From positions 2,418,001 to 2,482,000 of the forward strand of contig NZ_CP031124.1 of NCBI RefSeq assembly GCF_003339525.1: a stretch of 64,000 nt of DNA. Direction: 5' to 3'. Source of the DNA: Ephemeroptericola cinctiostellae. Lineage in GTDB: Bacteria > Pseudomonadota > Gammaproteobacteria > Burkholderiales > Burkholderiaceae. Of the stretch, positions 1-64,000 are shown piece by piece. Made by a program: the position numbers and the translations under genes. The notes below the pieces were generated by a model, which saw only the letters and a program-made list of their open reading frames with translations, was not told where the DNA came from and did no database searches. Each line of letters opens with the position of its first letter. Within the stretch, counting starts at the first letter, position 1.

Positions 1-1
1 C

Positions 2-508
2 CCTCCTGGTGGTGCCGCAGGCATTGCACTGCTGTCCAGCATCACAGCACGCCCGATCCTACCCCTCAATCCAGACAATGGCTTTGAAATGCCTCGGCAT
101 GAGGCCAAAATCATCGAGGCCGATTGCATTGGCTGCACCAAATGCATTCAAGCGTGTCCAGTGGATGCCATCATGGGCACGTCCAAGCACATGCACACCG
201 TGCTGACAGACCTTTGCACGGGCTGTGGCCTGTGCGTTCCACCATGCCCTGTGGACTGCATCGAAATGCCTTTGGCACAAGACACGGGTTGGTCAGCCAC
301 ACAAGCCCAACACGCTAGAATACAATTTGAGTTCCGAACCATGCGCTTGGTTCGCGAAAAAAATGAATTGAACGCTCATCGCCTTGAAAAATCGCATGCC
401 AAACATCAATTACAGCACGATCAAAATCACCATGAGACCGACGACACCAGCAAAAAGCAGGCCATTGTTGCTGCTGCGTTGGCAAGAGCCCGTGCGCGAC
501 GGCAATGA
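2..508 (+). CDS. rnfB: Electron transport complex subunit RnfB/RsxB, 5' end outside window
   Basis: The reading frame is open from the left edge, so the N-terminus is missing. The visible part begins with a proline/glycine stretch ([11 protein letters not shown]) and PLNPDNGFE, then two ferredoxin-type 4Fe-4S motifs: [15 protein letters not shown] and [15 protein letters not shown]. This is the conserved core of RnfB/RsxB, the iron-sulfur subunit of the Rnf/Rsx electron transport complex. After the clusters comes a charged tail rich in His, Gln, Lys and Arg with no recognisable domain, as in the beta-proteobacterial stand-alone RnfB proteins. In such genomes it often occurs without the rest of the rnf operon; no rnf partner lies downstream here. 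Family call firm; the physiological partner is unknown. Confidence 0.88.
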
Positions 509-707
509 TGGGCATTCGTTTTATTTCTAGTCAAAAAATCATTCGATGCGTCATTGCAGGTTTGACCACAAACCCCAGTTTGGGGCGGTATCGTATCGAG
601 TATGGCATGACGGAACACCTGTATTTTGACCATAAACGTTTTGCCAATTGTTCCAAAAACTCACTTGTTTACACGTAGACAACACGGCTTTTCACTAACC
701 CTTATCG

Positions 708-2669
708 TTACAGCGATGAATGCGTCACATGCACCACTTCAAATGGTTTTAAATCCAATCCATTGACTGTGTGTACTTGAGGGGAATGATTGAGTAACAC
801 CTCGCATGCCCCACCCGCACGAACAACGCATTCAATGCCATCGGATGTCAGCACAACAGGCAACTTTTGCTCTGCCGCAATTTGACCCACCACACGCAAC
901 AGCACCGAAGCCTCAACGCCTGCACCAATCACATAGGCCAAGCCTTCGCCATACGCATTGCGTGAGACGCAGGTCTTGTCCTGATAAAACGCATCATCGT
1001 AGCGGTACAACGACTCTGCTGTGGTCAGCTCAATCATGTCGCGCCATACCGTTGCAGTCCCCATTTGACCAGAATAACCGCCCTCTCCGACAATCACCAC
1101 GTGTTCATTCACCAGCGCTTCACCTTCACGCACAACAACACCCAATACGTCACCGATGAGCGCGGGGGCATTTTTCAATAGGTGTAAATTATTGTCACGG
1201 TTTTTAATGGCGGTTCTAAAACCAGTGATCAGCGTGCCGCCTTTGGCAACAAAATCAGTCAATCGAGCCGCCAGCGATTCATCCATGATTTGCATGGCGG
1301 GCATGACCACAACCTTATAATTTGAAAAGTCTTTATGGACGCTCAATACATCGGTCATGATGTTGTGTGCATGAAAAGGTGTGTACAAACGCATGAACTC
1401 TGTGGTGAAATCAAAACTCGCTGACTGCTGTTGAATCGCCCACGATTGAATGTTGTCATAATCGTACAGCACCGCCACCTCTGCATGAATGTCACTGTTC
1501 AGGGCGGTTTCATGTGGTGTGATGTCACGGATGAATGTTTGCACTTCAGCCAATTTTCGATTGTCTTGGTTGTCGACATCGAGAATGCCCAAACAAAATT
1601 GCTCCGCACCACGATCCATACCACGCCAACGAAAAAACAACATGTGCTCACAGCCACGCGCCATCGCTTGGTGCGCCCACAGTTTGGCTTGATTTGGTCT
1701 TGGTAAATAGCCGATCTGGTTGTGGCCTTGCGCCCCCATGAGCTCTTCAACAATCCAAAAATTCTTTTGCTTCAAACCACGGATATAGTCCAGCGTCATG
1801 GCGATTTGTGCAGGTGAAATCGGTGCCGTCAAACCACCCCATACAGGATAATTGTCGTATGAGACAAAATCCAAATCCTTGACCAATTCATTTTGATCGC
1901 AGGCCACATTAAAAAAACCACCAAATAAATTATGCGTGATCTGCTGATGTGAACCACACAAGGCTTTCACTGCACTGATTTGGATGTTGGCGAACTCATT
2001 AATGGTGTGCGAACGAAAGCGTGCCCAATCCAAACGTAAAGCAGGATTATGCGTGGTGATCGTCGGCGTGGGTATGGGGATTTCAATGAAATCATTGTAG
2101 GTTTGTCCCCAAAAAATGGTGCCATAAGCCTCATTCAGGGTTCGAATATTGTCATTGAATTTATCGCGCAAAAATGCTTGAAAAGCATGGTGACATTGAT
2201 CGCAATAGCATTGATCTGAACCCTCATGACCAAATTCATTGTCAATCTGCCACGCAATGATGGCGGGCTCATCGGCGTAATGTTGAACCAATTTTTTCAC
2301 AATGCGACGGGCATATTCACGGTACACAGGAGAGTTAAAACAATACTCGCGTCGGCCGCCAAATGCGTGGGCTTGCCCCTGTGCATTGTGTGACAAAATC
2401 GATGGGTGCGCTTTTGCCAACCACGCAGGAAAGGTCGCCGTGGGCGTGCCAAACATGACATTCAAGCCGTGATGCTTGGCTTTTTCAATCACCTCATCAA
2501 AGAATGAAAAATTAAATTTCCCTTCCGTGGGCTCCATCATGTGCCAAGCAAATTCACCGATGCGAATGATGTTCATACCAGAATCACGCATGCGCGCCAT
2601 GTCCTCATCCACCATCGCTGCACCCAATTGCATCCATTGCTCAGGGTAATAATCCACGCCTAAATACAT
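708..2669 (-). CDS. Beta-galactosidase, glycoside hydrolase family 42
   Basis: Cytoplasmic enzyme (no signal peptide) of 653 residues that hydrolyses terminal beta-galactosides. It opens with LGVDYYPEQW, the GH42 signature start. The acid/base glutamate is Glu145 in QIDNEFG, and the likely nucleophile is Glu308 in IVEELMGAQG. A Cys pair (CYCDQC, around residue 153) resembles the zinc-binding cluster of some GH42 enzymes. The length fits the GH42 A + trimerisation + C domain layout. The start has a good AAGGTGA ribosome site. It is the last gene of a leftward galactose locus, 89 bases after galM, so it probably releases galactose for the Leloir enzymes. The exact substrate (lactose, galactan fragments or plant galactosides) cannot be read from the sequence. 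Confidence 0.93.
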   Translation of the reverse strand: MYLGVDYYPEQWMQLGAAMVDEDMARMRDSGMNIIRIGEFAWHMMEPTEGKFNFSFFDEVIEKAKHHGLNVMFGTPTATFPAWLAKAHPSILSHNAQGQAHAFGGRREYCFNSPVYREYARRIVKKLVQHYADEPAIIAWQIDNEFGHEGSDQCYCDQCHHAFQAFLRDKFNDNIRTLNEAYGTIFWGQTYNDFIEIPIPTPTITTHNPALRLDWARFRSHTINEFANIQISAVKALCGSHQQITHNLFGGFFNVACDQNELVKDLDFVSYDNYPVWGGLTAPISPAQIAMTLDYIRGLKQKNFWIVEELMGAQGHNQIGYLPRPNQAKLWAHQAMARGCEHMLFFRWRGMDRGAEQFCLGILDVDNQDNRKLAEVQTFIRDITPHETALNSDIHAEVAVLYDYDNIQSWAIQQQSASFDFTTEFMRLYTPFHAHNIMTDVLSVHKDFSNYKVVVMPAMQIMDESLAARLTDFVAKGGTLITGFRTAIKNRDNNLHLLKNAPALIGDVLGVVVREGEALVNEHVVIVGEGGYSGQMGTATVWRDMIELTTAESLYRYDDAFYQDKTCVSRNAYGEGLAYVIGAGVEASVLLRVVGQIAAEQKLPVVLTSDGIECVVRAGGACEVLLNHSPQVHTVNGLDLKPFEVVHVTHSSL

Positions 2670-2758
2670 TGTGTCACCTTCAATTCATCACAAAATAAAA
2701 ATCCATTTTGTGTTTTTATTAAACACCCAACTGCGCCCAGCCTGCACTGAAGCTCACG

Positions 2759-3820
2759 TCACACCGTATCGAAGCAAAACCGTGTGTGCTGACGGTATGT
2801 TTGATTGGGATACAGTGCCGCGGCATGGTCGCCATTTGACGCGGATCGGTGTGGTAATTTTTGTGTTTCAATACACAAAGCATCGTGTGCTTGCCCCACC
2901 ACACCGTGGCGTAAAGCTTCATGCCCAGCGTAATTGTGTGCGTACAGCACAACACATGGCTGATCCGTAAATACCTGTAAACGGCGGCCACTGAGCTCAT
3001 CTTGTAATACCACTTGAGCTTGAGCCCGAGCCTGATTTGCAATCACATCCGCCAATACAAAATAATGGTCAATCCCACGCGCCAAAGCCAAGCGCACATC
3101 GGCGCTGCACAATGTGGCATCCAAAGGACGCAAAGTACGAAACTCAAAGTCACTGTTCGCCACCGACCACTCGCCCCCCGTGACCAACAAATCAGCATCC
3201 ATTTCACACACGGTGGCCGCCTGCACTTGCAACACATGGTCGTGCACCGTGCGCCGTGTGCGACCCGATAAATTAAAATAGGCGTGGTGGGTCAAATTGC
3301 AGAGTGTCGGTGCATCGGTATTCGCTTGATAATCCACACTGAGTTGATTGTCGTCATTTAAAGTGTAAATGACTGTGACATCCAATATGCCAGGGTAAGC
3401 ATTTTCATCCGCCTCGCTGCGGTAATGAAAGGCCACGCTCAAACCCAATTCCGATTCACTCACGTCACCCACTTGCCACACTTGGTGACTCATCGCAGCC
3501 GCACCACCATGCAGATGGTGCTCACCTTGATTGTTCGGTAATTGATAATCTGTGCCATCCAAATGAAACCGCCCATGGGCAATCCGCCCCGCAACACGCC
3601 CCACGATGCAACCAAAATAAGGGCCATTCTCCAAATAAGTCCCCATGTCCTCATGCGCCAGCGTGACACTTTCAACCACCCCATCACGGTCTGCAGTGCA
3701 CACATCAACCAAGGTTGCGCCCCAATTCATCAACTCAACCACCATGCCACGGCGATTGGTTAAAGTAAAATGCTGTACACCCCGATCACCGAGCTGAATC
3801 TGTGTCTGAACAATACCCAT
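2759..3820 (-). CDS. galM: Aldose 1-epimerase (galactose mutarotase)
   Basis: 353 residues, the normal GalM length. It interconverts alpha- and beta-D-galactose so that galactokinase receives the alpha anomer. Visible family motifs are NWGATLVDV near the N-terminus, GRVAGRIAHGRF, the histidines of NNQGEHHLHGG, LTHHAYFNLSG, which carries the catalytic His, and the C-terminal CIETQKLP with the catalytic Glu region. An AAGGT ribosome site precedes the ATG. It lies between galT (140 bases upstream) and the GH42 gene downstream, apparently as the first gene of a two-gene unit. Two inverted repeats in the leader may carry its control. Confidence 0.94.
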   Translation of the reverse strand: MGIVQTQIQLGDRGVQHFTLTNRRGMVVELMNWGATLVDVCTADRDGVVESVTLAHEDMGTYLENGPYFGCIVGRVAGRIAHGRFHLDGTDYQLPNNQGEHHLHGGAAAMSHQVWQVGDVSESELGLSVAFHYRSEADENAYPGILDVTVIYTLNDDNQLSVDYQANTDAPTLCNLTHHAYFNLSGRTRRTVHDHVLQVQAATVCEMDADLLVTGGEWSVANSDFEFRTLRPLDATLCSADVRLALARGIDHYFVLADVIANQARAQAQVVLQDELSGRRLQVFTDQPCVVLYAHNYAGHEALRHGVVGQAHDALCIETQKLPHRSASNGDHAAALYPNQTYRQHTRFCFDTV

Positions 3821-3840
3821 ATCGACCTTGTTAGTAAAAC

Positions 3841-3885
3841 GTGACCAAAATAAACGTCACTTCAACGTTACTCAATTAAACGTTG
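3841..3885 (-). promoter_or_regulatory. Pair of inverted repeats in the galM leader
   Basis: Two short perfect inverted repeats lie 20-65 bases upstream of the galM start: GTGAC/GTCAC (3841-3860) and CAACGTT/AACGTTG (3863-3869 and 3879-3885, 9-base gap). The shape fits a dimeric repressor site, but no matching sequence was found at the mgl promoter. They may instead be chance repeats in A+T-rich DNA. Nearby AATGCA repeats (3893-3935) add further symmetry. Confidence 0.3.
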
Positions 3886-3960
3886 TTTTTAAATGCACAA
3901 ATGCATTTTTTCATTTCTGTATTTAATGCATTTGCTTCGTATCTCTGTTTAAAACAGCCC

Positions 3961-5466
3961 TTAAAAATCACTTAGAAACTGTTTAAATGCTGTAATGCCT
4001 GCATCCGTTTGTTTAAACACGCCCGCGTGAACCAGTACCTGCTCAAACACGCGCCCCACTTGAGCACGCACAAATGTTTGAGCATCGCTGTGGCCATCGT
4101 ATTCTTTCGCCACAGCTGCAAACCATGCGGCATGTGCGCTCAATTCTGGATAATCATTGAACTGTGCTTGCCCCTCAAGGCAACGCTGCATGATTGCCAT
4201 CGATGCAGCCAAACGATCAGGCAATACCGCCAACCCCATCACCTCAATCAAACCAATGTTTTCTTTTTTAATGTGATGCAACTCTTCATGCGGATGAAAA
4301 ATCCCAAGCGGGTGTTCAGCCGATGTGCGGTTATTGCGCAACACCAAATCCAATTCAAACAGACCATTGCGCTGGCGAGCTATCGGCGTGATGGTGTTAT
4401 GCGGCGTGTGCTCTTCGCCCGAAAAAGCCAACACCTCCACCGAAGCATCGCTATACGCGCGCCAACGACGCAGCACATCATCGGCAACCGACAGCACACT
4501 TGCCGCATGCTCACCAACCAAACGCACCACCGACATGGGCCAATGCAAAAGGTGCATGGTCACGTCGGGTTGCTGACTGGACACTTGTGAGTGCAAAGGC
4601 TGCGCATTCGCCATCGCAAATTCATAACGCCCACCCTGAAAATGATCGTGACTCAAAATAGAACCACCGACAATCGGCAAATCGGCATTTGAACCCACAA
4701 AATAATGTGGAAACTGCTCAACAAACGACAGCAAACGGGCAAACGTTTGTTTTGAAATCGACATCGGCTCATGTGTCGCTTTCAAGACGATGCAATGTTC
4801 CGTATAGTATTCATAAGGTGAATACTGCAAAAACCAAGGCTCATCGCACAAATTCAAAGGCATCAAGCGCAGGTTCTGCCGCGCAGGATGATTGACTCGC
4901 CCCGCATACCCCTCATTTTCTCGACACAGCAAACACAGTGGATATGCTTCACTTTTACTTGCACCCTCCGCAATGATGGCCTTAGGGTCTTTCTCGGGCT
5001 TAGACAGATTCACTGTGACATCCAAAACACCAAAAGGACTGTCATACACCCATGTTAAATTTTTCGCAATCCGTGCCACACGCACATAATTGCTGGCGCG
5101 TGATTGGTGGTAATACGCATCTGTGGCTTGCACAGGTGACTGAGCAAAATCATCTGCAAAAGCACGCTGCGCCACCGATGGTGGCGGCAATAAACAATCC
5201 ATCAAGGCCGTATCAAACAAATCCTTTTGCGTGATGCCATCGTTCGGCAACAGATTGCGCTCCAACGCACAAGCCAACAATTCATCCAGCAGCCCTTGCA
5301 CGCCACCAAATGCAGGTGCAACCAACCCCGCATTTGGCTCAAACCATGAGTCTTGTTTCAACAACGCCATCAAACGATGGCGTACATACATCGCATCGCT
5401 GGGCAAACACAGTTGCTGCTCAATGCCATACTCGACAAGGCGAGCAATCGCAGTACACACCCTCAT
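3961..5466 (-). CDS. galT: UDP-glucose--hexose-1-phosphate uridylyltransferase, GalT type 2
   Basis: Transfers UMP between UDP-glucose and galactose-1-phosphate in the Leloir pathway. At 501 residues it is far longer than the roughly 350-residue GalT usual in proteobacteria, and it carries hallmarks of the second GalT family best known from Firmicutes: the block HEELHHIKKENIGLIEVMG, GGSILSHDHFQGG with the active-site histidines, and an N-terminal helical region. Its start overlaps the galK stop by four bases (ATGA), so the two are translationally coupled. The type 2 enzyme inside a beta-proteobacterial locus suggests acquisition from, or shared ancestry with, a Gram-positive-type gal operon. 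UDP-glucose 4-epimerase (galE) is not in the window. Confidence 0.93.
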   Translation of the reverse strand: MRVCTAIARLVEYGIEQQLCLPSDAMYVRHRLMALLKQDSWFEPNAGLVAPAFGGVQGLLDELLACALERNLLPNDGITQKDLFDTALMDCLLPPPSVAQRAFADDFAQSPVQATDAYYHQSRASNYVRVARIAKNLTWVYDSPFGVLDVTVNLSKPEKDPKAIIAEGASKSEAYPLCLLCRENEGYAGRVNHPARQNLRLMPLNLCDEPWFLQYSPYEYYTEHCIVLKATHEPMSISKQTFARLLSFVEQFPHYFVGSNADLPIVGGSILSHDHFQGGRYEFAMANAQPLHSQVSSQQPDVTMHLLHWPMSVVRLVGEHAASVLSVADDVLRRWRAYSDASVEVLAFSGEEHTPHNTITPIARQRNGLFELDLVLRNNRTSAEHPLGIFHPHEELHHIKKENIGLIEVMGLAVLPDRLAASMAIMQRCLEGQAQFNDYPELSAHAAWFAAVAKEYDGHSDAQTFVRAQVGRVFEQVLVHAGVFKQTDAGITAFKQFLSDF

Positions 5467-6647
5467 GCTGCCCCCAAATAACGTGCACCATCACCGATGC
5501 GCACATCATAAAATGTGGCCACAAAGCCTGTTGCTGCAGTGTAATCTGCGCTGACTTTGGCTTTAAACGCATCCACTTGATCCGCGGACACGAGCATCAC
5601 CGTACAGCCCCCAAAACCTGCACCCGTCATGCGTGCACCCACCGCACCGTGCCGCCATGCGGCATCGACCAAAGCATCCAAGTGCTCCCCCGTCACCGCA
5701 TAATCGTCACGTAAAGACACATGCGACGCATTCATCAAATCACCAAAAGCCTTTAAATCACCTTGCTGCAAAACATTCACCGCCTCCAACGTGCGCTGGT
5801 TTTCGCTCACCGCATGCCATGCACGCTGACGCTGAGTGGCATTTTCAATCAGGTGGGCATGTGCGTGAAACTGCGCCAAGCTCAATTCGCACAACGCACT
5901 GATGGGTAAAGCACTTTTCAAAGCCAACAAGGCCGCCTCACACTCTGCACGACGTTCGTTGTATTTCGAATCACTGAGCTCTCGGCGTTTATTCGTGTTC
6001 GCAATCAACAACACATGGTCATCGCCCAAATCCAGAGGCACATGTTGATAAGCCAAACTGTTCGTGTTGAGCAGCATCGCGTGTGCGGCACAACCCATGC
6101 CACTGGCAAATTGATCCATGATGCCGCAATTCATGCCATTGAATTGATTTTCTGCCTGTTGGCCAACTTTAACCAATTCAATTTGAGGCCAGTTCAATGC
6201 AAACACATGATTGACCAACACCGCCGTGGCCAACTCAATCGAAGCCGATGAAGACAGGCCGGCACCATTTGGAATGTTGCCAAAAAACAAAATGTCTGCA
6301 CCATGCCCCATGCTCGCACCTTTGTCCTGCATGATTTTAAACACCCCCGCAGGGTAGTTCGCCCAATCGTTGACCGCATCATAAGCCATCGCATCGAGAG
6401 ACAACTCCACAATGCCTTTGTCCGCAAAATTATTCGAAAACAAACGCAACAATCGATCATCACGACGACGCATCAGGGCATACGTGCCGACATCCAAAGC
6501 ACAAGGAAAGACATGGCCACCATTGTAATCGATGTGCTCGCCAATCAAATTAACCCGACCTGGCGCAAAAAACACATCGGTCGCAGGTGATTTAAATTGT
6601 GTCAAAAAATCATCGTTTAATGCTTTTAAAAATTGCTCTGAACTCAC
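5463..6647 (-). CDS. galK: Galactokinase
   Basis: Phosphorylates alpha-D-galactose with ATP. GHMP-kinase features are plain: the galactokinase signature GRVNLIGEHIDYNGG near the N-terminus, the ATP-binding loop PNGAGLSSSASIELA, and MTGAGFGGCTVML near the C-terminus. The frame extends upstream to a TTG at 6713, but the extra residues (CFGCFNVLIIKNG) are not galactokinase-like. A GTG at 6647 preceded by GGGG gives a protein of 394 residues that starts VSSEQFLKAL, as in the family, so that start is chosen. It is the first gene of the galK-galT pair and is separated from mglC by a terminator. Function is certain; the start is a judgement. Confidence 0.93.
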   Translation of the reverse strand: MSSEQFLKALNDDFLTQFKSPATDVFFAPGRVNLIGEHIDYNGGHVFPCALDVGTYALMRRRDDRLLRLFSNNFADKGIVELSLDAMAYDAVNDWANYPAGVFKIMQDKGASMGHGADILFFGNIPNGAGLSSSASIELATAVLVNHVFALNWPQIELVKVGQQAENQFNGMNCGIMDQFASGMGCAAHAMLLNTNSLAYQHVPLDLGDDHVLLIANTNKRRELSDSKYNERRAECEAALLALKSALPISALCELSLAQFHAHAHLIENATQRQRAWHAVSENQRTLEAVNVLQQGDLKAFGDLMNASHVSLRDDYAVTGEHLDALVDAAWRHGAVGARMTGAGFGGCTVMLVSADQVDAFKAKVSADYTAATGFVATFYDVRIGDGARYLGAA

Positions 6648-6790
6648 TGTAACCCCATTTTTTATAATCAAAACATTAAAACACCCGAAGCACCATTGGG
6701 ACTTGATCGGCAACCACCCCCATTCAAGAGATGCGACACCAAGCAGGACACAATGAACTATGTATGGGTTTCACCCGACATCATTTCACA

Positions 6791-6827
6791 TAAAAATAAA
6801 GGCGCTGATGCCATGTGCATCAACGCC
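6791..6827 (-). terminator. Rho-independent terminator after mglC
   Basis: Hairpin 6801-6827 (arms ggcgctgatgc and gcatcaacgcc, one mismatch, 5-base loop). Read on the minus strand it is followed by TTTATTTTTA. It ends the mglBAC transcript before galK. Confidence 0.75.
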
Positions 6828-6846
6828 TCATTTTAGCCAAGAAGCT

Positions 6847-7878
6847 TTAGTTTTTCTTCAAGTATTTGCGTGTATCAATCGCAACCGCAGCGATGATGAT
6901 CAACCCCTTGATGATGTATTGCCAGTATGGGCTGACGCTGGAGAAGTTCAAGCCGTAGCTGATGATTTGGAACATCAACACGCCAATGATCACACCACCA
7001 ATTTTACCAATACCGCCCGTGAACGACACGCCGCCCACCACACAGGCCGCAATCGCGTCCAACTCATACATGTTGCCCGTGTTGTTGGTTGCCGTGCCAA
7101 TACGAGCCGCTTCCAACGTCCCAGCCAAACCATACAACACACCCGCCAATGTGTACACGCTGATCAAGGTTTTTTTGATGTTCACACCAGACACAACCGC
7201 TGCTTCTGGATTGCCACCGACCGCAAACATGTTTTTACCAAAACGTGTTTTGTTCCACAACACCCACATGAAAACCGTGGTGATGGCAGCGTAAATCACA
7301 AGGTAAGGCAAGCGGAAACTGCCAATATCAAAGCCACCCTGAGCAAACTCAGTGAAGTTGGCGGTAAAACCACCAATGGGCTGCGCACCATTCGGCTCAC
7401 GGTCAACATAAGTTGACGACAAACCATAAATGATGATCATCGATCCCAAGGTCGTAATGAATGGCGTCACTTTCAAGTGTGCGATCACCACGCCATTCAA
7501 AAAGCCCAAGAAACCACATGCGATACACGCAATGATCAAAGCCACAATGATGAACTGGCTCGACAAAACAGGCGGCAAAGCTTGATACATACGGCTGACA
7601 TTCTCAGGTGATTGCAGCAACGATGCTGAAATCACAGCAGCCAAACCGACTTGACGACCCGCAGATAAATCAGTGCCTTGGGTCACAATCAAACCCGCCA
7701 CACCCAGCGCGATGATGATGTTGGTCGATGCCTGCGACAAAATATTACTGACATTGGTCAACGACAAAAACGCAGGATCCTTGATCACAAAACCAATCAA
7801 TAAAAACAATAAAACAATGATGATGGCATTGTCCATCAACAACTGCCCCGTACTTTTTCGTGTTAAATCTTTACTCAT
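6847..7878 (-). CDS. mglC: Galactose/methyl-galactoside ABC transporter permease MglC
   Basis: Membrane-spanning subunit of a CUT2-family sugar importer, 343 residues (E. coli MglC is about 336). The protein is almost entirely hydrophobic, with the usual set of transmembrane segments starting at IIIVLLFLLIGFVI and ending in a short basic tail (RKYLKKN). Typical BPD_transp_2 features are visible: GLIVTQGTDLSAGRQVGLAA and FGKNMFAVGGNPEAAVVSGVN, the latter being the EAA-like loop that contacts the ATPase. A TAGGAGAG ribosome site precedes the ATG. It directly follows mglA (18-base gap) and is the last gene of the transporter operon. Confidence 0.93.
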   Translation of the reverse strand: MSKDLTRKSTGQLLMDNAIIIVLLFLLIGFVIKDPAFLSLTNVSNILSQASTNIIIALGVAGLIVTQGTDLSAGRQVGLAAVISASLLQSPENVSRMYQALPPVLSSQFIIVALIIACIACGFLGFLNGVVIAHLKVTPFITTLGSMIIIYGLSSTYVDREPNGAQPIGGFTANFTEFAQGGFDIGSFRLPYLVIYAAITTVFMWVLWNKTRFGKNMFAVGGNPEAAVVSGVNIKKTLISVYTLAGVLYGLAGTLEAARIGTATNNTGNMYELDAIAACVVGGVSFTGGIGKIGGVIIGVLMFQIISYGLNFSSVSPYWQYIIKGLIIIAAVAIDTRKYLKKN

Positions 7879-7896
7879 TTCGCTCTCCTAATCTTC

Positions 7897-9426
7897 TTAT
7901 AAGTACTTGGCTGACAACGCCATGATTTCTTCTTGGTTGGTTTTTGCTGTTTCAACAATGCCCGCCACGCGGCCATTGCTCATCACCAAAATACGGTCTG
8001 TCGTGCCAATCAACTCAGGCATTTCAGATGAAATCATGATGATGCCTTTGCCCGTGCTGGCCAAATCGTTCATCAATTGATAAATCTCATATTTTGCACC
8101 CACATCAATCCCACGCGTTGGCTCGTCCAACATCAAGACCTCAGGCTTGGTCAGCAACCAACGACCCAAAATCACCTTTTGCTGATTGCCACCTGACAAC
8201 GAACCAATCGATGTTTTTTGGGTGGGTGTTTTAACGCGCATCGAGTCAATCACCCATTTCGTGTCTTTTGTACGCTGCGCATCATTCAACAAGCCAAAAC
8301 CTGCGCGATAAGCACCAATATTGGCAATGGTTGCATTGAAGTTGATGTCCAAAATGCTAAAAATACCCGTTTGACGACGCTCCTCTGTCACCAAGGCAAA
8401 GCCATGACTGATGGCCTCGCGTGAACTGCGGTTGCCCACAACCCGACCATGCACCTTAATTTCACCTGACGCATAAGGGCGTAAACCAAACAAGGTTTCA
8501 ACGATTTCTGTGCGCTTTGACCCGACCAAACCGGCGATGCCTAAAATTTCACCTTTGTGCAAATTGAACGAGACATCTTGAATCGATGGCTGATGTGTTG
8601 CCGTCAAGCCTTTGACTTCCATGATGGACTCGCCAATTTCATTGTTTTTTGGCGGATAACGATCGGTCAAGTCGCGTCCCACCATCAAATTGATGATGCG
8701 ATCCATGGTTAAATCTTTGGCTGGCTCTGTCGCCACCCACTGCCCATCGCGCATGACGGTCACATCGTCGGAGATTTTTAGAATCTCTTCCATTTTATGA
8801 GAAATGTAGATCACGCCCACACCACGCGCTTTGAGCGTGTCGATGATTTTAAACAGGTGATTCACTTCTTTTTCAGTCAAAGAGGACGTTGGCTCATCCA
8901 TCACAAGGACTTTAGAATTGTACGACACCGCCTTGGCAATCTCGACCATCTGCATTTCAGACACCGATAATTTTTCAACTTTGGTGCGCGGATCGATGTT
9001 GATGTCAAGTGACTCAAAAATTTTCTTTGTGTCGTTATACGCCTTCACTTCATCTGTGAATAAGCCTTTTTTTGGAAACCGTCCCAACCAAATATTATCC
9101 AAAATACTCGCTTGTCGAACTTGATTCAGCTCTTGATGCACCATGGCCACACCCTGTTCGAGTGCTTGTTTGGCAGTGGTGAATTTGATTGGCTGGCCTT
9201 CAAGGAAAATTTCGCCTTCGTCGGGGTTGTACATCCCAAACAGGCTTTTCATCAAGGTGGATTTCCCAGCGCCATTCTCGCCCATCAGTGCATGCACAGT
9301 GCCGGCACGAACAGTGAGACTGACTTTGTCTAAGGCTTTAACACCAGGAAATGATTTTGAAATGTTACGCATTTCGAGCAAATGCGCTTTTTTATTGCCA
9401 GAGTGCTGGCTTATGGCTTGGCTCAT
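7897..9426 (-). CDS. mglA: Galactose/methyl-galactoside ABC transporter ATP-binding protein MglA
   Basis: Double-cassette ATPase of the CUT2 class, about 509 residues. The first half has a Walker A (GENGAGKST), an unusual signature ([14 protein letters not shown]) and Walker B ([11 protein letters not shown]). The second half has a degenerate Walker A (GLVGSKRTE), a proper signature (LSGGNQQK) and Walker B ([12 protein letters not shown]). One intact and one degenerate site is normal for MglA/RbsA/XylG. The frame has two adjacent ATGs (9429 and 9426). The AGGAGG site is only two bases from the first and five from the second, so 9426 is preferred. It lies between mglB and mglC. Confidence 0.93.
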
Positions 9427-9548
9427 CATACCCTCCTATCACCTGCGCACATGCCCCATATTTTGCATCAAAATGGGGTGCGCAGATTAATGACAACCAC
9501 AATGCACACCCCAAATCGGCTGCACATTGTAATACTGAAGCAATACTT

Positions 9549-9586
9549 AAAAAAAAGAGGATGCGGCAAAACGCTCGCACCCTCTT
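9549..9586 (-). terminator. Intercistronic terminator/attenuator between mglB and mglA
   Basis: An 11-bp stem (9555-9565 with 9576-9586, one G-U type mismatch) with a 10-base loop, followed on the minus strand by a run of seven or more T. It sits 13 bases after the mglB stop and well before mglA. Partial termination here would give the usual excess of binding protein over membrane components. Confidence 0.8.
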
Positions 9587-9599
9587 GATTTAGCACGTA

Positions 9600-10676
9600 T
9601 TACTTGTATGCGTCTTCAGCAACTTTCAAGTTGTCTTTATTGATGTTGACATAAGGTACGCGAACCGCTTTTTTATCATCAAGCTTCCAAGTCGTGCCAT
9701 CCACTGGGTCTTTGCCGTTTGCTGCGTTCACAGCCAATTGCAATGTTGCCAAACCTTGGTTTTTCGCATCATTCAATACCGAACCGACCATCACGCCTTC
9801 TTTGATTTTCGCCAAAGCATCAGGAATCGCGTCCACGCCGACCACTGGCATGAATTTTTTAGGATCTTTGAAGTAGCCTTTGCCTTGCAATGCATTGATT
9901 GCACCCAAAGCCATGCCGTCATTATTGGCAATCACGTATTCAATTTTGTCGCCATGTTTAGCCAACCAAGCATCCATCAAATTGTTCGCTTTAGCGGTGT
10001 CCCACATGCCTGTTTGCAATTCGAGTTGTTCGGTTTGAACGCCATCTTTGTTCAACTCTTCAATCGCAAATTTTGTACGTGCTTCTGCATCGGGGTGACC
10101 AGGTTCGCCTTTCAACAAGACAAATTGGATTTTACCGTCTTTGTTTTTGTCCCATTCTGGATGTGCTTTCCAAGAATCAGCAATCAATTTACCTTGCATG
10201 ACGCCCGCTTCTGGTGACGATGTGCCCACATACCAGCATTTTTCACAAGCTTTCAATACGTCTGCCATGGGTTCTTTGTTGAAGAACACAACTGGGATTT
10301 TTGCTGCTGCAGCTTTGCTGACAATGGTTGATGCTGCTTGTGGATCCACCAAGTTAATCGCCAATACTTTTGCGCCTTTAGCGATCAAAGCATCGATTTG
10401 GCCATTTTGTTTGCCTTGGTCATTTTGAGAATCCTGCATAGACAATTCAGCTTTGCCACCTGCTGCGCCTTCAATCGCACGGCGAACAAAAGACATGAAG
10501 TTGTCATCGTATTTATAAACAGTCACACCGACCAAAGGCAGGCCCGCTGCGGGTGCTGCGGCTGCAGGTGCTGCGCCTGCCGCAGGTGCTGCTGGTTTTT
10601 GTTCAGGTGCTTTGCCGCATGCCATAATTGTCATTGCACTTGCTACAGCCAAACCCATTGTTAAGATTTTTTTCAT
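9600..10676 (-). CDS. mglB: Galactose/glucose-binding substrate protein MglB, possibly a lipoprotein
   Basis: Periplasmic sugar-binding protein of the Mgl importer, 358 residues from the chosen ATG, which has a GGAG site six bases upstream; a longer frame starting at 10712 lacks support. The N-terminus ([20 protein letters not shown]) is a signal sequence ending in a possible lipobox (IMAC). It is followed by a linker of Ala/Pro repeats, then a periplasmic-binding-protein-4 fold beginning [15 protein letters not shown]. MglB-like features include [12 protein letters not shown] and [11 protein letters not shown]. The Ala/Pro linker is absent from E. coli MglB and fits a membrane-tethered form. 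First gene of mglBAC; promoter and operator lie upstream. Confidence 0.92.
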
Positions 10677-10989
10677 GCTCGTCTCCAGTTTTTTACGTGG
10701 TTTTTTGTTCATTCTTAGATGAACGTTGTTAAAAGTGATGATTTTTTATAACTTTAGATTGCCAGCGCAGCTAAAACAACACCAACAACTTCAGCCATTG
10801 TAAACCTAAGTTTTTCAAAAAAGCCAATAATTTATTGTTTCTTCAACATAAAAAGCAAAAGGCGCTTTCACATGAAAAATGCACAACAAGCCCTGACTCA
10901 TTTGCCTCAAACGCTGTCAATAAATCCCACCGCTTCGATTGTCTGGCAGTATTCTCGAAAAAATGCATGCCTCTGATAAAATCCAAGCT

Positions 10990-11014
10990 AATTAGTATTT
11001 TTAAAATACTAATT
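10990..11014. promoter_or_regulatory. Palindromic operator between mglB and the ROK regulator
   Basis: Perfect inverted repeat: AATTAGTATTTT (10990-11001), one central T, AAAATACTAATT (11003-11014). It begins six bases downstream of the mglB -10 element, covering the expected transcription start, where a repressor would block the polymerase. The TTAGTnTTT half-site style recalls ROK/XylR-type operators. The divergent ROK gene is the obvious candidate binder; binding itself is inferred. Confidence 0.7.
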
Positions 11015-11020
11015 CGAGCT

Positions 11021-11048
11021 ATTATATCTAAAAAAATAAGTTTGTATA
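11021..11048 (-). promoter_or_regulatory. Putative mglB promoter
   Basis: Minus strand: -35 TATACA (11043-11048), 16-base spacer, -10 TATAAT (11021-11026). The leader to mglB is about 340 bases, with no other gene in it. The rest of the 10713-11177 intergenic region is A+T-rich, with no further recognised element. Confidence 0.55.
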
Positions 11049-11177
11049 GATTTTTTTTAAAGCCGCATAATTATTTTATCAAATGGTGTTGTTCGCTTAC
11101 AATCAACACACAATTCCGATGATATTTTCGATATAACACTTTATTATTTCCATTAAAAAAGCATTTAAAAAAACATC

Positions 11178-12401
11178 ATGACCTTCACCAGCAGCCACAG
11201 CGATCTTAAACAAATCAACCGTTTAGCAGTCATAAATCTCATTAAAAAGCAACCCAGCTTATCACGGGCAGACATTGCCAAGCACACGGGATTGACCAAG
11301 TCCACCATCGGTAAAATCGTACAAGAACTGATCGATGAGCACTGGTTGCAAGAGGAAGATGCACCCACTTTGCTCGAAGGCGCTGGGCGGCGCCCAACAG
11401 GCTTGACTTTAGACAACCGCACATTGACGCTGTTGGGTGCTGAAATCGGTGTGGACTTCATCACGGTGATTGCCTGCTCCATCACAGGTGAAGTGCGCTT
11501 CCATTCTAATTTGCCCTATCAGCACAATCAACTTGAGTCATCGTTGGATCAATTGGCCGATCTCTTGACCCATGTTTGGCACATGATGCACAGCATGAAC
11601 CATCACGTTTTGGGGCTGGGAATCTCTGTGCCAGGCATGGTCAATATGCCCAATGAGCATGTGGCGGTTTTGCCCAACTTGGGTTGGCAAAATTTCAATC
11701 TGATTGAATTGATGCGCGCACGCTTCACGATGCAACAGTTGCCGCTGTTCCCAATCACGATTGTCAATGATGCCAACGCCGCTGCTTTATCTGAATTTGT
11801 GTTTGGACGCAGCCAATTCAATCGCAACCCTTTGGTGCACATTACGGTGGGGGTCGGGGTCGGTGCAGGCATCACCAGTGAAAATGGTTTATACCGAGGC
11901 ACCAATGGATGGGCGGGTGAAATTGGGCACTCGGTGCTGCAACCGATCAACGGATTGCCTTGTGCCTGTGGTCAGTATGGTTGTGTCGAAACCTTGGTGT
12001 CGCAGCGCGCCCTGAGCCGCGCACTCACCTCAGACAGTGCATTGCTGTCTGTTGAACACATGCAACGTCGATTGGCACAAGGCGATGTCGCGGTGAAAGC
12101 GGGGTTGGATGAGGTCGGTTACTATCTGGGCATTGTGCTGCGCAATGTGGCCAACTATTTAAACCCAGAAAGCATTGTCATTGGCGGCCCCATGAGCCAA
12201 TTTGAAGACGCATTGATGAAACCAGCCATTGCCAGTTTTCAAGCACACAGCAAAGGCAATTTGATTCTGCCCAATATCCGTTTGTGTGAGTTTGGTCTAT
12301 TGGCCTCCTCATTGGGGGCAGCCGCCGCCATCTTGATCAAGCACCTCGAACCCAACGGCATCCCTGTGCATTTCAGCCACCAAGGGCTCTTGCGAAAATA
12401 A
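11178..12401 (+). CDS. ROK-family transcriptional regulator (NagC/XylR type)
   Basis: 407 residues. The N-terminal winged helix-turn-helix (about residues 10-65) contains SRADIAKHTGLTKSTIGKIV. The rest is a ROK sugar-kinase-like domain with IVNDANAAALSE, a glycine-rich ITVGVGVGAGI loop and the zinc motif CACGQYGCVE. Proteins of this build are usually repressors relieved by a sugar or sugar phosphate. It is divergent from mglBAC and separated by 465 bases that hold a perfect palindrome at the mglB start site, and it converges on xylB. It probably controls the galactose transporter and perhaps the gal/GH42 genes; the inducer (galactose, a galactoside or xylose) is unknown. No clear ribosome site precedes the ATG. 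Confidence 0.88.
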   Translation: MTFTSSHSDLKQINRLAVINLIKKQPSLSRADIAKHTGLTKSTIGKIVQELIDEHWLQEEDAPTLLEGAGRRPTGLTLDNRTLTLLGAEIGVDFITVIACSITGEVRFHSNLPYQHNQLESSLDQLADLLTHVWHMMHSMNHHVLGLGISVPGMVNMPNEHVAVLPNLGWQNFNLIELMRARFTMQQLPLFPITIVNDANAAALSEFVFGRSQFNRNPLVHITVGVGVGAGITSENGLYRGTNGWAGEIGHSVLQPINGLPCACGQYGCVETLVSQRALSRALTSDSALLSVEHMQRRLAQGDVAVKAGLDEVGYYLGIVLRNVANYLNPESIVIGGPMSQFEDALMKPAIASFQAHSKGNLILPNIRLCEFGLLASSLGAAAAILIKHLEPNGIPVHFSHQGLLRK

Positions 12402-12433
12402 AAAAGCGGCCACTCATCAGAACAGCCGCCTTT
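12395..12433 (-). terminator. Terminator between convergent ROK gene and xylB
   Basis: Arms GCGGC (12406-12410) and GCCGC (12425-12429) are extended by A/T pairs. On the minus strand the stem is followed by TTTTTTATTTT, which fits the end of xylB transcription. It may also work weakly for the ROK gene on the plus strand. Confidence 0.6.
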
Positions 12434-12464
12434 CAAATAGCCCACCCTCTGCGCATAAGTCAGA

Positions 12465-13928
12465 TCAGGCGCAAGGGAACATCGGTTTTAACGCCGAATA
12501 CACCGCTTTAAACTGCTGGTAACGCGCCTCCAAAATGGCATTTTTTGCTTGTGGGACATACGTTTGTAACACAGGTGGTTTGGCACACACCTCATCCTCG
12601 CTCAAACCATACGCCAACGCACCCAAGCGCGCCGCACCCAGAGCGCCCCCCGCCTCTGAACCGACATGCGTGCAAATACTCACCTGCAATATGTCCGCCA
12701 ACAGTTGCGCCCAATACGCACTGCGTGACCCCCCGCCCACCAAAAACAAAGAAGACACTTGTGTGCCTGCGGCCTGCAAAGCGCACAAGCCATCTTTCAG
12801 ACCAAACGTCACGCCCTCCAAGACGGCATAACCCAGTTGTGCACGCGTTGCATCATGCGTCAAGCCAAAAAACACGCCCTGCGCATGTGCATCATTATGG
12901 GGGGTGCGTTCACCAGACAAATAAGGCAAAAAAATCGGGGCGCTGCGAGTGGGCTCTGCCAAGGCTTCAACCTCAGCCAACAATTCAAGTTCATTCGCCG
13001 CATGCGTCAATTGACACACCCAACGCAAGCAACTCGCCGCGGATAACATCACGCTCATCTGATGCCAGCGGTTCGGCAACGCATGGCAAAACGCATGCAC
13101 AGCCGCTTCAGCATTCGGGCAATACGCATCATTGACCACAAACATCACACCCGACGTCCCCAGTGAAATAAAACCATCACCGTTGTGCACGGCACCAATG
13201 CCCACCGCACTCACCGCATTGTCACCCCCACCGCCTGCAACCAACACATCATTTGAAAGACCAAGTTGCGTCGCCACCTCAGCGCGCAAAGCGCCCGAAA
13301 CCGCACTGCCCTCGATCAAACTCGGCATGTGTGAACGATTCAAATCGCACGCCGCCAACAACTCATCGGACCAATCGCGTTGTCCCACATCCAACCACAA
13401 CGTACCTGACGCATCCGACATGTCCGACACCATTTCACCTGTGAGTAAAAATCGAATGTAATCTTTGGGCAACAGCACTTTGCGCGTGGCCTTGAAATGC
13501 TCGGGTTCGTGCTTGGCCACCCACAACAACTTGGGTGCGGTAAAACCAGGCATCGCCAAATTACCCGCCAATGCATATAAATTGGGGACTTTTGCCGTCA
13601 GTTCATCGCACTCCACATGGCTGCGCATGTCATTCCACAAAATGGCGGGGCGAATGACCTGATTCGCCTCATCCAACAACACCGCACCATGCATTTGACC
13701 CGATAAACCAATGGCTTTGACTTGAGCAAACTCAGCAACATGGTCAACACGTAAAGCCGCCAACACCGTCAGTGTTGCATCCCACCAATCGGCTGGATTC
13801 TGCTCAGAGTGCATAGGCTGTGGACGCGAAACCGTTAAACCTGCACCACGACTGCCCACAATACGGCCATCTGTTGACATCAAAATCGCTTTGACCTCTG
13901 ATGTGCCATAATCCAATCCTAAAAACAT
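12465..13928 (-). CDS. xylB: Xylulokinase
   Basis: FGGY-family carbohydrate kinase, 487 residues, phosphorylating D-xylulose at O5. XylB features: LDYGTSEVKA at the N-terminus (phosphate loop), SGQMHGAVLLD with the catalytic-site region, AILWNDMRSH, the FGGY-type SGERTPHND, and GGGSRSAYWAQLLADIL in the C-terminal ATPase domain. A strong AAGGAGGGGG ribosome site precedes the ATG. No xylose isomerase or pentose transporter gene is in the window, so the partner genes lie elsewhere or the kinase serves another ketopentose. The context next to a galactose locus with a ROK regulator suggests shared regulation, but this is not shown. Confidence 0.9.
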   Translation of the reverse strand: MFLGLDYGTSEVKAILMSTDGRIVGSRGAGLTVSRPQPMHSEQNPADWWDATLTVLAALRVDHVAEFAQVKAIGLSGQMHGAVLLDEANQVIRPAILWNDMRSHVECDELTAKVPNLYALAGNLAMPGFTAPKLLWVAKHEPEHFKATRKVLLPKDYIRFLLTGEMVSDMSDASGTLWLDVGQRDWSDELLAACDLNRSHMPSLIEGSAVSGALRAEVATQLGLSNDVLVAGGGGDNAVSAVGIGAVHNGDGFISLGTSGVMFVVNDAYCPNAEAAVHAFCHALPNRWHQMSVMLSAASCLRWVCQLTHAANELELLAEVEALAEPTRSAPIFLPYLSGERTPHNDAHAQGVFFGLTHDATRAQLGYAVLEGVTFGLKDGLCALQAAGTQVSSLFLVGGGSRSAYWAQLLADILQVSICTHVGSEAGGALGAARLGALAYGLSEDEVCAKPPVLQTYVPQAKNAILEARYQQFKAVYSALKPMFPCA

Positions 13929-13957
13929 ACCCCCTCCTTGTTATCAATGTGATGTAT

Positions 13958-13991
13958 AAAACACAGTCTACCGCAGGACAGGCTGTGTTTT
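13958..13991. other. Hairpin in the xylB leader
   Basis: Nine-bp perfect stem, AAAACACAG (13958-13966) with CTGTGTTTT (13983-13991). On the plus strand it is followed by TTTATTTTTT and looks like a terminator, yet no plus-strand gene ends here. On the minus strand it lies in the untranslated leader of xylB, about 30 bases before the start codon, and could affect mRNA stability or translation. Confidence 0.45.
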
Positions 13992-14021
13992 TTATTTTTT
14001 AAGAGAGCAAGGGTATTCTCT

Positions 14022-14052
14022 CGCAAAAAAAGCCCTAAAAATAGGGCTTTTC
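14022..14052 (-). terminator. Rho-independent terminator after the RTX/S8 gene
   Basis: Perfect stem AAAGCCCT (14029-14036) / AGGGCTTT (14043-14050) with a 6-base loop. On the minus strand it runs into TTTTTTTG, 20 bases past the stop codon. Confidence 0.9.
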
Positions 14053-14071
14053 ATAAATTAAAGGAGCTAGG

Positions 14072-17000
14072 TTAATGCCAATTTGCAGCCATTACCAAAC
14101 TGACATTAGCGGCATAGCCTGTTGGCAAAACAGTCACTCCAGCAGCCGGTGGAGCATAAGCCGCCATGGCTTGAACCAACGCATTGACATCGGTATAAGC
14201 CAGGCTGGCTGTACCTGCTGTGATTTTCTCAATGACGGATGAGGTCTTGATGTTATTGCCACCAGCGACATACCAGTCTTTAATGGTTACTTGATCCGTC
14301 GTACCGATCACACTTACAACCAAGTCATTGTTCGTGTGCGTGAACCACAACTGCTCTTTAACAATGCCAGTTTGGAAAGCCAATACATCCGCATTGCTTG
14401 TCGTTGCATCGGTATCGTTGATGACATCTTGTCCTTCAGTGCGGGTAAACTTATAAGTGTCGTTACCAGTACCACCTAGAAGAGTGTCTGCACCCAATGC
14501 ACCTGTCAATGTGTCGTTGCCCGCATTGCCAAAAAGCTGATTATTTGTCGCATCACCCGACAAGACATCAGCACCTGAGCCACCAATGATGTTTTCAAAA
14601 TTAATAAAAGTATCTTGACCACCACCTGTCACTTGGCTTGTTGTCACCGATAGATCAGCGGTGATGGCAACACTAAAATCACTGTAGTCGACAGTATCAA
14701 CTCCTGCTCGTCCATCCATGACATCATTACCCAAACCAGCCCGAATGGTATTGCTCAGTTCATTTCCATATAGTGTATCATTGCCTCTACCACCAAGGAT
14801 TCTCTCAACATTGAGGATGGTGTCAGTTCCCGCTGTTTGAGCCATTTGAGCGGTGCTTAATGCCAAGTCTACGGTCACCGATGCGGTCATGTCACGGTAA
14901 TCAACCCAGTCCATGTCGTCTCCACCATCAATCGTATCATTGCCCAAACCGCCCATCAGCACATCAACGCCTTTGCCTCCTCTCAGATTGTCATTGCCCA
15001 CACCACCAGACAGGTTGTCACTGCCGTCATTGCCGTTTAGAACGTTGTTTAGGTTATTGCCTTTCAACACATCGTTCCCACTGCCACCATTGGCATGCTC
15101 CAAGTTCAATATTGTGTCCAGCCCAGCACCCACTGTGTTTTGCTGTGATGTGACGCTCAAATCAACGGTCACACTGGCGGTCATATCACCATAGTTCAGC
15201 CAATCATTGCCTGCACCGCCATCCAGAAAATCATTACCCAAGCCACCAAAGAGATTGTCATTTCCAGCGAAACCATAAATGGAGTCATCACCATCTTTAC
15301 CTTGTAATAGGTTGCCTAAGGCATTTCCATAGAGGTTATTATTTAAGGCATTACCTGTGATATTAACTGTTGCATCTGTTTTGTTACTTGCATCAATGTT
15401 TTCAACATTGGCCGATGCCACATAATTAATGATATTGCCATTCATTAACAGCACCGTGTCACTCCCTGAGTCAACCCCTTCAATAACCACATCACCCAGT
15501 GTGTCCACAGCATACGTGTCATCACCCGACAACCCCATCAAAACACTTTCGTCCCAAGCACCGTACATCAAACTGTATGCATCATTGGCATCGCTACCCA
15601 CACGCAAAGTTCGCACCACATTATCACTGAACTTGACTTGCTCAATCAATTGCCCAGCAAAGTAATCCGAGACACTCACCTGATCTGATACGCCATAAGC
15701 AACCACAAGGTGATTTCCTGACTTTGAGGCCGAACGTATTGAGGTGCTGGCAAAGTTGAATTGCAATGTATCCGCTCCTGCAGAGTCAGAGACCGTATCC
15801 GTGCCATCACCAACGGAGAACGCATAAGTATCATCTCCACCCATACCACTGAGTACATCATTTCCCGCTTGACCAATCAGGACATTGTTGTGGTTATTGC
15901 CATCGATGCTGTTGTTCAAGGCGTTGCCCGTGACGTTGACCGCGGCATCTGTTTTATTGCGGGTATCAATGTTTTCAACATTGGCTGATGCGGTGTAATT
16001 GACGATATTGCCATTCATTAACAGCACCGTGTCATTACCTGCATTGGCGTTTTCAACAACCACATCACCCAGACTGTCCACAGCATACGTGTCATCCCCA
16101 GACAAGCCCACCAGAACACTTTCATCCCAAGCACCGGACATCAAACTGTATGCATCATTGGCATCGCTACCCACACGTAAGGTTCGCATCACATTGTCAT
16201 TGAACTTGATTTGCTCCATAGCTCCCACAGTGAAGTGATTCTTGAGCGTCAACTCATCGCTGGCTCCATAAGCAATAACCAAATCATTGTTGACCTTCTT
16301 GATCGAACGAATCGCTGTATTGGCCATGCCCAATTGCAGCACATCAGTGCCCGCAAGGTCTGTGATACTGTCCAAGCCATCGCCAAGACCAAAGACGTAT
16401 AACTCATCGCCTAGACTATCATAAACATCATCATTGCCTTTACCCGCCACAATGGTGTCGTTACCAGCCCAACCAATGATGCGGTTACCGCCTGTATTAC
16501 CTGCCAAGGTATTATTTAAATCATTGCCTGTACCTGAAATATCATTCATACCCGTGAGGGTAAGGTTTTCTAAATTATCCCCTAAAGTAAAAGAAGCTGA
16601 AGCATTGACTTTATCTGTACCTTGGCCCTCTAGTTCCGTGATGGCGTCAGCTGAATCGTCAACCATGTAAGTGTCGTTACCCAAACCTCCGCTCAGGGTG
16701 TCTTTGCCTGTGCCACCATCAAGGACATTGTTCCCCGTGTTGCCCACCAGTCGATTGGCCAAATGATTGGCTGTTGCATTCACTGACGCAGAGCCTGTTA
16801 ACTCGATGTTTTCCACTTCATTGGACAGTTTATAAGTCACGCTTGATTTAACAGAATCAAATCCACCGCCATCAATTTCAACAATGACATCGCCAACATT
16901 GTCAACGATATAAGTGTCATTGCCTGTGCGTCCAACCATGGTGTCAGCACCCGCCAAACCATCCAGAGTATTGCCCCCTGCGTTACCTGTGATGGCGTCC

Positions 17001-20000
17001 GCAGCGGCTGTTCCCCTCACCACAGGGTCTGTGGCTTTTTTGGATGCAAATGTGGTGAGTGCCGTTATGGGTGCCCCTGTCACACTCGCATTGACCATTT
17101 GCCATGTTTGCAGTTCACTTTGATTGGCAAAGAACAACAGTTGTGAGGCATTGATTTGTGACAACGTTCGGTTCTTTAAAAGTAGGCTTTGGTTGTTTTC
17201 TAAATCCAGTTTAACATCGGCACCCACCTGAGAGGTGATGATGCCCGTTGAGCTAAAGCCAACGAATGCAATGACTTCATTGGCATTGCTCACTTCAAAG
17301 TCAACGATGATGTCTTGGCTGTTGAGGTCTTTACGTATGATGAACACATCATTGCCCGCACCACCGGTGAGTGCGTCGTTGCCCCAGTAAGCATCGAATG
17401 TGTCGTTGCCTGCTTGACCGTTCAAAACATCGTTACCACGCCCGCCGATCAGTAGGTTTTGAGCGGCATTGCCGACCAAAGTGTCATTAAACTCGCCACC
17501 AAGGATGTTTTCAATCAAAGAGGGGTTGCTGATGGTTAAGCCTTTGCCTACAATCGTTGCGGCTCCTGAAGTCAAATTAACCGTGCTTGCGCTTGAAACC
17601 GCGGCCACATTAATCGTGTCTCGACCACCATCCGTATCATTTAAAGTGGCACGTGCGCCTGCGCCCAACTGACCAAATTCGTTGGTGTAAATGTATTGGT
17701 CGTTGATTTTACCTTGTGCTCCAAAGGCTGCAAAACGCCAACTTTTCAATATCCCTGTACCACCTGTTGCTGCATCTTGAACCACCAACTTCCAATCGCC
17801 AGCAAAAGACTCGCCACGTAGCAGTGCTGTATTGAATGTGTAATTTAAATCATTGGATGAAGAATTCGAGCCATTAATGCCATCAAAAAACTTTTGCCCT
17901 GTGGCATTACTGGCTGTCACGCCTTTACGATTCATCAGTATGGATTCAGTCCCTGATGGTGAAACCAATTTAATGATCAAATCACCTGCGTTGGCATGAG
18001 TTAAGTGCACTTCGACCGTTACATGTTCAATATTTATATCCTGATCAGCTACGTTAATGCTGGATACGATAAGATTACCATCGTTATCAGGAATGGCCAT
18101 ATTTAAGACACTAAAATCATTCACTATACCGCTTTTATTATTTTGATCTGTTTCTTGTTTAGCCCATGTTTCCGCCAAGCGCACCGCAGCCCGTGCATCA
18201 ATCATCCCGTAACCATAATCATGGCTCACATGCATGCCACCACCATTCCAATTACGAGCACCATTGGTTTGCCACACTGTGTTGGGATCAATGATTTGTC
18301 TAGCGGATGCGGCGAGAATGTCTTGCACATCTCGATAACCCAAATTTGGATTGGCTTCCAACATCAATGCAATGATGCCACTGACAGTGGGTGCAGAGAA
18401 GCTGGTGCCTGAGGCCAGTGCCGTTTCATCACCAAAGGTGGAACCATTGCTGTTCTCAACCTGTAAGCCTGTGGTTGACAGGTCTTGTCCTGAAGCAGAC
18501 ACCAATAGATTGGCACCCGCTGTAGAGAACTTTGTGTCACTACTGGCGGTTAATCCAGCTTTGCTGTGATCTAAATTCACACCTGCCACCACAACGGTAT
18601 AACGGTTATTGGTCAGCCAAGAGTCGCTTGTGTTTGCGCCTGCTGCTCGATCATTACCTGCTGCATTCACAAAGACGGAACCCAAACCACCGCGTCCAGA
18701 GCTTAATGCCTCCCAATATTCAGGAGTGATGCCATTCAAACTCATTAACTGAGATAAATCGGTATTCGCTTTCCAGCTTTGGTTGATGACGTCGTAGTTT
18801 TTTAAGAACTTGTATGTGCTTAAATCCCCACCCAGCCCACCCAGCCAGTGCCCTGCAAGGCTGGCATTGTAGGCCACGCCCACATTGCCATCGTTGTTAC
18901 GTGAACTGGCAATGACACCCGCCACCATCGTTGAGTGGCGGTTGTAGTTGCCTGCATCGCCTTCACCCGCACGATCTCCCACCGTTGGATTGGCCAACCA
19001 TTTCTTATCCAAATTGCCCATCAGATCTGCATGGGTGTAGTTGAAGATTTGTGTGGTGTTGGCGAAGCCACCCGCCACTTCAAATATCCCGACTTGTACG
19101 CCTTTGCCTGTGTAGTGTTGCCAAACAGGCAACACATTGGCGTCGGTCAAGTAGGTTTGCTTGGTCAACAAAGTGTCTTGTGGCAAGTCAGCAGTTTGCA
19201 ATTTCACTTCAGCACTCACAGGGACGCCGTCGATGACCAACATGCTGCCGTTGCCCGAGTCATTTTTAAGCCGATACTTGAAGCCCATAAACCCTGTGTA
19301 GCTTGCATCGGGTGTGAACAGCACGTCGCCATCGGCATTGATGCTGGCGGTGCCACCCTTGACGTCAAACAGTTCCAATAAGGACAGGGGGTAGTTGCGC
19401 CAGTTCACATCGTTGCCAATCAATTGGGCTTTGCCGATCACTTGGGCTTGGGTGCGGTTAAGGGCAACACCTGCTTTGTTGAGGGTCAGTACATCGTCGG
19501 CGAGTAAAGGGGCTGCAAAGCCTGCACTGGTTTCGTTGGGGATGTCGACGAGCTTGATGTTGCTGAAGTTGGCTTTCTCGACATTGCGAATGAAGTCTGT
19601 GCCGTCGCGCCCTGCCACACGGTCACTGACCCACACGCCGCCATCGGCGACCATGAAGCGGTAGTCGCTGACTTGACCTCGGAAGGTGACGGCGTCCACA
19701 CCTGCGCCACCGTCCATGGTGTCGTCGCCTGCGCTGGCGGTGAGGTCATCTTCTCCTGCACCACCCATCATTTTGTCGTCATCCAGACCGCCATCGAGGA
19801 TGTCGTTGCCTGCGCCGCCCATGAGGATGTCGTTGTTTCGGTGTCCACGCAGGAGGTCGTTGCCGTCACCACCGTTGATGAGGTCGTCGCCGTTTTCGCC
19901 ATTGAGGACGTCGTTGGCGGAGCCGCCTATCATCATGTCGTTGCCGTCGCCACCGCGGACAAAGACAGTGCTGCGACCACCACCGATGATGACATCCGCA

Positions 20001-22960
20001 CCACGCCCGCCTTGAACTTGTTCGACTTCGGCTTGTGCCATGTTCAATGTGATGCCTCGGTCGCCAACGACTTGAACGATGTCATCGCCTGCACCTGCGT
20101 TGATGTTGGCTTGTAAGTCATCGGCATCAATCAAGAGGACATCATTGCCTGCGCCTGCGTTGAATACGTCGCTGCCCATGCCGCCTGCCAGCCAGTTGTT
20201 GTTGGCGTCGCCCGTCAATGTGTCGTTGCCGCGTCCGCCTGCGGCGTTGGTCACGCCTTTGCTGGTGACGTTGATGTTTTCTCCGACGAGGCTGGTGGTG
20301 GTGTAAGCTTTGATGGTGGCGTTGCCTGTGCCTGTTTGGGTGCTGGTGATGCCGCCTGTGCCTGAGGCGGTGGTGGTGCCGCCATTGGGGTTGGCGAGGA
20401 AGTTGACGGCGAGGGCTTCTTTGCTCGTGCCATTTTGGGTGAATGTGCCACGGGCAAGGACTTCGTTGCCGTCGCGGACTTCACCACTTTGTGCTTGATT
20501 GATGAGGTTGATTTGGCTGATGCCGAGGGCGGTGAGGGTTTTAAGTTCACTGGCTTCGCCTGCGTCGACAATGCCGTTGCCGTTGAGGTCTTTCCAGCTT
20601 TTGCCGTCGTGGTTATCGTCGACCCAAACTTTAACAGTGCCCCATGTGGCGTCGTTGTTGTTGAAGAGGTTGTCGTTGTTGGAGTCGAGGCTCTTAAGTG
20701 CAGCAAAGCCGTCTTTAAACGGCTTTGTTCCTGCGCTGCCTTCGGTGCCAACTGCACCACCGTAGTATTCGGATAGGGTTTCGCTGATGTTGTCGATCTT
20801 GCCGTTGGCGTTGCGGTCAACGACGACGATGCCGTCTTGGGTGGAGACCCAGCCTGTTTGTTCAAGGCTACCACCGTCATTGTCGATGTCGAACATGACG
20901 GGGTCATCAAGGAATTGGGTCAGTTTAACGCCGTCACCGTTCAAATCTAAAATCAGTGGGTCGGTCATTTGGTGGTAGCTGGAGGAGTTCGTGCTGCCGT
21001 TGTTGAGGAAGTTGGCGGTGGCAGTTTGGATGTTTTGAATGGCTTGTTGCTCTGCTGCAGGCGTCATGTTGGCGAGGTTGATGACGGTTTGGGCTTGTTG
21101 GGTGGTGGGTAGGATGGCGTTGGCGATGTTGCCGTCGTAAGGTCGGTGGTCGTTGGTGACGTTGCGAGTGGCGTTGCTGTTGGCAGTGTAGGTTGCTGCG
21201 TTGTTGTTGCCCGCGAAGTCGACCATGCTGGGGGCGACTTGGACGTTGGTGTTGGCGCTGTCTATCAGGCCGCCTTGGCTGTGGTCTATGCTGGAGGGGC
21301 TGCTGTTCGCGACTTGGGTGTCTACAGTGTTCGTTTCACTGCCGTTGGCTTGGAAACCAATGAGCTGAGTTGATTGGACGAACTTATTACTCGTTGTCTT
21401 GGTGATTGTGCCGTCGCTGTTGTTTTTATAGGTGGTTAAAGTACCATCAGATGAGATGAAAGTTTGATTAATAGATGCTATGTTACGAGATGAGTCATAT
21501 TCTTGCGTTGTCGATTGTAAAACCGAGTTACTTTTGAATAGATTAATTTCCTCTGTGCTTTGAGAGAGAGAGGTAAAACTTGCTTGACCTGTTGCTAACG
21601 TCTCTTTAATAACGCGACCATCATTGAGCACGTAGTAATCAAAATCAGGCATTTCTCCTGACGAACCAAATACGGATATCTTTTGTATGGCCTTTGCATT
21701 TCCTAAAAGAGGATAGACGGGCCCCCAGTAGTATTCTGTGGGAGATTGCCCAATACCGACTCCGACGAATCCAAAGTCGTCAGTCACTTCAATTCGATAA
21801 GATGCGCCTGTTGTGCCAGATGAGCTCCCCAAAAACGATTTAATGGCTTCTGTTCCAAAATAAGCACCTGCACCTGCGGAAGCACCGACTGCGACGGCAT
21901 AGACCAATTGCCCCACAGGGCCACCACCGACCAGCGGTGCAAAGAATCCCGCCGCAAATTCACCTGCGGCCATACCCGCAGCCCAGCCCCCAGCCAGTGT
22001 GACAGTGCCATCGGCAATGATTTTACTCGCACCATTGACATCACCTGCGGCATAGGCGGCATTGGCACGGTCGGCAATGTCTTTTATTTCCAGGGCGGTG
22101 GCTCCCACACCAATGATTCCCAAGCCTTTGGAGACGCCAGTGGTGGTTTTAACCCATTTTTCACCCACGCTCAAGTTACTCCAGCCTTCGCCCCAGATTT
22201 TAGCTTGGTCTGCGCTCATGCCTTGGATCATGCTGACTTTGAGGCTATTATTTGCTGCATTTCCATTAAGAGTATTGGCTGGTATGACCCCTGTACCCTG
22301 AAAGAAACGGCTTAAATCAACACCCGTGATTTTACCATTGGCATCCGTATTGACCTTCACATCGCTCAGCAATGCGGCTGAGCTGGCAGAAGCCGCCTTA
22401 TTGACCTCAGCCCATGAACCTGTTTTGGTGTAAATGGCTTGCAATACCTCCTTCGGTACACCATTTACATGGGTCACAGCAGCGTTTTGCATTAATTTAG
22501 GCAATTCTGTTTGTGCAAAAATTCTGTTGTCGGGAGCAAACGGTGTGATGGTGCGCACATCACCCGTGCTGTCAGCGGCAAAGCGACTGGATGAATCCGC
22601 CCATGGTCCTTGGTTCGCATCGTACAGCCAATTAGTGGCGGGGCCGCTGTAGGTGCCATCAATGATTCCGCGTGGTGCAACACCATAAACACTCGCAACT
22701 TTGGTTAGAAAAGCCTCTGACTGCAAGAACTTTGCCGCTTCGGTGTTGTCAATGATGCGCACGCTGGGGGAGCTTTGCCCCACGGCTTGTGCCAGTCCAT
22801 TGGTGTCGACATTGCCCACGCCACCACCGTATAAAACAGTCGTTGTACCCGATGCATACGTGTCCACCTGCGCTGCCAATGCACGCAATGCATCCGCCGT
22901 CGCGTATGCACTGGGGTTGGTGTTGATTAAATTGATTGCCTGAGCTGATGTTAAGGCCAT
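14072..22960 (-). CDS. Giant RTX repeat protein with subtilisin-like S8 peptidase and P domains
   Basis: 2962 residues, no Sec signal; probably exported by a type I system through its C-terminal RTX region. Order, approximate residues: 1-270 unknown; 277-375 glycine-rich hydrophobic stretch; 665-810 Asp-rich calcium-type motifs (LDLNGDG, DNHDGK, DLNGNG); 905-1130 first GGxGxDxxx block; 1140-1240 cadherin-like; 1280-1570 S8 peptidase; 1616-1757 proprotein-convertase P domain; 1830-1880 and 1975-2845 further RTX blocks. His1342 (NRHSTMVAG), Asn in VNAAGND and Ser1520 (GTSFSAP) fit the S8 active site, but the usual Asp position holds Glu1294 (VGIFEVAGG). No type I secretion genes are in the window. 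AGGGAGA ribosome site. Likely an extracellular calcium-dependent protease or adhesin-protease. Confidence 0.92.
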   Translation of the reverse strand: MALTSAQAINLINTNPSAYATADALRALAAQVDTYASGTTTVLYGGGVGNVDTNGLAQAVGQSSPSVRIIDNTEAAKFLQSEAFLTKVASVYGVAPRGIIDGTYSGPATNWLYDANQGPWADSSSRFAADSTGDVRTITPFAPDNRIFAQTELPKLMQNAAVTHVNGVPKEVLQAIYTKTGSWAEVNKAASASSAALLSDVKVNTDANGKITGVDLSRFFQGTGVIPANTLNGNAANNSLKVSMIQGMSADQAKIWGEGWSNLSVGEKWVKTTTGVSKGLGIIGVGATALEIKDIADRANAAYAAGDVNGASKIIADGTVTLAGGWAAGMAAGEFAAGFFAPLVGGGPVGQLVYAVAVGASAGAGAYFGTEAIKSFLGSSSGTTGASYRIEVTDDFGFVGVGIGQSPTEYYWGPVYPLLGNAKAIQKISVFGSSGEMPDFDYYVLNDGRVIKETLATGQASFTSLSQSTEEINLFKSNSVLQSTTQEYDSSRNIASINQTFISSDGTLTTYKNNSDGTITKTTSNKFVQSTQLIGFQANGSETNTVDTQVANSSPSSIDHSQGGLIDSANTNVQVAPSMVDFAGNNNAATYTANSNATRNVTNDHRPYDGNIANAILPTTQQAQTVINLANMTPAAEQQAIQNIQTATANFLNNGSTNSSSYHQMTDPLILDLNGDGVKLTQFLDDPVMFDIDNDGGSLEQTGWVSTQDGIVVVDRNANGKIDNISETLSEYYGGAVGTEGSAGTKPFKDGFAALKSLDSNNDNLFNNNDATWGTVKVWVDDNHDGKSWKDLNGNGIVDAGEASELKTLTALGISQINLINQAQSGEVRDGNEVLARGTFTQNGTSKEALAVNFLANPNGGTTTASGTGGITSTQTGTGNATIKAYTTTSLVGENINVTSKGVTNAAGGRGNDTLTGDANNNWLAGGMGSDVFNAGAGNDVLLIDADDLQANINAGAGDDIVQVVGDRGITLNMAQAEVEQVQGGRGADVIIGGGRSTVFVRGGDGNDMMIGGSANDVLNGENGDDLINGGDGNDLLRGHRNNDILMGGAGNDILDGGLDDDKMMGGAGEDDLTASAGDDTMDGGAGVDAVTFRGQVSDYRFMVADGGVWVSDRVAGRDGTDFIRNVEKANFSNIKLVDIPNETSAGFAAPLLADDVLTLNKAGVALNRTQAQVIGKAQLIGNDVNWRNYPLSLLELFDVKGGTASINADGDVLFTPDASYTGFMGFKYRLKNDSGNGSMLVIDGVPVSAEVKLQTADLPQDTLLTKQTYLTDANVLPVWQHYTGKGVQVGIFEVAGGFANTTQIFNYTHADLMGNLDKKWLANPTVGDRAGEGDAGNYNRHSTMVAGVIASSRNNDGNVGVAYNASLAGHWLGGLGGDLSTYKFLKNYDVINQSWKANTDLSQLMSLNGITPEYWEALSSGRGGLGSVFVNAAGNDRAAGANTSDSWLTNNRYTVVVAGVNLDHSKAGLTASSDTKFSTAGANLLVSASGQDLSTTGLQVENSNGSTFGDETALASGTSFSAPTVSGIIALMLEANPNLGYRDVQDILAASARQIIDPNTVWQTNGARNWNGGGMHVSHDYGYGMIDARAAVRLAETWAKQETDQNNKSGIVNDFSVLNMAIPDNDGNLIVSSINVADQDINIEHVTVEVHLTHANAGDLIIKLVSPSGTESILMNRKGVTASNATGQKFFDGINGSNSSSNDLNYTFNTALLRGESFAGDWKLVVQDAATGGTGILKSWRFAAFGAQGKINDQYIYTNEFGQLGAGARATLNDTDGGRDTINVAAVSSASTVNLTSGAATIVGKGLTISNPSLIENILGGEFNDTLVGNAAQNLLIGGRGNDVLNGQAGNDTFDAYWGNDALTGGAGNDVFIIRKDLNSQDIIVDFEVSNANEVIAFVGFSSTGIITSQVGADVKLDLENNQSLLLKNRTLSQINASQLLFFANQSELQTWQMVNASVTGAPITALTTFASKKATDPVVRGTAAADAITGNAGGNTLDGLAGADTMVGRTGNDTYIVDNVGDVIVEIDGGGFDSVKSSVTYKLSNEVENIELTGSASVNATANHLANRLVGNTGNNVLDGGTGKDTLSGGLGNDTYMVDDSADAITELEGQGTDKVNASASFTLGDNLENLTLTGMNDISGTGNDLNNTLAGNTGGNRIIGWAGNDTIVAGKGNDDVYDSLGDELYVFGLGDGLDSITDLAGTDVLQLGMANTAIRSIKKVNNDLVIAYGASDELTLKNHFTVGAMEQIKFNDNVMRTLRVGSDANDAYSLMSGAWDESVLVGLSGDDTYAVDSLGDVVVENANAGNDTVLLMNGNIVNYTASANVENIDTRNKTDAAVNVTGNALNNSIDGNNHNNVLIGQAGNDVLSGMGGDDTYAFSVGDGTDTVSDSAGADTLQFNFASTSIRSASKSGNHLVVAYGVSDQVSVSDYFAGQLIEQVKFSDNVVRTLRVGSDANDAYSLMYGAWDESVLMGLSGDDTYAVDTLGDVVIEGVDSGSDTVLLMNGNIINYVASANVENIDASNKTDATVNITGNALNNNLYGNALGNLLQGKDGDDSIYGFAGNDNLFGGLGNDFLDGGAGNDWLNYGDMTASVTVDLSVTSQQNTVGAGLDTILNLEHANGGSGNDVLKGNNLNNVLNGNDGSDNLSGGVGNDNLRGGKGVDVLMGGLGNDTIDGGDDMDWVDYRDMTASVTVDLALSTAQMAQTAGTDTILNVERILGGRGNDTLYGNELSNTIRAGLGNDVMDGRAGVDTVDYSDFSVAITADLSVTTSQVTGGGQDTFINFENIIGGSGADVLSGDATNNQLFGNAGNDTLTGALGADTLLGGTGNDTYKFTRTEGQDVINDTDATTSNADVLAFQTGIVKEQLWFTHTNNDLVVSVIGTTDQVTIKDWYVAGGNNIKTSSVIEKITAGTASLAYTDVNALVQAMAAYAPPAAGVTVLPTGYAANVSLVMAANWH
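15340..16230 (-). repeat. Internal duplication in the RTX gene (191-residue module)
   Basis: Two long near-identical segments are offset by 573 bases (for example 15441 and 16014), exactly 191 codons. Each encodes VRTLRVGSDANDAYSLM, GAWDESVL and DTVLLMNGNI. In-frame spacing shows module duplication within the coding region, which can shrink or expand by recombination. Confidence 0.85.
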
Positions 22961-22979
22961 GTTAAATTCTCCCTGTGGA

Positions 22980-23417
22980 TTATGATTCTAAAATGACTTC
23001 GTAGTCGGTGTTGGTGGAATAAATGCCAAAATCTTTATAAGCAAGCAAGGCCTCTTTCAAATCCAGTAATATTTTAGGACGCTGCGCTTCAAGCTCTGGT
23101 GTGAGCACATCTTGGGTTTTGTTGTAACTGATGGTTTTAACCACCCAACGTGACCAACCAGGCTGCCCTGGGTCTCCACCACCGCCCCAAAGGTCAAGCC
23201 TCAACACCAATAAAACACCATGCCAATAAAATGTCCATGTGGTTTGATGGCGGTATTCAAATCGACCACGCGCAACGCACCGTAAATACATGCCTCGATC
23301 ATAATCAATCGTCCATTGTTCTGAATTGGTTTGCCCCATGAGAAACTCTTTGTCTATTTCTTTGATGTGATGCTTCTCAATATTCTCTTCAGAAATCATT
23401 TCATTTATAAATGCCAT
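22980..23417 (-). CDS. Hypothetical protein paired with the RTX/S8 gene
   Basis: 145 residues, acidic N-terminal part, Trp- and Tyr-rich middle (TWTFYWHGVLLVLRLDLWGG), then a helical end (LDLKEALLAYKDFGIYS). No signal peptide or membrane segment. Not assigned to a named family here. It ends 19 bases before the start of the giant RTX gene and surely shares its transcript, so a dedicated role (chaperone, inhibitor or modifier of the exported protease) is a reasonable guess. The ATG is preceded by AAAGGGGAAATGGC, giving a good ribosome site. The order small soluble protein then secreted toxin-like protein resembles activator/toxin pairs, but it does not look like an HlyC acyltransferase. Confidence 0.8.
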   Translation of the reverse strand: MAFINEMISEENIEKHHIKEIDKEFLMGQTNSEQWTIDYDRGMYLRCVARGRFEYRHQTTWTFYWHGVLLVLRLDLWGGGGDPGQPGWSRWVVKTISYNKTQDVLTPELEAQRPKILLDLKEALLAYKDFGIYSTNTDYEVILES

Positions 23418-24274
23418 GCCATTTCCCCTTTAAAGTTCATCTTGATTCTTAAACATTCAAATCAGTATTTTGAGTAAATACTCAGTTCAATATTTACGAA
23501 TGAGGTATTTTAAAAACATACAACACACAGGCTCAATTGAATCCTTGCAAATCCTTGGTTTCGATCAAAAATATGTACATGTCAGTATAACTATTTAAGC
23601 GCAATCATTCGCAAATTATTTGCTTTGTTGAGGGTCAATACATCGTCGACGAGAATTGATCTACCCTCGATTTGGCAGACCGTTTAAGCGGCTAATCTGA
23701 TGAGTATAAAACACAACCTCAACCCGAAAATCTTGCAACGATGTAAACAACAATCATCACATCAAATGGTGCAATGTGAAAAAATTTATAGCTTTTTGAA
23801 CAATACCCCAAACTTTTTGACAATCACACGTGCACAAAAATAAATCACTACCCACAAAACGTAAACGCATGCACCATAATAAATACTGAGCAATTTTATT
23901 GTGCAACTCTTTTTTATTTTTTTCTTTCATATTTCAATCAACTCAAAAATGACAACACCCCACCATAGGGCGGGGTGTGATCTTACTCATTCAACTCAAT
24001 ACATAGGACGAGAATAAGCTCTCAGACGAAAAAACGTAGAAACTGGGTAAAATACAAATCGCGCCGCCCTTTAAAACCAACCTGCATCATTAACCGACCC
24101 TAATTATTCTTTCGCTAAAGATCTCATATCTTTAATCGAAAAATTAAAAAAATGCTTTATTAATAATCCATTACAATCTCACAAGAGCGCCTATATCAAG
24201 CTAAGCGAAAAATAAACATTCAACATAACATCGCCTTCACGTTCTTTTATTCTAAACTCGGCAAAATGCCTCAA
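23418..24274. other. Gene-free region between the RTX pair and putA
   Basis: 857 bases without a convincing gene. Contents: the promoter region for the 145-residue gene; a 33-base remnant of the RTX gene (23621-23653); a hairpin ACACCCC/GGGGTGT (23955-23961, 23972-23978); and an A+T-rich tail downstream of putA with an AAAGAT/ATCTTT hairpin near 24118-24138. Composition is more A+T-rich than the flanks, as in decayed DNA. Confidence 0.6.
23621..23653 (-). pseudogene. 33-base remnant matching the RTX gene
   Basis: Matches 19472-19504 of the RTX gene at 31 of 33 positions by direct comparison. It encodes the same residues (DDVLTLNKA) in the same orientation, with no surrounding frame. It is most simply a relic of a second RTX copy or of a partial duplication. 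Confidence 0.6.
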
Positions 24275-27200
24275 TCACCCCGCCATCGCCATCAAACTGG
24301 CATTGCCGCCCGCAGCGGTGGTGTTGATGCACAACGCGTGCTCAGCGACCAAACGCCATACAGGAATCAGCGCATCATCACGGGTTTCAATCACTTGCAC
24401 CAAACCACCAGCATCGCTCGGACGTGCCGCCAATTGTGGACGCAACGCGCCTGCACTGTCCGCATCCAACAATGCCATATCAAGGTGTGCACTGAGAATG
24501 TCCTGCTCATCCAATAATTGAATGGCATTACGAACCGCTGTGGGCAAGCCTTTAGGCAACACAGCCAGCCTGTCGGGCAACATCACGGGCACATTGCCTG
24601 TGGCGAAAATAGCGGCCAGTTGATGTAACGCGCCATCTACCGTGACGGCACTGCACAACACATGTCCTCTTGGTGAGAATGACAAGGCATTGCGTTCACC
24701 TGTCGGCCCTGGCAACTCAAGGCTCGCACCATTCAAGCTGCTGCGAGCATAGGCATCGCCTTTTTGCGCCAACCCGTCATGACCATGCGTGCTTGCCCAA
24801 TCCAAGAAAGTTGCCAACACGGGGTTGTTTCGTTTGTCTTTGCTCGCGCCCAACACAGCAGGCGACACATCAATCGCGCCCTGCAAACGGCGCACATACA
24901 GTGGCCCGCCTGCTTTCGGCCCTGTGCCCGATTTGCCTTCACCACCAAAAGGCTGCACACCGACCACCGCACCGACAATGTTGCGGTTGATGTACACATT
25001 ACCAACGCGTGCATGGTCGGTCACAAAGTCACGCGTTTCATCAATGCGCGTGTGCACACCGAGGGTTAAACCGTAACCCGTTGCGTTTAAATCTTTAATC
25101 AACTGCGGCAACTCATCACGTGAATAACGCAAAACATGCAACACAGGGCCAAATACTTCACGACTCAAATCGGACAAGGCCTTAATTTCAATGATGGTGG
25201 GGGGTACAAATGTGCCGTTTTCACACTCATGAGGCAAAGGCAATTGCGTCACGGCATGCCCTTTGGCACGCATCTGCTCGATGTGGCGCAGCAAATTGCC
25301 TTGCGCTTCAACATCAATCACGGGCCCGACATCGGTCGCCAAGCGATCGGGTGAGCCAATGCGCAATTCTTGCAATGCGCCATGCAGCATGGTCACTGTT
25401 TTATCGGCAATGTCTTTTTGCAAACACAAGACGCGCAAGGCCGAGCACCGCTGCCCAGCAGAGTCAAATGCAGACACCAGTACATCGGTCACCACCTGTT
25501 CAGGTAATGCCGAGCTGTCCATGATCAAGGCATTTTGCCCGCCTGTTTCAGCAATCAAGGCAATTTCAGCGCCTTCTTGCTGCGCGCGTGTGGTTAAATT
25601 GCGGTGAATGATTTGCGCCACTTCGGTTGAACCCGTGAAAATCACGCCTTTCACACGCGGGTCATTGACCAAAGTGGCACCCACCACCTCACCGCGTCCC
25701 GGTAAAAACTGAAGCACTTGACGCGGCACACCCGCTTCGTGCAACAACTGCACCGCACGGTGCGCGATCAACGGTGTCTGCTCAGCGGGTTTAGCCAAAA
25801 CACTGTTGCCCGCAGCCAAAGACGCGGCAATTTCACCAATGAAAATCGCCAAAGGAAAGTTCCACGGGGCAATGCAGACCACCGCACCCAAAGTGTGGCT
25901 GTGCACATCCGCTTGCACTTGTGCACTGTAATAACGTAAAAAATCAACCGCTTCACGAATCTCAGCCACCGCATTCGGCAGGGATTTACCCGCTTCACGC
26001 ACCGCGAGGGTCATGAGCTCAACATGATGTGTTTCCAACGCATCGGCCGCACGTTGCAATGCCGCCGCACGCTCCGCAGGTGCGGTGTTGCGCCACTCAA
26101 TGGCCGCACCATCGGCAATGGCCAGTGCCATAGCGACATCGGCATGTGTCGCTTCAACCACTTGCCCCACCACATCCGCATGATCGGCTGGATTTTTAAT
26201 CACCACGGCCTGACCTGTGCTGACGGAATCATCGCCCAAGACGGGGGCGGCTTGCCATTGTTGCTGTGCATTGTGGGCAAAATTGACACTGAGCGCGCGT
26301 AAGGTATTTTCGTTGGAAAAATCCATGCCCATTGAGTTATTGCGCTCAGCACCAAACAAATCACGTGGCAATGCAATGTGGGCATTGGGTGCACCGCCCA
26401 GCATGCGTGCGGTGTCAATCGGGTCAGCAATCAAGCTGTCGATCGACACATTTTCATCAACGATCTGATTCACAAACGATGAGTTGGCGCCATTTTCCAA
26501 CAAGCGACGCACAAGGTAGGCGAGTAAGGTCACATGCGAACCCACGGGTGCATAAATGCGGCAAATTTTACCCAAATTATTCGCACCCACCACTTGGTCA
26601 TACAAGGTTTCGCCCATACCATGCAAACATTGAAACTCATAATTGCTCACATTACGCGCCGTCGCCCACGTATGAATGGTGGCGACGGTGTGCGCATTGT
26701 GCGTGGCAAATTGCGCATAAATCACATCGGTTGCGCCCAGCAATTTCTGTGCACAAGTCAAATACGACACGTCAGTGTACACTTTGCGCGTATAAACAGG
26801 ATAACCATCCATGCCATCGACTTGCGCACGTTTGATTTCCGCATCCCAATACGCCCCTTTAACCAAACGCACCATGAATTTTCGCCCCGAACGACGTGCC
26901 AAATCAATCAAGTAATCGAGCACAAACGGGCAACGTTTCTGATAAGCCTGCACCACAAAACCAATGCCTTCAAAACCCGCCAAATCAGGGTCAAACGCCA
27001 AAGCCTCCATCAAATCCAAAGACAGCTCCAAGCGATCGGTTTCTTCTGCATCGATATTCAAACCAATGTTGTAACTTTTCGCCAACATCAACAACTGCTT
27101 CAAACTCGGCAACAATTCACCCATGACGCGATCGCGCTGGGCACGCGAATAACGGGGATGCAAGGCTGACAATTTCACCGAAATGCCAGGGCCATTTTTG

Positions 27201-27937
27201 ATGCCACGACCATTCGAAGCCTTGCCAATCGCATGGATCGCCGCCTCATAGGATGCGTAATAATAAGCGGCATCTTCCATCGTCAACGCCGCTTCACCCA
27301 ACATGTCGTATGAATATTGATAACCACGCTTCTCGTTGTCCAAGCTGTTTTGAATCGCCTCGTCAATCGTTTGTCCCGTCACAAACTGCTTGCCCAGCAT
27401 GCGCATCGCCACATCCACACCTTTGCGAATCAATGGTTCACCGCCTTTGGTAATGAGTTTGCCCAGCGCAGCACTTAAACCTTTTTCACTTGAGGTGCTG
27501 ACCAATTTACCCGTGATCAACAACCCCCAAGTCGCGGCATTGACAAACATCGACGGCGATTCACCCAAATGTTTGCGCCAATCACCACGGCTGATTTTGT
27601 CGGCAATCAAACGATCCGCCGTCGCACTGTCTGGAATACGCAACAAAGCCTCCGCCAAACACATCAAAGCCACACCCTCCTCCGATGACAATGAAAACTC
27701 ATGCATCAACGCATCCACGCCCGAAGCACGCGTGCGCTGCGTGCGCACATTGGTCACGAGCTTCGCCGCCAAATTTTGTGCGGTGATTTGCTCATCGGCA
27801 TTGTGTTTGACTTGAGCCAACAACCACGTCACCGCTTCCGCCTCATCACGGCGATAAGCAGCGGTAATGGCCGCTCGGGTCACAGAAGGTGTGGGCAAAA
27901 CATCATCAATAAAGGCGGCGAAAGGTGTGGTGGTCAT
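24275..27937 (-). CDS. putA: Bifunctional proline dehydrogenase / P5C dehydrogenase PutA
   Basis: 1220 residues converting proline to glutamate in two steps. The N-terminal half holds the FAD-dependent proline dehydrogenase barrel (FMVRLVKGAYWDAEIK, YEFQCLHGMGE, RIYAPVGSH). The C-terminal half is an aldehyde dehydrogenase with CIAPWNFPLAIFIGE, FTGSTEVA and the catalytic Cys in SAGQRCSALRVL. A further C-terminal domain (about residues 1040-1220) is typical of longer PutA types. There is no N-terminal ribbon-helix-helix, so this PutA cannot repress its own gene; the divergent Lrp-type protein probably does that. The upstream region contains a 9-bp palindrome. The substrate channelled between sites is pyrroline-5-carboxylate. 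Confidence 0.95.
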   Translation of the reverse strand: MTTTPFAAFIDDVLPTPSVTRAAITAAYRRDEAEAVTWLLAQVKHNADEQITAQNLAAKLVTNVRTQRTRASGVDALMHEFSLSSEEGVALMCLAEALLRIPDSATADRLIADKISRGDWRKHLGESPSMFVNAATWGLLITGKLVSTSSEKGLSAALGKLITKGGEPLIRKGVDVAMRMLGKQFVTGQTIDEAIQNSLDNEKRGYQYSYDMLGEAALTMEDAAYYYASYEAAIHAIGKASNGRGIKNGPGISVKLSALHPRYSRAQRDRVMGELLPSLKQLLMLAKSYNIGLNIDAEETDRLELSLDLMEALAFDPDLAGFEGIGFVVQAYQKRCPFVLDYLIDLARRSGRKFMVRLVKGAYWDAEIKRAQVDGMDGYPVYTRKVYTDVSYLTCAQKLLGATDVIYAQFATHNAHTVATIHTWATARNVSNYEFQCLHGMGETLYDQVVGANNLGKICRIYAPVGSHVTLLAYLVRRLLENGANSSFVNQIVDENVSIDSLIADPIDTARMLGGAPNAHIALPRDLFGAERNNSMGMDFSNENTLRALSVNFAHNAQQQWQAAPVLGDDSVSTGQAVVIKNPADHADVVGQVVEATHADVAMALAIADGAAIEWRNTAPAERAAALQRAADALETHHVELMTLAVREAGKSLPNAVAEIREAVDFLRYYSAQVQADVHSHTLGAVVCIAPWNFPLAIFIGEIAASLAAGNSVLAKPAEQTPLIAHRAVQLLHEAGVPRQVLQFLPGRGEVVGATLVNDPRVKGVIFTGSTEVAQIIHRNLTTRAQQEGAEIALIAETGGQNALIMDSSALPEQVVTDVLVSAFDSAGQRCSALRVLCLQKDIADKTVTMLHGALQELRIGSPDRLATDVGPVIDVEAQGNLLRHIEQMRAKGHAVTQLPLPHECENGTFVPPTIIEIKALSDLSREVFGPVLHVLRYSRDELPQLIKDLNATGYGLTLGVHTRIDETRDFVTDHARVGNVYINRNIVGAVVGVQPFGGEGKSGTGPKAGGPLYVRRLQGAIDVSPAVLGASKDKRNNPVLATFLDWASTHGHDGLAQKGDAYARSSLNGASLELPGPTGERNALSFSPRGHVLCSAVTVDGALHQLAAIFATGNVPVMLPDRLAVLPKGLPTAVRNAIQLLDEQDILSAHLDMALLDADSAGALRPQLAARPSDAGGLVQVIETRDDALIPVWRLVAEHALCINTTAAGGNASLMAMAG

Positions 27938-27973
27938 GGAATCTCTTTTGATTTAATAAATTGAAAATACATG

Positions 27974-27992
27974 CTTAAATGCAGCATTTAAG
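27974..27992. promoter_or_regulatory. Palindrome upstream of putA
   Basis: Perfect inverted repeat CTTAAATGC-A-GCATTTAAG, 37-55 bases before the putA start. A candidate site for the divergent Lrp-family protein or another proline-responsive factor. The remaining putA-lrp spacer is strongly A+T-rich (28081-28170), which also suits Lrp-type binding. Confidence 0.5.
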
Positions 27993-28184
27993 GCATGGCT
28001 GAATGTGAATCGGTTTCATTTTTTTGATCATAAATTGAGTGGATGAACACCCATTTTGACCTCATTAATTTGATTCGATTTTATGGGTTTTAGCCCAACA
28101 TTAAACCTGTTTGTTAATACTTGTATCAATATTTTATTTTTAGAATTACAATTTAACCAAATTAAATTTTTGAAGGAGTACGCC

Positions 28185-28643
28185 ATGCTCGACAAAATCA
28201 ATAAAAAAATCCTTGCCGCTTTACAAGAAGATGGCCGCATCACCAATGTTGATCTCGCCACCAAAGCCAACCTGTCGCCCGCCGCCTGTTTGGAGCGGGT
28301 GCGCCGCTTGACCGACATGGGTTACATCGTCGGCTACACAGCCTTGCTCAACCCTGAGATGCTCAACGTGTCATTGATGGTATTCATTGAGGTCTTACTC
28401 GATCGCACCACCCCCGAAGTGTTCGATGACTTCAAACGCAGTGCGCAAAAAATCCCCGAAATCATGGAGTGTCACATGGTTGCAGGGGGATTTGATTATT
28501 TATTGAAAATTCGTGTGAAAGACATGAATGCTTACCGTGAGTTTCATGGCAAGACGCTGACACAGCTCAAAGGCTTGCGTGAAACACGCACGTATGCGGT
28601 GATGGATGAAGTCAAAAGTGGGACGAAGTTGCCGATCACATGA
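28185..28643 (+). CDS. Lrp/AsnC-family regulator, probable putA activator
   Basis: 152 residues from an ATG with a GAAGGAG site seven bases upstream; the frame is open earlier but without support. The N-terminal helix-turn-helix (about residues 1-60) reads INKKILAALQEDGRITNVDL and LSPAACLERVRRL. The C-terminal RAM/AsnC ligand domain contains MECHMVAGGFDYLLKIRVKDM. Divergent from putA, so probably a proline-responsive regulator like PutR of other proteobacteria; PutA here lacks its own DNA-binding domain, which supports that. Ligand and targets are inferred. Confidence 0.9.
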   Translation: MLDKINKKILAALQEDGRITNVDLATKANLSPAACLERVRRLTDMGYIVGYTALLNPEMLNVSLMVFIEVLLDRTTPEVFDDFKRSAQKIPEIMECHMVAGGFDYLLKIRVKDMNAYREFHGKTLTQLKGLRETRTYAVMDEVKSGTKLPIT

Positions 28644-28758
28644 TCCTGATCGCGTTCGACGTGACATCACCCCAATAAACGTGAAGCGCTGGATCAACCC
28701 GAAACGCTTCAATTGTTGGGCAAAAGCAATCTTCAGAAGGTGAAACTCGCAGTAACCC

Positions 28759-28858
28759 CATTCGAACACTTCAACCGATTGAAAAACTGGATGTTGTTCG
28801 GTAGTGCTTCAATAACAGAGAGCAACACCATTCGAACGCCTCAACCGATTAAAAAACT
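28759..28858. repeat. Direct repeat, two 30-base copies
   Basis: Copies at 28759-28788 and 28829-28858 share CATTCGAAC, then TCAACCGATT and AAAAACT, with three differences, 70 bases apart. They lie between the lrp and merR 3' ends. No function recognised; possibly a transcription end region duplicated by slippage. Confidence 0.6.
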
Positions 28859-28859
28859 A

Positions 28860-29288
28860 CTAATTGAGCCCATGACATGCACACGCCTCACCATGCGCAG
28901 CAGCAACAAGCTCGTGCAAAATTCCGCAGCGCTCACTCGAATTGACTTGTGAACATTGGTGTTGCAAGCGGTCGAGTTGCTTCTCCAGCGCAGTCAAACT
29001 GACCAGTCGAGCACGGATTTTAAGCAATTGCTGTTCAACCAAGAGATTGATTTGGGTGCAATCGGCTTGCGGCTCAAGGGTAAAAGCAAGCAATTGCCCT
29101 GTGTCGGCAATCGACATGTCCAGCGAACGGCAGTGTTTGATGAATGCCAACTGTTCAACATGTTTATTGGAATAGGTGCGATAGCCATTGTCCTGCCGTT
29201 CAGGAAGTGGCAATAGGTTTTGCTGCTCATAGTAGCGGATGGTTTCGACGGCAACGCCTGTGGCGGCGGCAAGTTGACTGATTTTCAT
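28860..29288 (-). CDS. cadR: MerR-family Cd/Pb-responsive regulator (CadR/PbrR type)
   Basis: 142 residues starting MKISQLAAATGV with a GGAGAA site; a longer frame is possible but lacks a ribosome site. The MerR helix-turn-helix includes VETIRYYEQQNLLP and the HCRSLDMS motif of the CadR/PbrR group. The C-terminal metal loop has Cys in NSSERCGILHEL and an extra Cys/His tail (HGEACACHGLN). It is divergent from a heavy-metal ATPase whose promoter has the long spacer that MerR proteins untwist, so it should activate that gene in Cd, Pb or Zn excess. Which metal is preferred cannot be told. Confidence 0.9.
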   Translation of the reverse strand: MKISQLAAATGVAVETIRYYEQQNLLPLPERQDNGYRTYSNKHVEQLAFIKHCRSLDMSIADTGQLLAFTLEPQADCTQINLLVEQQLLKIRARLVSLTALEKQLDRLQHQCSQVNSSERCGILHELVAAAHGEACACHGLN

Positions 29289-29327
29289 AGGATTCTCCAT
29301 TGGATGTGCCATTTTAAGCGAAATCGC

Positions 29328-29358
29328 TTGACCTTGAAGTGACATGAGGGTTTTTAAT
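29328..29358 (+). promoter_or_regulatory. MerR-type promoter of the metal ATPase gene
   Basis: -35 TTGACC (29328-29333), 19-base spacer, -10 TTTAAT (29353-29358). The imperfect dyad ACCTTGAAGT-g-ACATGAGGGT (29331-29351) fills the spacer. The over-long spacer with a dyad is the hallmark of MerR-activated promoters. Confidence 0.85.
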
Positions 29359-29390
29359 GACAGGGTTCATTCATTCCCATGGAGAAAATC

Positions 29391-31448
29391 ATGTCAGCCT
29401 CTTGCTGCGACCACGACGAAAAGCCCAAAGCCCCTGCCACCACCAAAGACCATACAGATCATGACCATGATCACAAAGGTCACGCTCATGGTCACGACAC
29501 ACACAAAGGCCACAATCACGACGAGGGGCACAATGATCATGATGATGACCATGCTGATCACGACCATGACCATGGCGATCCATCGAGTTTTAGAACTTAT
29601 GTTCCCGCCATCACCAGCTTATTATTACTGTTGATGGGCATTGGCTTCGATCACTTTTTCAAATCCAGTTTTTTCACAGGCTGGGTGCGTTTTGTTTGGT
29701 ATGCGCTGTCCTATATGCCTGTTGGCTGGCCAGTCATCAAAGAAACGCTGGAAGGCTTCAAATCCAAACAGTTTTTCACCGAGTTTTCACTCATGGCTTT
29801 GGCGATGCTGGGTGCCTTTTCAATTGGCGAATATCCAGAAGGTGTGGCCGTGATGCTATTCTATGCGGTGGGTGAATTGTTCCAAAGTGCAGCCGTCAAC
29901 CGCGCCAAAGGCAACATCAAGGCTTTGCTCGACGTGCGTCCCCATACAGCGGCCGTGTTACGTGAGGGTACGTACCAAACCGTCGCCCCCGAATCGGTGG
30001 ACATCGGTGAAACCATCCAAATCCGTTCAGGCGAAAAAGCCCCATTGGATGGTGAAATGTTAAGCAACGGCAGCAGTTTCAACACATCTGCTTTGACGGG
30101 TGAAAGCAAACCCAAAAACATCAACCAAGGCGAAACGGTGCTGGCGGGCATGGTCAATCTTGATAAAGTCATTGAACTCAAAGTCAGTCGAAAATTTGCC
30201 GATTCATCACTGGCGCGGATTCTCGATCTCGTGCAGAACGCCAGTTCTCGCAAAGCCAAAACTGAATTGATGATTCGTCGTTTCGCCCAAGTTTACACGC
30301 CGATTGTGTTCTTTTTGGCTATGGCATTGGTGGTGTTACCGTATGTCATCGTTGAACACTATGTGTTCCGAGAGTGGCTCTACCGCGCATTGGTCTTTCT
30401 CGTCATTTCTTGCCCATGCGCTTTGGTTATTTCCATCCCACTCGGTTACTTCGGTGGCATCGGTGCGGCTTCGCGCAACGGGATTTTATTCAAAGGCGGC
30501 AACTACCTCGATGTGATGGCCAAGGTCAACACGGTGGTGATGGATAAAACAGGTACGTTGACTGAAGGCGTATTTGAAGTGCAGGATGTGCAGACCACAG
30601 GCATGGACAAGACCGAATTCATGCGCACGTTGATCGCTTTAGAGCAAAAATCCACCCATCCGATCGCCAAGGCCGTGACCCAATTTGTGATAGACAATCC
30701 CCAAGCCCTTGAAGCAACGGATGTTGAAGAAATATCAGGGCATGGCTTAAAAGGCACCGTTAACGGCGCCACCGTATTAGCGGGCAATACCAAATTGCTG
30801 CGTAAATTCGACATCGCTTACGATGCAACAATCGACAGCATTGTCGAAACCATTGTGGTGGTCGCCATCAATGGCGCCTACACAGGCCATGTCACCATTG
30901 CAGACCAAATTAAAACCGACGCGCAAGCCGCAGTTAAGGCCATGCACGACAACGGTGTGAATCAAACCATCATGCTCAGCGGTGACAAATCGGCCATTAC
31001 GCAAAAAGTCGCACAATCCATTGGCATCGACACCGCGTATGGCGATTTACTGCCCGAAGACAAAGTCGCCCATGTCGAAAAAATCAAAACAGACCCCTCC
31101 AAAGTTGTGGCATTCGTCGGTGACGGTGTGAACGATGCGCCCGTGCTGGCGTTGAGCGATGTGGGCATTGCAATGGGCGGCATGGGTTCAGATGCAGCGA
31201 TTGAAACCGCCGATGTGGTGATCCAGACCGATCAACCGAGCAAAATCGCCACAGCCATCAAAATCAGTAAAGCCACCAAACACATTGTTTGGCAAAATAT
31301 CGGCCTGGCATTCTCCGTCAAAGCCATCGTTCTGCTGCTCGGTGCGGGTGGTCTGGCCACCATGTGGGAAGCGGTGTTTGCCGATGTGGGTGTCGCGTTG
31401 TTGGCGATTTTGAACGCCATGCGAATCCAACGCATGACGTTTGACTAA
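29391..31448 (+). CDS. cadA: Cd/Zn/Pb-transporting P-type ATPase
   Basis: 685 residues from an ATG with GGAG six bases upstream. Exports divalent soft metals across the inner membrane. The N-terminus has no HMA ferredoxin-like domain; it has a Cys pair (SCCDHDEK) and about 50 residues dominated by His and Asp (residues 15-65), likely a metal-buffering tail. Then membrane helices with the metal-binding CPC in SCPCALVISIPLG, phosphorylation site Asp385 (DKTGTLT), HP motif THPIAKA, and GDGVNDAPVLA. These identify a P1B-2 ATPase. Divergent merR gene and MerR promoter upstream. A weak CCCC/GGGG hairpin near 31602-31619 lies between it and the next operon. Confidence 0.93.
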   Translation: MSASCCDHDEKPKAPATTKDHTDHDHDHKGHAHGHDTHKGHNHDEGHNDHDDDHADHDHDHGDPSSFRTYVPAITSLLLLLMGIGFDHFFKSSFFTGWVRFVWYALSYMPVGWPVIKETLEGFKSKQFFTEFSLMALAMLGAFSIGEYPEGVAVMLFYAVGELFQSAAVNRAKGNIKALLDVRPHTAAVLREGTYQTVAPESVDIGETIQIRSGEKAPLDGEMLSNGSSFNTSALTGESKPKNINQGETVLAGMVNLDKVIELKVSRKFADSSLARILDLVQNASSRKAKTELMIRRFAQVYTPIVFFLAMALVVLPYVIVEHYVFREWLYRALVFLVISCPCALVISIPLGYFGGIGAASRNGILFKGGNYLDVMAKVNTVVMDKTGTLTEGVFEVQDVQTTGMDKTEFMRTLIALEQKSTHPIAKAVTQFVIDNPQALEATDVEEISGHGLKGTVNGATVLAGNTKLLRKFDIAYDATIDSIVETIVVVAINGAYTGHVTIADQIKTDAQAAVKAMHDNGVNQTIMLSGDKSAITQKVAQSIGIDTAYGDLLPEDKVAHVEKIKTDPSKVVAFVGDGVNDAPVLALSDVGIAMGGMGSDAAIETADVVIQTDQPSKIATAIKISKATKHIVWQNIGLAFSVKAIVLLLGAGGLATMWEAVFADVGVALLAILNAMRIQRMTFD

Positions 31449-31670
31449 CCCGCACATGATCACAAACCATTGCTATTGAATACCCCTACAAAATGAATGA
31501 TTGTCGCCGCATATTGACCTCAATGTTAAATGTGAGCAACCCAATGTAAGCACCTTTTTATCGCTGATGTAGTGTCATAAGCATGGGCATTGGAACATGA
31601 ACCCCTCATTTAGTTGGGGATTTTTCCAATCGATCCTGATACAATCGATCCAAACGGAAGGATACTAAAG

Positions 31671-32825
31671 ATGGAACAAGAAGCAGCCTTAAAACCCACT
31701 GAATCTACAGTTTCAACCACACAAACACCGACCTCAGTCGCTGTCCATTTGCCCGTAGAATGGGCACAAAAAATACCTGAAGTGGTACAAAAATTCAATA
31801 TACCCAGCCTTGTGGGCACACAAATTGTGACTTTTGGCCAAGAGCCTGTCAATGAATTTAGCCGCCACTTGGATGACATGCTCGAGCAAATCACCAAGGC
31901 CGACTCGCCTGTATTGTTTGAGCTGTTTCGTCAGGTGAGCAAAGGTGTGAAAGACATGGACTTGCCTTCACTTGAAACAGAAATCCGTAAAAAATTGGAA
32001 GGTGGTTGGTTGTCACGCATGGCCAGAATAATTGGGCTGGGCAGTCAAGCGGGGCGACTCGAATCTGCGGCTGATGAAGTGCGTGGCCTGCTAAAATCCA
32101 AAGCCTCTTCTTTACTCGATTTAATTCGCCCCATGGAAACACAGGTTTCCATTGAAAGCAACAAACTGATTGGCGAGGTCAATCGTCTGGCTCAGCAAGC
32201 AGCAGGTTATCGCAACAGCATTTTGAATCTGGGCGTGTATGTGGCGGCTGGGCGTGAAATTTTGCATGACGCGCACACACAGCTGACTCATATTGAAGCG
32301 CAAGCCCATGCCTCACAAGACCCCATGCAGGTGCGTGACGCAAAAGACTTTCGCACCAAAGTGGAGCTGTTTGAAAATCGCATATTGACACTTGAATCCG
32401 CGTATGCCAAAGCACCCGTTGACTTAGAGTCCATTGGTATTGCACAAAGTGCGGGCTTAATGACGTTAGCCGACACAATCAGCTCTTCACAGGTTGAGTT
32501 CAACGACATTAAATCTGCGTTATTGCGCTTGAATGCCACGTTCCAAATTCGTTCATTGCAACAGCTCAACACCATGCGCCGTGAATTACGTGCTGATCTA
32601 CAAAAATACTCACTGCAACAACTTGAAACCGTTGCTGTTGATGCCACACGTTCAGCGGCTGACGCCCAACTTGAAAATGCCCAACTGCTGCTCGGCGTGG
32701 CGACAACATTGGGCAATATTTCAAACAAAGTGGACGCAGAGCGGCAAAAAAATGTAAGCAAAATCGCCAGCACGCGCGCCTTGCTCAAGCAAGTTCAACA
32801 AACGGTGGCAACGCTAAACCCATAA
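31671..32825 (+). CDS. telA: TelA-family toxic anion resistance protein
   Basis: 384 residues from an ATG with an AAGGA site; the frame continues 57 bases upstream without support. Soluble, strongly helical, rich in Gln/Glu/Leu with long amphipathic stretches, matching TelA/KlaA proteins linked to tellurite and other toxic-anion resistance. Recognisable blocks: MARIIGLGSQ, VEIDRLAQQAAGYR-like EVNRLAQQAAGYRNS, and ATRSAADAQLENAQLLLG. First gene of a four-gene plus-strand operon with TerD, an unknown and a vWA protein. The biochemical role of TelA is not established; the group may act in envelope or metal stress. Confidence 0.88.
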   Translation: MEQEAALKPTESTVSTTQTPTSVAVHLPVEWAQKIPEVVQKFNIPSLVGTQIVTFGQEPVNEFSRHLDDMLEQITKADSPVLFELFRQVSKGVKDMDLPSLETEIRKKLEGGWLSRMARIIGLGSQAGRLESAADEVRGLLKSKASSLLDLIRPMETQVSIESNKLIGEVNRLAQQAAGYRNSILNLGVYVAAGREILHDAHTQLTHIEAQAHASQDPMQVRDAKDFRTKVELFENRILTLESAYAKAPVDLESIGIAQSAGLMTLADTISSSQVEFNDIKSALLRLNATFQIRSLQQLNTMRRELRADLQKYSLQQLETVAVDATRSAADAQLENAQLLLGVATTLGNISNKVDAERQKNVSKIASTRALLKQVQQTVATLNP

Positions 32826-32895
32826 TTTTTGACCTATTAAACCTATTAATTGATTGTATTAATTTCCGTATTCATTACTATTTAAGGACGCTCAA

Positions 32896-33576
32896 ATGAC
32901 AAGCATTGACGGCGCAGGTGTTTTTGTACTGGAAAAAGGCGATATTTTTGAGGTCGACAAAGCCCTCACTTCCTTACACATCGGCACTTATTGGGATCCT
33001 GCAAAAAGCAGTGTGGCGCACGATGTTGACTCACACGCGGTATTGCTGATTCATCGCGGTGGCGATGCCAATGCACCCGCCATGTATGGCGCAGGCTCAC
33101 ATTTTTTGACTTATGCCAATAAAACACTCACGCCCGCTGAAGATGAAGATGGCGATGTGATTGGCTTTCAAACGGTTGATTCATCCATGTGGCATTCTTC
33201 AGACAACCGTACAGGTGGAGCGGCCGAGTTGAAACATGGGGCACATGGCGACAGCCATGAAGAGGATTTAAGCGAAGAAATGATGATTCACCTTTCTCGC
33301 TTGCCAGCCAAAGGTGTTGAAATTGCAGTTTGGTTGACCATCCATAAAGCCGTTGAGCGCAAACTGGATTTCAGCCAAATCAAAGGCCTGTTTGTCGAAG
33401 TGTGCGACGCTTATGGAAATGAGCTGTGCCGCTACCACCCTTCAGGTGAGTTTGCAGGCTTTACCGCCCTGCAAGTTGGGTCTCTGATGAAAAAATCAGA
33501 TGGCTCATGGGCATTCACCGCCATTGGCGCAGGCTCAAAAACAGGGTTGGCTGACATCATCGAAGCGTATCAATAA
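32896..33576 (+). CDS. terD: TerD-family stress protein
   Basis: 226 residues. TerD domain with LEKGDIFEVDK, DVDSHAVLLIHR (calcium-type acidic loop), SSDNRTGG, and DAYGNELCRYH near the C-terminus. Compared with canonical TerD (about 190 residues) it has an inserted His-, Glu- and Asp-rich loop (about residues 117-130). AAGGA site upstream of the ATG. TerD proteins are calcium-binding and occur in tellurite/stress clusters; this copy stands with TelA and a vWA protein but without TerB, TerC or TerZ. Precise role unknown. Confidence 0.87.
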   Translation: MTSIDGAGVFVLEKGDIFEVDKALTSLHIGTYWDPAKSSVAHDVDSHAVLLIHRGGDANAPAMYGAGSHFLTYANKTLTPAEDEDGDVIGFQTVDSSMWHSSDNRTGGAAELKHGAHGDSHEEDLSEEMMIHLSRLPAKGVEIAVWLTIHKAVERKLDFSQIKGLFVEVCDAYGNELCRYHPSGEFAGFTALQVGSLMKKSDGSWAFTAIGAGSKTGLADIIEAYQ

Positions 33577-33578
33577 CA

Positions 33579-34547
33579 ATGTCAAGCAAGCCCAAAGTGC
33601 TTTTTGATCACACGCAAGCCTCGGTCACACAGCCCACAAAGAAACCCAGTGTGTTGTTTGGCACAGCACAAGCGTTGTTGCCCAAAAGCACCGCCCCTAA
33701 AATTCTGACAGGTGGCGTGTTGCGTCAGCGCCTACCGTGCAGCATAGACGATTTACAAAAATTGAACCCTTCAGCCGAGGCCGACACCTTGGCCGCAGCA
33801 CTGCGCATTATTCACAGCATCAATTTAGATGACCCGCACTTCGAAGACATTGTGCGTTTTGGTGAGGATTTACAAATTGAGCATGGTCAAATGACCGAGA
33901 CTGCACTCAACATCGCCAACAACGAGCATGTGACACAGGTACAAACGGTTTTAAATCAATTGTTCGGCATCATCAAGCACCTTGATCCAGAGCAAGTGTT
34001 TGCTAATAAGCAACCATCGACGGTACGAAAATTGACAAACTTGATCGTGCCGAAAGCAACACCACGCCAAGTATTTGATGTGTACTATCCTCAATTGATG
34101 GCCTGCATAGAACAAGTGAAGCAACGTGAACAAACCTTGATTGAACTGGATACGACATTATCCAAACTGAAGTCACGCCATACAAAGCTCTTGCATCAGA
34201 TGGTCTGTTATATCATCGCCGCCAATTTTACAGTTCAATACATCCGTCAAAACCAACTGAATCGCACCGAGCACTACAACGCCCAAGCCAATGCCTTGGA
34301 ACATCGAGCCAACAGCCTTTTGGAGACCCAAACTGCATTGCATATGAGCCAGACCACCCATGATGTATTGACTGAACATTTACATGCGCTCAACACCACG
34401 ATCAGCACTGTATTGCATCAAGATTTGCCTGTGTTTTATACCGCTTACACCGCTGCATTAATGGCTAAACCAAACCAAAATTCACGCATGTCGCTGCGTC
34501 GAATTTATTTAAAACTGATTGAGCATTTAAACGGAGAAAAAATATGA
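33579..34547 (+). CDS. Hypothetical protein of the TelA-TerD-vWA operon
   Basis: 322 residues, not recognised. No signal peptide. Residues 1-50 are basic, with the doubled motif KPKVLFDHTQA / KPSVLFGTAQA. After that the protein is mostly alpha-helical with coiled-coil character (for example QTLIELDTTLSKLKSRHTK, residues about 190-210). One hydrophobic patch (MVCYIIAANFTV) is probably buried. It starts three bases after terD and overlaps the next gene by four bases, so it must work with TelA, TerD and the vWA protein. A scaffold or adaptor role is a guess. Confidence 0.82.
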   Translation: MSSKPKVLFDHTQASVTQPTKKPSVLFGTAQALLPKSTAPKILTGGVLRQRLPCSIDDLQKLNPSAEADTLAAALRIIHSINLDDPHFEDIVRFGEDLQIEHGQMTETALNIANNEHVTQVQTVLNQLFGIIKHLDPEQVFANKQPSTVRKLTNLIVPKATPRQVFDVYYPQLMACIEQVKQREQTLIELDTTLSKLKSRHTKLLHQMVCYIIAANFTVQYIRQNQLNRTEHYNAQANALEHRANSLLETQTALHMSQTTHDVLTEHLHALNTTISTVLHQDLPVFYTAYTAALMAKPNQNSRMSLRRIYLKLIEHLNGEKI

Positions 34548-35284
34548 GTATTTTTGAAATTGAAAAAGAAGTCGAAAAAGTTCGCTTTGTCCTCGAAAAA
34601 AATGGCATTGACCATGTCGTGCGCGCTCGCGTTGGGATTAACCTTGATGTCTCAGGCTCCATGGTTGAACTGTATAAACAGGGTGTCGTGCAACGAGTGG
34701 TCGAGCGCATTCTACCGCTCGGCTTGGCTTGCGACGACGATGGTGAAATCGATGTTTGGGGGTTTTCGAGCCGCACAGCCCTCGCTTGTGTGGCCACACG
34801 TGAAAATTACAAAAACATTGTGAACCAAGAAATGATGGATGGTGATTTAGATCACATCCTGTGGGAAGGGACACAATATGCCCCTGTCATTCAAGCCAAT
34901 CTAAAATACTACAGCGAGCCCCACTCACCTGTGCTTAATTTTTTTCGTAAACTGTTTAAAGGCCATAATGAAGAAGAACAATCATTGCCTGTGATCAACT
35001 ATTTTTTAACGGATGGCGAAAACACAGACCCACAAGCAACCCAAACATTGTTCGAACATATTGAAGAAACCGATGCACAAATTTATTATCTATTAATTGG
35101 CGTGGGTCATGCCAAATACGAATTTTTACGGCAGATGGCTGAGCGTTTCCCCAACGTTGGCTTTGTCCCAGTTAAAAATTTAGCTCAATTTTTAGAGGAT
35201 GAAAGCATTTACGAACAACTTTTACCCGCAGAACTCTGCACTTGGCTCAAGCATGAACATGATGAGGAAGATGGGCACCATTAA
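34544..35284 (+). CDS. vWA-domain protein of TerF/TerY type
   Basis: 246 residues, no signal peptide. von Willebrand A domain with a full MIDAS: DVSGSM near residue 35, a Thr around residue 107 (WEGTQYAP) and TDGENTD near residue 149. The VGHAKYEFLRQMAERFPNVGF block and the acidic His-rich end are like the C-terminal vWA part of TerF-like proteins in tellurite-resistance clusters. Start codon overlaps the previous stop (ATGA), with GGAG upstream. Presumably a metal-dependent protein-interaction partner for TerD. Confidence 0.88.
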   Translation: MSIFEIEKEVEKVRFVLEKNGIDHVVRARVGINLDVSGSMVELYKQGVVQRVVERILPLGLACDDDGEIDVWGFSSRTALACVATRENYKNIVNQEMMDGDLDHILWEGTQYAPVIQANLKYYSEPHSPVLNFFRKLFKGHNEEEQSLPVINYFLTDGENTDPQATQTLFEHIEETDAQIYYLLIGVGHAKYEFLRQMAERFPNVGFVPVKNLAQFLEDESIYEQLLPAELCTWLKHEHDEEDGHH

Positions 35285-35322
35285 ATAGAGGTTGGTGTGA
35301 TTACGAACGGCACACCTTTGTT

Positions 35323-35357
35323 CATGATTAAAGACGTGCCACAGGTCTTTAATCATG
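35323..35357. other. 13-bp perfect hairpin after the TerD/vWA operon
   Basis: CATGATTAAAGAC (35323-35335) and GTCTTTAATCATG (35345-35357) with a 9-base loop, 39 bases past the vWA stop. No T run follows on either side, so it is not a classical terminator; it could be an mRNA 3' stabilising structure or a protein-binding palindrome. Confidence 0.75.
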
Positions 35358-35431
35358 TCGCTAAGCCTTCTAGCGTCACACCGTACTTGCCAAAACAATT
35401 GAGGAAACGCCGTTGAAGACGGTGTTCATTG

Positions 35432-35529
35432 TTGCTTGGTTGCTTGGTTGCTTGGTTGCTTGGTTGCTTGGTTGCTTGGTTGCTTGGTTGCTTGGTTGCT
35501 TGGTTGCTTGGTTGCTTGGTTGCTTGGTT
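35432..35529. repeat. Octanucleotide tandem repeat, about 12 copies
   Basis: Perfect tandem TTGCTTGG (CCAAGCAA on the other strand), 98 bases or 12.25 copies with no interruptions. It lies between the convergent vWA and hemerythrin genes, in no supported gene. Each period mixes the CCAA and GCAA tetramers familiar from phase-variable genes of Haemophilus, but here no start codon or ribosome site frames it. Confidence 0.97.
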
Positions 35530-35608
35530 AGATCAACAGATTGTTGCCATTTTATTTTTTAAAATCCAGTGCTGTCGATTGTTTAGCACCCACAGTCAAA
35601 TCATCGAC

Positions 35609-36115
35609 TCAACCACAACCGCAACCACTCCCCACAGGCTTTGCATCACCCTGACTGGATGTGCTCAAATCCGCATGCGTCGACTCAATAAAATACGTCA
35701 AAGCATAATCCATCGTTGTCGCGTGAATGCGCAACCATGCAGACAACTCGGTCGCCAACACATAAGCGAAATGTGTTTCACCTGCGGCCACGCGCTCACG
35801 CACCATGCGCATGACCCCGATCACTTGTGTGTGCTCACTCACGTGACAACCCGCCGCAGGAAAACTTAAGCGCGCCATCCAACCTTCTTCAAGGTCAAAA
35901 TGTGCTTGTGTATGGGCAATGGCCTCATCCAAAACAGACACCAAATCTACTTCGGGTGTTTTTGCCAAACGATTCAAAATATCAACAAACTCTTGATGGG
36001 TTTGATCCAAAGCGGTGTTGCCCAAGACCATTTCATCGTCCCAAACCATCACATCGCCCGCCACATCATGTGCGGCTTCAACCATTGTTTCAGTTTCAGC
36101 AGTCACTTCACTCAT
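35609..36115 (-). CDS. Bacteriohemerythrin-like protein
   Basis: 168 residues from the ATG with AAGGAAA upstream. Hemerythrin domain with the di-iron ligands laid out as DQTHQEF, HTQAHFDLEEGWM, CHVSEHTQVI and RIHATTMDYAL. The N-terminal 28 residues are acidic (TAETETMVEAA) and the C-terminus ends in a Gly/Cys tail, GSGCGCG. It binds O2 or senses redox/iron in the family; no signalling domain is fused. It starts one base before the tsaC stop, so it is co-transcribed with the purine/tsaC operon, an unusual partner. Confidence 0.88.
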   Translation of the reverse strand: MSEVTAETETMVEAAHDVAGDVMVWDDEMVLGNTALDQTHQEFVDILNRLAKTPEVDLVSVLDEAIAHTQAHFDLEEGWMARLSFPAAGCHVSEHTQVIGVMRMVRERVAAGETHFAYVLATELSAWLRIHATTMDYALTYFIESTHADLSTSSQGDAKPVGSGCGCG

Positions 36116-36116
36116 G

Positions 36117-37106
36117 TTATTTTCCTTCGTTTGAACCAACAATGGCTCGTTTTAATCGATCACGCACTGCGTCCCATGCTGAATCTACAGGTAAATCTTC
36201 AACCACAATCTGCGCATGCGCAGCCCTGTCCAATTCACGCAAGGCGTGGTACAAACCGCGTGCGTAATTTTTGGGTTGATCGTCCAATTGAATCACTTGT
36301 TTGAAAGGGGTGACATCGAATTCATTTGAAAAGCACAAACAGCCTGCATCCGCCAATGCTGTAGCTGCGCTTGCCCAGACCAATGGTGTTGCAGGGGCAT
36401 AATGCGCCAGCAGCGTGCCAGAAGCGCGAGGCGAATGGGTATCATTGGGCAAGGGCTGCAAGCCCGTGACATCAAAAATATCATCGGGCGTGATGTGCCC
36501 GTGACGCAACAGCACCGGTGCACCGCGGGTCAAGTCAATGATGGTTGATTCAATACCAATCACAGAGGCATCGCCATCAAGCACCCAAACCTGACCATTG
36601 AATTCGTCACGCACGTGTTGTGCATGGGTCGGGCTGACGCGACCAAATCGATTCGCAGAAGGCGCGGCAATGCCAACATGTGGCGTATTGTGCAATTGCG
36701 ACAATGCATGCAGCACAGACTGCGCAAGCGCATGATCAGGGCAACGTAAAGCGATGGTGTCTTGTCCACCCGTCACCGCATCGTTGATTGCGGGCGATTT
36801 GGGCAGAACCAAAGTCAATGGGCCGGGCCAAAAGGCATCGATGAGTGTGTTCATGATGTCGGTCATGTCCGCCGTCATGCGCGCCTCATCCAGCCAATAA
36901 TGAATGTTCGCCTCTGCAGCAATGTGCGTGATCAAAGGGTGGCTTGCGGGGCGATGTTTCAAAGCAAAAATGCGTGCAACCGCTTGTGGATTCTGCGCGT
37001 CAGCGGCCAAGCCATACACCGTTTCGGTGGGTAAACCAATCACTTCGCCCGCAGCTATTTTTTGTGCTGCCAGCACAACATCAGCCGAAGCAAAAACATC
37101 AATCAT
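36117..37106 (-). CDS. tsaC: L-threonylcarbamoyladenylate synthase (Sua5/YwlC/YrdC)
   Basis: Makes threonylcarbamoyl-AMP for t6A37 in tRNAs reading ANN codons. 329 residues: a YrdC domain (about 1-200) with [26 protein letters not shown] and [11 protein letters not shown], followed by the C-terminal Sua5 domain (about 215-329), so the long Sua5 form rather than the short YrdC form. Start overlaps purK by eight bases. Followed directly by a hemerythrin gene. Physical coupling of Sua5 to purK is common in beta-proteobacteria. Confidence 0.93.
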
Positions 37107-38289
37107 TCACGCCACCGCTTAAATCCAAAGTGGCCATTGCAGCTTCGCAACGCAGTGCGGCCTTGTGCAGGTGTTTACCGACAAAATTCACATGCCCCAT
37201 TTTGCGCGCCATACGGGGCTCTGCTTTGCCATACAAATGCAAGAAACTGTCAGCCTGAGACAATACGCCAGCCCAATCAGGGTCTCGTTGCACGCCATCA
37301 GCGGCGAACCACACGTCGCCTAAAATATTCAACATCACCGCAGGGCTGGTCTGGTGTGTGGCCCCCAAAGGAAGCCCTGTGAGCGCGCGAACTTGCTGCT
37401 CAAACTGGCTGGTGAGGCAGGCATTTTGCGTATAGTGGCCTGAATTATGCGGACGCGGTGCCATTTCGTTGGCCACCAAAGAACCATCCTCAAGGATGAA
37501 AAACTCCACGCAAAGCACACCCACATAGCCCATCGCCTCGGCAATTTTAGCTGCGGCCGCTTGCGCACGTGTTGTTAAAGCCTCATCCGCACTGGGTGCT
37601 GGTGCACTGGAGGTGTGTAAAATGCCATCGCGGTGCACATTTTGCGCCAAAGCATAATGCGCGACAGCGCCATTCCAAGCACGAGCCAGTAAAGCTGAAA
37701 CCTCAAATTTAAGCGGTAAGCGTTGCTCAAGCACGCACTCAACCCGACCAAGCGCATCCCAAGCCGCCAACAAGTCATGTGCTGTTTTCACAGATGCTTG
37801 GCCTTTGCCATCGTAACCCATGCGTGCCGTTTTCAAAATGGCAGGGAACAACTCAACGCGCGCCGCAGCCGCATCAAGCTCGGCTTGATCACGAATCACT
37901 GCATACGGTGCGACAGCGACGCCGCCCTGCTCAATGAAAGTTTTTTCAACAATGCGATTCTGCGCAATCGCCACTGCATCGGCCGATGGTGCAACAGGTG
38001 CACGCTCACCGAGCCAGCGCAAGACATCAGCAGGTACATTTTCGAACTCGGTCGTCACCGCAGCACAGTGATCCGCCATCTGCTGCAATGCTGTGGGATC
38101 GTCATAGGCCGCACAAATGTGGTGATTGGCAATTTGCCCCGCAGGGCAATGGGCATCGGGTTCAAGTACCCACACGGCATAGCCCATCGCTTGAGCGGAC
38201 TGGGCAAACATACGCCCCAATTGACCGCCTCCGATCACACCGAGTGTGGCAGGCGGCAAAATGGGCATTGAAAGCTGCTGTAAAGACAT
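37099..38289 (-). CDS. purK: 5-(Carboxyamino)imidazole ribonucleotide synthase
   Basis: ATP-grasp enzyme, 396 residues, converting AIR plus bicarbonate to N5-CAIR in purine synthesis. [16 protein letters not shown] opens the protein; [15 protein letters not shown] and [15 protein letters not shown] are the ATP-grasp region; [13 protein letters not shown] is diagnostic. Works before PurE, encoded upstream beyond the methyltransferase gene. No strong ribosome site; the leader holds competing hairpins. Confidence 0.95.
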
Positions 38290-38332
38290 GTTAATAATTT
38301 CTATTTAAGGGATGTGAAAAAAATAAACCCTC

Positions 38333-38382
38333 ACTTTTCCCAATTTTAAAACGACGTGGAAAAGTAAATTTTATTTTTCCAC
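38333..38382 (-). promoter_or_regulatory. Mutually exclusive hairpins before purK
   Basis: Three elements: ACTTTTCC (38333-38340), GTGGAAAAGT (38356-38365) and TTTTCCAC (38375-38382). The middle one can pair perfectly over 8 bp with either outer element. On the minus strand the second alternative is followed after a few bases by ATTTTTTT, like a terminator. This could be an attenuator between the methyltransferase gene and purK, or fortuitous repeats. Confidence 0.4.
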
Positions 38383-38388
38383 CTTTCT

Positions 38389-39105
38389 TTAAAAGGGTCG
38401 ATAAGCGCCCCATGATCCATTTGGATTTTGCCATTTAAACATGTGATTCACCAAGGTGAATTCCGCATGTTTATAAAATTGACCATTGTCAAGATGCAAC
38501 GGCAATGCTTGTGCTTTGATGTGCTCATTCATCGAACCCATGTCCGGCAACTCAGGGCGAAGCAAGCCACGCATAAGAAACAACTGCATCACGCCCACAC
38601 GTTCATAACCAAAATTGTCATGCCACATGAAGTCACGCTCAGTCCAATTGGAAATATGACCGAGGTAATACGGGTCTTTGTTCATCACCATGCCATCGGG
38701 GGTGATGATGAACACATATGCAGCCCGATAATTTAAATAATTGAGCAAATCAATGCCAACGCTTTTCGGCATGTGTTCAATGCAATCACCAATGATGACC
38801 AAGTCAAAATTTTCGTTTGGATTGTTCATCAAGAACTCGGCTGCCTGCACCGTCACAACCTGATCATAGGTCTGATCAAGCTTGTGCCGAATGGTACCTT
38901 CCACATCAATTTCCACAGCAGTGATTTTGGCATCGGGCGCAATTTTACGCGTCAATTTACCGTATTTACCGCTGCCTGCACCGATGTCCATCACCGTTTT
39001 AGGATTCAATCCAGCCACAATGGTTCTGAACACATCGTCATAAGTGTTCCATGAGTAACCATCTTCAACTTGATCAGCAGGTGTGGGGATGTGGCTTGAT
39101 TCCAT
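38389..39105 (-). CDS. SAM-dependent methyltransferase, class I, substrate unknown
   Basis: 238 residues from an ATG with AAGGA upstream. SAM-binding motif I VMDIGAGSGKYGKLT (about residues 36-50), motif II acidic ITAVEIDVEGT, and FDLVIIGDCIEHMPKS as motif IV. The C-terminal part (NDPYYLGHISNWTERDF-like, Trp-rich) has no recognised catalytic signature. Similar proteins occur near polysaccharide or small-molecule methylation genes. It is inserted between purE and purK, with its own ribosome site and a putative attenuator behind it. Its role there is unexplained. Confidence 0.85.
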   Translation of the reverse strand: MESSHIPTPADQVEDGYSWNTYDDVFRTIVAGLNPKTVMDIGAGSGKYGKLTRKIAPDAKITAVEIDVEGTIRHKLDQTYDQVVTVQAAEFLMNNPNENFDLVIIGDCIEHMPKSVGIDLLNYLNYRAAYVFIITPDGMVMNKDPYYLGHISNWTERDFMWHDNFGYERVGVMQLFLMRGLLRPELPDMGSMNEHIKAQALPLHLDNGQFYKHAEFTLVNHMFKWQNPNGSWGAYRPF

Positions 39106-39189
39106 TACGTTTTCCTTTATCATTATTGACAACAATCAGGGTTCACAACAAACAGATGAAACGGTCTTTGACAATGGGCTTTCTGTGCT

Positions 39190-39681
39190 TCAACCCAAAG
39201 TCATGCCAACGGCATGTTCATATTGCTTGACACGAAACGCTTTTAATTTCTCAGCTAAAGCAGCATCGGTCATGGCGATATTGGCGATCACATGCAAGGC
39301 GGCATTGGCTGCGCCGGCTTCACCAATTGCAAACGTCGCCACAGGAACGCCTTTGGGCATTTGTACAATTGAATACAATGAGTCTTCACCACGTAGGTAT
39401 TTTGAAGGCACGGGTACGCCAAACACGGGCACAATGGTTTTTGCAGCCAACATGCCTGGCAAATGTGCCGCGCCACCTGCACCCGCAATAATCGCACGAA
39501 TGCCGCGACCGTGCGCAGACTCCGCATAGTCAAACATGTCATCGGGCATGCGATGCGCAGAAACCACACGGGCTTCGTGTGGAATTTCAAACAAAGTCAA
39601 CATGTCCACCGCATTTTTCATGACGTCCCAGTCCGAAGACGACCCCATCAAGATACCCACTACGGGCTGTTTTGCACTCAT
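39190..39681 (-). CDS. purE: N5-carboxyaminoimidazole ribonucleotide mutase
   Basis: 163 residues, the class I PurE length. GSSSDWDVM near the N-terminus, the active-site [10 protein letters not shown] with its His, and [15 protein letters not shown]. Converts N5-CAIR, the PurK product, to CAIR. Start overlaps the purC stop by four bases (ATGA). The purE-purK pair is split by a methyltransferase gene. Confidence 0.95.
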
Positions 39682-40589
39682 GATTGTTCCTGTAAAGTTT
39701 GACCTGTGATGCGCTGTAAGGCTTCACGGTATTTAGCTGCGGTGGCTTCGATCACCTCTTGTGGTAACGCGGGTGCGGGGGGCGTTTTGGCCCAATCCAA
39801 ACTTTCAAGGTAATCTCGTACATACTGTTTATCAAAGCTTGGCGGGCTGATACCGACTTGATATTCATCAGCGGGCCAGTAGCGAGATGAATCTGCCGTC
39901 AACACCTCATCCATCACATGCAGCACGCCGTCATTGTCCAAACCAAACTCAAATTTCGTGTCGGCAATGATGATGCCACGCTCAGCCGCATAATCGGCCG
40001 CACGTTGATACAATTTAAAACTGATGTCACGCATCTGCTCTGCCAGTTCAACACCAATGCGTTGTTTCACTTCTTCAAATGAAATGTTTTCATCGTGCAT
40101 GCCCACATCGGCTTTCGCCGCAGGTGTGAACAGCAACTCGGGGAGTTTTTCAGCGAGTTTCAGGTTTTCGGGCAGTTGGATGCCACACACTTCACCCGTG
40201 GCCAAGTAATCCTTCCAACCCGTACCAATGATGTAGCCGCGCACGACGGCTTCAACCAAAATCGGTTTTAAACGTTTGACCACAACGCTGCGCCCTTTAA
40301 CCTGCTCGACTTCATCCGCTGCCACAACGGAGGTTGGATCAATGCCGGTCAAATGATTGGGCACGATGCCATCCAATTGTTCAAACCAAAAATTCGACAT
40401 TTGATTCAATACACGGCCTTTGTCTGGGATCGGCTCACTCATGACCACATCAAATGCCGATAAACGATCGGTGGTAATCATCAACAGGTGTTTGTCATCA
40501 ATGATGTAAGTGTCGCGGACTTTACCTTTGGCAAGCAGTGGTAACGAATGGATGGAAGTCGCATAAAGGGCTGATGCAGGGGCTGACAT
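39678..40589 (-). CDS. purC: Phosphoribosylaminoimidazole-succinocarboxamide synthase
   Basis: SAICAR synthase, about 303 residues; acts right after Pur[14 protein letters not shown] is the N-terminal signature; [17 protein letters not shown] and [21 protein letters not shown] are typical. The frame runs on to 40658, but that would read through the fba terminator. The ATG at 40589 gives MSAPASALY and the normal family start, though its ribosome site is weak. First gene of the leftward purC-purE-methyltransferase-purK-tsaC-hemerythrin unit. Confidence 0.93.
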
Positions 40590-40614
40590 AAATAAACGTG
40601 CTTTCATTGCATGA

Positions 40615-40652
40615 AATATAAAACGCCCAATGAGTAGTGTGCTCATTGGGCG
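40615..40652 (-). terminator. Terminator after fba
   Basis: 11-bp perfect stem CGCCCAATGAG / CTCATTGGGCG (40624-40634, 40642-40652), 7-base loop, followed on the minus strand by TTTTATATTT. It lies between fba and the purC start. Confidence 0.92.
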
Positions 40653-40777
40653 AACCAATTGGTCGATATTTTACCGCGAATCGTGTGGATTGGGGCTTTT
40701 ATTCAAAGACTTGTGGACAAAAACCCGCAGGCAACGCATGCATGCAACACGATAAACGCAAATGACGAGAATACGGA

Positions 40778-41854
40778 CTACAGTACGTCCAAAGCATTCA
40801 ACTCGGTAAACGCTTGAATCAAACGTTTAACCATAGACTCTTCCGCCTTGCGTAACCACACGCGGGGGTCATAATGCTTTTTATTTGGAGCATCTGGACC
40901 ATCGGGATTGCCCAGTTGACCTTGCAAATAGTCTTTTTTGTCATTGTAGTAGTTCAACACGCCTTCCCAATTCGCCCACTGCGTATCGGTGTCAATGTTC
41001 ATTTTCACAACACCATAACCAACAGACTCTTTGATTTCAGCATCGCTAGAACCTGAACCACCATGGAACACAAAGTTCAATGATTTTGCGGGTAAACCAA
41101 ATTTCTCAGACACATATTTTTGTGAGTTGTCCAAAATTTGTGGTGTCAATTTCACATTGCCTGGTTTGTACACACCATGTACGTTACCAAATGAAGCGGC
41201 AATGGTGAAACGCGGGCTGATTTGACTCAACACTTCATAAGCGTACGCCACGTCTTCAGGCTGAGTGTACAAGGCTGAAGCATCCATGCCCGTGTTGTCC
41301 ACACCATCCTCTTCACCGCCCGTGCAACCCAATTCAATTTCAAGGGTCATGCCGATTTTGTCCATGCGCTTGAGGTACTCGGCGCAAATTTCGATGTTTT
41401 CCTGCAAAGGCTCTTCTGACAAATCGAGCATGTGCGATGAAAACAGTGGTTTACCCGTTTCAGCAAAAAACTTTTCGCCTTCATCCAACAACGCATCAAT
41501 CCACGGCAACAATTTTTTTGCAGCATGATCGGTGTGCAACATCACGGGCACACCATAAGCAGCAGCCACTTGATGCACATAACGCGCACCCGCCACTGCG
41601 CCCAATACCGCTGCGCCTTGGCCTTCTAATTTCAAACCTTTACCAACCATAAACCCTGCACCACCATTTGAAAACTGAATGATGATGGGTGCTTTGGCTT
41701 TTGCTGCGGCTTCAAGGCTGGCATTGATGGTGTCGCTGTTAACGACATTCACCGCTGGCAAAGCAAAGTTGCCCGCTTTCGCCAATTCAAACACCTTCTG
41801 AACATCATCACCTGTCAATACGCCCGCTTGGACGTGGTCAAAAATTTTAGTCAT
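40778..41854 (-). CDS. fba: Class II fructose-bisphosphate aldolase
   Basis: 358 residues, matching the class IIA (FbaA) length. Cleaves fructose-1,6-bisphosphate in glycolysis or makes it in gluconeogenesis; zinc enzyme. VMLHTDHAAKKLLPW carries the catalytic Asp and a zinc His; LEIELGCTGGEEDGVDNT holds the Glu-rich loop; FHGGSGSSDAEI is the phosphate/zinc region. AGGAG site upstream. 341 bases after pgk with a hairpin between, so it may have its own promoter. Confidence 0.95.
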   Translation of the reverse strand: MTKIFDHVQAGVLTGDDVQKVFELAKAGNFALPAVNVVNSDTINASLEAAAKAKAPIIIQFSNGGAGFMVGKGLKLEGQGAAVLGAVAGARYVHQVAAAYGVPVMLHTDHAAKKLLPWIDALLDEGEKFFAETGKPLFSSHMLDLSEEPLQENIEICAEYLKRMDKIGMTLEIELGCTGGEEDGVDNTGMDASALYTQPEDVAYAYEVLSQISPRFTIAASFGNVHGVYKPGNVKLTPQILDNSQKYVSEKFGLPAKSLNFVFHGGSGSSDAEIKESVGYGVVKMNIDTDTQWANWEGVLNYYNDKKDYLQGQLGNPDGPDAPNKKHYDPRVWLRKAEESMVKRLIQAFTELNALDVL

Positions 41855-42195
41855 GAAAGACTCCTAAAGATTAAAAAAGTACATGTGTGGGCTCATTCAT
41901 TGGCACAAAATAAGCCCACCCATTTACATTCTCAAGTAAACCCACTGATCAATCGCTGTGCGTTTACCCCGCAAAACCATGGGGTAAATACACAAGCTCA
42001 TTACACAAGTTCAATTAAATTAAAGCAATACGAAAAGAGTAAAAACCTGTTTTCTCCCAACGTTAGGCCAAATGCTCATCAGGGAAACTGACAAAAATCA
42101 AATGAGCTCAAAGCTCATCCCCTGCGACTTGTGGACTTCCCCCATGAGGTCAATTTGCAAAAAAACAGACCTGTTTCACATTTCTTAACCGTTTC
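41855..42195 (-). other. fba leader / pgk trailer region
   Basis: 341 bases without a gene. It contains a long hairpin GTGGGCTCATT / AATAAGCCCAC (41887-41919, one mismatch), followed on the minus strand by an offset TTTTTT, which may terminate pgk read-through or be part of the fba leader. A second small hairpin ATGAGC/GCTCAT lies at about 42101-42117. Confidence 0.5.
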
Positions 42196-43395
42196 TTAAC
42201 CTTGCGCACGCGCTTCCAAAATCGCGACGGCGGGCAATTCTTTGCCTTCCAAAAATTCCAAAAATGCCCCGCCACCCGTCGAAATATAGCTGACTTCATC
42301 GGCGATGTTGTATTTTGCAATCGCCGCCAATGTATCGCCACCGCCCGCAATCGAAAAAGCCGATGAGCGGGCAATTGCTTGTGCCAATACGCGCGTGCCA
42401 TTGCCAAACTGATCAAATTCAAACACACCCATCGGACCGTTCCAGACAATCGTGCCAGCCGTCAACAATTGACCTGCAATTGCGGCAGCCGTGTCAGGGC
42501 CAATGTCGAGGATCATGTCATCGGCTTCAACTTCAGTGGCTTTTTTCACAGTCGCCACAGCATCCTTTGAGAACTCTTTGGCACACACCACATCCGTTGG
42601 GATTGGCACGCTCGCGCCGCGCGCCGCCATTTTATCAATGATGGCTTTTGCTTCACTGACCAAGTCGGCTTCAGCCAATGATTTACCAATCGGCAAACCC
42701 ACAGCGGCCATAAAGGTATTGGCGATGCCGCCACCGACGATGAGTTGATCGACTTTGTCAGCCAAACTTTTCAAAATGGTCAATTTGGTCGATACTTTTG
42801 AACCTGCCACAATGGCTGCCATCGGTGCTTTGGGGGCGAGCAAGGCTTTACCGAGCGCATCCAACTCCGCCTCGAGCAAAGGTCCCGCAACAGCAACTGG
42901 GGCAAATTGGGCGATGCCGTAAGTGGTCGCTTCAGCACGGTGTGCGGTGCCAAAAGCATCGTTCACATAGATGTCGCACAATGCGGCCATTTTACGAGAC
43001 AGCTCTTCGTTGTTTTTCTTTTCACCTGGGTTCACGCGGCAATTTTCGAGCACGGCGACTTCACCGACCTGTGCATCAACACCATCCACCCAGTTCTGAA
43101 CCAAGTTGACTTTCACGTCTTTGCCAAGCAGTTCAGCAATGCGTGCAGCAACGGGCGCGAGGGAGTCACGCGTTTCAAGCGTGCCTTCAGTTGGACGTCC
43201 CAAATGTGAGGTGACCATGACCGCTGCGCCAGCACCAAGTGCCATTTGAATCGCAGGAATCGATGCGCGGATGCGCGTGTCATCGGTGATGCGATTGGTG
43301 TCATCAAGCGGCACGTTCAAATCAGAGCGGATAAAAACACGCTTGCCTTTGAGTTCGTCTGCTGCGACGAGCTGACTTAAAGTTTTAACATTCAT
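42196..43395 (-). CDS. pgk: Phosphoglycerate kinase
   Basis: 399 residues. Substrate-binding RSDLNVPLD and [10 protein letters not shown] at the N-terminal domain; nucleotide-binding [12 protein letters not shown] and [17 protein letters not shown] at the C-terminal domain. Reversible transfer of phosphate between 1,3-bisphosphoglycerate and ADP in glycolysis. AAGGAAG site. In many Burkholderiales pgk is followed by pyk and then fba; here fba follows directly with no pyk. Confidence 0.96.
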
Positions 43396-43715
43396 TCTGG
43401 TCTTCCTTTTTTTGACTCGATGGGTGATAGAACTGGGATCAAACGGTTCAAAAAAACCGCTGAAACAACCCTTTGATTTTACTACATTTAGCCTCCATCA
43501 ACATGGCTTTTAAATGGCTTAATGGATACATAAGTGGTATTTTCAGTGGCCGCTGGATCAAGTGAATATGGGATTAAGGACAAGGGAACACATCCACATC
43601 ATTGAATACAAAGATCAAAAACAAACGATGATTAAGAACCATTTGCTCTCAACCATTTGATGATGCGATTGCGCTTGATTTTCACCTGCAGCCAAAATTC
43701 CCATGTCGCGTGTCT
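43396..43715. other. Intergenic region upstream of pgk
   Basis: 320 bases between pgk and the secreted-protein gene. No gene, repeat or clear terminator is seen; it presumably carries the pgk promoter. Confidence 0.5.
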
Positions 43716-45329
43716 TTAATAGCTGCCCACACCATTTTCTGCCTCACCCATCCGTTGATTGGTTTGCTGCTCTCCTTCGCCACGCCCTTCTTTTTTGTTG
43801 GCAAACAATTGGGGCTTGAGCATGATGTTTTTAGCTCCTTGAGCTGCCAATGCATTGATCTCTTGCACCGCAACATCAAATTCCCTCAAGTCACTGCGCA
43901 CAAACCAGTCGTATCGTTTGCCTTGAGCACGATAGCTTTCCTTGAATGCAGCCAATGTTTCTAAACTGGCGCGCATGTCATTGGGCGCCAAACCGAGATA
44001 ATACCCGTAAGCAGCGGCAGGACGCAACGCCCCTTCACCGTCCTCTTTCATGCCAATCGCAGCGGAACTTGAGGTGGTGACTTCGGTGATCGGAATGCCC
44101 GTGGTGAAGGTGATGATGGTGCCAAAAATTTGACCAAAAATCATGCCCGTTTTGCCGCGCTTGATCTTTAAGCCATATCGATATTGCTCACCTGCGGCTA
44201 CTGCGGCCAAAGTCAGGCGATCGGTGGGACTGAGTTTGGTTAAGAAATCCGCATCAACAAATGCCGTGGTTTCTGCGGTCACTGAATAACCACTGCCCTT
44301 GGTCTCTTGATTCAAGCGCAGAATATTTTTTTCTGATTCTATCGCTAGATTCGACAAGCAATAATCGCCTTTGACCAAAGGGATGTCCTGTTGTACGCCC
44401 TTTTGCAGCACGGTCAATTGAACTCGAGGGATCAAATGGTCCGCTGCGGCTGTTTGACCATCATAAATTAAAGCATTGAATTCGCGTTGCGAATGTATGG
44501 CTTGACCGTTGATGGCCAGCAACTGTGCATTTTCCTGCAAGCCAGCGGCATAGGCACGCCCGTACACCTTGGTCACCACAGGCGCAACGGCAATCGATGC
44601 AACCCCATTTGGGTCATTGTCGGCAAGACTTACCCCATCCACACCTGCTGTGGGGTAACGCATTTCAAAACCATAACCATTGGACGTGCGCGGACAATAT
44701 TTGATGGGAACAGCTGAGAAATGCTGATTGATGTCATTGATGACATCGTATCCAGTTGGACTGCTTGCAACAAAAGCGACAGGCGCGACAGGCGTTACCA
44801 TGGGTATGGCGATGGGCATGGTGCGCTTGGCGATCAACGTGTTTTCAAGTACGGGCTCAACTCGTCGGGCGATGCCCGTACTTAATGCATTGATAGGATG
44901 AGCATCACGTGATGCCATATTGAATGTGTGTTTTGGTGTTTGCGCGGATGTTGGCTCAGATGATTTTTTGATGTTGCTGTTGTTTATTTTTGCATCTGCT
45001 TGAACCACTTCAATGGTTTTAACTGTTTTTGTTTTAACTATTTTGGCTGTTTTAACCGTTTGAGTGTTTTGAGGGATTGTGCTGTTTTGCGCAGCATGTG
45101 AACGGGTGTGGATGGTGGCTTTTTTTTCTGAACGATGACTCAGCACCATTAGATGGGTTTGAGCTGCATTCACAGATTGGCCTTGTGAATGCAGCGGTGG
45201 CACTGCCTTTGACTCAAGGATCATGGGTGTTTTGGCGCACACAGCAAGTGGGGCGAACAACACAACAGCCAACCCCGCACAGCGCAGCACATTCATTCGA
45301 TACCAAACATTTAAACGATGTGCTGCCAT
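43716..45329 (-). CDS. Secreted protein with PDZ-like segment, unknown function
   Basis: 537 residues from an ATG five bases after a perfect AGGAGG; longer frames are weaker. Signal peptide MNVLRCAGLAVVLFAPLAVCA-like stretch at residues 12-32 with cleavage near VCA-KT. Residues 35-180 are low-complexity, with Lys/Thr/Val repeats (VKTAKIVKTKTVKTIEVV), probably an extended linker. Around residues 270-330 a PDZ-like motif (RAYAAGLQENAQLLAINGQ) is visible, and a hydrophobic Gly/Ile stretch (IFGQIFGTIITFTTGIP) follows at about 420. Not assigned to a family. It follows rlmD by 36 bases, so it is likely on the same transcript. Envelope localisation is predicted; role unknown. Confidence 0.78.
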   Translation of the reverse strand: MAAHRLNVWYRMNVLRCAGLAVVLFAPLAVCAKTPMILESKAVPPLHSQGQSVNAAQTHLMVLSHRSEKKATIHTRSHAAQNSTIPQNTQTVKTAKIVKTKTVKTIEVVQADAKINNSNIKKSSEPTSAQTPKHTFNMASRDAHPINALSTGIARRVEPVLENTLIAKRTMPIAIPMVTPVAPVAFVASSPTGYDVINDINQHFSAVPIKYCPRTSNGYGFEMRYPTAGVDGVSLADNDPNGVASIAVAPVVTKVYGRAYAAGLQENAQLLAINGQAIHSQREFNALIYDGQTAAADHLIPRVQLTVLQKGVQQDIPLVKGDYCLSNLAIESEKNILRLNQETKGSGYSVTAETTAFVDADFLTKLSPTDRLTLAAVAAGEQYRYGLKIKRGKTGMIFGQIFGTIITFTTGIPITEVTTSSSAAIGMKEDGEGALRPAAAYGYYLGLAPNDMRASLETLAAFKESYRAQGKRYDWFVRSDLREFDVAVQEINALAAQGAKNIMLKPQLFANKKEGRGEGEQQTNQRMGEAENGVGSY

Positions 45330-45365
45330 TCCATCCTCCTGTGATGCAACCATTCCACGCAATAT

Positions 45366-46718
45366 TTAAATCAATTCAAATGCAGCCATTGATTCGACGT
45401 GCGCCGTATGCGGGAACATATTGACCACCCCCGCAGAGGCAATGCGATAACCCGCTTGGTGTACAAGGGTGTTCGCGTCACGCGCCAGTGTTGAAGGATT
45501 GCATGACACATACACGATTTTACTGGGCTTTTCATGTCGTTCCAGTTGCGCCAAAGCTTTGCACAAGGCATCCGCGCCATCCCGTGGTGGATCGACCAAA
45601 TATTTGTCCAATCGACCCAAGCCACGCAACTCATCTGCCGTGACCTCAAACAAATTACGGCAATAAAACTCTGTTTTGTCCTCAACACCGTTTGCTTTGG
45701 CGTTTTGCAAAGCACGCTCGGTCAACTGGGTTGAACCTTCGATGCCCACCACATGGGTGGCTTGCGTTGCCAACGGCAAGGTGAAATTGCCCAAGCCGCA
45801 GAAAAAATCAGCCACACGCTCTTCAGGCTTGATCTCCAACATGCGCACGGCACGCGTGACCAACACGCGGTTAATGTGGAAATTCACTTGAGTGAAATCG
45901 GTCGGACGATACGGCATGCGAATGCCAAATTCGGGCAAATCATAAAACAGCGTGCTGTCTTGTGGATGAAAAGCGTGCACACTGTCCAAGCCTTGTGGTT
46001 GCAACCACATGTCCACACCATGGGCATCGCCAAACGCACGGAACAAATGTTCATCGTGCGGCGTCAACGGCAATAGGTTACGGAACACCAGCACACTGTT
46101 TGCCTGCCCCACAGCCACTTCAATCTGAGGGATGTGGTCGGCAATACTGGTCAAACCAATCAACTCTCGCAGTTTGGGCAATAAATCTGAAATGTGTTTC
46201 GGTAACACCTCACATGCGGTCATATTCGCCACATAGCTGCCATTTTTTTCACGGAAACCAACCAGCACTTCACCTTTTTTATGCACATTGCGCACCGACA
46301 AACGCGCACGATAACGATAACCCCAGGTCGGACCTGCAATCGGGCGCAAAATGACTTCAGGCTTGACCTGACCGATGCGCTGCAAATTGTCCTCCAACAC
46401 ACGTTGCTTCGCCGCAATTTGCGCACGCGGATTGATGTGCTGCATCGCACAGCCACCACACATGCCAAAAGCGGCACATTTTGGCTCAACACGCTCGCTG
46501 GAAGCTTTCAATACTTCAGTTGTACGCGCTTGATTGTAATTCGATTTTTCTCGAATCACGTCGGCCCGAACCTCTTCGAAAGGCAAAGCACCTTCGACAA
46601 ACACCACTTTGCCATCATGATGCGCAATGCCGCGCCCCTCCATGTCCAGCGACTCAATCGTTAATTGAACCACGGGAAACACCCTTGGCACTCGTTGCTC
46701 TTTTCTACGTCTACCCAT
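45366..46718 (-). CDS. rlmD: 23S rRNA (uracil-1939-C5)-methyltransferase
   Basis: 450 residues. N-terminal TRAM domain (about 10-70), then an iron-sulfur Cys set (CAAFGMCGGCAMQH), a Rossmann methyltransferase with DFFCGLGNFTLPLA, the LVDPPRDGAD motif and catalytic Cys in VYVSCNPSTLARD. Adds the C5 methyl to U1939 using SAM. It follows nlpD by about 100 bases, where many relatives have rpoS in between. Confidence 0.93.
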   Translation of the reverse strand: MGRRRKEQRVPRVFPVVQLTIESLDMEGRGIAHHDGKVVFVEGALPFEEVRADVIREKSNYNQARTTEVLKASSERVEPKCAAFGMCGGCAMQHINPRAQIAAKQRVLEDNLQRIGQVKPEVILRPIAGPTWGYRYRARLSVRNVHKKGEVLVGFREKNGSYVANMTACEVLPKHISDLLPKLRELIGLTSIADHIPQIEVAVGQANSVLVFRNLLPLTPHDEHLFRAFGDAHGVDMWLQPQGLDSVHAFHPQDSTLFYDLPEFGIRMPYRPTDFTQVNFHINRVLVTRAVRMLEIKPEERVADFFCGLGNFTLPLATQATHVVGIEGSTQLTERALQNAKANGVEDKTEFYCRNLFEVTADELRGLGRLDKYLVDPPRDGADALCKALAQLERHEKPSKIVYVSCNPSTLARDANTLVHQAGYRIASAGVVNMFPHTAHVESMAAFELI

Positions 46719-46819
46719 CGGGAAATTCTACTTTCTTTACTCTTTACATTCACTGCTTCTGCGCAGCCACTATACACACACTTCACCGCACATGCGGACT
46801 CAATGTTGACTAAAAACCA

Positions 46820-47596
46820 TTACATCGGACGTGCAGGCAACACTTTGAGCGGGTCAATCTGTTTTGCATTCCAACGCACTTCAAAATACAGCTGCACACG
46901 CGGCGCATCGGTGCTGCCCATGCGAGCGATGGTCTGTCCCGCCACCACGTGATCGCCTTGCTGTACCGACAACGTGCTGTTGTTGGCATATACTGTGCTC
47001 CACACATCGTTGTGCTTAATCACCACCATGTTGCCATAGCCACGCAAGCTGTTGCCCGCATAAATCACTTCACCACCCGAAGCGGCCAACACAGGATCAC
47101 TTACATTACCAGCCAACACAATCCCTTTATTGCTCATCCCATCAAAGCGCTTCAACACAGAACCAGGAACCGGCCACATCCAACGTAAATTATTGGTGAT
47201 CTCGGGGCTGTTGGCCAATTCACTGTTGGCCGCAGCAGGTGGATTGGTTCGAGTCACCGACACCCCATTGCTGATCACAGGCGGTGACGTATTGGCTGAA
47301 GGATAAACCACCGCAGCACCCGAAGCATTCGAACGCACACGCAATTTCCAACCCACCTCGAGCTGATTCGGGTTGGTCAAACCATTCCAACGCATGATGT
47401 CTTGATAACTCACCCCATTCGCACGAGCAATCAACACCAGCGTATCACCCGACTTCACGCGGTACATGCCATTGCTGTCGGCACGGCGGCTCTGACCACT
47501 CGCACCACCACCGCTGCTCGTACCACACGCAACCAAAGTCAAACCAAGCCCCACCACAGTTAATGCCTTGATGAAACCTTTTTGCCAATTTTTCAT
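46820..47596 (-). CDS. nlpD: NlpD-like LysM/M23 lipoprotein
   Basis: 258 residues starting MKNWQKGF. Signal peptide ends in lipobox LVAC, so an outer-membrane lipoprotein. LysM peptidoglycan-binding domain at about residues 45-90 (YRVKSGDTLVLIARANGVS). C-terminal M23-like domain lacks the zinc ligands (GNMVVIKHNDVWSTVYANN has the fold only), as in NlpD, which activates the amidase AmiC instead of cutting peptidoglycan itself. Order surE-pcm-nlpD is conserved. Confidence 0.9.
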   Translation of the reverse strand: MKNWQKGFIKALTVVGLGLTLVACGTSSGGGASGQSRRADSNGMYRVKSGDTLVLIARANGVSYQDIMRWNGLTNPNQLEVGWKLRVRSNASGAAVVYPSANTSPPVISNGVSVTRTNPPAAANSELANSPEITNNLRWMWPVPGSVLKRFDGMSNKGIVLAGNVSDPVLAASGGEVIYAGNSLRGYGNMVVIKHNDVWSTVYANNSTLSVQQGDHVVAGQTIARMGSTDAPRVQLYFEVRWNAKQIDPLKVLPARPM

Positions 47597-47635
47597 ATCA
47601 TCCCTGCCTTTATCGTCACACAAAACACCTGTGCA

Positions 47636-48487
47636 TCAATCCTGAACACCACCCAAAAGCGGCACAAACCGCACAGGATCAAGCACCTCCCGCCGCCACT
47701 CATTCAACGCAGTCCGCGTGATTCGCACCAAATGCTGTTGCGCGTTGGCATCCACCACCACGGGCGCCACCAACACACCACCAATGCGCAACTGCTCTAA
47801 AAGCACCTGAGGAATCGCCAAACCCGCCGCCGCCAACATGATTCCATCAAATGGTGCCGCATCAGGCCAACCCAACATGCCATCGCCAAAACGCAAGTGC
47901 GGCACACTCGGCAACACAGCCTGCACTTGATTCAAATTAAACGCGGCCAAATTATACAGCGGCGCAATGCGCTCTATCGAATACACATCGTGCGCACACA
48001 ACGCCAACACCGCCGCTTGATAACCGCAGCCCGTGCCAATTTCCAATACTTTATTCACACCACCACCGACCCGCAGCAAAGCCGTCATGCGCGCCACCGT
48101 CGAAGGATGAGAAATCGTCTGGCCATGGCCAATTGGCAAAGCATCGTCATGGTACGCCCGCAAATAAAAGGCCTCATCAACAAACACATGGCGCGGCAAA
48201 CGCCCCATCGCCATCAACACCACCTCATCCGTCACGCCCGCACCACGCAAAGCATCCACCATCAACACACGCGCCTTGGTCAACACCTCAGGATGCTCAC
48301 GCCAATCGCTCGACGTGTTGCGCAAAGTATGCTCCTGCATGATCGAATACAACGACGACGCAGGCGTCGGCGCAAATGATTTGGACACCAACGGCCTCGC
48401 CTCACGCTCCATCTGCGCACGTAACCAAGCCCGTTGAACTTCAGTCAACGGCTCAAACTTTGGTTTTTTAGGAGGCGAATGTGCCAT
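47636..48487 (-). CDS. pcm: Protein-L-isoaspartate O-methyltransferase
   Basis: 283 residues. Methylates isoaspartyl residues for protein repair. VLEIGTGCGYQAAVLA is the SAM motif; GHGQTISHPSTVARMT and DGIMLAAAGLAIPQVLLEQL are typical of Pcm. An N-terminal extension of about 65 residues beyond the E. coli enzyme is usual in Burkholderiales. Lies between surE and nlpD as a putative operon. Confidence 0.93.
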   Translation of the reverse strand: MAHSPPKKPKFEPLTEVQRAWLRAQMEREARPLVSKSFAPTPASSLYSIMQEHTLRNTSSDWREHPEVLTKARVLMVDALRGAGVTDEVVLMAMGRLPRHVFVDEAFYLRAYHDDALPIGHGQTISHPSTVARMTALLRVGGGVNKVLEIGTGCGYQAAVLALCAHDVYSIERIAPLYNLAAFNLNQVQAVLPSVPHLRFGDGMLGWPDAAPFDGIMLAAAGLAIPQVLLEQLRIGGVLVAPVVVDANAQQHLVRITRTALNEWRREVLDPVRFVPLLGGVQD

Positions 48488-48514
48488 ATTTTTTCTAATG
48501 ATTCCAATGATTCA

Positions 48515-49267
48515 TCACAACAAACCGTTGACCAAAGATGCCGTATCCGCCATCGACGCATACCCCGTCAAATCCACTTGCAACGGTGTCACGGACACAC
48601 GCCCCTGCGCCGTTGCATGAAAATCAGTGCCATCCGCCCCATCTTTCACCTCACCCGCCGCACCAATCCAATAATGCGCCTCACCACGGTGATTGCTCAT
48701 CACATGCACATTTTGAGCCGTATGGCGACGCCCCAAACGTGTCACTTCAAAACCTTTTAACTCAGCCAACGGCACATTTGGAATGTTGATGTTCCACAAC
48801 AAAGCCGTGCGAATATTTTTTTCTAAAAACATCTGCACAAACTGACGCGCCACCTGCGCAGCCGCCTCAATCTCACCCCAACCTCGATTCACCTGAGAAA
48901 AAGCCAACGACGGCACACCCGACAAAAACCCCTCCATTGCCGCAGCCACAGTCCCAGAATACAAAGTGTCATCACCCATGTTTTGACCGTTATTGATACC
49001 CGACACCACGATATCTGGACGGTGCTCAAAAAAACCCGTGCTCGCCAAATGCACACAATCCGTCGGCGTCCCATTCACCGTATAAAAACCATTGTCCGTT
49101 TGACGCACATTCAACGGACGATCCAACGTCAATGAATTCGACGCACCACTGCGATTTTGATCGGGCGCCATCACCGTCACATCACCCAAATCTTTCAACG
49201 CGTGATACAACGCCTCAATCCCAGGTGCATGATAGCCATCGTCATTGCTGATTAAAATTCTTGCCAT
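48515..49267 (-). CDS. surE: 5'/3'-nucleotidase SurE
   Basis: About 250 residues; two ATGs possible (49276, 49267), the inner one giving [11 protein letters not shown] as usual for the family. Metal-binding ISNDDG, GASNSLT, GTPTDCV and [19 protein letters not shown] match SurE, a survival-linked nucleotidase. First gene of surE-pcm-nlpD-rlmD. Likely promoter in the region 49290-49370. Confidence 0.94.
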
Positions 49268-49363
49268 TGTTGCCATTGCCCCTTATTCACCTCAAAGTAT
49301 ATCCACGATCTAAACCATGGACTTGATTAGACCACATTATAATGAGTTTGAGCATTATTGGAC

Positions 49364-49391
49364 TTGCTTTAAGTCAAAAAAACGCTATAAT
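49364..49391 (+). promoter_or_regulatory. tRNA-Pro promoter
   Basis: -35 TTGCTT (49364-49369), 16-base spacer, -10 TATAAT (49386-49391), ending nine bases before the tRNA. G+C-rich discriminator GTGCGCTCT follows, as expected for stable-RNA promoters. Confidence 0.8.
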
Positions 49392-49399
49392 GTGCGCTC

Positions 49400-49477
<78 letters not shown>

Positions 49478-49486
49478 AATATAGTA

Positions 49487-50229
49487 GGGTCTTAGGAAGC
49501 AAACGCATTAAAATATGCGCTAAGCTCTTGAGACCAAATGAAAAACAAGTACTTCAAACATTCAAAAATTAGCGAAGCGAAGTTTCGCCAAATTTTACGG
49601 TATTTTGCCCTTGATTTAACGGCAACGGAATGTGCTGCGTTAAGCGGCATATCCGTTCGTTCAATCAACACCATTTACCTCAAGATTCGTCGTCGTTTGG
49701 TGATTGTTTGTCTCCAAGGCTCACCACTCAAAGGAGAGTTGGAAGCCGACGAATCATATTTTGGTCCGCATCGTGTTCGAGGTAAACGCGGACGTGGTGC
49801 TTCAGGTAAAACCATCGTGTTTGGTTTACTCAAACGTGATGGCAATATCTACACTGAGATTGTGCCTGATGCTTCCAAAGCCAGCCTGCAAGCCATTATT
49901 CGTGGGAAAGCAGACATTAACAGCGTTATCCATACCGATGGTTGGCGCGGCTATAATGGCTTGGTGGACATCGGGTTTGATAAACACTTCCGGGTGAATC
50001 ATGGTGCCGATGAGTTTGTAAATGGTTCTAATCATGTGAATGGGATAGAATCATTCTGGAGCTATGCTAAACGTCGTTTGGTTCAGTTTAACGGCGTTCC
50101 GAAAAACACATTTTTACTGCATTTGAAGGAAACTGAATTTAGGTTTAACCATCGCAAAAGCGACTTGTATAAAGTGCTTCTTAACATGCTGCGAGATGAG
50201 CCGTTATTGAATTCTGCTTCCTAAGACCC
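49487..50229 (+). mobile_element. IS1595-family insertion sequence
   Basis: 743 bases bounded by perfect 15-bp inverted repeats: GGGTCTTAGGAAGCA (49487-49501) and TGCTTCCTAAGACCC (50215-50229). One transposase gene fills most of it. The eight flanking bases differ on the two sides (atatagta and gttattat), so no target duplication is visible. Placed right after a tRNA gene. Confidence 0.9.
49538..50224 (+). CDS. IS1595/ISXO2-like transposase
   Basis: 228 residues. N-terminal helical DNA-binding part (FRQILRYFALDLTATECAAL), then a DDE/DDN-type core: ELEADESYFG, IHTDGWRGYNGL and HVNGIESFWSYAKRRL, the ISXO2-like (DDE_Tnp_IS1595) signature. Frame is intact from ATG to TAA and the stop lies inside the right inverted repeat, so it may still be active. 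The usual N-terminal zinc-ribbon of larger IS1595 members is absent, as in short members. Confidence 0.92.
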   Translation: MKNKYFKHSKISEAKFRQILRYFALDLTATECAALSGISVRSINTIYLKIRRRLVIVCLQGSPLKGELEADESYFGPHRVRGKRGRGASGKTIVFGLLKRDGNIYTEIVPDASKASLQAIIRGKADINSVIHTDGWRGYNGLVDIGFDKHFRVNHGADEFVNGSNHVNGIESFWSYAKRRLVQFNGVPKNTFLLHLKETEFRFNHRKSDLYKVLLNMLRDEPLLNSAS

Positions 50230-50614
50230 GTTATTATTTAACCATTCTGTTTTTATCAGTGTTGTAACAGTGATTTGGCCATTATAAGTCGCTGTCATCT
50301 ATGACAACAGCCAAAAAATGATACTTGAAAACAAAAGCTGTTAAAAAAGCAGCGGCTGGTTTGCAGTTCAGTACATCGAAGAACTGCTGTTATGCGTAGT
50401 CATCTAAAAGTTGTCTTAAATTTTATAAGGCTTGCCTGTTTCGATTAAGGATGGTTGACTTCCTCAAAGCCCATTTGTTTCACATCCATGCTGGCTTCTC
50501 TTTTATTTTTTATCATGGTTCGCATGATATGGAGCCAGAATGCATGTCTGTCAGTAAAACAGCGGTATTCATGGTGTTTTCATTGCAACGTCAATGATTT
50601 GCTTAAAAAACAAT
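50230..50614. other. Non-coding stretch between IS and DnaA-box array
   Basis: 385 bases with no convincing gene. It contains an imperfect GCTGTCAT/ATGACA hairpin at about 50291-50311. A 93-codon open frame (from 50455) lacks a ribosome site and runs into the repeat array, so it is not called. Confidence 0.5.
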
Positions 50615-51565
50615 CAAACCAGTACAACCATTTGTTTTTAATAAACTTTCAGTCTTTTATACAACACAACCCACACGCTTATCCACAGCTTTTGTGGACA
50701 ATGCACTTAAAAACCATCAAAAAATACGGTAAATGACTGCAAAGTGACTGCAAAATGGTCATGAAGTGATGAGACATTGCTGTTTCAACCATTTTTCACC
50801 ATAAATAAGCGTGTTGCTTACATTTTATACAAATCAGGCTAACCAATTGTTTTTTATTATATTTTCATGTTTTATACAGCACAACCCACACGCTTATCCA
50901 CAGCTTTTGTGGACAATGCACTTAAAAAACCATCAAAAAATACGGTAAATGACTGCAAAGTGACTGCTTCATAGTCATGAAGTGATGAGACATTGCTGTT
51001 TCAACCATTTTTCACCATAAATAAGCGTGTTGCTTACATTTTATACAAATCAGGCTAACCACTTGTTTTTCATCATTTTTTCATATTTTATACAGCACAA
51101 CCCACACGCTTATCCACAGCTTTTGTGGACAATGCACTTAAAAACCATTGAAAAATATGGTAAACAATCACGAAGTGACTGCAAAATAGTCATAAAATGA
51201 TGAGACATTGCTGCTTCAACCATTTTTCACCATAAATAAGCGTGTTGCTTACATTTTATACAAATCAGGCTAACCACTTGTTTTTCATCATTTTTTCATA
51301 TTTTATACAGCACAACCCACACGCTTATCCACAGCTTTTGTGGACAATGCGCTTAAAAAACATAAAAAACACAGTAAATGGTCGCAAAGTGACTGCAAAA
51401 AGGTCATGAAGTGACAATGCATTGCCGTTTCAATCATTTTTCACCTTAAATAAACGTGTTGCTTATATTTTACACAAATCAAGTTAACCACTTGTTTTTC
51501 ATGGTGTTTTGATGTTTTATACAACGTAACCCACATGCTTATCCACAATTTTTGTGGACAGTGAT
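50615..51565. repeat. Tandem array of ~215-bp units, each with an inverted DnaA-box pair
   Basis: Four near-identical units plus partial ends. Each contains a perfect DnaA box TTATCCACA at 50679, 50894, 51110, 51325 and 51539 (spacing 215, 216, 215, 214), followed five bases later by an opposing TGTGGACAA, whose reverse complement TTGTCCACA is one base off consensus. The second end is TGTGGACAG in the last copy. Shared unit parts include an A+T-rich stretch ending TTTTATACA, the word GTGACTGCAAA, GATGAGACATTGCTG and ATAAGCGTGTTGCTTA. No gene is encoded. Likely binds DnaA: a titration site or an origin-like element. The array lies between an IS/tRNA-Pro and a Kbp-like gene. Confidence 0.9.
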
Positions 51566-51617
51566 CTGCTCTCTTTTTCACGGTGTGCTGTGTATCCTTA
51601 TGTGCGAAACGGAGCGC

Positions 51618-51650
51618 CATAAAAAAAACCAGCTGAAGCTGGTTTTTTTA
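51618..51650 (-). terminator. Terminator after the BON-LysM gene
   Basis: Stem AACCAGC / GCTGGTT (51627-51633, 51638-51644), tetraloop TGAA, flanked by A and T runs on both sides, so bidirectional in form. It insulates the DnaA-box array from the gene to its right. Confidence 0.93.
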
Positions 51651-51660
51651 ACATGGCACA

Positions 51661-52131
51661 TTACAGTTTTGGAATGCGCAAGTTTTGACCTGGGTAGATT
51701 TTGTCTGGTGAGCTCAACATTGGTTTGTTGGCTTCAAAAATCACATTGTATTTGTTTGCATCGCCGTACACTTCTTTGGAAATGTGTGACAATGTGTCGC
51801 CCGATTGAACGGTGTGGAACTGTGGCTCTTCAGCTGCAGGTGCTGTCATGTTGTCATTCACACATGAAACGCCGCTGACGTTGCCTGCGCATAACAAAAT
51901 TTTCTCTTTGTCTTCTTGTGTCGCAGCATCGCCCGATACAGTCACGGTTGAAGTTGCACCATCAAAAGCCACTGCCAAATTACTTGCGCCCAAACCCATT
52001 GAGCTGATGTAATCAAGAATCGCTTGTGAAGCACTTTGATTCGCGGCGGCTGGATCTGCAGCTTGCTCTTCTTCATGTTTGCTGCCAAACAATTTTTGAC
52101 CGGCTTCTTTTAAGAAACTGAACATACCCAT
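51661..52131 (-). CDS. kbp: BON-LysM protein, Kbp/YgaU-like
   Basis: 156 residues, no signal peptide. Begins MGMFSFLKEAGQKLFG; BON domain about residues 30-95 (GATSTVTVSGDAATQEDKEK), LysM about 105-155 (HTVQSGDTLSHISKEVYGD and IFEANKPMLSSPDKIYPGQ). Same architecture and wording as E. coli Kbp (YgaU), a cytoplasmic potassium-binding protein used in osmotic stress. AGGAG site. Potassium binding is inferred from the homology. Confidence 0.88.
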   Translation of the reverse strand: MGMFSFLKEAGQKLFGSKHEEEQAADPAAANQSASQAILDYISSMGLGASNLAVAFDGATSTVTVSGDAATQEDKEKILLCAGNVSGVSCVNDNMTAPAAEEPQFHTVQSGDTLSHISKEVYGDANKYNVIFEANKPMLSSPDKIYPGQNLRIPKL

Positions 52132-52223
52132 AATGAACTCCTGATAATAAATTCTTCAAATTGTCGCATGCGACAGTCCTTGCAGCTCAATCGTGAACTG
52201 CGATATGAGCATAACACAAAAAT

Positions 52224-52256
52224 AAAAAAGTGAAAGCCTGCGCTTTCACTTTTTTA
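52224..52256 (-). terminator. Terminator after pssA
   Basis: Stem AGTGAAAGC / GCTTTCACT (52229-52237, 52242-52250), tetraloop CTGC, with A run before and T run after, so functional in form on both strands. Confidence 0.88.
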
Positions 52257-52323
52257 CGAGCTTGAATATTAAATGCCTTTAGGCGCGTGTGCAACAAATC
52301 ATGAGCAATGGTGGTTGCCTGCT

Positions 52324-53121
52324 TTATGGCTGTCGATGTAATTTGTGCATAGCACCCAATACATAACCAGACAAAGCATAAGCCACAAACAAAGCAAACA
52401 GCATCAATGATGGTTTCATGGTGACCGCCAGCATGATACCAACAAACAAGAGCAACTTTGGAAACGTCACCGAGTGGCGAATGTCCATGGCTTTACCGCT
52501 GTAATAAGGTAAATTCGTAATCATCGATATGCCCGCAAACAACGTGATCGCCAGTGCGCAATATGGTAAATATGCGCCTTCAATGAACACCCTCTCTTCA
52601 GACACCAGCCACACAAAACCCGCGACCAAAGCAGCCGCAGATGGGCTGGGTAAACCTTGAAAATAACGTTTGTCGACGACACCAATGTTGGCATTGAATC
52701 GAGCCAAACGCAGTGCCGCGCACACGCAATAAATAAAGGCGACGATTAAACCCAAGCGCCCCAACCCGAGTCCTTTGAGCTGCCATTCGTAGACGATCAA
52801 GGCTGGTGCAACGCCAAATGAGACCATGTCCGCCAAGCTGTCGTATTGTTCGCCAAACGCGCTTTGGGTGTTGGTCAAACGCGCCACGCGGCCATCCATG
52901 CCATCGAGCACCATTGAACAAAAAATAGCAATTGCGGCATCACTGAACTCACCATTCATGGCTTTGATGATGGCAAAAAAAGCACAAAATAACGCCGCCG
53001 TCGTGAAGGCATTGGGCAGCAGGTAGATGCTTTTATGACGATGCGCACGAACAATGGGATCCTGCACATCGTCGTCTTCGCTCACAACACGCAAATGGCT
53101 TGGTTTTTCACGTTGATCCAT
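52324..53121 (-). CDS. pssA: CDP-diacylglycerol--serine O-phosphatidyltransferase
   Basis: 265 residues from ATG at 53121 (GGGGAG just upstream); longer frames overlap psd and lack a site. Integral membrane CDP-alcohol phosphatidyltransferase: motif DGMDGRVARLTNTQSAFGEQ followed by YDSLAD gives the conserved Asp set. About seven hydrophobic helices. Makes phosphatidylserine for psd. The cytoplasmic N-terminal 35 residues are charged. Type II, Bacillus-like Pss rather than E. coli PssA. Confidence 0.93.
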   Translation of the reverse strand: MDQREKPSHLRVVSEDDDVQDPIVRAHRHKSIYLLPNAFTTAALFCAFFAIIKAMNGEFSDAAIAIFCSMVLDGMDGRVARLTNTQSAFGEQYDSLADMVSFGVAPALIVYEWQLKGLGLGRLGLIVAFIYCVCAALRLARFNANIGVVDKRYFQGLPSPSAAALVAGFVWLVSEERVFIEGAYLPYCALAITLFAGISMITNLPYYSGKAMDIRHSVTFPKLLLFVGIMLAVTMKPSLMLFALFVAYALSGYVLGAMHKLHRQP

Positions 53122-53185
53122 TCGACTCCCCATTTGATGATCTTTTGATGGCTTATGCAACAAGTTGTTAACCCACAGTTTCAAA

Positions 53186-53887
53186 TCAGTGGGTTTCAAT
53201 GGATGCCGCCACAGTAGGCTCAACAAGGTCAGCTTGCGCCAATTGAGCCAACACAGTGGTTGAGGCCGAGACCGTGTCACCAATGCTCACGCGTGGTATG
53301 GCATCCAATGGCAAATACACGTCCACACGCGAACCGAAGCGGATAAAACCATAACGCTCACCGCGCCTGGCTTGATGTCCCACGCCCACGTAGCACAAAA
53401 TACGACGGGCAATCAAACCTGCAACTTGTACGCTGGTAACGGTTTGGTTGTCTTTGGTTTTAATCACCAAAGCGTTGCGTTCGTTTTGCTCTGATGCTTT
53501 GGCCAAGTCGGCATTGAAAAATTGACCTGGAAAATAATGGGCTTTCACCACTTCACCATCAACAGGCATGCGGTTTGAATGCACATTGAAAACGTTCATG
53601 AACACTGAAATTTTCAATGCATCACGATCGGCGTAAATGTCGCGGGTTTTCTCAACCACAATCACGCGGCCATCGGCGGGCGAGAGCACCGCTCCAGCTT
53701 GTTGTGGGATGTCACGTGCGGGATCACGGAAAAACTGCACAACAAAAGCGGCAATGATGTAAAACGGCAGTGCCCAACCAAAGCCACCCAAGAAATGAAT
53801 CAACAATGCTAAAAACACCGCAATACCAATGAATAGCCAGCCCTCACGGGCCAAGAGTGGATGCGGATAGTTTGAGTTACCAGACAT
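53186..53887 (-). CDS. psd: Phosphatidylserine decarboxylase proenzyme
   Basis: 233 residues from [12 protein letters not shown]; the longer frame to 53956 is unlikely. Short Psd (type III/A) with two N-terminal transmembrane segments ([19 protein letters not shown]). Autocleavage site GS in [12 protein letters not shown] forms the pyruvoyl group. [13 protein letters not shown] and [14 protein letters not shown] are family motifs. Converts phosphatidylserine to phosphatidylethanolamine; paired with pssA downstream. Confidence 0.93.
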
Positions 53888-53986
53888 AATGTGCTCACAA
53901 AAATTGTAATAAGAATAGTCGAAACGGTGATGTGCCCATTGAAAATTCAATTTCAAACATGCATCATCACCGCCTAAGCCATCATT

Positions 53987-54736
53987 TTACTTCATTTTCG
54001 CAGCAATCCAAAGACTTAACTGTATGGTCTGTTTGCTGGGTTCTACGGTCGGCTCCGCAACATCCATTGCCGCGGGTGCTGCAGCAAGCATACTTTTGGC
54101 ACGCATGAATTCCATGCCACCACCACCGCCGCCGCAACCACGGCTGCCCGTCATGTCAATGTGCGTGATCTGCCATGCATTCGGTTTACCCATGGCTTCA
54201 GAAATCGAGCGCAAACGCATTTGCACATCATCAAACGCTTGGCTGTACAGCTTTTGCTGGGCAGCCTTGGCCGCTTCTGGGCTGAGGAAGGTGTTCATGC
54301 CATTGATCGTCACGCCTGACTCCTGCAACAGACTGACCAAAGCGGGAACTTCGGATGGATTTTTGCTTTCCAGCAGGAAAGATTGTTCAACCGTCCAATC
54401 TTTGCTTTGCCCTTTGGGTGTATACGATTGATAGGTGTTGTAATTTTGGTTGCTGATGTCAACTTTTGGATAGTTGGCTTTGACAAGACGAATCGCTTCG
54501 GTCATTTTTTTATTCACTTCGTCAGCAGCAATGCGTTTGTCGCGGTTTTCCGCTTTATAGGACACGTTGACATTGGCTGAATCTTGCATGATGTCTTGCT
54601 GTGCTGATGCGCACAATTCAACCAATGTACCATTTTGATTGATGTTGTTGAGCGTTTGGGCATTCGCTGTGCCCGCTTGAACAAACAAACCTGCAAAAGG
54701 CAAGGCCAGTAAGCAGTTTTTTAAAATTGGGTGCAT
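53987..54736 (-). CDS. SIMPL-domain (DUF541) periplasmic protein
   Basis: 249 residues with a signal peptide (CLLALPFAGLFVQAGTANA). SIMPL/DUF541 domain: VNVSYKAENRDKRIAADEVN and AAQQKLYSQAFDDVQMRLRS-like helical region; a Gly cluster (GCGGGGGG) near residue 200. The family is of uncertain biochemical role, sometimes tied to oxidative stress or membrane protein quality. AAAGGAAA site. Lies alone between psd and ilvC, same strand. Confidence 0.85.
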   Translation of the reverse strand: MHPILKNCLLALPFAGLFVQAGTANAQTLNNINQNGTLVELCASAQQDIMQDSANVNVSYKAENRDKRIAADEVNKKMTEAIRLVKANYPKVDISNQNYNTYQSYTPKGQSKDWTVEQSFLLESKNPSEVPALVSLLQESGVTINGMNTFLSPEAAKAAQQKLYSQAFDDVQMRLRSISEAMGKPNAWQITHIDMTGSRGCGGGGGGMEFMRAKSMLAAAPAAMDVAEPTVEPSKQTIQLSLWIAAKMK

Positions 54737-54940
54737 GTTTTTTTTCCTTTAATCATTGGGGTTGTTTTGTCGCAAATTGTATAGTGAAGTCCACAAAAAA
54801 CCAGCGGTGTTGTTTTGCATTTTTTTGAGGCCCATGGGTCTTGCGCAGGTTATCCGTTGAGCATTTCTAAATTCAAATCATCACAAGATAGGGTTTTACT
54901 TTGATATTAACGATACAACACGATACAAAACAATGGGCAA

Positions 54941-54980
54941 CAAAAAAGCAGGTACGCTTTGTATAGCGTACCTGCTTTTA
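54941..54980 (-). terminator. Terminator after ilvC
   Basis: 15-bp perfect stem AAAAGCAGGTACGCT / AGCGTACCTGCTTTT (54943-54957, 54964-54978), 6-base loop, followed on the minus strand by TTTTTTG. The rest of the 54737-55046 gap holds nothing recognised. Confidence 0.95.
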
Positions 54981-55046
54981 AGGCATCAATCAACCGATTC
55001 GTTGACGACTTAAAACATCGAACTTAAAACATCATCAAGGATTTGA

Positions 55047-56250
<1,204 letters not shown>

Positions 56251-56742
56251 TTAAATGCGCATCATCCGTTCACCACGCCCAATGCCCGAAGCACCTGTGC
56301 GCACAGTTTCCAAAATCAACGCACGATCAATCGATTGAATGAATGCGCTCAACTTAGCAGAATCACCCGTTAACTCGATCGTGTACGATTTTTCGGTCAC
56401 ATCAACGATCTGACCACGGAAAATATCCGCCACACGTTTAATTTCTTCACGGTCTTTGCCCACCGCACGCACTTTAACCATCATCAACTCGCGTTCAATG
56501 TGTGCACCATCGGTCAAGTCATTGACTTTCACCACTTCAATCAAGCGATTCAATTGCTTGGTGATTTGCTCCAACACATCATCCGAGCCCGATGTGACAA
56601 TGGTCATGCGCGACAAAGACACGTCTTCGGTCGGTGCAACAGACAAGGCTTCAATGTTGTAACCACGTGCTGAAAACAAGCCGACCACGCGCGACAATGC
56701 GCCCGGTTCATTTTCGAGCAATACTGAAATAATGCGTCGCAT
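56251..56742 (-). CDS. ilvH: Acetolactate synthase small (regulatory) subunit
   Basis: 163 residues. N-terminal ACT domain (RRIISVLLENEPGALSRVVG) for valine feedback; second half with MMVKVRAVGKDREEIKRVAD, typical of IlvH. Binds the catalytic subunit encoded just upstream (one-base gap). TAGGAGAG site inside the ilvB end. Activates and confers valine inhibition in the family. Confidence 0.95.
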   Translation of the reverse strand: MRRIISVLLENEPGALSRVVGLFSARGYNIEALSVAPTEDVSLSRMTIVTSGSDDVLEQITKQLNRLIEVVKVNDLTDGAHIERELMMVKVRAVGKDREEIKRVADIFRGQIVDVTEKSYTIELTGDSAKLSAFIQSIDRALILETVRTGASGIGRGERMMRI

Positions 56743-56743
56743 A

Positions 56744-58489
56744 TTACTCTCCTATCTTCATGGCTTCTTCAAGCGTTGGGTGTGCGGGGCGCAACAACAT
56801 TTCGGACAAACCTTTGCCAGCCTGCACCATTGGGTATACATTTTCCGTTTGATCGGTTTGGAAATCCATGAACACCAAACGATCTTTCAAAGCCAAAGCT
56901 TCACGAATTGCACCTTCAACATCTGACTTTTTCTCAATCCGCATACCCACATGCCCAAAAGCCTCTGCGAGTTTAACGAAGTCAGGCAAGGCATCCATAT
57001 AAGAATGTGAATAACGTTTTTCGTAATCCAATTCTTGCCACTGACGCACCATACCGAGGTAACGGTTGTTCAGACTCAAAACTTTAATTGGCAAATCATA
57101 CTGTTTACACGTAGACAGCTCTTGGATGCACATTTGCACCGAGCCTTCGCCTGTGATGCAGCAAACTTCTGCGTCTGGGTACAGCTTTTTCACACCCATG
57201 GCGTACGGAATACCCACACCCATTGTGCCCAAGCCACCCGAGTTCACCCACTTGCGCGGATCATTGAATTTGTAAAACTGAGCAGCCCACATTTGATGCT
57301 GACCCACGTCTGAAGTGATGAATGCGTCACCATGCGTCAAGCGATGCAAGGTTTCAATCACGTATTGCGGCTTGACCAATTCGCTTTCGCGATCGTAAGC
57401 CAAACAATCAATTGATTTCCACTCGTTAATCTGCGCCCACCACTTGGCGATTTTAGTCGCATCGGCGCGTTCTTTGATTTCAGCCAGCTGTGCCAACATG
57501 TCGGTCAAAACTTCTTTGACATCGCCCACAATGGGTACATCGGCACGCACGCGTTTAGAAATGGATGATGGATCAATATCAATGTGAATGATCTTACGGT
57601 GTACCGAACCAAAGTGTTTCGGATTGCCGATCACGCGATCGTCAAAACGCGCACCAATCGCAATGATCACATCGGAATTTTGCATCGCCATATTGGCTTC
57701 GTACATGCCATGCATGCCAGGCATGCCGAGGTAGTTCGGATTATCCGCACGGCAACCACCCAAGCCCATCAAGGTGTTCACACATGGATAACCCAAAGTG
57801 TTCACAAACGCATTCAGCTCTGGGGCTGCATTCGCCAAAATCACACCACCGCCCGTATAAATGATCGGGCGCTCTGCGTTAATCAAGTATTGCAATGCTT
57901 TGCGAATTTGACCCGAATGACCTTTGGTCACTGGGTTATACGAGCGCATTTCAACGGTTTCGGGATAGTCAAACTTGCATTTCATATTGGATACATCTTT
58001 TGGGATGTCAATCAACACCGGGCCTGGACGGCCTGTGCGGGCAATATGAAATGCCTTTTTAATCGTTGTCGCCAGTTGGCGCACATCTTTAACGAGGAAA
58101 TTGTGTTTCACACATGGGCGCGTGATGCCAACCGCATCCGACTCTTGAAACGCATCTTGACCAATCATGCCTGTGGGCACTTGGCCAGAAATAATCACCA
58201 TCGGGATTGAATCGTAATACGCTGTCGCAATGCCTGTGACCGCATTGGTCAAACCGGGGCCGCTGGTGACCAAAGCCACACCCACCTCGTGACTGGTGCG
58301 CGCGTATGCATCCGCCGCATGGACAGCCGCCTGCTCATGACGCACAAGAATGTGCTCAATCGCATTTTGTTGGTAAATCGCATCGTAAATATAAAGTACG
58401 GAACCACCGGGATAACCAAAAATGTGTTTAACACCTTCAGCTTCCAAACTCTTAACGAGAATTTCCGAGCCTGTCATTTCATTTGACAT
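56744..58489 (-). CDS. ilvB: Acetolactate synthase large (catalytic) subunit
   Basis: 581 residues from MSNEMTGSEILV (AAGGA site); a longer frame to 58582 is unlikely. TPP enzyme: FGYPGGSVLYIYDA, RHEQAAVHAADAYART with the catalytic Glu, DVGQHQMWAAQFY, and the TPP-Mg motif GEGSVQMCIQELSTCKQ. First gene of ilvB-ilvH-ilvC. Called ilvB here; ilvI would be an equal name. A promoter candidate lies about 260 bases upstream. Confidence 0.95.
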   Translation of the reverse strand: MSNEMTGSEILVKSLEAEGVKHIFGYPGGSVLYIYDAIYQQNAIEHILVRHEQAAVHAADAYARTSHEVGVALVTSGPGLTNAVTGIATAYYDSIPMVIISGQVPTGMIGQDAFQESDAVGITRPCVKHNFLVKDVRQLATTIKKAFHIARTGRPGPVLIDIPKDVSNMKCKFDYPETVEMRSYNPVTKGHSGQIRKALQYLINAERPIIYTGGGVILANAAPELNAFVNTLGYPCVNTLMGLGGCRADNPNYLGMPGMHGMYEANMAMQNSDVIIAIGARFDDRVIGNPKHFGSVHRKIIHIDIDPSSISKRVRADVPIVGDVKEVLTDMLAQLAEIKERADATKIAKWWAQINEWKSIDCLAYDRESELVKPQYVIETLHRLTHGDAFITSDVGQHQMWAAQFYKFNDPRKWVNSGGLGTMGVGIPYAMGVKKLYPDAEVCCITGEGSVQMCIQELSTCKQYDLPIKVLSLNNRYLGMVRQWQELDYEKRYSHSYMDALPDFVKLAEAFGHVGMRIEKKSDVEGAIREALALKDRLVFMDFQTDQTENVYPMVQAGKGLSEMLLRPAHPTLEEAMKIGE

Positions 58490-58748
58490 AAGAATAGTCC
58501 TTTCAAGGTCAAATTCCAGCCTTGTCCGCAGATGCACGCTATTTTGCTGTTTGTTGCCTTGATGCACCCTGTAACAATGCACATCAAAAACACCCCCACA
58601 ACAAACCCATCACGTCATCCAAATGGCCAAGGATTTTTGAGATTGATTGGATGTGAATGCAGCAATTGTGTTGCCGACTCACAAACAAGAATTAATTTTT
58701 AGAGCAAAGGATGCGGATAGCGCCCGATGTCAAAAATCACAAACCTCA

Positions 58749-58777
58749 ACCTTACCGATTAAATCAGATAAGGTCAA
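58749..58777 (-). promoter_or_regulatory. Putative ilvB promoter with overlapping inverted repeat
   Basis: Minus strand: -35 TTGACC (58772-58777), 17-base spacer, -10 TAAGGT (58749-58754). An inverted repeat ACCTTA...TAAGGT with inner GATT-AA-ATC lies across the spacer, which could be a regulator site. No leader peptide rich in branched-chain codons was found in the following 260 bases. Confidence 0.5.
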
Positions 58778-58863
58778 GTTTTTATGCACGATGTTGTAAT
58801 TTGTACTCGCTCGTATTGCTTAACACACGCTTTCACACCACTTTTTTATTAGGGCGTATTAAC

Positions 58864-59094
58864 ACTGGCTCTGTAGTCAATTGATGATATTGAGAAATAT
58901 GAGTTTTTTTGACGAAGGTAAAAAAACTTTGCATTTTACATTTGAATCAATAAGTTACCTTCGATCACGTGGACAGCCCCTTGTTTGTAGCTCTCAAAAT
59001 CCATCATTGAAACCCTGCGGGATAACATTTTTCGGATATCCATGAAAATTGGAGTGGCTCATTGCGGGTTTATGAAATCTAACGTAGAGCCAGT
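58864..59094. mobile_element. Inverted-repeat-bounded remnant, about 231 bp
   Basis: Ends are perfect 9-bp inverted repeats ACTGGCTCT (58864-58872) and AGAGCCAGT (59086-59094). Inside is a 35-codon minus-strand frame (58936-59043) with coding-like sequence (FESYKQGAVHVIEGN) but no ribosome site and no recognisable family. Looks like a miniature or deleted insertion element; identity unproven. Confidence 0.4.
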
Positions 59095-59155
59095 TAGGCG
59101 TCAGATGGCAGATTGATTTGCCCACCGATTTGATAGGCACGATCGTGAACCTGCT

Positions 59156-59416
59156 TTAACCATAAATGCCCTCTCCGTTGAGCTTAATAACTTTTTGAAG
59201 AAGGGACTCTAACTCCATTGCTTCTCGCGAACCGTCAGTAGCCTTGTTGCATGCCAGATCCATGCACTTTGAGCGAATTTTCCTCGAAAGCAAGTGAGAA
59301 ACATTAAGAAGCTCTTTTGATGATGGGGCTTGACTTAGCTCGGAGGCTAGAGCGTTGTAGGCTGACAAAAATTGAGAGCTTTCAATTAGCAGCTTTATTT
59401 CATACAATGGACTCAT
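59156..59416 (-). CDS. Small hypothetical protein
   Basis: 86 residues, all helical in character (LLIESSQFLSAYNALASEL), one Cys pair (CMDLACNKA). No family recognised. Its start lies inside the tail of the broken membrane-protein gene upstream (17-base overlap), so the two may have formed an operon. Ribosome site weak. Confidence 0.5.
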   Translation of the reverse strand: MSPLYEIKLLIESSQFLSAYNALASELSQAPSSKELLNVSHLLSRKIRSKCMDLACNKATDGSREAMELESLLQKVIKLNGEGIYG

Positions 59417-59765
59417 CTAAATGGGGACCTAACATTGGGCATAATTGAATGGCAAAAAGTGTAGCTTTTTGACGGTTCAGTTGATGGAGTTGTTGGTCAT
59501 AGGCATTTATTTGTCCAGCACTCGATGCACTGTTTCTCGGCTTTTTTAAACCAAAGCCAAAGAAAGCACCAGATCGTTGTGGCAAGTAACGCTCCAATAG
59601 CAAAAACAACCCACTCACCCACGCTTTTCTGAGTTTTTGTATCGTTCATGTACACGATCAGATCTGCTAATGTTTTGCCTAAACCAACAGTAAGAAAAAA
59701 AGTACAAACACAGTGAACATCAGCTGAGAAAAAGACCATAAGAATAATTTTGTTTTTGCTTTCAT
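59400..59765 (-). pseudogene. Frameshifted small membrane protein
   Basis: A good GGAG site and ATG (59765) start MKAKTKLFLWSFSQLMFTVF, which stops after 28 codons. A second frame carries on from the same place (LTVGLGKTLADLIVYMND, then TM segment VVFAIGALLATTIWCFLW), and a third holds a coding-like tail (INAYDQQLHQLNRQKATLF) that ends at 59400. Joining the frames at the run of seven T and near the Lys/Cys region would give one two-helix membrane protein of about 120 residues. Could be sequencing errors or true decay. Confidence 0.5.
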
Positions 59766-60229
59766 GCGAGCTCCATTAAGTGATTTGCCTAACGTAGGTC
59801 ATACGTCAAAAAACACTGTTATTCTGTTTTCATTTCGCCGCATATCCTGATTAATAAAAACCATAACTGACTGTTTTAAAAGAAAAAACAAGCCAATTTA
59901 AGCTCTTTGTGGTTTATTATGCCTATTGACACAGGAAAAGTGTCACGCATATTCAACTCACAACATCACTCTAAGGGCATAAACTATTTCTGTCAAATAC
60001 GTCACCCCTCATCCCACCCAATGATGACGACCTTTAAAAACAATTTTCAGCCTCATCCATTCATTTCAAATGACCCGTGTCGTCATTCCCGCATGAGGTT
60101 AGCGGGAATCCAGTGGGGTGCAGAGCACGCCTTAAATATTTGATTAGCAAAGGTGAAACAAATGCTTCGCCTTTGATTAAATCAATGAGTTGCCTTGATT
60201 AGCGTGAACAATCCCTAGATTAGGCTTTG
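59766..60229. other. Gene-poor spacer upstream of the enoyl-CoA hydratase end
   Basis: 464 bases, A+T-rich, no supported gene. Holds the promoter region of the broken membrane-protein gene and a dRS3-like repeat. Confidence 0.5.
60085..60109. repeat. dRS3-like palindromic repeat
   Basis: ATTCCCGC (60085-60092), 9-base loop, GCGGGAAT (60102-60109), followed by CCAG. This closely resembles the dispersed ATTCCC...GGGAAT repeats of Neisseria (dRS3) and some other proteobacteria. Single copy in this window. Confidence 0.7.
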
Positions 60230-61006
60230 TTAGGCTTTGAAGTTTGCTTTACGCTTTTCAATGAACGCCGCCATGCCTTCTTTTTGGTCGCTGGTGGCAA
60301 ACAAACTGTGGAAACCACGGCGCTCAAACAACAAACCATCCGACAGCGATTGCTCTTCTGCCACGTTCACCGCTTCTTTCGCCATCAAGGCCGACAAACG
60401 ACCGTAGCTTGCAATCGTGTTCGCCATTCTCATCGCGGTGTCGTTCAATTCAGCGAACGGCACGACCCGCGCCACCAAGCCTGATTGCTCGGCTTCAGCT
60501 GCGCCCATCATGCGACCCGTGAGGATCATGTCCATCGCCTTGGCTTTACCGATCGCTCGGGTCAAACGCTGCGTGCCGCCTGCACCTGGGATGATGCCAA
60601 GTTTGATTTCAGGTTGACCGAATTGCGCGTTGTCCGCTGCGACGATGGTGTCGCATGCCAATGCCAGTTCGCAGCCACCGCCGAGTGCAAAGCCTGCAAC
60701 CGCTGCAATGATGGGTTTGCGAATGGTGCGAATCGTGTCCCAGTTGCGTGTGATGAAATTTTGCGTGTAGGCGGTTTCAAAATCCAAGGTTGCCATGACT
60801 TTGATGTCAGCACCTGCGGCAAAGGCTTTTTCTGAGCCGGTGATGATGATGGCGGCAATTGCGGGGTCGGCATCCAACGATGTTAATGTGGCGCCCAGCT
60901 CATCCATCAACACATCGTTCAGTGCATTGAGCTGTTGAGGGCGATTTAAGGTGATGCGCGCCACCGCACCAAAAGTTTCCAGTACAATCGTGGTTAAATT
61001 TTCCAT
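60230..61006 (-). CDS. Enoyl-CoA hydratase
   Basis: 258 residues from [12 protein letters not shown] (AAGGG site). Crotonase fold: [14 protein letters not shown], oxyanion-hole [12 protein letters not shown] and [13 protein letters not shown], with catalytic Glu residues in GCELA and [20 protein letters not shown]. Hydrates 2-enoyl-CoA in beta-oxidation or phenylacetate-type degradation (EchA/PaaF group). It stands alone; no other fatty-acid gene is close, and it is divergent from the M61 peptidase gene. Confidence 0.92.
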
Positions 61007-61077
61007 CATTTTCCCTTTCAAATTAAAAAGTGTAACCCTTGCATTTTACGCGTAAATGACATTTTTTAAATAGATCG

Positions 61078-62877
61078 ATGCTCATGCCAACGAACCTTCA
61101 TTACTCAGTCACTCCAGTCCCCCTGCGCCATATTTTTCAAGTGCGCTTACACATCCCTTTAAACCCTGCATCAGAAACAACGGGATTGATTTTGCAATTG
61201 CCCAATTGGATCGCAGGCAGCTATATGATTCGCGATTTCGCACGACACATTGTACGCATTGGTGCAAGCGATGAACACGGAGAAGCAGTTGCGCTCACAC
61301 CATTGAGTCAATACTCTTGGCAGTCGGCACCTTGTGCGGGGGCGTTGACGGTGGTGTATGAGGTGTTTGCGCATGACACGTCGGTGCGCACGGCTTTTTT
61401 GGATGGCGACGGTGGTTTTTTCAATGCCACATCTTTGTGCTTGCAAGTTCAGGGCTTGAACATGGTGGCGCATCATCTGACATTGAATGCGCCTGAAGGC
61501 AATACAAACTGGCAGGTGGCGACCACGTTACCGCGTGTGGACGGTTGTTTTTCTCATGATTTTGGTGATTTTGTCGCCGCCAATTACGATGAATTGGCGG
61601 ATCACCCGATTCGTTTTGGTGAGCTGACGTGGTTGAGTTTTCACGCGCATGGTGTATTGCATGAGGTTGCTTTGGCAGGGCATCTACCTTATTTGGATGT
61701 GCCGCGTTTGTCCGCCGATGTACAACGCATTTGCGAGGCGCAATTGGCTTTGTTTGAGCCCGACCAGCCTGCACGCGCACCGTTCAAACGGTATTTATTT
61801 ATGGTCGATGTGCGGGCAAGCGGCTACGGTGGCTTGGAGCATCGCGACAGCACGGCCTTATTGTGCGAGCGTGCCGATCTGCCGATGCTGGCACAATCAG
61901 AACAGCCGCGCAGCGATGCGTACATTGTGTTTCTTGGTTTATGCAGCCATGAGTATTTTCATACTTGGAATGTCAAACGCATCAAGCCTGCAACTTTTGT
62001 GTACTACGATTTTTCGCAAGTCATCGATACGTCACTGTTGTGGTTTTTTGAGGGCGTGACCAGTTATTACGATGATTTAATCATGTACCGCACGGGGCTT
62101 TTGGATGAAACGCAGTACCTGAAAAAACTTGAAAACTGCTACAACGCGGTGGTGCAGCACGATGGCGTCAACGTGCAAACGGCGCATGAGAGCGGCTGGT
62201 ACGCTTGGACAAAATACTATCAAGTGTCGCCCAACACGCCCAATGCGGTGGTGAGCTACTACAGCAAAGGGGCGTTGATTGCTTTGGCGATGGATCTGTT
62301 CATCCGCGAACACAGCGCGGGACGTTTTTCACTCGACGATGTGATGCGCGATCTGTGGACATGGTTTGGCCGTGATTTTTATGCGCTGTACCCACAGGGC
62401 TTGGCACGCGGCGTAACAGAAGCAGACATCGTGGCCTCGGTGTCACATTTTGCAGGCACGGATTCACGTGATTTTTTCAATCAAGCACTGCACAGCACTG
62501 ATGCTTTGCCTTTACGCGAAGCCCTTGGCAAGCTCGGCGTGACCCTGTCCGAACCGAAAAACAGTGTCGCACAGCTCGGTGCGACTTCAAAAAAAGTCGA
62601 TGGCGGTTGGCAAATCCAGCGTGTCCTCAACAACAGTGCGGCACAAAATGCAGGCCTCGCGCCCGATGATGTGTTGCTGACATTTGATCGCATTCGCCTC
62701 AACGCCGCGCCCGATGATGTTCTTGCCCGAATCAATATCGGTGCACAAGTCACGGCGCATTTTCTGCGCGACGACGTGTTGCACGACACCACCCTCATCA
62801 ACTCACCCGCGCCGCACGGCGTGTACGCACTAAGTTTGAGCGAAGGTCACACACAGGTATTCAATAAAACAGCATGA
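61078..62877 (+). CDS. M61-family glycyl aminopeptidase-like peptidase with PDZ domain
   Basis: 599 residues, no signal peptide. N-terminal beta-rich domain (GSYMIRDFARHIV), then thermolysin-like zinc motif HEYFH in CSHEYFHTWNVKRIKP (about residue 290), with the third zinc Glu in FFEGVTSYYDDL. C-terminal PDZ domain about 500-570 (SAAQNAGLAPDDVLLTFDRI). This matches M61 peptidases of the glycyl aminopeptidase group, widespread in proteobacteria. Coupled to anmK by a four-base overlap. An earlier ATG-poor region leaves start uncertain by two residues. Confidence 0.9.
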   Translation: MLMPTNLHYSVTPVPLRHIFQVRLHIPLNPASETTGLILQLPNWIAGSYMIRDFARHIVRIGASDEHGEAVALTPLSQYSWQSAPCAGALTVVYEVFAHDTSVRTAFLDGDGGFFNATSLCLQVQGLNMVAHHLTLNAPEGNTNWQVATTLPRVDGCFSHDFGDFVAANYDELADHPIRFGELTWLSFHAHGVLHEVALAGHLPYLDVPRLSADVQRICEAQLALFEPDQPARAPFKRYLFMVDVRASGYGGLEHRDSTALLCERADLPMLAQSEQPRSDAYIVFLGLCSHEYFHTWNVKRIKPATFVYYDFSQVIDTSLLWFFEGVTSYYDDLIMYRTGLLDETQYLKKLENCYNAVVQHDGVNVQTAHESGWYAWTKYYQVSPNTPNAVVSYYSKGALIALAMDLFIREHSAGRFSLDDVMRDLWTWFGRDFYALYPQGLARGVTEADIVASVSHFAGTDSRDFFNQALHSTDALPLREALGKLGVTLSEPKNSVAQLGATSKKVDGGWQIQRVLNNSAAQNAGLAPDDVLLTFDRIRLNAAPDDVLARINIGAQVTAHFLRDDVLHDTTLINSPAPHGVYALSLSEGHTQVFNKTA

Positions 62878-63977
62878 ACAATCAACCTCACATTTACCTC
62901 GGCGTGATGTCGGGTACCAGCCTTGACGGTGCAGATGTTGTCGCACTTGAAGTCGCTGATGGCCATTTTGAAGTCATTGGTGCATTTTCCACCCCTTTTA
63001 ATGAAAGCTTACGCGCGTCGTGCTTGCATTTACAAAGCGCACAGGCAGATGAAATTCATACTGCCCAGCTCGTCGCCAATCAACTGGCGGATCTGTACAG
63101 CCAAACGATCAACGCATTGATGGCCGATCTAGAACTCACGCCTGCTGAGGTTAAAGCCGTTGGCGTGCATGGTCAGACCATTCGTCACCGCCCTGAGCTG
63201 AGTTACACCGTACAACTGAATCAGCCGGCACGCATCGCGGAGCAAACGGGTTTAACCGTGGTGTCCGATTTTCGTGCTCGCGATTTGGCTGCTGGCGGTC
63301 ACGGAGCGCCGCTGGTGCCTGCTTTTCACGATGCGTTGTGGCGACTGACCGACAAAAATCGAGTAGTGGTTAATATTGGCGGCTTTGCCAACATCAGCGT
63401 GCTCAATGTGCATCAAGCGACATTCGGTTTTGACACCGGCCCTGGCAATGTATTGATGGATTTATGGGTCGCCCATCACCAAGGACTTACTTATGATGCC
63501 AATGGGGCTTGGGCTGCACAGGGGCAAATCGATGCGCCATTGCTCACCCGCATGTTGGCCGATCCTTATTTTCAGCAACCCGCCCCCAAAAGCACAGGGC
63601 GAGATTATTTCAACTGGAATTGGTTAAATGACCAGTGCACCCACCATCCGAAAGTGAGTGCGATTGATGTGCAAGCCACCCTGCTCGCGTTGACGGCGCA
63701 CAGCATCGCGCAAGACATCCACAAAGCCAGTCCTGAGTGTCATGACATCGTTGTCGCTGGCGGCGGTGCATTGAACCGTGCGTTGATGCTTGAACTGCAA
63801 ATGCTTTGCCACTGCCCAGTCACCAACAGCGGCACTTTGGGCATTGATCCGATGCACTTGGAGGGCGCGGCCTTTGCTTGGCTGGCGTATCGCACCATGA
63901 ACCATTTGAGCGGCAACTTGCCCGCCGTCACAGGCGCGCGCGGAGAGCGAATTTTGGGGCACATCACCCCAGCCTAA
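62874..63977 (+). CDS. anmK: Anhydro-N-acetylmuramic acid kinase
   Basis: 367 residues. GVMSGTSLDGADVVALE is the AnmK N-terminal phosphate loop; VGVHGQTIRHRPE holds active-site residues; NIGGFANISVL and GFDTGPGNVLMD are family blocks; IVVAGGGALNRALM is the ATPase end. Phosphorylates and opens 1,6-anhydroMurNAc in peptidoglycan recycling. Start overlaps the M61 stop (ATGA). Ends 23 bases before the window edge. Confidence 0.95.
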   Translation: MNNQPHIYLGVMSGTSLDGADVVALEVADGHFEVIGAFSTPFNESLRASCLHLQSAQADEIHTAQLVANQLADLYSQTINALMADLELTPAEVKAVGVHGQTIRHRPELSYTVQLNQPARIAEQTGLTVVSDFRARDLAAGGHGAPLVPAFHDALWRLTDKNRVVVNIGGFANISVLNVHQATFGFDTGPGNVLMDLWVAHHQGLTYDANGAWAAQGQIDAPLLTRMLADPYFQQPAPKSTGRDYFNWNWLNDQCTHHPKVSAIDVQATLLALTAHSIAQDIHKASPECHDIVVAGGGALNRALMLELQMLCHCPVTNSGTLGIDPMHLEGAAFAWLAYRTMNHLSGNLPAVTGARGERILGHITPA

Positions 63978-64000
63978 GCACCGCCAGTCTCGCTATTTAT

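Follow-up and report, generated by a model that had tools for sequence, protein, structure and literature searches.

A tandem array of five DnaA-box cassettes, probably of DARS type, at mid-arm in a Burkholderiaceae chromosome

The closest described systems are the E. coli loci DARS1, DARS2 and datA. DARS1 and DARS2 are described as containing three DnaA boxes with a common spacing, in which box I is opposed to boxes II and III (PMC5742627; PMC8682772), and minimal datA as boxes 2, 3 and 7 together with one IHF site (PMC5742627). The relative distance to the origin in E. coli is given as 0.21 for DARS2, 0.33 for DARS1 and 0.10 for datA (PMC5010248). In E. coli, DnaA ChIP-seq favours box pairs with a gap of 2 or 3 bp (Stringer et al. 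2024, PMC11317965). DARS are placed by one review in E. coli-proximal beta- or gamma-proteobacteria (PMC5742627), and another paper describes the DARS2 core as conserved among E. coli-related gamma-proteobacteria and, like Fis, restricted to them (PMC4245941). A literature search over titles and abstract openings, of partial coverage (earlier descriptions may exist), returned no report of DARS in Burkholderiaceae or of a tandem DARS array.

Stretches of E. coli K-12 around DARS1, DARS2 and datA were scanned loosely for three-box triples. DARS1 (bioD-uvrB) gave the triple TAATACACA, 3 bp, TTATCCACA, 5 bp, inverted TTATCCACT, and DARS2 (near rppH-mutH) the triple TTCTTCACA, 3 bp, CTATCCACA, 5 bp, inverted TTATTCACC; order, orientation and spacings are in both cases those of the array units described below. 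Further triples in the DARS2 stretch had spacings of 3/8, 2/-2 and 4/6, and of 3/7 for the same core; the 3/5 triple is taken here as the published core. In the 6-kb datA stretch the same loose scan found no 3/5 triple, the arrangement present in the array units, and the only opposed pair of boxes matching at least 8/9 bases is 3 bp apart, as against 5 bp in the array units.

The window, i.e., the whole 64,000-bp stretch analysed, covers positions 2418001-2482000 of the single 2.72-Mb contig of the source genome (G000). It contains a tandem repeat at 50626-51560 with a period of 215, 4.3 copies, 89% matches and a score of 1418 (TRF). Perfect TTATCCACA boxes (box B) begin at 50679, 50894, 51110, 51325 and 51539, at distances of 215, 216, 215 and 214 bp. 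The five regularly spaced box pairs in a ~215-bp tandem repeat that the original prediction had described are thereby borne out, and the opposing near-consensus box five bases away is present in 5/5 units. The opposed pair was listed correctly; what had been overlooked is a further box-like 9-mer that precedes every TTATCCACA by 3 bp. Within a unit, box A (CAACCCACA) is followed after 3 bp by box B and, another 5 bp on, by box C (TTGTCCACA) in inverted orientation. Box A is CAACCCACA in units 1-4 and TAACCCACA in unit 5, always 3 bp before box B; box C is TTGTCCACA except in unit 5, where it is CTGTCCACA with two mismatches, and the 5-bp gap is kept in 5/5 units. Compared with the published consensus TT[A/T]TNCACA, box A matches at 6/9 bases, and at 7/9 in unit 5. 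The array and its cores are as follows.

50626..51560, + strand, tandem array of ~215-bp period with five DARS-type cores (TRF; the repeat ends downstream of the fifth core)
50667..50701, + strand, unit 1 core: box A 50667-50675, box B 50679-50687, inverted box C 50693-50701
50882..50916, + strand, unit 2 core: box A 50882-50890, box B 50894-50902, inverted box C 50908-50916
51098..51132, + strand, unit 3 core: box A 51098-51106, box B 51110-51118, inverted box C 51124-51132
51313..51347, + strand, unit 4 core: box A 51313-51321, box B 51325-51333, inverted box C 51339-51347
51527..51561, + strand, unit 5 core: box A 51527-51535 (TAACCCACA), box B 51539-51547, inverted box C 51553-51561 (CTGTCCACA)

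DnaA boxes with at most one mismatch number 27 in the window against 15.7 expected, the maximum of 100 shuffles being 25; the opposed pair of the array did not occur in any of the 100 shuffles. Nine boxes of at least 8/9 lie within 1 kb at the array, compared with 0.27 per 950 bp and a maximum of 3 in any 950 bp elsewhere in the source genome (20 sampled 20-kb stretches, 400 kb). The exact TTATCCACA occurs 44 times in the whole source genome. Opposed pairs of boxes of at least 8/9 were found six times in 674 kb of it, all with 5 bp between the boxes, four in the array and two in a cluster between hemE and priA; none was found in 918 kb of named loci retrieved with the LysM protein.

Three boxes at the DARS spacing, one of them opposed, are present in 5/5 array units, with box A weak (6-7 of 9); boxes C, B and A of the array would correspond to boxes I, II and III of DARS. 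DARS1 shares with the array a perfect middle box, but is single-copy, and over the 620 bp scanned the Fis consensus matches it once, at -255. DARS2 shares the mid-arm position. It is present once in E. coli as opposed to five times in tandem here, and the box sequences differ; on its box-A side the IHF pattern is matched with one mismatch at -99 and at -83, and the Fis consensus at -137, whereas the accessory sites are closer in the array (-54 and -78). The gene neighbourhoods of DARS1 (bioD-uvrB) and DARS2 (rppH-mutH) were not found at the array, i.e., there is no synteny, a trait that matters only for orthology with either site, and a search of E. coli genomes with the 56-bp core gave one plasmid match (E = 4). 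Boxes A and B also resemble the double DnaA boxes of E. coli, same-direction pairs 3 bp apart (PMC11317965), to which the array adds an inverted third box 5 bp on, the whole being repeated five times.

The array probably represents five tandem compact copies of DARS, closest in layout to DARS2, that turn ADP-DnaA into ATP-DnaA. The box geometry, its conservation, the position of the Fis-consensus site and the mid-arm place are observed features of the locus; release of ADP on the array units would be expected by analogy with E. coli. ADP-DnaA left after initiation would bind boxes A and B head-to-tail and box C head-to-head, the opposed pair B/C allowing head-to-head DnaA contacts of the kind known from E. 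coli work, while Fis and IHF would bend the flank on the box-A side. ADP would then be released from DnaA, and apo-DnaA would depart and take up ATP. Tandem copies would raise the dose of recharging sites and so help to determine when initiation next occurs. With five consecutive units the recharging capacity might be greater, and DnaA perhaps also be held, a suggestion without known precedent.

Cassettes of this type are not confined to the array. The source genome has three further cassettes between hemE and priA (the two genes being identified by Pfam in the source genome and by eye in the other genomes of the genus), and a hemE-priA cassette is present in 6/6 genomes of the genus: three in G000 and G002, two in G005 and one in each of G001, G003 and G004. 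Pattern searches allowing 2 or 3 mismatches, in genomes that are for the most part drafts (completeness of G004, 85%), give cassette counts of 8 in G000, 5 in G002, 5 in G005, 2 in G003, 1 in G001 and 1 in G004. At the array locus beside the LysM gene, G002 has two units at a contig edge, and perhaps more, and no array was found at this locus in G001, G003, G004 and G005. It is also absent from the same locus of Hydromonas duriensis DSM 102852 (L049; identical to G005 over 3468 bp), a species of the source genome's genus that is classed among Burkholderiaceae (PMC12634028). One cassette of G003 precedes a gene for a PstS-like binding protein. In G005, two DARS-type cassettes at C2:100354 and C2:148843 (L129 and L134), 48 kb apart, are alike over ~100 bp by eye, as if the cassette had been copied.

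Of 20 stretches retrieved, one (L191) lacked a known match place. Nine of the 20, together with L147, L164 and L175, had their adjacent ORFs catalogued, and at six loci outside the genus the neighbouring genes were submitted to Pfam. In genus g22, G083 and G069 have the cassette between hemE and priA; in G026 of the same genus the contig starts just before the cassette and priA alone is visible, and an ImpB/MucB-type polymerase gene is close to a cassette of G026. Both g10 genomes and the one g12 genome that were checked have a cassette after a Mg-chelatase/ComM-like gene; in one genome each of g10 and g12 an FMN-reductase gene is close by.

For the accessory sites, 26 cassettes from the genus and g22 were aligned on box B. 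Left out were weak triples (e.g., window 56159, L024 7274, L201 1058, L202 1745, L129 623, and L134 369 and 2204), the same palindromes read from the reverse strand, and both cassettes from E. coli. The Fis consensus GnnYAnnnnnTRnnC (PMC8682772) matched 22 times, 20 of these at -78/-77 from box B in 20/26 cassettes. With shuffled flanks, on average 0.04 cassettes and never more than 2 matched at this offset (2000 shuffles), which was picked after viewing the alignment of cassettes that are related to one another. In the array, a DARS2-type Fis site is predicted by the consensus in 4/5 units, at -78. An IHF-like site with one mismatch lies at -54 in 5/5 array units, such matches occurring at other offsets too; in 14/14 hemE-priA-type cassettes and in the PstS-side one, an IHF-like site with 0-1 mismatch lies at -110/-109. 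The predicted sites of the array are listed below, those for Fis without strand.

50601..50615, Fis-like site of unit 1 (by eye, GnnYAnnnnnTRnnC with one mismatch; no match in the consensus scan)
50816..50830, Fis-consensus site of unit 2 (full match to GnnYAnnnnnTRnnC)
51032..51046, Fis-consensus site of unit 3 (full match)
51247..51261, Fis-consensus site of unit 4 (full match)
51461..51475, Fis-consensus site of unit 5 (full match)
50625..50637, - strand, unit 1 IHF-like site (one mismatch to YAANNNNTTGATW; weak)
50840..50852, - strand, unit 2 IHF-like site (one mismatch to YAANNNNTTGATW; weak)
51056..51068, - strand, unit 3 IHF-like site (one mismatch to YAANNNNTTGATW; weak)
51271..51283, - strand, unit 4 IHF-like site (one mismatch to YAANNNNTTGATW; weak)
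51485..51497, - strand, unit 5 IHF-like site (one mismatch to YAANNNNTTGATW; weak)

The source genome encodes a Fis homologue (E 1.3e-11, 40% identity over residues 28-97 of E. coli Fis). Its DnaA retains D269, R285, R281 and K178 of E. coli; L290, on which the E. coli DARS2 oligomers depend, is replaced by I, and R245 by G. A second Bac_DnaA-domain match, in a 232-aa frame, may be Hda.

E. coli datA is about 1 kb in size and resembles the array in its several DnaA boxes and nearby tRNA genes. At a datA-like or simple titration locus the boxes would hold DnaA or promote ATP hydrolysis, delaying initiation. The dense perfect boxes within ~1 kb and away from the origin would suit such a role, as would the opposed box pair that datA also has, though 3 bp apart; the tandem arrangement adds binding capacity, and some titration is likely whatever else the array does. 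However, the datA stretch is without the 3/5 triple that the array units have, and the relative distance to the origin is 0.24 for the array and 0.10 for datA (PMC5010248). Pure titration would need neither the fixed 3/5 spacing nor a Fis site at a fixed offset. The tRNA gene, which had been counted as a datA-like feature, is separated from the array by an IS1595-type element (transposase PF12762), and the neighbours are SurE, tRNA-Pro, IS1595 and the LysM gene:

49401-49477, tRNA-Pro

The datA analogy of the original prediction is not supported, the three-box geometry matching DARS1 and DARS2 and not the datA stretch; its view of a repeated-unit DnaA control locus that is not an origin stands. 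Titration of the datA kind is a weaker rival to the DARS reading and is unlikely to be the role of the array. The interpretation has moved from datA to DARS. The IS element itself is short (49487-50229) and has 15-bp identical terminal repeats at 49487-49501 and 50215-50229. An Rfam scan of 49000-53000 gave four rows, of which the tRNA alone reached the gathering score.

The array could also be a satellite that spread by slippage from one ancestral DARS cassette, its extra copies being functionless. The cores of units 1-4 are identical, and both accessory and spacer segments are 84% identical among them, as is typical of recent tandem duplication; the other genomes of the genus show at most two units at the array locus in the sequence compared. 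Against this, the arrays of G000 and G002 have a mean identity of 88% in the core, 74% in the accessory segment and 56% in the spacer, and unit 5, with a spacer identity of 55% and a diverged flank, yet keeps its three boxes, the Fis-consensus site and the IHF-like site. A functionless satellite is quite improbable. The comparison with G002 also weakens the contrary case that the original prediction had named, a random satellite with the box as its only conserved word. The hemE-priA orthologues of G000 and G002 are 98% identical in the core, 96% in the accessory segment and 84% in the spacer. Between the array and the hemE-priA cassettes, accessory identity (61%) is about that of the spacer (59%), and single words such as the Fis site therefore stand out alone. 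Judged from these alignments, the boxes are not the sole conserved word, and across loci the accessory conservation rests on single words. The claims of other conserved words, of which the Fis-consensus site is one among those upstream, and of a DnaA-related, non-origin control locus of repeated units hold up well.

The geometry of the DARS-type core was followed across the class and the family. Opposed pairs of perfect boxes (TTATCCACA N{0,14} TGTGGATAA) were listed in 114 class genomes. There are 64 such sites in 46 genomes, and 64/64 have a gap of 5 bp; the reversed control gave one match in the same 114 genomes (G459, both strands). The source genome gives no opposed perfect pair because box C is TTATCCACA in none of its cassettes. 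Box A is also seen by eye at the 3-bp position in 20 of the first 21 opposed-pair sites among the matches listed, G489:C77 being the exception. The three-box pattern with at most 2 mismatches is found in 213/274 class genomes, and the Hydromonas-derived pattern with at most 3 mismatches in 182/398 family genomes, match places being known for part of the matches in both tables; the reversed pattern scored 0 in the rows of both (274 class and 398 family genomes). With 8 cassettes, G000 ranks first among the 398 family genomes. In the class table, the 8 three-box matches of G462 are 7 distinct sites. The copies are dispersed in nine multi-match genomes, the closest distinct pair being 401 bp apart in G603. 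A match in G010 proved to be an A+T-rich stretch (L028 4380-4409) and was rejected; no DnaA box of at least 8/9 was found in L028 3900-4907.

Exact DARS box geometry is thus extended to Burkholderiaceae and to 213/274 sampled class genomes, and natural tandem amplification is seen with 1 to 8 cassettes per genome within one genus. This suggests that the Burkholderiaceae lineage of the source multiplies recharging sites in tandem. More tentatively, and with slightly less than even confidence, recharging may be tuned by copy number in the manner of a rheostat: a tandem array of five and a three-unit cluster, with a dose (1-8 cassettes in six genomes of the genus) that evolves by repeat expansion, and behind it a class-wide rule of opposed pairs exactly 5 bp apart that would make DARS predictable across most Gammaproteobacteria in the GTDB sense. 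The relation of DARS dose to initiation timing becomes testable with natural variants or with altered unit number. Close pairs occur in other families as well: three-box cassettes 401 bp apart at C1:2379301 and 2379702 of G603 and, among the matches listed, cassettes 325 bp apart at C206:51221 and 51546 of G653 are possible small DARS clusters.

ORFs of at least 80 aa that reach into the array region are 50455-50736 and 51552-51878 only; apart from these two short ORFs the array is intergenic and lies between oriC and terC, as do DARS. The cumulative GC skew has its minimum at 414 kb, beside dnaA-dnaN (272-508 kb examined), and the sign of the skew turns back between about 1.65 and 1.77 Mb in sampled stretches of the source genome:

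411961-412449 of the source genome, dnaA domain

Calculated by hand, the array at 2469 kb is about 666 kb from dnaA, i.e., 0.24 genome lengths or half of the arm, and the hemE-priA cluster 482 kb, or 0.18 of the genome. The array is not oriC, because GC skew places the origin beside dnaA, ~0.24 genome lengths off; the original prediction had considered a classic oriC less likely, and indeed neither the skew switch point (414 kb, against 2469 kb for the array) nor a dnaA neighbourhood is found there. A DnaA-dependent origin, or the remnant of a plasmid or chromid origin with iterons, is extremely unlikely: repeated DnaA boxes beside A+T-rich DNA would fit it, but the skew minimum within 272-508 kb lies beside dnaA-dnaN, a plasmid search with the whole array gave no match, no replication initiator was found among ten neighbouring proteins scanned, and the three-box pattern recurs across the class. 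Readings as an integron attC site or a MITE were dropped once the 3/5 box geometry matched DARS.

At C1:443165-443318 of G000 (L026), 30 kb from dnaA, three perfect DnaA boxes and A+T-rich DNA form a cluster resembling an origin. As a candidate origin it was rejected, since the skew minimum favours 414 kb and the dip at 443 kb is shallower. At 35431-35529 of the window, the perfect 8-bp repeat GTTGCTTG is present in 12.4 copies after a TerF-type vWA gene; the ORF spanning it gave no Pfam match. The repeat could serve as a phase-variation switch if located within a gene or promoter, because its unit length is not a multiple of three. A 2962-aa protein encoded at 14072-22960 of the window has a subtilase domain, a P-domain and 15 RTX calcium-binding repeat matches, and is probably a secreted protease.
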